Source: Candidatus Atribacteria bacterium (GTDB lineage Bacteria; Atribacterota; JS1; SB-45; 34-128). From it: a stretch of 25,769 nt of DNA. The DNA lies in NCBI GenBank assembly GCA_003451675.1, contig DMCY01000100.1, positions 2,501-28,269 of the forward strand, read 5' to 3'. The notes under the pieces are model-generated. The model was not told where the DNA came from and did not search any database. It worked only from the letters and a program-made list of their open reading frames with translations. Both the position numbers and the translations under genes were made by a program. The first letter of the stretch is position 1, and every line of letters begins with the position of its first letter. Positions 1 through 25,769 of the stretch are shown here, in pieces.

Positions 1-1130
1 TTTTCTCCATTGATTCTTACTCCACCCTGGTCAACCAATCTTCGGGCTTCACTTTTACTATCTACTACACCAGATAAGGCAACAAGCTTAATAAGCCAAA
101 TTTTTCCTTCTTTTAAATCATCTTTCTTTAAAATTAATTCTTTTATTTCTTCAGGGTAAAGTTTATCCTTAAACACCTTTTCAAATTCTTCTTCTGCTAT
201 AATTGCGGCACTCTGTCCGTAATAAAGTTTAACAATTTCTCTGGCTAATCTCTTTTTCACATCCCGAGGATGTAAATCACCACTCTCTAAGCCTATTTTT
301 ATCTTATTGATTTCATCTAAAGAAACATCAGTTACCAATTCAAAATATCTAGCCATAAGTTTATCGGGAACAGACATAGCTTTGCCATACATTTCTTGAG
401 GAGGCTCATTAATCCCAATATAATTGTTTAAGCTTTTACTCATCTTTTCTACTCCATCTGTTCCCTCAAGAAGAGGCAGGGTGATAATAACTTGCGGTTC
501 CTGATTGTATTCCCTTTGAATATCTCTGCCCACTAATAGATTAAACTTCTGGTCTGTGCCTCCTAATTCAATGTCTGCCTGTATAGCGACAGAGTCGTAG
601 CCTTGCATTAAAGGGTACATAAACTCGTGGATACCTATCGGTTTACCTTCTTTGTACCTGGTCGAAAAATCATCTCTTTCTAACATACGGGCAACTGTAT
701 ATTTTGAACACACTTTTAGAACTTCCGAGAAAGAAAGCTTACCCAACCAATGACTATTGAATACTACTTTGGTTCTTTCCGGATTTAATATTTTAAAAAC
801 TTGTTTCTTGTAAGTCTCTGCATTCTTTTTGACTTCTTCTTCAGTCAACTGTTTTCTGGTTACTGATTTACCACTTGGATCCCCTATCATCCCGGTAAAA
901 TCACCGATTAAAAAATAAATATCATGGCCCAGGTCTTGGAATTGTCTCATTTTACGCAGACCCACCGTATGTCCCAAATGTATATCCGGTGCATTAGGAT
1001 CAAACCCTTGCTTAACCCGAAGAGGTCTTTTTTCTTTTCTTGATTTTTCTATTTTTTTTATCAATTCCTCTTCAGAGATTATTTCTTCTGTACCTCTTTT
1101 AATTATCCTTAATTCTTCTTTAATATCCAT
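1..1130 (-). CDS. tyrS: Tyrosyl-tRNA synthetase (3' end outside the window)
   Basis: Charges tRNA-Tyr with tyrosine in the cytoplasm. The frame is open from an ATG at 1130 to the window edge, giving 376 residues and no stop, so only the C-terminal tip is missing. Seen directly: the class I signature HLGH at residues 51-54, the tyrosine-pocket stretch [18 protein letters not shown] around 177-193, KMSKS at 229-233, and an S4-type RNA-binding domain at the visible C-terminus ([16 protein letters not shown]). These place it in the longer bacterial TyrRS group of about 400 residues. A GGGG-containing ribosome site precedes the ATG. queT lies 83 bases upstream on the same strand and may be co-transcribed. 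No T-box motif is visible ahead of it, unlike the other synthetase units in this window. Confidence 0.95.
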
Positions 1131-1213
1131 AATAAATTACCCCACTTCATAAAATAAAAACATTGAATATTTTTTATTATAATTAGCTTCCTTATTTCTT
1201 TTTTTCTTGCCCG

Positions 1214-1681
1214 CTATTCCAAGCCTAACCTCTTTTTGTTCTTAATTAATAAAATTAATAAAGGGTAACCCAAAATATAGCAAGCAATAACTTCCCCTAT
1301 CCCGATATACAATACAGTTATCCAATAAGGCAAATCAAAAAGTAAATGTAAATAAATACTCACCCCAAAGGCATTTATTAATACAGGAGGAAGAGGTGCT
1401 AATTTAGGATTTTTTAATTTGAAAGTTAAATATGCAGCGATTAAAGTGCAAAGACTTCCCCCAATTATATCTACCATCCCTAATCCCCCGTAAATATTTG
1501 CCAAAATACAACCTAAAAATAATCCAATAATAGCTGATGAGTCAATAAAGGGAAGAATTACTAAGGCCTCAGCAATTCTCACCTGAATAGGTCCATAACT
1601 TATTGGGGCAAATATGATATTAAGAACCACGTAAATCGCTGCAATCATAGCTACACGAACCAGATAGTTAAGCTTAATCAT
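1214..1681 (-). CDS. queT: QueT-family transporter (ECF substrate-binding subunit, predicted queuosine-precursor uptake)
   Basis: A 155-residue integral membrane protein with about five hydrophobic segments. The stretch YGPIQVRIAEALVILPF near residues 29-45 is the signature I associate with the QueT family (older name DUF988). Family knowledge: QueT proteins act as S-components of energy-coupling-factor transporters and are predicted to import a queuosine precursor. The general ECF ATPases and T-component are not in this window. It is followed by tyrS, and queuosine modifies tRNA-Tyr among others, so the pairing is thematically sensible, but this is inference. The ribosome site is weak (GGGAATG). 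I saw no preQ1 riboswitch in the 255-base gap upstream. The family call is firm; the substrate is not shown by the sequence. Confidence 0.85.
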   Translation of the reverse strand: MIKLNYLVRVAMIAAIYVVLNIIFAPISYGPIQVRIAEALVILPFIDSSAIIGLFLGCILANIYGGLGMVDIIGGSLCTLIAAYLTFKLKNPKLAPLPPVLINAFGVSIYLHLLFDLPYWITVLYIGIGEVIACYILGYPLLILLIKNKKRLGLE

Positions 1682-1720
1682 ATAAAAACATTCCCATAAT
1701 AAATATATTTAATCTTTGAA

Positions 1721-1749
1721 ATTATAACATAGTTTTAATGCTATTAAAA
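1721..1749 (-). promoter_or_regulatory. Probable queT promoter (extended -10)
   Basis: On the minus strand a perfect TATAAT (1726-1721) is preceded by TGT, making an extended -10. A weak TTTTAA at -35 (1749-1744) lies 17 bases away. It would start transcription about 35 bases ahead of the queT start codon. Confidence 0.55.
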
Positions 1750-1789
1750 GGTTCAAGTAAAATTACTTAACTAATTTTTGTAAATTTTA

Positions 1790-1798
1790 TGGTATAAT
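1790..1798 (+). promoter_or_regulatory. Probable promoter of the penicillin-binding protein gene (extended -10)
   Basis: TGG-TATAAT at 1790-1798 is an extended -10 with a perfect hexamer; no convincing -35 is visible. It is divergent from the queT promoter about 70 bases away. The roughly 130-base 5' leader that follows contains heptad repeats (GTAGAAC, GAAAAAC; about 1809-1839). Confidence 0.5.
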
Positions 1799-1936
1799 GT
1801 TATTTGAAGCGTAGAACGTAGAACGAAAAACGAAGAAAGAGGTTTTGAATTTTGAATTATGGTTTTTAGTTTTTCGCTTTAAGCTTTTAGTTTAACACAA
1901 TAAGCAATACGATACACGAACATAGGGAGCTGTGCT

Positions 1937-4072
1937 TTGTCAGCAAAAAATAAACTAAAAAAATCTTATCATATTCCTTTGTCTAAAAAAATATTATTAG
2001 TAATTATAATTTTTACCCTGACATTTTCTATTACTTTTATCGGACTATCTACTCTTAATAATCAGAAAATATCAGAGATGGTACAAGAAAATAAATTTTT
2101 AGATGCTATAAATAGCAAAGTATATGATATTAATGGTGAAATTATCACCGAATTTTATCAGGAAAACAGAAATCCAGTTCCACTTTCTAAGATTCCTTCG
2201 AATTTAATTAATGCCACTATTGCTATTGAGGATTCGGACTTTTATAAACATAAAGGAATAAGTTTGCGAGGAATCGTGCGTGCTCAATGGGAAAATTTTA
2301 AAAATATAATTTTACAATTAAAAAAAGAGTCTAAACCCCATGGTGGCAGCACAATAACCCAACAATTGGCTATAAATACTTTTCTCACTCGAGAAATTAG
2401 TTTGAATAGAAAATTAAAAGACATTTTGTTGGCCTTACAAATAGAACGATCTTTTACCAAAGATGAAATTTTAGAAATGTATTTAAATGAAATATACTTT
2501 GGACATGGTGCCTATGGAGTACAATCTGCTGCTAAAATGTATTTTAATAAAAATGTACAGGATTTAAACCTTGCAGAATGCGCATTACTCGCAGGAATCC
2601 CCCGAGGACCTTCTTATTACTCACCAATTCTTAATCAGGAAGTGTCCTTAAAAAGAAGAAATATAATAATAAACAGAATGTTTAAATTGGGTTACATATC
2701 TAAAGAGGACATGGAAAAAGCCAAACAAAGCCCTATTGAACTTTACTATAATAATAAAAGAGATAAAATTACAGCTCCCTATTTTTCCACTTTTATTCTT
2801 TCTCAACTTTTAGAAGAATATGGAGCTAATATAGTCTATAAAGGTGGATTAAAAATTTATACTACTTTAGATTTAAAAATGCAACACTTTGCTGAAAAAG
2901 CGCTCCAAGAATCTGGACATGAAGGGGCAATAATAGCCATTGAACCTCAGACCGGTCATATTAAGGCAATGGTGGGAGGAAAAGATTTTGGAGAAAGTAA
3001 ATTTAACAGAGCAACTCAAGCTTATCGCCAACCCGGTTCAGCTTTTAAGCCTTTTATTTACCTTGCTGCCTTGGATAATGGATTTACTCCCAGTAACATT
3101 ATAGAAGATTCTCCGGTTACTTTCGAAAATGGATGGTCTCCTGAAAATTACGAAAAAGAATTTAGCGGACCAGTAACCCTTAGAGAAGCATTTGAAAAAT
3201 CTATAAATGTGGTAGGTGTAAAACTATTAGATCAAGTGGGAATAAAAAAAGTTATAAATTATTCCCGTAAAGCAGGAATAAAAAGTGAACTTCGTCCGGA
3301 TCTCTCTTTGGCTTTGGGCACTTCAGAGATAACCCCTTTGGAAATTGCTTCCGCTTACGCTACCATTGCTAACTTAGGGGTTAGAGTAGACCCCCTATCT
3401 ATAATTCGAATAGAAGATTATTCAGGTAAAATTATAAAAGATAATATTCCTCAAAAAAAGAAAGTATTCAAAGAAGAGACTTGTTATGTGCTTACAAACA
3501 TGATGAAGGGAGTAATAGAAAGAGGAACCGGTTGGAATGCTAAGATAGGTAGACCGGCAGCAGGAAAGACCGGTACTACCAATGATTTTGTTGATGCCTG
3601 GTTTATTGGTTTTACTCCGGATTTAGTTACTGCGGTTTATATTGGAAATGATAATAGAAAACCTTTGGGTAATAAAATGACTGGCGGAGTAGTTGCTGCC
3701 CCGATTTGGGCTAATTTTATGAAAAATGCCCTTAAAAATAACGAAAAAAAAGATTTTTTGCAACCAGATAAAATAACTAAAATATCTGTTTGTAAAGAAT
3801 CCGGGCTTTTACCTACTGATTCTTGCCCGGAAATATTAGCAGTAGCTTTTATAAAAGGAACAGAACCCACATCTTATTGTACAATTCATCAGAAATATTT
3901 TGAAATACCAAAAGCAGAAGAATATCCGGAGATCAATAAACCCTATTATGAAGAAATTGAAGAAATTAAGAAAAAATACGAAGAAAAACCCACAGAAACT
4001 GAAGAAAAGGAAGAAACTCTTCAATCTTTAATAGAAAAACTTAGAGAAAAACATAAAAAACAAGATGAATAG
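1937..4072 (+). CDS. Class A penicillin-binding protein (PBP1A type)
   Basis: Bifunctional peptidoglycan synthase that polymerises lipid II and cross-links the stem peptides at the outer face of the cytoplasmic membrane. 711 residues: a basic N-terminus and one membrane anchor (about 18-38); a GT51 glycosyltransferase with catalytic Glu98 in the AIEDSDFYKHKG motif, GGSTITQQ at 136-143 and the ILEMYLNEIYFG helix near 178-189; then a transpeptidase with SAFK (Ser368, Lys371), SIN (422-424) and KTGTT (544-548). The tail after about 655 is Glu/Lys-rich and probably disordered. The start is TTG at 1937: the GGGAG ribosome site at 1925-1929 is correctly spaced for it, and the nearby GTG at 1932 is out of frame. 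All catalytic motifs are intact. It is monocistronic and converges with mutS2. Confidence 0.95.
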   Translation: MSAKNKLKKSYHIPLSKKILLVIIIFTLTFSITFIGLSTLNNQKISEMVQENKFLDAINSKVYDINGEIITEFYQENRNPVPLSKIPSNLINATIAIEDSDFYKHKGISLRGIVRAQWENFKNIILQLKKESKPHGGSTITQQLAINTFLTREISLNRKLKDILLALQIERSFTKDEILEMYLNEIYFGHGAYGVQSAAKMYFNKNVQDLNLAECALLAGIPRGPSYYSPILNQEVSLKRRNIIINRMFKLGYISKEDMEKAKQSPIELYYNNKRDKITAPYFSTFILSQLLEEYGANIVYKGGLKIYTTLDLKMQHFAEKALQESGHEGAIIAIEPQTGHIKAMVGGKDFGESKFNRATQAYRQPGSAFKPFIYLAALDNGFTPSNIIEDSPVTFENGWSPENYEKEFSGPVTLREAFEKSINVVGVKLLDQVGIKKVINYSRKAGIKSELRPDLSLALGTSEITPLEIASAYATIANLGVRVDPLSIIRIEDYSGKIIKDNIPQKKKVFKEETCYVLTNMMKGVIERGTGWNAKIGRPAAGKTGTTNDFVDAWFIGFTPDLVTAVYIGNDNRKPLGNKMTGGVVAAPIWANFMKNALKNNEKKDFLQPDKITKISVCKESGLLPTDSCPEILAVAFIKGTEPTSYCTIHQKYFEIPKAEEYPEINKPYYEEIEEIKKKYEEKPTETEEKEETLQSLIEKLREKHKKQDE

Positions 4073-4460
4073 CTCTTTAGGAAGTCATAAGACAGTAGCC
4101 TTATTCGTATTGCGTATTGCGTATTGCGTATCGCGCGAGGAAGGAAGAAGACAGAAAAAAATTATTAGCAGACAGAAAGTAGAGGTTGGATTCATTGAAC
4201 ACGTTTCGGGTCGAATAAATTCGACCCCTACACCAGATTTGTGGGAATAACATAAAACACAATAAACTGTAAATCGATTTCTCTTATCTAAAGACTAAAA
4301 ACTAAAAACCTGTATCTAATTTAATTGGCAGATTGGCAGATTAGTAGATTAGTAGATTTTAAAGTTTTGCGCTTTGCGTTTTTCACTCTACGCTTTGCGC
4401 TTCTTTCTATACGCTAGAAAAAGTTTTAAATTTTGGCTTTTTGTTTTGCCCTCCTTGTAT
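4073..4460. repeat. Repeat-filled intergenic region between the PBP gene and mutS2
   Basis: 388 bases with no supportable gene. It holds a heptad run (GTATTGC x3, then GTATCGC; about 4106-4135), a short perfect hairpin GGGTCGAAT-AA-ATTCGACCC (4208-4227, no T-run), CTAAAAA heptads near 4290-4310, an octad run (TTGGCAGA x2, TTAGTAGA x2; about 4325-4356) and more degenerate units rich in GCGTTT/ACGCTT up to about 4420. A 61-codon plus-strand frame across it is built of these repeats and is not believable. No clear intrinsic terminator is seen for either converging gene. Confidence 0.7.
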
Positions 4461-6851
4461 TTACTTTGTAAGATACGCAACTGTAACTCCAATCCCTCCT
4501 TCTTTTGTATCTCCAGTCCTGAATGATTTGATATAAGGAATTTTATCTAACATTTTTTTTACCTCGTCTCTCAAGATGCCTTTGCCTTTTCCATGAATTA
4601 TGTACACCGGTGAAACTCCCAACAGATAAGCGTCATCTAAATATTTTTCTAACACAGGCCGTGCTTCTTCAATAGTTAGTTGGCGAATAGAAATCTCATT
4701 TCTAAAAGTTTTTATTTTAGATAAAGAAAAACTATCCCTTCCGCTTAAACCTCTATCAAAACCATTCCCAATATGGCTATATTTTTCCGGTGCCTTATCG
4801 AGTTTATCTATTTTTTCTATATCAAAAATTGAGACTAGCATTTTCATATTATCAATTTGAACCTTGCATTTTTCACTTTTGTCAAAAATAGAAACTATTA
4901 TCCCTTTCTTGTTCAAACTCTTAACTAATACATAATCTCCTATTTCAATATTTTTATTTTTAATTAACTCCTTCTCAGGCTTTATCTTGACTATCTCATC
5001 TTTTATTTCCTTGCTAATTGCTTGCATTTGCTCTAACAAAGGGCCTTTGGGTTCTTTAGTTAAATATTTTTTCTTATTCAATCTCTCTATTATCTTCTCA
5101 GCTCTATTCTGAGTTTCCTTTAATATTTTTTCTGCTTCTTGGTAAGTTTTTAGAATTATTTCCTTTTTATTCTCTTCTATTTTGCTCAATTCTTTTTCTA
5201 ATTTATTTCTAATTTCGACACTCTCTTCTTTAGCCGTCTCTATCAGATTTTTTTCCTTCTCAATTAGTTTTTTATCTCGCTCAATTTTTTCAATCAGATT
5301 ATCTGCTTTAATTTTTTCCTGGGATAAAAAGCCCTGAGCCTGAGAAACAACTTCCGAAGCTAAACCTAATTTTTGAGCAATTATAAAAGCACAACTCTTG
5401 CCGGGCAATCCGATAGAAATCTCGAATGTCGGTTTTAAAGTTTCCTCATCAAATTCAACGCGAGCATTACATACCCCTTTGGTTAAATATGCATAGGTCT
5501 TTAAAGTATCATGATGAGTAGTTGCTATTACCCTGGATTTCTCTTTACTTAAGAAATCTAAAACTGCCATACCTAAAGCTGCTCCTTCTGTAGGATCTGT
5601 GCCTGCACCTAATTCATCAAGTAATACAAGAGATTTAGAATCAGCCTCCCTTAAAATTTGAACTATATACTTCATATGAGAAGAAAAGGTGCTCAAATTT
5701 TGTTCTATACTCTGTTCATCTCCTATGTCGCAGAATATCTTTTTGAAAACAGAAACCTCGCTCCCCTTCGCAGCGGGAATGTGTAATCCACATTGAGCCA
5801 TAAGAGTAAGTATACCCACAGTTTTCAAGGTAACTGTCTTGCCTCCTGTATTGGGACCGGTAATTACTAAAATATTAAAAGCTTTTCCTAAATTTATATT
5901 AATGGGAACGACAGGACCTTGTAACAAGGGATGCCTTGCTTGGATAAGATTAATAAAACCATCTTGGTTTAATTTTGGTTCTACTGCTTTCATTTTATCG
6001 GCCAATGCTGCTCGGGCATAAATAAAATCAATTTCACCCAGACTTAAAACACTATCATTAATCTCTTGTGCTCTTTCTCCAATAAGGAAGGTTATTTTTT
6101 GCAGAATTTTTAATATCTCTTGTTCTTCATCCTTAATTAATTGACGGAGTAAATTATTTAACTCTACCACTACAAAGGGCTCAATAAATAAAGTAGCTCC
6201 GCTATCAGATTTATCGTGAACTATTCCGGGAAATTTTGCTTTTTTTTCTTGCTTTACAGGTATAACGTACCTATTTTGTCTTACAGTTATTAAAGGTTCT
6301 TGAATAATGGCGGCAAAACGGGAAGACCTGATAATGGTTTCTAATTTATTTTTTAGAGCTTGTTCTTTTTTTATTATATCTCTTCTAATCTTCCTTAACT
6401 CCGGGCTCGCTCGGTCTAAAACTACTCCATCTTCATCGATACATTGGATTATTTCTTTCTCTAATTCGGAAAAAGTTCGTATTTTTTCTGCTCTCTCTTT
6501 AACCAAAGGATATTTTTCTTTGGTTTTCAATAGAAACTTTTTAATCAAGCGAGAAGTTTTTAAAGCTTTTAATATTTTTATAATTTTTTTTGCATCAAGG
6601 ATAGATCCCTTAACTGCAGATCTTTTTAATTCACTACTAATGTCTTCTAATCTGGAAAAGGGAGGGGTTCCGTCGTAAGAAATAATTTCTCGCATTTCGG
6701 TAGTTTCTCTTTGAGTGTTAAAAATTTGTGGCAAATCAATCTTAGGGGTGATATTTTCTACGATTAATTCACCAGTAGCAGTGGATATTTTTTCCTTTAA
6801 TTGATTTTTAATTTTTGAAAATTCTAAAACTGAAAATGTATGCTCATCCAA
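4461..6851 (-). CDS. mutS2: MutS2 family ATPase / Smr-domain endonuclease
   Basis: MutS2 proteins suppress homologous recombination and, in Bacillus, also act on collided ribosomes; they are not mismatch-repair MutS. 796 residues from the chosen start. Seen: the conserved N-terminal core, a Walker A motif GPNTGGKT near residue 330, Walker B LVLLDELGAGTDPTEGAA near 410, a long Lys/Glu-rich coiled coil (about 520-610), a KOW-like segment (IGDYVLVKSLNKKGIIV) and a C-terminal Smr domain with the HGKGKG motif. I prefer the TTG at 6851 because AAGGTGA sits correctly upstream and the protein then begins MDEHTFSVLEF like its family; a GTG at 6863 is in frame but lacks a ribosome site. It follows cvpA by about 40 bases, an order common in Firmicutes. 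Confidence 0.93.
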   Translation of the reverse strand: MDEHTFSVLEFSKIKNQLKEKISTATGELIVENITPKIDLPQIFNTQRETTEMREIISYDGTPPFSRLEDISSELKRSAVKGSILDAKKIIKILKALKTSRLIKKFLLKTKEKYPLVKERAEKIRTFSELEKEIIQCIDEDGVVLDRASPELRKIRRDIIKKEQALKNKLETIIRSSRFAAIIQEPLITVRQNRYVIPVKQEKKAKFPGIVHDKSDSGATLFIEPFVVVELNNLLRQLIKDEEQEILKILQKITFLIGERAQEINDSVLSLGEIDFIYARAALADKMKAVEPKLNQDGFINLIQARHPLLQGPVVPININLGKAFNILVITGPNTGGKTVTLKTVGILTLMAQCGLHIPAAKGSEVSVFKKIFCDIGDEQSIEQNLSTFSSHMKYIVQILREADSKSLVLLDELGAGTDPTEGAALGMAVLDFLSKEKSRVIATTHHDTLKTYAYLTKGVCNARVEFDEETLKPTFEISIGLPGKSCAFIIAQKLGLASEVVSQAQGFLSQEKIKADNLIEKIERDKKLIEKEKNLIETAKEESVEIRNKLEKELSKIEENKKEIILKTYQEAEKILKETQNRAEKIIERLNKKKYLTKEPKGPLLEQMQAISKEIKDEIVKIKPEKELIKNKNIEIGDYVLVKSLNKKGIIVSIFDKSEKCKVQIDNMKMLVSIFDIEKIDKLDKAPEKYSHIGNGFDRGLSGRDSFSLSKIKTFRNEISIRQLTIEEARPVLEKYLDDAYLLGVSPVYIIHGKGKGILRDEVKKMLDKIPYIKSFRTGDTKEGGIGVTVAYLTK

Positions 6852-6895
6852 AATACATCTCACCTTTTTGATTATTCGTTAGTTAAAGGAAATTC

Positions 6896-7444
6896 TTACA
6901 CAATTAAATTAAGATGGAATTTTTTAAGAAATTCTTCTGTGTTAAACTGAAAGTTTAAAGGCAGCCAATCTTTTAAATAATCATATACAATTGTGGTCAT
7001 GACCGCAAATCTATTAGCTAAAAATGAGTTTTCTAATTGCTCTTTCAAAAAAACTGGTAGAGGAATAAAAGTAATAATAACTAATAAAATTCCCACTATT
7101 AAAGAACCTTTGATTAAACCAAACAAAGCTCCTCCTAAACCATCGATCCAGGAAACAAACAATAAGGAAAGTATTTTTTTAAAAAATATTTCAACAATTC
7201 TCGCGATTAGATATACTCCTAAAAATATTATAGCAAAACCTAATATGTTTGCTATTTCCCCGCTTATTTGACTATGTGAGCTTATATATTCTCCAACCTC
7301 TTTAAACCAAAAAATTGCCAGGAAAATAGCAGCGATAATTCCTATTAAATTTATTATTCCTCTGATAATGCCACGACGTATCCCAATAATCATATTTAAC
7401 AAGATTATTATCATTATCGATACATCTATCCAATTTATTGTCAT
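6896..7444 (-). CDS. CvpA family membrane protein
   Basis: 182 residues with about four hydrophobic segments and the family pattern: a start like WIDVSIMIIILLN, a GIRRGIIRG turn near residues 21-29, and SWIDGLGGALFGLIKG near 98-113. CvpA-type proteins were named for colicin V production, but in Gram-positive genomes their role is unclear and linked to envelope functions. It has an AAAGGAAA ribosome site and lies directly upstream of mutS2. The zapA and polX genes that often accompany this pair in Firmicutes are absent here; pheT is the next gene upstream. Membership is clear from sequence pattern and synteny; function is not inferable. Confidence 0.8.
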   Translation of the reverse strand: MTINWIDVSIMIIILLNMIIGIRRGIIRGIINLIGIIAAIFLAIFWFKEVGEYISSHSQISGEIANILGFAIIFLGVYLIARIVEIFFKKILSLLFVSWIDGLGGALFGLIKGSLIVGILLVIITFIPLPVFLKEQLENSFLANRFAVMTTIVYDYLKDWLPLNFQFNTEEFLKKFHLNLIV

Positions 7445-7460
7445 AAATATTTCCTTTTAA

Positions 7461-7628
7461 TCAGTCGTTAGTATTTGGTTGGCTAGTTAACTGGTTTGTT
7501 GGTTAATTGGTTTAGTATTAATTCTTCAATATACTCATTCCTCAACTAGGCAACTAGCTAACCAACTAACTGATTTTTAGCTAGATACGATTCACGAGAT
7601 ACGAGATACTATTTGCGTTTTACGCTTC
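7461..7628. repeat. Octad and heptad repeats between pheT and cvpA
   Basis: This gap holds an octad run in one orientation (GTTGGCTA, GTTAACTG, GTTTGTTG, GTTAATTG; about 7478-7512), related octads in the opposite orientation (about 7551-7575), so a long imperfect stem is possible, then a heptad array (GATACGA/TTCACGA/GATACGA/GATACTA; 7583-7610). Part of the array (7583-7609) recurs at 17026-17052 and, inverted, at 13229-13257. No terminator or promoter is obvious. Confidence 0.7.
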
Positions 7629-7630
7629 TT

Positions 7631-10060
7631 TCACTCTCTAATTTTGGCAGAAAATTTAGCAACTAATTGCTCTCTGATTTTTTTAGATGTATTTTCCACT
7701 TCCAGGTCAGTTAAAGTACGGTCTTCTGCTTGAAAAATCACAGAGTAAGCTAAGCTTTTATACCCATCGCCAATTTGCTTTCCTTTAAATATATCAAACA
7801 AAGTTACTTTTTTAATTAATTTTTCATCTATCGATTTTATGGTTTTAATAATATCGGCAGAAAGTATTTCTTCTTTTACTATCAAAGCTAAATCTCTCTG
7901 AACTAAAGGATATTTTGGCAAAATACAATATTTGATATCTGAGGGGACGTTAGGTAATAAATTTTCAAAATCAATCTCGAACAAATTCACTTTTCCCGGT
8001 ATACGATAATTCTCTATTACCTCCGGATGTATCTCTCCGAAAATCCCAACTTCTTCTCCCTTTATAATAATCTTACCATTCCGCAGAGGATGAAAAGAAG
8101 GGTGGTCACTGGAAACCACTTCCCAATTTTTCACCTTTAACCCCTGGAGAACTGCCTCAATTATACCTTTTATATCAAAAATATCCAAAGAAAGTGATTT
8201 CTCCCAGATGTCTCCCCGGCCGGTCTTGTTAATTGCTCCGGCTATTATTAGTTTCTCATTAGGCAGGGAATTTGGTTTATCAGGGTAAGGGAGGTAGATT
8301 TTCCCTACTTCAAATATTTTAACCAACCCTGCCTGTCGATTGGTGTTCCATTTTATTATTTCTAATAAACTTGAAATTAAAGAAGTCCGCATTAAAGAAT
8401 GGTCTCTAGTCAAAGGGTCTTTAATTTTTATGGTATTTCTTAATTTATGTCCTTCAGGTATTCTTATTTTATCAAATGTCTCAGGAGAAATAAAACTGTA
8501 AGTTATTACTTCATTTAAACCACAACCGTATAATATTTCTCTTACCCGATCAACTACCTTGAGCCGAAAATTCTTCCCTTCCTGGGCAATTGTAGTATTA
8601 AAGAGAGTAGGTTTTATCTTATCATAACCATAAATACGAGCAATTTCTTCAATTATATCTATTTCTCTTTCCACATCTCCTCTAAAAGAAGGAGGAATTA
8701 CTTCAATATATTCTCCCCTATCTTCTACTATTTTAAATTCCAGTTTATCTAAAATATTAATAATCTTGTTCTTTATTTTAGATTCATCTCCGTCTAAAAG
8801 CTGTCCCAGTATTTTGTTTACTCTTTTTATCCTTAAATTTATCTTGCAAGGCTGATATAATTTTTCATTTGTATCAATTTTTCCTGAGCTAATTTTGCCC
8901 ATGGCAATCTTACTTATTAAATCAGCAGCCCGATCCAAGGCATATATTTGCACTTTTTTATCTATTCCTTTTTCAAATCTGTTCGAAGCCTCGGTTCTTA
9001 AACCAAAATTCACAGTACTTTTTCGATTATTTACTGGATCAAAATAGGCTGATTCTAAAAATACATTTTTGGTGTTTTGACCAATCTCAGAATACTTTCC
9101 TCCCATTATTCCTGCAAGAGCTATAGGTCCCTCTGCGTCGGCAATAACTAAACTATTAGCCGGCAACTGTCTTTCTACATCATCTAAAGTACGGATAGTT
9201 TCACCCGGTCTGCTTCTTCGAACTATAATGGTCCTGCCTTTAATTAAATCAAGATCAAAGGCATGAAGCGGCTGTCCTGTTTCCAACATTACAAAATTAG
9301 TAATATCTACTATGTTGTTTATTGGTCTTGCCCCTAACAATCTTAACTTCCATTTTAACCATAAAGGCGATTCTTTTATCTTAATATCTTTTATTACTCT
9401 TCCGGGATAACGAGGGCATAAATCTTCTGCCTCAATTCTTACAGCAATATCTTTCTCGATTTTTTCGTCCTCTTCTTTTATATCTATTTCGGGAATTCTT
9501 AGCTTATTATTAGTAATTGCACCTACTTCTCTGGCTATTCCGATTACACTCATTAAATCAGGACGATTAGAATGTATTTCAAAATCAAATATAGTGTCGT
9601 CAAATTTTATTATTTTCCTTATATCTTCCCCTAAGGCAGCTTCCTTTTCTAAAATTAAAATCCCGGGAGATTTTCCTGGTTCAATTCCCAATTCAGAAGC
9701 GGAACAGAGCATTCCCGAAGACAAAACTCCCCTAAACTTCTTACTTTTAATAATTCCTATTTGGGGTAATTTTGCTCCATCCAGTGCAACTACCACTTTA
9801 TCAGAAACCTTCATATTTTTTGCCCCGCAAATTATTTGAAGCGTTTCCTTTTTTATATCTACCTGGCAAACAGATAATTTTTTATTTTCAGGATGTTGAT
9901 CTATAGCAATTATTCTGCCCACCACTACTTTTTCTATCTCAGTAGATATGTTTTCCATACTCTCTAAAATTATACCGTTTATAGTCAGTCTCTGGGCAAG
10001 CTCTTCAGGCGACATATCTATATCAACATATTCTTTTAACAAATTATAAGAAACCTGCAT
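7631..10060 (-). CDS. pheT: Phenylalanyl-tRNA synthetase beta subunit
   Basis: Beta subunit of the alpha2-beta2 PheRS; it binds tRNA-Phe and carries editing activity. 809 residues, full length. Domains in order: an EMAP/OB-type tRNA-binding domain (about 40-150, including HPENKKLSVCQVD), the B3/B4 editing module (about 205-400, with GGKYSEIG), the B5 domain (about 405-480), a catalytic-like core, and a C-terminal anticodon-binding FDX-ACB fold (about 715-809, beginning KYPLVQRDLALIV). AGGGAGGT precedes the ATG at 10060. The gap to pheS, its usual immediate neighbour, is 412 bases and packed with repeats, so co-transcription is likely but not certain. Confidence 0.96.
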   Translation of the reverse strand: MQVSYNLLKEYVDIDMSPEELAQRLTINGIILESMENISTEIEKVVVGRIIAIDQHPENKKLSVCQVDIKKETLQIICGAKNMKVSDKVVVALDGAKLPQIGIIKSKKFRGVLSSGMLCSASELGIEPGKSPGILILEKEAALGEDIRKIIKFDDTIFDFEIHSNRPDLMSVIGIAREVGAITNNKLRIPEIDIKEEDEKIEKDIAVRIEAEDLCPRYPGRVIKDIKIKESPLWLKWKLRLLGARPINNIVDITNFVMLETGQPLHAFDLDLIKGRTIIVRRSRPGETIRTLDDVERQLPANSLVIADAEGPIALAGIMGGKYSEIGQNTKNVFLESAYFDPVNNRKSTVNFGLRTEASNRFEKGIDKKVQIYALDRAADLISKIAMGKISSGKIDTNEKLYQPCKINLRIKRVNKILGQLLDGDESKIKNKIINILDKLEFKIVEDRGEYIEVIPPSFRGDVEREIDIIEEIARIYGYDKIKPTLFNTTIAQEGKNFRLKVVDRVREILYGCGLNEVITYSFISPETFDKIRIPEGHKLRNTIKIKDPLTRDHSLMRTSLISSLLEIIKWNTNRQAGLVKIFEVGKIYLPYPDKPNSLPNEKLIIAGAINKTGRGDIWEKSLSLDIFDIKGIIEAVLQGLKVKNWEVVSSDHPSFHPLRNGKIIIKGEEVGIFGEIHPEVIENYRIPGKVNLFEIDFENLLPNVPSDIKYCILPKYPLVQRDLALIVKEEILSADIIKTIKSIDEKLIKKVTLFDIFKGKQIGDGYKSLAYSVIFQAEDRTLTDLEVENTSKKIREQLVAKFSAKIRE

Positions 10061-10076
10061 TTTTTTCTACCTCCCT

Positions 10077-10216
10077 GTTTCGTATATCGTATATCGTATT
10101 TCGTATATCGTATTTCGTATATCGTATATCGTATATAGTATATCGTATATAGTATAGCGGGTAGCGTATAGCGTGAGAATAGTTAGCTGGTTAGCCAGTT
10201 TACCAGTTACCCGGTT
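10077..10216. repeat. Tandem 7-nt array followed by 8-nt array upstream of pheT
   Basis: From about 10082 to 10172 the sequence can be cut into consecutive 7-mers: GTATATC, GTATATC, GTATTTC, GTATATC, GTATTTC, GTATATC, GTATATC, GTATATA, GTATATC, GTATATA, GTATAGC, GGGTAGC, GTATAGC. From about 10182 the period changes to eight: GTTAGCTG, GTTAGCCA, GTTTACCA, GTTACCCG, GTTAAAGA. It is the longest such array in the window and lies within the pheS-pheT gap, ending about 20 bases before the pheT start codon. Confidence 0.85.
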
Positions 10217-10332
10217 AAAGAATTAATACTAAGTCATGCAACCCCTAATTAATTAAATAATTATTTTAGATCACAAGCTATGATTCGTATAGGTTGGATT
10301 TATTCGTCCTACATTTTATTCTAACAGCTTTT

Positions 10333-10403
10333 TGTCATTGCGAGGAGTGTAACGACGAAGCAATCTCGTCGAGATTTCTACGTTCCCTATGATCGCAATG
10401 ACA
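10333..10403. repeat. 71-base palindromic dispersed repeat (REP/MITE-like)
   Basis: Perfect 11-base terminal inverted repeats TGTCATTGCGA (10333-10343) and TCGCAATGACA (10393-10403) enclose a second palindrome AATCTC-GTC-GAGATT (10362-10376). The phrase CATTGCGAGGAG...GAAGCAATCTC resembles a palindromic intergenic element that I know from many unrelated bacterial genomes. A decayed copy lies near 24157-24200. It has no coding capacity and sits between pheS and pheT. Confidence 0.7.
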
Positions 10404-10410
10404 TAGTCTT

Positions 10411-10472
10411 GATTCTAACTTCTGACTTTTATTTTCTTCACGAAATACGACATACGATATACGATATACTAA
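10411..10472. repeat. Composite repeat with terminal heptads downstream of pheS
   Basis: A pyrimidine-rich lead (GATTCTAACTTCTGACTTTT, then ATTTTCTTCACGA) runs into heptads of the ATACGAN type. The same lead-plus-heptad layout recurs at about 17001-17052 and, inverted, at about 13229-13290. Confidence 0.6.
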
Positions 10473-11492
10473 TTAGAATTGTTTTAAAAATCTTAAATCA
10501 TTTTCAAAAAATAATCGGATATCATTTATGCCATATTTTAGCATGGCAATTCTTTCGGCTCCCATTCCAAAGGCAAAACCAGAATATTTTTCCGGATCAT
10601 ATCCTACCATCTTAAAGACTGCTGGATCGGTCTCCCCTGAACCCATAATCTCTAACCATCCACTATACCCACAAGCCCTACAACCTTTTCCATGGCATAA
10701 CAAACAAGATACATCTACTTCTGCGCTAGGTTCTGTAAAAGGGAAATAACCCGGCCTAAACCTTACTTTCCTATCTTCACCAAACATCCTGTGCACAAAA
10801 ACAGTTAAGACACCTTTCAAATCGCCAAAAGTAATATCTTTATCCACAGCCAGGCCTTCTATCTGATGAAACATAGGTGAATGAGTACTGTCCGCAGCAT
10901 CACGCCTATAACACCTCCCTATAGCAATCATTCTAATCGGGGGTTGTTGTTTTTCCATAACCCTTATTTCCACTGGTGAGGTATGAGTTCGAAGCAAAAT
11001 TTCTTTATTTATATAAAAAGAATCCTGGTCATCTCTGGCGGGATGGTCTTTGGGAATATTAAGTGCCTCAAAGTTATAATAATCTAATTCTACTTCTGGA
11101 CCCTCTTCTATCTTAAATCCTAAACTTAAAAATATTTCCTCAATCTCTCTTAAAACCAAATTAATGGGATGAGCAGTTCCTCTATTTAATTTTCTCCCCG
11201 GAAGAGTAATGTCAATACTTTCTCCCTGTAATCTTTCTTCTTTCTCCAGTTTTTTAATTTCTACCTCTTTTGTCTTGAGCAACTCTTCAATCTCTTTTTT
11301 GGTTTGGTTCAATAACTGCCCAGCTTTTGGCCTTTCCTCCGGAGAAAAACTTCCCAACTTTCTCAACAGGAGAGTCACCATCCCTTTTCTACCTAAATAT
11401 TCTACTCTTAATTTCTCAATATCTTTTAAACACTTAACCAAATTTAATTTAGAAACAATTTCTTTTTTAACCTCTTTTATTTTATTTTCCAA
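10473..11492 (-). CDS. pheS: Phenylalanyl-tRNA synthetase alpha subunit
   Basis: Catalytic alpha subunit of PheRS, forming phenylalanyl-adenylate and charging tRNA-Phe. 339 residues: an N-terminal coiled coil (about 1-90), class II motif 2 with FHQIEGLAVDKDITFGDLKG, four cysteines in CLLCHGKGCRAC followed by GWLEIMGSG, and class II motif 3 GMGAERIAMLKYGINDIR near the C-terminus. The start codon is TTG at 11492; AAGGAGG lies eight bases upstream and no ATG fits. It is controlled by a T-box leader immediately upstream (11531-11770). rplT lies beyond that leader, so the unit sits behind the infC operon. Confidence 0.96.
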   Translation of the reverse strand: MENKIKEVKKEIVSKLNLVKCLKDIEKLRVEYLGRKGMVTLLLRKLGSFSPEERPKAGQLLNQTKKEIEELLKTKEVEIKKLEKEERLQGESIDITLPGRKLNRGTAHPINLVLREIEEIFLSLGFKIEEGPEVELDYYNFEALNIPKDHPARDDQDSFYINKEILLRTHTSPVEIRVMEKQQPPIRMIAIGRCYRRDAADSTHSPMFHQIEGLAVDKDITFGDLKGVLTVFVHRMFGEDRKVRFRPGYFPFTEPSAEVDVSCLLCHGKGCRACGYSGWLEIMGSGETDPAVFKMVGYDPEKYSGFAFGMGAERIAMLKYGINDIRLFFENDLRFLKQF

Positions 11493-11530
11493 TAGTGTTC
11501 CCTCCTTATCATTAATGGTTCCGATAAAAT

Positions 11531-11770
11531 AAAAAAAGGTTTACTAATTTTCCTCGCCTTGTAAAGGGACGAAAATTATAAACCTTTTCCGCGGTACCAC
11601 CCTTCTTGATCTGCTTTTTATTAAGCAAATCCGTACTTTTCTCCTTATAACAGCGGAGTGCTGGCAAAACTTACTTTTTAGAATTTCAGTCTGCAGTTCT
11701 AAAGTGAATTTCGATTATTGTCTAACCAGACTAGATATCAAGTTAGTTATAACCTACTTATCTTTATTAT
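11531..11770 (-). promoter_or_regulatory. T-box riboswitch of pheS (specifier UUC, Phe)
   Basis: Senses uncharged tRNA-Phe and permits read-through into pheST. Seen: the T-box AGGGTGGTACCGCGG (11603-11589), whose UGGU fits an ACCA tRNA end; a terminator hairpin ending in a T-run (11588-11531); Stem III (GATTTGCTT/AAGCAGATC) just upstream of the T-box; and closing helix TTATAAC/GTTATAA (11752-11746 with 11651-11645). The specifier TTC (11708-11706) follows CGAAA, as in thrS, where ACC follows CGAAT. Only a small hairpin (GTCT-GGTT-AGAC) precedes it, so the usual long distal Stem I with AG bulge and GGUG loop appears missing. A TATAAT at 11771-11766 is a likely -10. Confidence 0.9.
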
Positions 11771-11788
11771 AACTTTTAACAAAAGATA

Positions 11789-11814
11789 TTTCATAGACAT
11801 TAATGTATATGAAA
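11789..11814 (-). terminator. Hairpin after rplT, possible terminator
   Basis: TTTCATA-T-ACATT/AATGT-C-TATGAAA forms a near-continuous 12-bp hairpin seven bases after the rplT stop. The following U-tract is poor (TATCTTTTG), so termination may be partial and the infC operon could read into the pheS leader. Confidence 0.45.
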
Positions 11815-11820
11815 ATAAAG

Positions 11821-12177
11821 TTAATTTAAGCCCTCTTTAGCTACTTTCACTACACTAACAAATGCTTCGTGATTTCTTACTGCTAATTCAGCTAACATTT
11901 TCCGGTTGATTTCTACCCCTGCAACCTTTAAACCTCTTATAAATTTATTATAAGATATACCTTCGTTTCTGGCAGCAATACCAATTCTGGTTATCCACAA
12001 ACTTCTAAAATCTCTTTTTCTCGCTCTTCTATCTCTATAGGCATAAGAAAGTGCTTTCATCATAGCTTCATGAGCAGTACGATAAAGTTTACTTTTTGCC
12101 CCCCAATATCCTTTAGTTAATTTTAATACTTTTTTTCTTCTTCTTCTTGAGGCAACACTATTTGTCGCTCTTGGCAT
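11821..12177 (-). CDS. rplT: 50S ribosomal protein L20
   Basis: Early-assembly 23S rRNA-binding protein and, in Firmicutes and enterobacteria, the autogenous repressor of the infC-rpmI-rplT operon. 118 residues from the ATG at 12177, beginning MPRATNSVASRRRRKK, with KGYWGAKSKLYRTAHEA and SYAYRDRRARKRDFR, all characteristic of L20. AAGGAG lies eight bases upstream of this ATG; a GTG three codons earlier is in frame but too close to the ribosome site. Third gene of infC-rpmI-rplT. Confidence 0.97.
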   Translation of the reverse strand: MPRATNSVASRRRRKKVLKLTKGYWGAKSKLYRTAHEAMMKALSYAYRDRRARKRDFRSLWITRIGIAARNEGISYNKFIRGLKVAGVEINRKMLAELAVRNHEAFVSVVKVAKEGLN

Positions 12178-12275
12178 ACCATTCACTCCTTATCTTTTTA
12201 TATCCGAATTATTCTTTGTTTATTGTCCTTATATTTAATATTGTTCTGATAATACTTCAAAGTTTTTAGAAAATA

Positions 12276-12473
12276 TTAAGAATAAGGTAATAATACTTTA
12301 ACCTTTTTTACCTCAACACTACTAACCGTAGTATCCTTCCTTAGATTTCTCTTACGTTTTGCAGTTTTTTTAGTTAAAATATGACTCTTATAAGCCTTTG
12401 ACCTTATTATCTTACCTGAACTACTTACCTTAAATCTTTTTGCTGAACTCTTATGTGTCTTCATTTTAGGCAT
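12276..12473 (-). CDS. rpmI: 50S ribosomal protein L35
   Basis: Small basic large-subunit protein. 65 residues beginning [15 protein letters not shown] with [20 protein letters not shown], diagnostic of L35, and of the usual length. It lies between infC (34-base gap) and rplT (98-base gap) in the conserved order. The ribosome site is AGAGG, about 11 bases from the ATG, weaker than its neighbours, which suggests translation partly coupled to infC. Confidence 0.97.
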
Positions 12474-12507
12474 ATGTGTCTAACCTCTTTCATAATAATG
12501 TTTTATA

Positions 12508-13020
12508 TTATTTAGGCATTAAAACTAAAATCATATTCCGTCCTTCTAACTTTGGTTCCTTTACAACCTTGGCAATTTCTTCGGTATGTTTAGTTATGCG
12601 CTCTAATAATTCCCTTCCTAAATCTAAATATCTCATTTCTCGCCCCCTAAACATTATAGTAATTTTTACCTGATTACCTTCTTCTAAAAATTTAGATAGA
12701 TTTTTTACTTTAAAATTGTAATCATGTTCTCCAATATTAGGGCGCATCTTTATTTCTTTCATTCCGCCGCTTTTCTGTTTCTTCTTCCCGCTTCTATTTT
12801 TTTTATCCAGTAGGTATTTATATTTCCCATAATCGATAATTCTACAAACCGAAGGATTAGCATCTGGTGCAACTTCAACTAAGTCAAGATTACTCTTTTC
12901 GGCAAGTTCAAGACCCTCCTTTTTGCTAACTATTCCTACCTGTTTACCTTCAAAATCTATAAGCCTAATCTTCTCTGCTCTGATTTTTTCATTTATTCTT
13001 AACTTTGGTTTTGACTTAAT
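12508..13020 (-). CDS. infC: Translation initiation factor IF-3, AUU start codon
   Basis: Binds the 30S subunit, blocks premature 50S joining and checks start-codon pairing. 170 residues from an ATT at 13020; the N-domain reads KPKLRINEKIRAEKIRLID and the C-domain follows the Lys-rich linker (about 80-95) with MKEIKMRPNIGEHDYN. The first in-frame ATG (12762) lies inside the linker and would remove the whole N-domain. AAGGAGG (13036-13030) is nine bases upstream of the ATT, and no ATG, GTG or TTG fits. AUU is the known self-regulatory start of infC in E. coli and others, because IF3 rejects it. It heads the infC-rpmI-rplT operon with a strong promoter about 170 bases upstream. Confidence 0.93.
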   Translation of the reverse strand: MKSKPKLRINEKIRAEKIRLIDFEGKQVGIVSKKEGLELAEKSNLDLVEVAPDANPSVCRIIDYGKYKYLLDKKNRSGKKKQKSGGMKEIKMRPNIGEHDYNFKVKNLSKFLEEGNQVKITIMFRGREMRYLDLGRELLERITKHTEEIAKVVKEPKLEGRNMILVLMPK

Positions 13021-13029
13021 TCCTATTTT

Positions 13030-13049
13030 CCTCCTTTATGCGCTTAAAG
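13030..13049 (-). promoter_or_regulatory. Hairpin overlapping the infC ribosome binding site
   Basis: CTTTA-AGCGCA-TAAAG (13049-13034) places the first three bases of the AAGGAGG site (13036-13030) in a stem. It could reduce initiation or serve as part of an L20 or IF3 control site. It is only a 5-bp stem, so this is suggestive. Confidence 0.35.
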
Positions 13050-13189
13050 AAGAGCAACACACCAATTTCTATGTAATTTAAATTAGTTTTTTTGTTCAAC
13101 TTTGAAATATAATTATACTAATTTAATAGAAAAAAATATAGCTCCTACACTTCTTTAAAACATATATAATTCTTCATTATTTTTAAAAA

Positions 13190-13218
13190 ACTATAACATA
13201 TTCTTTATTTATAGTCAA
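13190..13218 (-). promoter_or_regulatory. Strong promoter of the infC operon
   Basis: TTGACT (13218-13213), a 17-base spacer and TATAGT (13195-13190), with TGT ahead of the -10. It gives a 5' leader of about 160 bases before the infC AUU. Confidence 0.8.
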
Positions 13219-13228
13219 TATATTATTT

Positions 13229-13431
13229 GTATCTCGTATCTCGTGAATCGTATCTCGCAAAGAAAATAAGAACCAGAAGTCAGAATCCAAAATAAAATTC
13301 GTAACGCATATCGCAAAAAATTAGATAAAAAATACCGTTCTTTTTCTTTTTCTAATTCCTCATTAAAATTTACACTAACATAAACCTTTATAAATAATCA
13401 AAATATATGGATACAGAAGAATTTTTACATG
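13229..13431. repeat. Intergenic repeats between thrS and the infC promoter
   Basis: Heptads GTATCTC/GTATCTC/GTGAATC/GTATCTC at 13229-13257, then a composite tail (TAAGAACCAGAAGTCAGAAT, about 13267-13287) that is the inverse of the lead seen near 10411 and 17001. Up to 13431 the sequence is AT-rich, with a block ATTAAAATTTACACTAAC (about 13364-13381) similar to one near 21340-21360. No gene and no clear terminator for thrS is seen. Confidence 0.6.
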
Positions 13432-15342
13432 CTATAAAGTTTTTTCTTTGATCTCTTTTAAAACATCTTCGATAAACTTGGCTAATTTTATCTTTCCTAA
13501 GTCTCCCTTTCCTCTCTTTCTTACTGAAGCGAGACCCCCTTCTACTTCTTTATCTCCAAATATCAACATATAGGGGATCTTTTCCATCTCAGCTTTTCTT
13601 ATCTTAGCCCCAATTTTATCATTAATCTCATCTAATTCTGCCCTTATATTATATTTACTTAACTCATTCATTATATTTTTGCCATACTCAACATGCCTGT
13701 CAGCAATAGGCAGCAATCTTACTTGAACAGGGGCTAACCACAAAGGAAATGCTCCGGCATAATTTTCGATAAGTATCCCGATAAATCTCTCTATGCTTCC
13801 CAGAACAGTTCGATGCAGCATAACTGGCCTTTCCTTGTTCCCTTCTTTATTAATATAATAAAGATCAAATTTTTCCGGCATAATAAAATCTAACTGGATG
13901 GTGCCACACTGCCAGCTTCTGCCTATGCAATCCTGTAAATGAAAATCTATTTTAGGACCGTAAAATGCCCCATCGCCCTCATTTACAATATAATCTATTT
14001 TTTTATCTTTTAAAGCTTCTTCCAAACTGCTGGTAGCCTTTTCCCATATTTTATCAGAACCCATGGCATTTTCCGGTTTAGTGCTTAATTCCACGCGATA
14101 AGAAAAACCAAAAGTCTTATACATCTTATCAGTTAAATCGATTACTCCTTTTATCTCATCTTTAATCTGCTCCGGAGTCATAAATATATGGGCATCATCC
14201 TGGGTAAAACACCTTACCCTAAAGAGTCCGTGAAGCACACCGGATAATTCATGTCTGTGCACTAACCCCAATTCTCCCATTCTAAGCGGTAAATCTCTAT
14301 AACTGTGAAGGGTGGTTTTATAAATCAAAATTCCGCCCGGACAATTCATCGGTTTAATAGCATAATCTTCCTCATCTATTTTGGTAAAATACATATTTTC
14401 CTTATAATGATCCCAATGCCCGGATTTCATCCATAATGATTTATTTAGTATAATTGGAGTTTTAACTTCCGTATAACCACTCTTATAATGTTCCTCTTTC
14501 CAGTAATCCTCCAGGATATTTCTTAACACCATTCCTTTGGGATGAAAGAAAGGGAAACCGACCCCCTCATCATGAAAGCTGAATAAATCTAAATCTTTTC
14601 CTAATTTTCGATGGTCTCTCCTTTTTGCTTCTTCAATTAATTTTAAATAATTGTCCAGTTCGGATTTTTTATCGAACGAGGTTCCATAAATACGCTGCAG
14701 CATTTTATTTTTTTCATTTCCCCTCCAGTATGCACCGGCAATACTTAAAAGTTTAAAAGCTTCTAAGTTCCCGGTAGAAGGAATATGGGGACCTCTACAT
14801 AAATCAATAAAATCACCCTGCTGATACAAAGTAACCATATCATCTTCTATATCTTTAAGAAGTTCTATTTTATAATCTTCTTTTTGTTTTTTAAATAACT
14901 CATCAGCTTCTTTCTTGCTTACTTCTATTCTTTTTAGAGGGAGATTTCTACTCACTATCTCTTTCATCTTTTTCTCAATAAGTACTATATCCTCCGGAGT
15001 AAAGGAACGGTCTAAATCAAAATCATAATAGAAGCCATCCTTAATAGCAGGACCAATAGCCAATTTTGCCTGGGGAAATAATTCCTTTACAGCCTGAGCC
15101 ATAATATGGGAAGTGCTATGATGATAAATTTCTCTGCCTTTAGGTGAAACAAAAGTTATAATCTCGACCCGGTCGTTATCCTTAAGGACATAATTCAAAT
15201 CCTTTTCCACTCCATTTACTATACCGGCAATTGCCTCTTTGCCTAATTTTTGGCTTATTTTTACAGCAGCATCATATAAAGTAGCGCCTCTATTCAATTT
15301 TATTTCCGAACCGTCTAATAAAATAATTTTAATCTCTGACAT
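13432..15342 (-). CDS. thrS: Threonyl-tRNA synthetase
   Basis: Charges tRNA-Thr and clears mischarged Ser-tRNA. 636 residues from the ATG at 15342, which has AAGGAGGT seven bases upstream; an upstream in-frame TTG (15369) lies in the T-box terminator arm and has no ribosome site. Domains: TGS (1-62), the N2 editing domain with HHSTSH at 74-79, the class II core with zinc ligands in NCPGG, DDAHIF and MLHRTVLGS, and a C-terminal anticodon-binding domain (about 540-636). Both editing and catalytic motifs are intact. It is regulated by the T-box at 15368-15640, which is itself directly downstream of six tRNA genes. Confidence 0.97.
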   Translation of the reverse strand: MSEIKIILLDGSEIKLNRGATLYDAAVKISQKLGKEAIAGIVNGVEKDLNYVLKDNDRVEIITFVSPKGREIYHHSTSHIMAQAVKELFPQAKLAIGPAIKDGFYYDFDLDRSFTPEDIVLIEKKMKEIVSRNLPLKRIEVSKKEADELFKKQKEDYKIELLKDIEDDMVTLYQQGDFIDLCRGPHIPSTGNLEAFKLLSIAGAYWRGNEKNKMLQRIYGTSFDKKSELDNYLKLIEEAKRRDHRKLGKDLDLFSFHDEGVGFPFFHPKGMVLRNILEDYWKEEHYKSGYTEVKTPIILNKSLWMKSGHWDHYKENMYFTKIDEEDYAIKPMNCPGGILIYKTTLHSYRDLPLRMGELGLVHRHELSGVLHGLFRVRCFTQDDAHIFMTPEQIKDEIKGVIDLTDKMYKTFGFSYRVELSTKPENAMGSDKIWEKATSSLEEALKDKKIDYIVNEGDGAFYGPKIDFHLQDCIGRSWQCGTIQLDFIMPEKFDLYYINKEGNKERPVMLHRTVLGSIERFIGILIENYAGAFPLWLAPVQVRLLPIADRHVEYGKNIMNELSKYNIRAELDEINDKIGAKIRKAEMEKIPYMLIFGDKEVEGGLASVRKRGKGDLGKIKLAKFIEDVLKEIKEKTL

Positions 15343-15367
15343 AATATTTACCTCCTTATAATTAAAC

Positions 15368-15640
15368 AAAAAAACTTCTTGTCCTGTATTAGAAAAGGAC
15401 GAGAAGTTTAATTTAATAATCTCGCGGTTCCACCTTTTTTAGTTAAAGTTAATATCTAAGATTAACTTAAACCCGCTTAAAAATATTTTATCGGATATTA
15501 CCCGCCTAATCCTACTCATCTTTTTAAAATTTCAAATTAGGGATTTAAAGTAGAAAGGGTATTCGATTAAACTTTCATATAGATAATTACACATCTACTA
15601 ATATCTACTCTCTTTAAAAAAGATTAACCTACTATTTTCT
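15368..15640 (-). promoter_or_regulatory. T-box riboswitch of thrS (specifier ACC, Thr)
   Basis: Antitermination leader responding to uncharged tRNA-Thr. Seen: T-box AGGTGGAACCGCGAG (15435-15421), with UGGA instead of UGGU and so expecting a tRNA with U73; terminator AACTTCTCGTCC/GGACAAGAAGTT followed by a T-run (15410-15368); Stem III AAGTTAAT-7 nt-ATTAACTT (15468-15447); and closing helix ATCTTTTTTAAA/TTTTAAAAAGAT (15624-15613 with 15529-15518). The specifier ACC (15560-15558) lies in the loop GAAAG-14 nt-CTTTC after AATCGAAT. The same context holds TTC in the pheS leader, which supports both readings. A small hairpin (TAGAT/ATCTA) replaces the usual distal Stem I module. No good promoter is visible between it and tRNA-Val(GAC). 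Confidence 0.9.
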
Positions 15641-15670
15641 ACGTAATCTTATTTTATTATTAGATTTAAA

Positions 15671-15745
15671 TGGTGGGCGGTACTGGATTCGAACCAGTGA
15701 CTTCTTGCGCGTCGAGCAAGCATTCTACCACTGAATTAACCGCCC
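15671..15745 (-). tRNA. tRNA-Val (anticodon GAC), C33
   Basis: 75 nt including encoded CCA. Acceptor GGGCGGT/ACCGCCC with A73, D-arm ATTC/GAAT, anticodon arm CTTGC-TCGACGC-GCAAG, T-arm ACTGG-TTCGAAT-CCAGT. The anticodon is GAC. Position 33 is C rather than the near-universal U, and position 38 is also C. Last of the six-gene array; the thrS T-box starts within about 30-50 bases. Confidence 0.9.
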
Positions 15746-15788
15746 ATCTTCTTTAGACCTCTAATCATTCTTAAACCTAAAAACTAAA

Positions 15789-15862
15789 TGGAGGCGGCAC
15801 TCGGATTCGAACCGAGGATGAAGGATTTGCAGTCCTCTGCCTTCCCACTTGGCGATGCCGCC
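15789..15862 (-). tRNA. tRNA-Cys (anticodon GCA)
   Basis: 74 nt with encoded CCA. Acceptor GGCGGCA/TGCCGCC, discriminator U73 (the expected Cys identity base), anticodon loop CTGCAAA on stem GAGGA/TCCTT, T-arm CTCGG-TTCGAAT-CCGAG. Fifth in the array. Confidence 0.97.
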
Positions 15863-15882
15863 TTATTTAATTTTTATAAAGA

Positions 15883-15957
15883 TGGAGCGGAAAACGGGAT
15901 TTGAACCCGCGACCCTCGCCTTGGCAAGGCGATGCTCTACCACTGAGCTATTTCCGC
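15883..15957 (-). tRNA. tRNA-Gly (anticodon GCC)
   Basis: 75 nt with encoded CCA. Acceptor GCGGAAA/TTTCCGC, U73, anticodon arm TCGCC-TTGCCAA-GGCGA, T-arm GCGGG-TTCAAAT-CCCGT. Fourth in the array. Confidence 0.97.
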
Positions 15958-15965
15958 AATAAACT

Positions 15966-16041
15966 TGGTGCCGAGACCCAGAATTGAACTGGGGACACGT
16001 GGATTTTCAGTCCACTGCTCTACCGACTGAGCTATCTCGGC
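15966..16041 (-). tRNA. tRNA-Phe (anticodon GAA)
   Basis: 76 nt with encoded CCA. Acceptor GCCGAGA/TCTCGGC, A73, anticodon arm GTGGA-CTGAAAA-TCCAC, T-arm CCCAG-TTCAATT-CTGGG. Its ACCA end matches the UGGU of the pheS T-box and its anticodon GAA pairs with that leader's UUC specifier. Confidence 0.97.
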
Positions 16042-16079
16042 ACTTAAAATCGCCTTACATAATTATATTATTAAGAAAA

Positions 16080-16158
16080 TGGCGGGGCCGACGAGATTTG
16101 AACTCGCGATCTCCTGCGTGACAGGCAGGCGTGTTAAACCAAGCTGCACTACGGCCCC
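16080..16158 (-). tRNA. tRNA-Asp (anticodon GTC)
   Basis: 79 nt with encoded CCA. Acceptor GGGGCCG/CGGCCCC, discriminator G73 (Asp identity base), anticodon arm CCTGC-CTGTCAC-GCAGG, T-arm GCGAG-TTCAAAT-CTCGT. The D-loop is rather long. Second in the array. Confidence 0.96.
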
Positions 16159-16178
16159 CTTATGTTTTTATTAAAAAA

Positions 16179-16254
16179 TGGTAGGCGGAACAGGGCTTGA
16201 ACCTGTGACCCCTGGCTTGTAAAACCAGTGCTCTCCCAACTGAGCTATCCGCCC
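16179..16254 (-). tRNA. tRNA-Val (anticodon TAC)
   Basis: 76 nt with encoded CCA. Acceptor GGGCGGA/TCCGCCT, with a G1-U72 wobble as the terminal pair, A73, anticodon arm CTGGT-TTTACAA-GCCAG, T-arm ACAGG-TTCAAGC-CCTGT. First gene of the array, about 30 bases after its promoter. Confidence 0.95.
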
Positions 16255-16283
16255 ACTTATTTCTTTTTTGCCATGCAAGTGAT

Positions 16284-16312
16284 ATTATAACATCTCTCTT
16301 TTTCTTTGTCTA
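16284..16312 (-). promoter_or_regulatory. Strong promoter of the tRNA array
   Basis: TAGACA (16312-16307), a 17-base spacer and a perfect TATAAT (16289-16284) extended by TGT. It is the only convincing promoter upstream of the six tRNAs and the thrS leader. Confidence 0.8.
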
Positions 16313-16408
16313 TAATAATATTAGCATAATATTTAGAAATTTTGCAAGAATATTTACCTGAACGAATTATCATTTATGTTTAATTCACCAATTAAATTAG
16401 TCGTTAGT

Positions 16409-16858
16409 TTAAAACGGGATATCCTCTTCTGATATTGAAGTATCTTCATTTATTGGTTCACTAGAAACATTCTCTTCACCCTCTGCGGGAAGGCCTTCTT
16501 TTGCAATACCTGTATCTTTCACCAAATCTAAAAACTGTACAGTTCTGGCGTTAATTTCAAAAGAAGTTCTCTTGTTTCCTTCTTTATCCTGCCAATTATT
16601 AGACCTTAATTCGCCGCTTATAGCTACCCTTCTGCCTTTTTTTAAAAACTGTGAAACATTTTCTGCCTGTTTGCCCCAGGTTACTACATTTATAAAGAGA
16701 ACGTCTTCTATGTTATTTCCTTCCTGGTTTCTATAAGTTCTGTTTATGGCAATACCAAATTTACATACCCCCGTCCCGCTAGGTGTGTATCTTAATTCAG
16801 GGTCTCTGGTTAATCTGCCAATACCGATAAAACTGTTTAAGTCGCCAAAAGTAGCCAT
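16409..16858 (-). CDS. ssb: Single-stranded DNA-binding protein
   Basis: Coats ssDNA during replication, repair and recombination and recruits partners through its C-terminal tip. 149 residues from the ATG at 16858, starting MATFGDLNSFIGIGRLTRDPELRY, an OB fold (about 5-110) with VLFINVVTWGKQAENVSQFLKKG and SGELRSNNW, then a short acidic linker and the tip SEEDIPF. An in-frame upstream start (16912) would add 18 residues, but AAAAGGAGG sits directly ahead of 16858. Usual Firmicutes partners rpsF and rpsR are absent; the tRNA array follows. The gene has no clear promoter in its repeat-rich upstream gap. Confidence 0.95.
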   Translation of the reverse strand: MATFGDLNSFIGIGRLTRDPELRYTPSGTGVCKFGIAINRTYRNQEGNNIEDVLFINVVTWGKQAENVSQFLKKGRRVAISGELRSNNWQDKEGNKRTSFEINARTVQFLDLVKDTGIAKEGLPAEGEENVSSEPINEDTSISEEDIPF

Positions 16859-16912
16859 AAAAAAAATTTCCTCCTTTTTTGTTTTAAATTTAAAATTTGT
16901 AAAATCTTCCAA

Positions 16913-17157
16913 CCAATCAATTTAGTCGTTAGTTTTAAATACAAGATACAAGTTTCAGTTATTAGTTATTAGTTTTTAGATAAAGAGATAAAAAGAATCG
17001 GATTCTGTATTTTATTTTCTTTACGAGATACGATTCACGAGATACGAGATACGGATATAGTTTTGCGCTTTTCATTTTTCATTATATTACTAAATACTAT
17101 TCACTAAATACTAACGACTAATTATCCTATACATTACCCGCTCTATGCTATTTTTTA
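16913..17157. repeat. Repeat-rich gap between leuS and ssb
   Basis: It contains TTAGTCGTTAGT (16923-16934; copies near 16398, 23882 and 7463), the composite lead GATTCTGTATTTTATTTTCT (17001-17020), a heptad array ACGAGATACGATTCACGAGA... (17023-17052) shared with 7583-7609 and the inverse of 13229-13257, and a heptad run ACTATTC/ACTAAAT/ACTAACG/ACTAATT (about 17096-17123). No gene and no clear leuS terminator is seen. Confidence 0.65.
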
Positions 17158-19659
17158 TCATTTTATCACAATGTTTACCAGTTTCCCAGAAACAACAATA
17201 ACTTTTATAATCTTTTTGCCTTCGATTTTTTCTTGTATTTTTGGTATTAAGAGTGCTTCCTCTTTTATCTTCTCATCATCATAAGATGCAGGAACTGTCA
17301 ATTTCCCTCTTAGCTTTCCGTTTACCTGGACTATAATTAGTTTCTCCTCTTCTTCTAATTTCTTCTCATCATATTTAGGCCAGGGCTGCATATAAATACT
17401 TTCTTTGTTTCCCATCTTTTGCCATAGCTCTTCTGAAAAATGAGGAGCAATCGGACCCAGAAGCCTGACTATCATTTCTAAAGCCTCTTTTAAAACAAAA
17501 ATATCTACTTCTTTGCCCCGTTTTTCTTCTGCTTCTAACTGAAACTTATATACTTCATTGACTAATTCCATGATTGCACTAATAGCTGTATTGAAGTGAA
17601 ATCTTTCTTCGATATCTTCGGTAACCTTTTTAATGGTTTGATGGGTCTTCTGTCTTATTTTTTTAGCTTCAACACTTATATCTTCCGGGGAAATTTCTTC
17701 CTTATTTTTCGGCTTTTTAAAACAATCAATATTATTGTAGATTAACCGCCAAACTCGGTTCAAGAATCGAGATGCTCCTTCCATCCCTTTATCCGTCCAT
17801 TCCATATCTACTTCCGGAGGACCAGCAAACAGCATCATTACTCTGGTAGCATCAATACCGTATTTTGAAAATATTTTTCCCGGATTAACTATGTTACCTT
17901 TTGATTTAGACATCGCTGCCCCATCTTTACAGACCATCCCCTGAGTAAAAAGCCTTTTGAAGGGTTCTTTAAAATTGGTAAACCCCATATCGTATAGAGC
18001 TTTAGTAAAAAACCGAGAATATAGTAAATGTAATATGGCGTGTTCTACTCCACCGATATACTGGTCTACCGGCATCCAGTATTTTAGTTCTTCATCATCA
18101 AAAGGAGCAGTATCAGTTTTAGGAGAACAAAATCTAAAGTAATACCAGGAAGAACAGACAAAAGTATCCATAGTATCTGTTTCTCTTTTAGCTTCCTTAC
18201 CACATTTTGGACAAATTGTATTGACAAATTCTTTACTGCTTGCCAGTGGTGACATACCTTTAGGTCTGAAAACAACATTTTCCGGAAGTACAACCGGTAA
18301 GTCATTTTCGGGTACCGGAACCATTCCGCAATCAGCACAATAAATTATGGGGATAGGAGCTCCCCAATAACGCTGCCGCGAAATAAGCCAGTCTCTTAAT
18401 CTATAATTAACCTCCCTCTTCCCAGAGCCTTTTTTAATCAGATAATCAATTACAATATCTAATGACTTACTACTTGGCAAACCGTTAAATTGGCCGGAAT
18501 TAACCATAATGCCTTCTTCCTCAAAAGCAGCCTCCATAGTATCAGAGGTAACTTCTTTATCCTCTGGTTGAATAACTATTCTGATAGGTAAATTATATTT
18601 TTTGGCAAATTCAAAATCCCTTTGGTCATGAGCCGGAACTGCCATTACTGCACCTGTTCCATAGTCCATTAACACATAATTTGCTAACCAGATGGGAATC
18701 TCTTCATCATTTAGGGGATTTATTACATACTTACCGGTGAAGCATCCCTTTTTTTCTAAGATACCTGATACTCTATCTATAGCGCTCTCTTTACTTACCT
18801 TCTCTTTGAAATTCTTAACTTCATCTTTATAAGGAGAATCCTTTATTATCTCTTCTACTAAAGGGTGTTCAGGAGACAACAGAAAATAAGTTGCTCCGTA
18901 GAGAGTGTCGGGTCGGGTAGTAAAAACCGGAATAATCTTATCACTCCCTTTTATAGGGAATTCAATTCTTGCTCCCTCACTCCTGCCTATCCAATTTCTC
19001 TGCATAGTTAATACTTTTTCCGGCCATTCTTCTAAGCATTCTATATCATCGAGTAATCTCTGGGCATATTCGGTAATCTTGAAAAACCATTGGGATAACT
19101 CTTTTTTAATAACTTCGGAATCACACCTCCAACATTTTCCGTCTATTACTTGTTCATTAGCTAATACTACATTACAGGAAGGACACCAGTTAACCACTGC
19201 TTTTTTCTTATAAGCTAATCCTTTTTTATATAACTGTAAAAACATCCACTGAGTCCACTTGTAGTAATCCGGATCACAGGTAGCTATTTCTCTATCCCAA
19301 TCATAACTGATACTCATATTAGTTAGAGTATTCTTCATCTTTTGAATATTGATTTTAGTCCAGATTGAAGGATGAATTTTATTTTTTATAGCAGCATTCT
19401 CTGCAGGTAAGCCAAAGGCATCCCAGCCCATAGGGTGCAGGATATTATATCCTTGAGAATGTTTATATCTGGCCACTACATCACCGATAACGTAATTTTT
19501 CACGTGTCCCATGTGGGGTTCTCCTGAAGGATAGGGAAACATTTCTAAAACATAATATTTCGGTTTTTTAGAATCGGCATAAGATTTAAAAAAATTATTT
19601 TCCTTCCAATATTCCCGCCATTTTTTTTCGACTTCGGTAAAATTATATCTATCTTCCAT
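17158..19659 (-). CDS. leuS: Leucyl-tRNA synthetase
   Basis: Charges tRNA-Leu and edits mischarged amino acids. 833 residues, full length for the bacterial type. Seen: class I HMGH (49-52) after FPYPSGEP; a zinc knuckle WCPSC...CWRC (about 158-182); the CP1 editing domain with TTRPDTLYG (about 250-258) and [18 protein letters not shown]; a second Cys pair motif (CADC, CPKC); MSKSKGN near residue 585, preceded by Ala rather than Lys; and a C-terminal tRNA-binding domain. The ATG has AAGGAGG upstream. The leader (19686-20050) is a T-box with Leu specifier and, unusually, holds a complete tRNA-Ala gene. Confidence 0.97.
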
Positions 19660-19685
19660 CTTAAAACATTCCTCCTTAAAAATAA

Positions 19686-20050
19686 AAATCCCGTCTCAAG
19701 TAATTAAATTATTACCAGGGACGAGATTCTTCTCGTGGTACCACCCTTGTTCAGTAGATTTTATATGTTATAATTTGGTGGAGCTGGCGGGAATCGAACC
19801 CGCGACCTCCTCCACGCCAAGGAGGCGCGCTCCCGACTGCGCTACAGCCCCACATTATCTACTCTTATTAAACAATTAACGCTTGTTAACGTTGTAAACT
19901 ATATTTAAATCAATATTTTTAATTTAATTTTTCGCTTACAAAACTTGAAGGTGAGTTTAATGGTTTTTTATCAGCTTTCACCAGATGCTGATTCTCTTTT
20001 TAAAAAATATACCTTTCAGTCCTTCGCTTTGTTTTTTTCTTATTTATTTC
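19686..20050 (-). promoter_or_regulatory. T-box riboswitch of leuS (specifier CUC, Leu), interrupted by a tRNA-Ala gene
   Basis: Stem I (about 20025-19947) has the full classical form: base GAAGG/CCTTC (20025-20021 with 19951-19947), the distal module AGAGAATCAGC...GGTGAAAGCTGAT (19998-19970) with AG bulge and GGUG loop, and specifier CTC followed by A (19955-19953). A Stem II-like hairpin ACAA-CG-TTAAC-AAGC-GTTAA-TTGT follows (about 19896-19873). Stem III should come next, but its arms AGTAGAT (19863-19857) and ATCTACT (19759-19753) enclose a whole tRNA-Ala gene. The T-box AGGGTGGTACCACGAG (19747-19732) then pairs as antiterminator (GGG-bulge-ACGAG/CTCGT-CCC), with a competing terminator and T-run (about 19728-19681). 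Confidence 0.92.
19776..19851 (-). tRNA. tRNA-Ala (anticodon GGC) nested in the leuS T-box leader
   Basis: 76 nt with encoded CCA. Acceptor GGGGCTG/CAGCTCC including the G3-U70 pair that defines Ala identity, A73, D-arm GCGC-AGTCGGGA-GCGC, anticodon arm CCTCC-TTGGCGT-GGAGG, variable AGGTC, T-arm GCGGG-TTCGAAT-CCCGC. Every stem is fully paired apart from the identity wobble, so it looks functional and not decayed. It has no convincing promoter of its own; the leuS promoter (20085-20057) would transcribe it as part of the riboswitch. Confidence 0.97.
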
Positions 20051-20056
20051 GTTTTA

Positions 20057-20085
20057 AGTATAATTGAAAAAAAAATAAAAGTCAA
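20057..20085 (-). promoter_or_regulatory. Strong promoter of the tRNA-Ala / leuS unit
   Basis: TTGACT (20085-20080), a 17-base T-rich spacer and TATACT (20062-20057). It starts transcription about 25 bases upstream of the T-box Stem I. Confidence 0.8.
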
Positions 20086-20090
20086 TATTT

Positions 20091-20283
20091 CGAATATAGT
20101 ATATAGTATATCATATATCAGTAAGACCGTTACCTGGTTTGCTAGTTAATTAGTTAATCAGTTTAGAAAACGAAAAACGAAAAACTATAATTATATTATT
20201 TAAGAATTCATATTAACTGATTAACTAAATGTATACGCTAAACACTGTACGCTATACGCTAGGTTTATTCACTAACCTCTAAT
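20091..20283. repeat. Repeats between the DUF4097-like gene and the leuS promoter
   Basis: Heptads of the TATAGTA/TATATCA kind (about 20094-20118), octads GTTTGCTA/GTTAATTA/GTTAATCA/GTTTAGAA (about 20138-20169), GAAAAAC heptads (about 20167-20186) and TACGCTA-type units (about 20231-20262). No gene is seen. Confidence 0.6.
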
Positions 20284-21156
20284 TTAGTCAGTTAGTGAAA
20301 TCACCTCAACATCTACAAGGCCTCCCTTGATTTCGATATCTAATTCCGCAGCACTCTTGCCATATTCCGGACTAATATAAGTCTGGTCATTTATTTTTAT
20401 AAATCCCCTAATATCTAATTTTGAAGCTGGGAAATTTCTAAAAATTATCTTAGTTCCCATGTTCGAAGGTATCTTTAAAATTATTTTTGCTGCTCCTGCA
20501 TCGATGTTAACTTTCGATTTTTTAGTCAGGTTACCTGAAAAATCAAAGGTAAAGCTTCCTGCTCCACCGGTAAAATTCATTTCATCAAAATTTGCATTAG
20601 CTAAACCTAACATTTTTATAGTAGAGGCACCTGTCTTGATATTAATATTTTTTAAGTCTATACGATTGGGTTGATTAAATACAATATTGGTTTGACTTGC
20701 TCCTGAATTGAGATAAAAATTTTCTATCTGTAAATTAGTTAGGTCAATATCACCGCTATAAGTCGCAGTATTAATATATAATTGCAAAGGAACACCGGTA
20801 GGCAATTTCAATTTCCATATATTTTTATATGGAAATAATAAATCGAGATCTTTTTTAATGCTCTGGGATAGGGTTAGAATACCGGTTTCCCCTAATATTT
20901 CATATCGGATATTGGGCTTTAAAATACTTTTATCATATTGAAAATTACCTTTAAATACATCTTCTTCCCCAAAAGTTAAGTCCAGCTTGCCTGCCCCAAA
21001 TTTTATCGTCATTTTTAATGAATCTACTTCTCCTAAAGAAATGACCTTGTTTTCTCCATTTTCTTTATCTGCCATTGATCCATAAGTAATAATAAAGAAG
21101 AAGATAAGTAAAAGCAAAATTAATAAAATATATCTTTTTTTGATTTTTAATTTCAA
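20284..21156 (-). CDS. Membrane-anchored protein with DUF4097/toastrack-like beta repeats
   Basis: 290 residues of unknown function. A basic start (KLKIKKRY) and one strong hydrophobic segment (about residues 8-26) suggest an N-terminal membrane anchor with the rest outside. The remainder is a Gly/Asn-rich run of short beta-strand periods (LNSGASQTNIVF, IKTGASTIKMLG, FTGGAGSFTFDF, IDAGAAKIILKIPSN) that resembles the right-handed beta stalk of DUF4097 and LiaF-type C-terminal domains. I prefer the TTG at 21156, which AAGGGTGA precedes at a proper distance; a GTG at 21165 lies inside that site. It stands alone between the microprotein gene and the leuS unit. The fold class is moderately supported; a cell-envelope role is inference. 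Confidence 0.65.
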   Translation of the reverse strand: MKLKIKKRYILLILLLLIFFFIITYGSMADKENGENKVISLGEVDSLKMTIKFGAGKLDLTFGEEDVFKGNFQYDKSILKPNIRYEILGETGILTLSQSIKKDLDLLFPYKNIWKLKLPTGVPLQLYINTATYSGDIDLTNLQIENFYLNSGASQTNIVFNQPNRIDLKNINIKTGASTIKMLGLANANFDEMNFTGGAGSFTFDFSGNLTKKSKVNIDAGAAKIILKIPSNMGTKIIFRNFPASKLDIRGFIKINDQTYISPEYGKSAAELDIEIKGGLVDVEVISLTD

Positions 21157-21209
21157 ATTAATCACCCTTGCTAAATTAATCAGCTATATTTTTTACATGT
21201 TACACTTAT

Positions 21210-21238
21210 AATATAGAGTATACTTTTAAATGTTACAA
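21210..21238 (-). promoter_or_regulatory. Probable promoter of the DUF4097-like gene
   Basis: TTGTAA (21238-21233), a 17-base spacer and TATATT (21215-21210), about 50 bases upstream of the start codon. Confidence 0.5.
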
Positions 21239-21372
21239 ATCCCCATTCATATTGCATATCGCGTAAAGAAAAAGAACCAGAGAAAAAAGAAGATAGGAAA
21301 ACAAAAGTAATAAATATTTTTTCCTCTTTCTTGCTACTCCACTAAAGTTTACACCAACTTTTTTATAAAATA

Positions 21373-21404
21373 AAGTGCAGGAGAATCTGCTTCGCCCTGC
21401 ACTT
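21373..21404 (-). terminator. Terminator-like hairpin after the microprotein gene
   Basis: Perfect 9-bp stem AAGTGCAGG/CCTGCACTT with a 14-nt loop, followed on the minus strand by TTATTTTATAAAA. It ends the transcript of the 26-residue ORF, and perhaps of the EF-G gene upstream of that. Confidence 0.65.
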
Positions 21405-21460
21405 ACAGAAACGTTTCTTATAATTTTTAGTAGTAATTTGATTTTAACTTATATTTTATT

Positions 21461-21541
21461 CTACTCTCCTGCAAAATACCATATCAAATATGCTATCGCT
21501 CCAATGATTGCTGCCCACCAATACCAAGCTAAATCTGCCAT
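21461..21541 (-). CDS. 26-residue hydrophobic microprotein (predicted single membrane helix)
   Basis: The ATG at 21541 is preceded by a strong AAAGGGGAGGTG ribosome site, and the frame closes with TAG after 26 codons. The product starts MADLAWYWWAAIIGAIAYLI and ends WYFAGE: an uninterrupted aromatic/aliphatic helix with acidic residues at each end and no Lys or Arg. It is followed 57 bases later by a terminator-like hairpin, so it has the parts of a real gene. It lies downstream of the EF-G-like gene in the same direction (135-base gap), so it could be the last gene of that transcript. I do not recognise the family. Similar tiny single-span proteins in bacteria often bind larger membrane proteins, but that is analogy only. 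Confidence 0.65.
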   Translation of the reverse strand: MADLAWYWWAAIIGAIAYLIWYFAGE

Positions 21542-21676
21542 ATTATTACACCTCCCCTTTTTTTATAATATTTTACTAGTACAAATCGATAAAAAAGTTT
21601 ATCTCTATATAATTATATTCTATATCTAATTTAAAAATCCTTCTTTTTTTATAATATTTTTAAAATTTTTTAAGAA

Positions 21677-23776
21677 TTATTTTTTCTCTTCCTCTTCTTC
21701 TTTGGCTTGAGCAATTATTTCCTGTACAATATTAGCAGGTACCTCTTCATAATGGGAAAATTTTAAACTAAAAGTTCCTCTACCTTGAGTGATTGACCTT
21801 AAATCAATAGCATATTTAAAAATCTCTGCTTGGGGTATTTTAGCTTTAATAGCCTGTTTTCCACTTGAAGATTCTTCCATGCCCATTATCTTCCCTCTTT
21901 TGCTATTCAAATCTCCGATTATATCCCCCATATATTCTTTTGGCACTATTACTTCTATATCCATAATGGGTTCTAACAAGACCGGATTCGCTTCTGCTGC
22001 TCCTTTCTTAAAGGCCATTGAGCCGGCTACCTTGAAAGCCATCTCTGAAGAATCTACCGGGTGATAACTGCCGTCATAAACAGTAGCCTTTATATCTACA
22101 GTGGGATATCCTGCCAATATTCCTTTTTTCATTGCTCCAACTACACCTTTTTCTACTGCAGGACGATATTGACGCGGAATTACTCCACCAACTATTTTAT
22201 CTACAAATTCAAAGCCTTCTCCCCTGCCTTTGGGTTCAAGCTCTAACCAGCAATGTCCGTACTGCCCTCTACCGCCGGATTGCTTCTTGTATTTTCCTTC
22301 TACCTTAACACTTTTTCGAATAGTCTCTTTATACCCTACTTTAGGAGTACTCTTTTCCACCTCTACTCCAAATTTACTTTCCATGGTATCAATTATTACT
22401 TCCAAATGGGATTCTCCCATGCCAGCCAATATACTCTCTCCGGTATCTTCATCCCGGTAAACTTTAACCGTAGGATCCTCATCAATTATCTTACTTAGAG
22501 CTGTACTTAATTTATCCTCATCTCCCTTAGTCTTGGGAGAGATTGCCAGCAGCATTATTGGCTCAGGATATTCTATTTTTTCAAATAAAACAGGATTATC
22601 TTTATCGCAGAGAGTATCCCCGGTAATAGTATTCTTAAGTTTGGCTACAGCAGCCATATCTCCGGCACAAACCTCGGGAATAGATCGTTGATTCTTGCCC
22701 TGCATTTTATAAATCTTACCTACTTTATTATCCACGCCTTTTGAAGAATTATATACATTTGAATCCTCGGGTAATTTCCCTGAATACACTCTAAAGTAAG
22801 TTAAATTTCCCACATAGGGGTCTGCTACAGTTTTAAAAACAAAAGCAGAAAAAGAAGAATCAATAGAATTTTTTATTAATTCTTCCGAAGAAGTTTTTAC
22901 ATTCTTAGCCGTAACAGGAGGCATTTCAGATGGAGAAGGAAGATAATCGCCTATAAAATCAAGAAGAAGTTCTATCCCCAAATTCATGGTTGCTGAGCCG
23001 CAAAGAATAGGCACTATCTTTTTCTCTTTTATCCCTTGTTTTAACAAAGAAGCAATCTCCTGATCAGTCAAACTTTCCCCATCCAAATATTTCATTAAAA
23101 TTTCATCATCAAATTCAGCTACTGCTTCTACTAATTCTTTCCGGTAGGATTCTGCCTGTTCTTTCATATCCTGGGGAATTTCCTGTTCTTCAAAAACTGG
23201 TTTACCATCTCCCGTTTTTTTATAAATAACGGCTTTCATCTTTATTAAATCGACTATGCCCTTAAAATCTTCTTCCTTGCCAATTGGTAACTGTATTGAA
23301 ATTGCGGATGAACCAAACACTTCATTAATCGTATCTTTTACTCGATAAAAATCTGCCCTTTCCCGATCCATCTTATTTATAAAAATAGCTCGGGGCAGTT
23401 TGTATTCATCAGCAAAATCCCAGACTTTTTCAGTCTGCACTTCTACTCCTGATACTCCGCATACAACTATTATGGCACTATCTGCAACTCTAAGGCTTAA
23501 TTTAGTGTCAGTAATAAAATCGAGGTAGCCCGGGGTATCGAGAATATTTATCATTAAATCCTTCCAATTTAAATAGGCTAAAGATGAATTGATAGTTATT
23601 CCTTTCTTTATTTCTCGGGGATCATAATCGGTAGTGGTATTACCTTGTTTGATGTCCCCCAATCTGGTAATCATTCCCGAATCATAAAGCAAAGCCTCAG
23701 TAAGCGAGGTTTTTCCAGAATCACCATGGCCTACCAAGGCAATATTTTTTACCTTATTAATATCATATTTAGCCAT
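21677..23776 (-). CDS. Elongation factor G-like GTPase (EF-G2 / FusA2 type)
   Basis: 699 residues with the five-domain EF-G plan. G1 is GHGDSGKT (16-23), G2 GIT (59-61), G3 DTPGYLDF (80-87), G4 NKMD (134-137); domain IV follows GYKETIRKSVKVEGKYKKQSGGRGQYGH, and the C-terminus is a run of Glu and Lys. Canonical EF-G has AHIDAGKT in G1 and DTPGHVDF in G3; here Tyr replaces the catalytic His, as in the EF-G-like paralogue group that includes Thermus EF-G-2. It is therefore probably not the main housekeeping translocase, which would be encoded elsewhere with rpsL-rpsG. The start ATG has AAGGAGGA upstream, and a promoter lies at 23862-23834. Its precise role in translation or ribosome rescue is not determinable from sequence. 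Confidence 0.9.
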   Translation of the reverse strand: MAKYDINKVKNIALVGHGDSGKTSLTEALLYDSGMITRLGDIKQGNTTTDYDPREIKKGITINSSLAYLNWKDLMINILDTPGYLDFITDTKLSLRVADSAIIVVCGVSGVEVQTEKVWDFADEYKLPRAIFINKMDRERADFYRVKDTINEVFGSSAISIQLPIGKEEDFKGIVDLIKMKAVIYKKTGDGKPVFEEQEIPQDMKEQAESYRKELVEAVAEFDDEILMKYLDGESLTDQEIASLLKQGIKEKKIVPILCGSATMNLGIELLLDFIGDYLPSPSEMPPVTAKNVKTSSEELIKNSIDSSFSAFVFKTVADPYVGNLTYFRVYSGKLPEDSNVYNSSKGVDNKVGKIYKMQGKNQRSIPEVCAGDMAAVAKLKNTITGDTLCDKDNPVLFEKIEYPEPIMLLAISPKTKGDEDKLSTALSKIIDEDPTVKVYRDEDTGESILAGMGESHLEVIIDTMESKFGVEVEKSTPKVGYKETIRKSVKVEGKYKKQSGGRGQYGHCWLELEPKGRGEGFEFVDKIVGGVIPRQYRPAVEKGVVGAMKKGILAGYPTVDIKATVYDGSYHPVDSSEMAFKVAGSMAFKKGAAEANPVLLEPIMDIEVIVPKEYMGDIIGDLNSKRGKIMGMEESSSGKQAIKAKIPQAEIFKYAIDLRSITQGRGTFSLKFSHYEEVPANIVQEIIAQAKEEEEEKK

Positions 23777-23833
23777 ACAAACTTGTCCTCCTTATCCTTG
23801 GTCAATTTTATTATATTTGATTTATTGACTTTA

Positions 23834-23862
23834 ATTCTATCAGATATATTTAAATATATCAA
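23834..23862 (-). promoter_or_regulatory. Promoter of the EF-G-like gene
   Basis: TTGATA (23862-23857), a 17-base spacer and TAGAAT (23839-23834) extended by TGA. Confidence 0.7.
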
Positions 23863-23879
23863 AAAAATTATCTTATTAA

Positions 23880-23930
23880 ATTAGTCGTTAGTAAGTAGTG
23901 AATAGTCATCAGTTTTAAAAACAATTTTAA
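23880..23930. repeat. Short repeats upstream of the EF-G-like gene
   Basis: Begins with TTAGTCGTTAGTAAGTAGTG, read as heptads TTAGTCG/TTAGTAA/GTAGTGA/ATAGTCA. The TAGTCGTTAGT core recurs near 7463, 16398 and 16923, and inverted at 17110. Confidence 0.5.
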
Positions 23931-23949
23931 GTTTTATTTTTTTGCTTCT

Positions 23950-24123
23950 TTATCTTTTTATTTTGCTATATAGTAAATGTTTCAGCAATCTGTTCTGGAA
24001 ATTGAAAAATGTCGCTTCGCAAAATGCCGTATCATCTCGGGTGAGAAGATTAAAATCGATTTGTTTCAACATCTCTTTTATCGTCCATCCTTTTCTATGG
24101 GCAAGGATAATCGCTGATACCAT
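23950..24123 (-). pseudogene. N-terminal remnant of a transposase
   Basis: A 57-codon frame whose product begins MVSAIILAHRKGWTIKEMLK and continues QIDFNLLTRDDTAFCEATFFNF...QNRLLKHLL. The phrases HRKGWTIKEML and EATFFNFQNRLLKH are ones I associate with the N-terminal region of IS1182-like DDE transposases; the ring of residues normally between LLTR and the EATFFNF motif looks shortened, and the entire catalytic part is missing. It has no ribosome site, and no inverted repeats or target duplication are visible. A dead fragment of a former insertion sequence is the best reading. Family assignment is from memory of motifs only. Confidence 0.5.
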
Positions 24124-24490
24124 GTAGGTTCCTTTTATTCCCTTCCGTACTTAAAGGTAATTGCGAGTCCTTTTTTATCAGGGCATAGCAATCTCGTCCT
24201 TTATAATATTGCATCTTCACTTTAACTTTACTTTACTAATAATATCTCTTAACTTCTCTATTTACAACTATTTATTCTCTATTTTATATTCTACAAAACT
24301 ATTCCAAAATCCTCTTTTTTTAAAATAATTATTAAAAAATACTACAGAAGGTTATCCTCTCTCCCCTGGAGGGAGAGGGTTAGAGTGAGGGGGGAATTCA
24401 CTGAAAACTGTAAACCGATAACTGAAAACTATCTTTTCTATCTTGCATTTTAATCGGCGAATCTTGATATTTTCTCTATCTCTCTTTTCT
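24124..24490. repeat. Gene-free stretch with two dispersed palindromic repeats
   Basis: 367 bases without a believable gene. At about 24157-24200 lies a decayed relative of the 10333-10403 element (ATTGCGAG ... GCAATCTCGTC). At 24356-24395 a hairpin CTCTCCC-CTGGA-GGGAGAG is followed by GGTTAGAGTGAGGGGGG, which resembles a short intergenic hairpin repeat found in many unrelated bacteria. The rest is AT-rich, with CTGAAAACTGTAAACCGATA-like units near 24402-24430. Confidence 0.5.
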
Positions 24491-24835
24491 TCATCTCTCT
24501 CTAATAACTTCTTCCAGAAATTCTAACCATTTTTGAGGGAGAGGTCCCAGATTCTCTTTATCCTCTTTCAAATCCTTATAGAGATTAACAATCTCTTCAC
24601 TTAGTTGATTAATTGCTTCATACTCTGTATCTGCATAACTAAAGGCTTCTATATCATCAAGAGAGGCTATAACTACCCCATCCTCTATTTCAAGGGTTAT
24701 ATATAAGGGTTTTTCTAAAATATAATGATCATTCTTTAGAGTATTTAAGGGGATTATTTTTCGTTTCTCAAAACTTCTAATCAGTTCCTTAGTAAATTCT
24801 TTATATTGCTTTTTACTAAAAATTTCTGTCTGCAT
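24491..24835 (-). CDS. Small HicB-like protein, orphan
   Basis: 114 residues from the ATG at 24835, chosen because AAGGAGG lies five bases upstream; an in-frame upstream start (24868) would add 11 residues without a ribosome site. The central part alternates beta-rich and helical pieces: KPLYITLEIEDGVVIASLDD, then EAFSYADTEYEAINQLSEEI and VNLYKDLKEDKENLGPLPQKW. This order (strand, strand, then an xTEEAI-type helix) recalls HicB/DUF1902-type folds, which are often antitoxins. No toxin gene is adjacent: upstream lies a DegT remnant, downstream repeats and a transposase remnant. It may be an orphan antitoxin or a stand-alone regulator. Only the general fold resemblance is supported. Confidence 0.55.
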   Translation of the reverse strand: MQTEIFSKKQYKEFTKELIRSFEKRKIIPLNTLKNDHYILEKPLYITLEIEDGVVIASLDDIEAFSYADTEYEAINQLSEEIVNLYKDLKEDKENLGPLPQKWLEFLEEVIRER

Positions 24836-24954
24836 TTCGTCCTCCTTTTTTACCTTCTCTATATTCATTTCTAATTCATTCTCTAAAAAACTTTAAGGTA
24901 TTCTAATAATATCCTCATTCATACAATACCATAAAATAATAAAAAAATAAAATT

Positions 24955-25140
24955 TCTCTACTCTTGCGCTTGCATCTTGCGCCCTGCATCTTTCACCTAA
25001 ACACTATCCGCTATTTTTCTTGTATTTCTTTTCTTCTACCTTCTTCGCTCGATGCTCGATACTTGATACTATCTTATCTTCTGGCTGCTGATTTTTATCT
25101 TTTATTTTCTTAACCAGCTAACCAGGTAACCAGGTAACTA
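24955..25140. repeat. Heptad and octad repeats upstream of the HicB-like gene
   Basis: TTGCGCT/TGCATCT-type units (about 24964-24990), TCGCTCGATGCTCGATACTT (about 25045-25064), the composite TTCTGGCTGCTGATTTTTAT (about 25079-25098), then octads TAACCAGC/TAACCAGG/TAACCAGG/TAACTATT (25111-25142). The octads run into the 3' end of the DegT remnant. Confidence 0.6.
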
Positions 25141-25362
25141 TTTCTCGCAATTCCCTCTTTAAGCTTCTCCACCACATAATCTATCTGCTCTTCCTTTAAA
25201 CTATTAAAAAACGACAAGGCAATTGTCCTTCCCGTCACATCCTCAGTAATCGGAAAACCCCCTTCCTGATACCCAAACATCTTCCGATAAAATGGTTACA
25301 ATTATACATCCCAAAGCCGCACTTAATTCATCCATCCGAAAATTATAGCCTAAGCTCTCAAC
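25110..25362 (-). pseudogene. Remnant of a DegT/DnrJ/EryC1/StrS-family aminotransferase
   Basis: Two conserved pieces of a PLP-dependent sugar aminotransferase are readable in different frames. The first, 25362-25295, gives ESLGYNFRMDELSAALGC, the motif that follows the PLP-lysine region. The second, 25295 to about 25141, gives PFYRKMFGYQEGGFPITEDV and TGRTIALSFFNSLKEEQIDY, the C-terminal end of the family. The sequence between the two motifs (normally well over 100 residues) is deleted, the frame changes at the junction, and everything upstream of the first motif is gone, replaced by the hairpin at 25368-25415. Such enzymes belong to nucleotide-sugar and surface-polysaccharide pathways, so a polysaccharide locus may once have been here. 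Confidence 0.75.
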
Positions 25363-25367
25363 AAGTC

Positions 25368-25415
25368 AAAAGGGGTTAGGCTACTTTGATAATAAAAAGT
25401 AGCCTAACCCCTTTT
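25368..25415. terminator. Perfect 20-bp inverted repeat, bidirectional terminator
   Basis: AAAAGGGGTTAGGCTACTTT (25368-25387) and its exact complement (25396-25415) flank an 8-base loop. Runs of A and T at the two ends give a U-tract in both directions, better on the plus strand. On the minus strand it lies 29 bases after the stop of the HepT-like gene and is the likely end of that transcript. Confidence 0.75.
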
Positions 25416-25443
25416 TTCTCTCCTAGATTTTTCCTCTCTTCTA

Positions 25444-25769
25444 CTATTCTGGATTTTCGGAAATTTTAGTTAATATTCCTTGTTCTTCTTCAGAAAATCC
25501 CAGTCTTTGAGCACATTCACTCAAAACCTGAGCATAGCTCTCTGCCGAAATACCTTCTTGAGTAAGAATAGTACCACATATCTCAATCAAGGAAGTAAAA
25601 ATATTTTCTACGGTTTGGTCCATTAGTTTCTGGAGTTTACGATCTTTTTTATAATCTTTCCAGCTTTTAAAAATATAGTCTTGCTCAAATTCTTTTATCT
25701 CAGTAGCTATAAATTGTAAAGAATCGGTAATCCTTCCTTTGGCATAAATGAAACTCCTCGCAGCAGAGC
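25444..25769 (-). CDS. HepT-like (DUF86) protein, 5' end outside the window, lacks the usual C-terminal motif
   Basis: 108 codons are open from the window edge to a TAG at 25446. The helical sequence (FIYAKGRITDSLQFIATEIK, SWKDYKKDRKLQKLMDQTVE, then NIFTSLIEICGTILTQEGIS and ESYAQVLSECAQRLGFS) matches the pattern of HepT/DUF86 proteins, the RNase toxin partners of MNT-type nucleotidyltransferase antitoxins. Members normally continue with a helix carrying the RX4-6HXY active-site motif after the last segment seen here. This frame stops first (ILTKISENPE), so the visible protein lacks it. The antitoxin gene, usually adjacent, could be beyond the window. Family call moderate; toxin activity doubtful. 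Confidence 0.6.
   Translation of the reverse strand, partial: SAARSFIYAKGRITDSLQFIATEIKEFEQDYIFKSWKDYKKDRKLQKLMDQTVENIFTSLIEICGTILTQEGISAESYAQVLSECAQRLGFSEEEQGILTKISENPE

What the first reader, a model, noticed from the sequence alone, without database searches (positions are those of the whole stretch)
19686..20085. A complete tRNA-Ala gene nested inside the leuS T-box riboswitch
The leader from the promoter at 20085-20057 to leuS shows, in order, Stem I with AG-bulge/GGUG distal module and Leu specifier CUC, a Stem II-like hairpin, then a perfect tRNA-Ala(GGC), then the T-box antiterminator with UGGU bulge and terminator. The tRNA occupies the Stem III position. Both riboswitch halves and the tRNA are intact, so this is not simply a broken leader. 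Family knowledge: T-boxes have Stem I, II, IIA/B, III and an antiterminator on one RNA; I am not aware of one with a tRNA gene inside. It implies one RNA that both senses tRNA-Leu and releases tRNA-Ala.
Basis: partly seen in the sequence, partly recalled or inferred. Interest (0 to 1): 0.95.

Follow-up and report, generated by a model that had tools for sequence, protein, structure and literature searches.

The report
tRNA gene inside a T-box riboswitch
In the DNA ahead of a bacterium's leuS gene, which encodes the enzyme that loads leucine onto tRNA, lies an RNA switch predicted to sense leucine-tRNA; a complete alanine tRNA gene sits inside one of its stems, the same nesting occurs in several bacterial phyla, and one transcript would likely serve both as leucine sensor and as tRNA precursor.

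Summary
Ahead of leuS, one Rfam T-box hit (RF00230, 94.3 bits, gathering 93) runs across an intact tRNA-Ala(GGC) at 19851-19776(-). The tRNA sits in the tip of Stem III: helix AGUAGAU/AUCUACU closes around it, where several T-box-only leuS leaders have a small hairpin. The window is from Atribacterota. Stem III arms pair better with their own partner than with shuffled ones (0.689 vs at most 0.573). The leucine context AACTC[AG] is present in 105 of 109. Relatives show parts lost: sensor gone with tRNA and terminator kept, or T-box without tRNA. Most likely one promoter makes one RNA; the leucine decision comes after the tRNA, so only leuS is attenuated, and tRNA-Ala is cut out of both short and long transcripts. 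Co-transcription, tRNA-Leu response and excision are inferred; no RNA data were available. Ten searches of an open-licence library listed no paper that describes it.

The parts
20057..20085 (-). predicted sigma-70-type promoter TTGACT-17-TATACT for the whole leader
   Evidence: 10 of 12 consensus matches; 5 promoter-like sites in the region (both strands) against 3.0 in shuffles, so weak on its own
19947..20025 (-). T-box Stem I (GAAGG/CCTTC base, AGAGA and GGTG distal motifs)
   Evidence: cmscan alignment; sequence read-out
19953..19955 (-). specifier CUC (Leu)
   Evidence: read directly; context AACTC[AG] in 105 of 109 loci
19857..19863 (-). Stem III 5' arm AGUAGAU
   Evidence: cmscan and MFE; pairing test across loci
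19776..19851 (-). tRNA-Ala(GGC), encoded CCA, G3:U70
   Evidence: ARAGORN, RF00005 67.9 bits, G3:U70 in 111 of 111, the window included
19753..19759 (-). Stem III 3' arm AUCUACU
19717..19747 (-). antiterminator with T-box bulge UGGU at 19743-19740
   Evidence: cmscan; folds to -9.3 kcal/mol
19678..19726 (-). intrinsic terminator (stem 19726-19689, U-rich tail) that shares UCUCGUCCCU with the antiterminator
   Evidence: folds to -14.4 kcal/mol; the consensus scanner did not list it
17158..19659 (-). leuS, leucine--tRNA ligase
   Evidence: TIGR00396, 1130 bits

Best explanation
The leader of leuS matches the T-box riboswitch family and holds a complete tRNA-Ala(GGC) gene in the tip of its Stem III, so one transcript would likely act both as a leucine sensor and as a tRNA-Ala precursor. 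Predicted working: one promoter (20085-20057) starts the RNA; Stem I reads the tRNA-Leu(GAG) anticodon through CUC; RNA polymerase makes tRNA-Ala next; only then does the antiterminator or terminator form. Because the decision lies downstream of the tRNA, tRNA-Ala would be made whether or not leucine is short, and only leuS would be attenuated. RNase P and 3'-end enzymes would then cut tRNA-Ala out of both the short terminated RNA and the long leuS mRNA. The Stem III duplex closes around the tRNA, so it would hold the sensor half and the discriminator half together during that cutting. Shown: anatomy, Stem III pairing by comparison, tRNA integrity, conservation. Inferred: single transcript, tRNA-Leu response, excision, clamp.
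For: One RF00230 hit across the tRNA in the window and in 8 of 19 related loci tested. The tRNA before the T-box is Ala-GGC in 111 of 111 readable cases, the window included, with G3:U70 and discriminator A in 111 of 111, a full 7-pair acceptor stem in 109 and encoded CCA in 83. Stem III arms: 0.689 of positions paired over 85 distinct arm pairs, against at most 0.573 in 1000 shuffles and 0.571 within phylum; at least 6 of 7 pairs in 40 of 85, against at most 23. AA directly after the stem in 77 of 85, part of the known RRRxG-Stem III-AA motif. Consensus fold of 35 leaders: Stem I, the cloverleaf and the antiterminator, 34 of 57 pairs with both-side changes. leuS follows in 107 of the 120 pattern hits. 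None of the 8 dropped hits has both a tRNA and an RF00230 match. In 22 of the 25 genomes with a match to a strict pattern, tRNA-Ala(GGC) reads as a single gene, by eye.
Against: No RNA data. 11 of 19 loci fell below the T-box gathering score. The sensor is deleted or decayed in some Atribacterota (L100, L135, L137) and absent in 12 more distant ones, so it is dispensable there. In Bacillota only 8 of 27 arm pairs reach 6 of 7 pairs (Chloroflexota 19 of 32). The purine motif before Stem III is imperfect in the window (read directly). RNAalifold did not recover Stem III from the free alignment; the support comes from the anchored test. Energy-only duplexes gave a weak own-partner preference (median rank 24 of 109).
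Confidence: 0.72

Rival explanations
1. Neutral nesting: tRNA-Ala(GGC) and leuS are an old gene pair; the T-box lies around the tRNA by history and the two functions never affect each other. The sensor can rot away while tRNA and terminator stay.
For: tRNA-Ala(GGC) stands ahead of leuS without an exact T-box motif in 13 of 28 readable Atribacterota loci, 9 of 70 Chloroflexota and 1 of 70 Bacillota; in 4 of 70 Chloroflexota it lies more than 110 nt before the T-box motif, so outside the discriminator. Decay cases L100, L135, L137. All 12 distant Atribacterota without a T-box have a promoter-like site before and a terminator-like hairpin after the tRNA.
Against: Stem III pairing across the tRNA exceeds shuffles, also within phyla, so selection seems to act on the combined fold. 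This rival shares most of the main explanation and denies only the clamp.
Confidence: 0.35
2. Active coupling: cutting out tRNA-Ala changes leuS output, by stabilising the mRNA or by inactivating the sensor, so tRNA processing capacity is a second input.
For: T-box leaders such as thrS are cut by RNase J1/Y in B. subtilis (passages of PMC3542257). Pairing of 5' leader with 3' RCCA hinders RNase P (abstract of PMC9433436 in the listing), and Stem III pairs the flanks of this tRNA.
Against: Stem III pairs sequence beyond the CCA, not the CCA itself; nothing tested here shows an effect.
Confidence: 0.15
3. Two overlapping independent transcripts: the tRNA has its own promoter and the T-box RNA is a separate product.
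For: In all 12 distant Atribacterota without the T-box a TTGNNN-16 to 18-TANNNT site lies within 60 nt before the tRNA.
Against: No promoter-like site on this strand between Stem I and the tRNA in the window.
Confidence: 0.08
4. The tRNA is only a structural domain of the riboswitch and is never released.
For: It extends Stem III, which belongs to the discriminator (passages of PMC7583486).
Against: It often reads as the only tRNA-Ala(GGC) gene, keeps G3:U70 in 111 of 111 and encodes CCA in 83 of 111, and outlives the T-box.
Confidence: 0.03

Closest known systems
Transcriptional T-box riboswitch (RF00230), leuS type
   Same: Stem I, Leu specifier, UGGN bulge, antiterminator and terminator, ahead of leuS
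   Different: Stem III is opened at its tip by a complete tRNA gene of another amino acid; several T-box-only leuS leaders found here have a small hairpin there, for example L165, L173, L183, L207
thrS T-box leader of B. subtilis, cut by RNase J1/Y (PMC3542257, passages)
   Same: a T-box leader RNA that is cut
   Different: here the predicted cuts would free a tRNA
Mixed tRNA-mRNA transcripts (recalled, no call)
   Same: tRNA cut from a longer RNA
   Different: here the tRNA lies inside a regulatory RNA domain
T-boxes with insertions of unknown function (PMC7583486, passages)
   Same: lineage-specific insertions, also in Stem III
   Different: the insertion here is an identifiable functional-looking tRNA gene

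Membership tests
T-box riboswitch | match to RF00230 at gathering score | tested here: met
   94.3 vs 93 bits; in relatives 8 of 19 reach it
T-box riboswitch | specifier codon that fits the downstream gene | tested here: met
   CUC (Leu) before leuS; AACTC[AG] in 105 of 109 loci
T-box riboswitch | UGGN T-box bulge in an antiterminator that competes with a terminator | tested here: met
   19747-19717 and 19726-19689 share UCUCGUCCCU
T-box riboswitch | RRRxG-Stem III-AA motif | tested here: inconclusive
   AA follows the stem in 77 of 85 arm pairs; RAGYG or RAGYA precedes it, but the anchor itself required that; imperfect in the window
T-box riboswitch | Stem II S-turn and Stem IIA/B pseudoknot | not tested
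   helices found in that region by RNAalifold, pseudoknot not examined
T-box riboswitch | antitermination by uncharged cognate tRNA | not testable with these tools
   needs an assay
functional tRNA-Ala gene | cloverleaf, GGC anticodon, G3:U70 | tested here: met
functional tRNA-Ala gene | processed and charged in the cell | not testable with these tools
   needs RNA work

The most novel reading that the evidence does not exclude
An ancient bifunctional RNA: a riboswitch whose charge-sensing domain is folded around a precursor tRNA, so that maturing what is often the cell's only tRNA-Ala(GGC) cuts the riboswitch in two while Stem III clamps the halves, tying tRNA-Ala supply and tRNA processing to LeuRS synthesis.
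Probability: 0.2. Interest if true: 0.96.

Novelty: new variant of a known kind. Interest (0 to 1): 0.9.

Why it matters
It would be a riboswitch that also carries the gene of a different functional RNA, found across deep bacterial divergence and common: 16 of 50 Atribacterota, 28 of 251 Chloroflexota, 21 of 199 Bacillota and 12 of 43 Armatimonadota genomes by one strict pattern. It makes directly testable how a sensor works when part of it is cut out as a tRNA, and whether tRNA supply and synthetase supply are coupled. It also warns that riboswitch and tRNA annotation can overlap, and gives one identity for the unexplained insertions in T-boxes.

Tried and rejected
Assembly misjoin: rejected by recurrence across four phyla and in isolates. 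Other tRNAs nested in other T-boxes: of the 8 pattern hits that I dropped by eye, three hold another tRNA (L032 Arg-CCG, L071 Thr-UGU, L093 Arg-CCU) without an RF00230 match, one holds a T-box without a tRNA (L009), and four have neither at these thresholds (L006, L037, L077, L102). A looser pattern in 199 Bacillota genomes gave 39 matches in 38 genomes; 37 have an Ala-like tail by eye and 2 do not; of 30 loci fetched, 28 are tRNA-Ala(GGC) by ARAGORN and 2 gave no tRNA. Search for tRNA-Ala(UGC) to judge whether Ala-GGC is redundant: a pattern match in only 7 of 28 genomes, inconclusive. Energy-only duplex test of Stem III: weak, dominated by length and GC, replaced by the anchored test. A first regular expression for the specifier gave mixed codons and was replaced by the simple AACTC[AG] test, whose context came from looking at the loci. 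The first class counts for Chloroflexota misplaced several loci and were redone with a distance test. could not read 40 short loci; redone by coordinates. Classes need an exact T-box motif, so degenerate motifs count as no T-box (L270 has one), and L160 had only 172 nt upstream. Searches for a prior description: (open-licence library, listings only; some aimed at neighbouring topics); none lists it.

Full report
What is there. On the minus strand ahead of leuS (17158-19659; TIGR00396, 1130 bits) the leader reads in order: predicted promoter 20085-20057, Stem I 20025-19947 with specifier CUC at 19955-19953, a Stem II region, Stem III 5' arm 19863-19857, tRNA-Ala(GGC) 19851-19776 with encoded CCA, Stem III 3' arm 19759-19753, antiterminator 19747-19717 with bulge UGGU, terminator 19726-19689 with a U-rich tail, RBS 19677-19671, start codon 19659. 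cmscan reports one RF00230 hit over 20038-19714, 94.3 bits (gathering 93), with the tRNA as an insert in the Stem III loop. The fold of 357 nt is -90.8 kcal/mol, z -4.17, and contains AGUAGAU/AUCUACU closed around the cloverleaf.

Where else. I dropped 8 as false hits by eye (L006, L009, L032, L037, L071, L077, L093, L102); a later check found in none of them both a tRNA and an RF00230 match, though L032, L071 and L093 hold an Arg or Thr tRNA and L009 a T-box. In L014 and L099 the tRNA runs off the locus edge. The remaining 110 loci and the window, 111 in all, have tRNA-Ala(GGC). leuS follows within 3 kb in 107 of 120; the 13 without it are the 8 dropped hits and L005, L040, L051, L085, L089, where only 63 to 1673 nt of downstream DNA are held. 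Record titles name Atribacterota, Bacillota, Chloroflexota and Armatimonadota groups; a few read otherwise or only 'bacterium' (L020 Proteobacteria, L097 Desulfovibrio), and L020 lies in a genome that the tool groups with Chloroflexota. LeuS of L083 (479 residues compared) and L100, both titled Atribacterota or Ca. Atribacteria, is about 92.5% identical to the window's, so the window belongs there. With the same pattern the arrangement is in 16 of 50 Atribacterota, 28 of 251 Chloroflexota, 21 of 199 Bacillota (a second draw of largely the same genomes also 21 of 199) and 12 of 43 Armatimonadota; the reversed control pattern had no match in these searches. A looser pattern raised Bacillota to 38 of 199 genomes, with 2 of 39 matches not tRNA-like.

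Is it a working tRNA. G3:U70 and discriminator A in 111 of 111, seven acceptor pairs in 109, encoded CCA in 83. In 28 carrier genomes a tRNA-Ala(GGC) pattern without mismatches matched in 25; by eye 22 of these have one such gene and three Ktedonobacteria (L055, L056, L068) have two; further matches in five genomes do not read like tRNA-Ala. The pattern misses copies with another T-arm, and many of these genomes are incomplete MAGs, so the copy number is a lower bound; isolates such as Syntrophomonas palmitatica, Thermosyntropha lipolytica and Desulfotruncus alcoholivorax are among those with one.

Is Stem III real. In several leuS T-boxes without a tRNA, Stem III is a small hairpin, for example L165 GGTAA-TTTA-TTACC and L173 GGC-TTTT-GCC; others have longer ones. 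In carriers the same stem opens to take the tRNA. With arms anchored at RAGY[GA] on one side and 5 nt before the T-box on the other (105 of 111 have the anchor, 85 distinct arm pairs), 0.689 of positions pair against at most 0.573 after 1000 shuffles and 0.571 within phylum; 40 of 85 have at least 6 of 7 pairs against at most 19 and 23. By group this is 19 of 32 Chloroflexota, 8 of 27 Bacillota, 2 of 2 Armatimonadota and 11 of 24 not assigned. Other registers show no comparable excess. Two results are weaker: duplex energy alone ranks the own partner at a median of 24 of 109, and RNAalifold on a free alignment of 35 leaders (34 carriers that I chose, plus the window) does not include Stem III, while it does find Stem I, the cloverleaf and the antiterminator, with 34 of 57 pairs changed on both sides somewhere.

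Losses. Upstream DNA of leuS was classed in 70 Bacillota loci (30 best LeuS matches plus 40 of the others): nested 16, T-box without tRNA 21, tRNA without T-box 1, neither 32. In 70 Chloroflexota loci chosen likewise: nested 15, tRNA without T-box 9, T-box without tRNA 7, tRNA further upstream of the T-box 4, neither 34, unreadable 1. In 30 Atribacterota loci: nested 15, tRNA without T-box 13, unreadable 2. L100 lacks Stem I and Stem II, L135 lacks the 5' half of Stem I, L137 has no T-box motif, all read by eye; all keep the tRNA; L135 and the L100 genome still count as nested. All 12 distant Atribacterota (L147-L158) keep the tRNA with a terminator-like hairpin after it and a promoter-like site before it. 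L230 carries what looks like a rotten tRNA inside Stem III (read, not tested). On a FastTree tree of 170 LeuS proteins, phylum changes at least 4 times and nesting at least 12 times, and Fitch parsimony gives nesting at the midpoint root. Carriers are over-sampled, so an old origin with repeated loss is favoured, not proven.

How it most likely works. The tRNA is made before the terminator, so leucine status should set leuS and not tRNA-Ala. T-box leaders are cut or degraded by RNases J and Y in Bacillus subtilis (PMC3542257, passages); here the cuts would be made by tRNA enzymes. Stem III belongs to the discriminator, is required for it to bind tRNA, and carries RRRxG-Stem III-AA (PMC7583486, passages; PMC7778990, passages). 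A tRNA at its tip leaves that core in place. The clamp role of Stem III, co-transcription and excision are inference.

Known or not. My ten full-text searches listed no report of a tRNA gene inside a T-box. Wels 2008 (PMC2494555, passages), the T-box database paper (PMC7778990, passages) and a 2025 survey of contiguous riboswitches (PMC12452182, passages) do not mention it in the passages seen. Subscription papers were not searchable, so a mention there is possible.

Noticed in passing
L147-L158 (Atribacterota): leuS is preceded by tRNA-Ala(GGC) but no T-box motif; a promoter-like site before and a terminator-like hairpin after the tRNA in 12 of 12.
   Followed up: yes
L261, L272, L274, L275 (Chloroflexota): tRNA-Ala(CGC) and tRNA-Ala(GGC) both lie well upstream of the T-box motif of leuS instead of inside the discriminator.
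   Followed up: no
L002, L017, L029, L055, L075 and others (Chloroflexota): a tRNA-Ala(CGC) gene lies some 210 to 320 nt upstream of the nested one.
   Followed up: no
L230: Stem III of a leuS T-box holds a stretch that looks like a decayed tRNA-Ala (read).
   Followed up: no
L306, L309, L318 (Bacillota): after the nested T-box the next long reading frame is not leuS: reverse-transcriptase-like text in L309 and an acyl-CoA-ligase-like protein in L318, named from memory; L306 shows only short unidentified frames.
   Followed up: no
L012, L026: nested T-boxes with the bulge TGGA instead of TGGT, which would not fit a tRNA-Leu ending in ACCA.
   Followed up: no
window 15671-16254: cluster of six tRNA genes (Val, Cys, Gly, Phe, Asp, Val) between thrS and ssb.
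   Followed up: no
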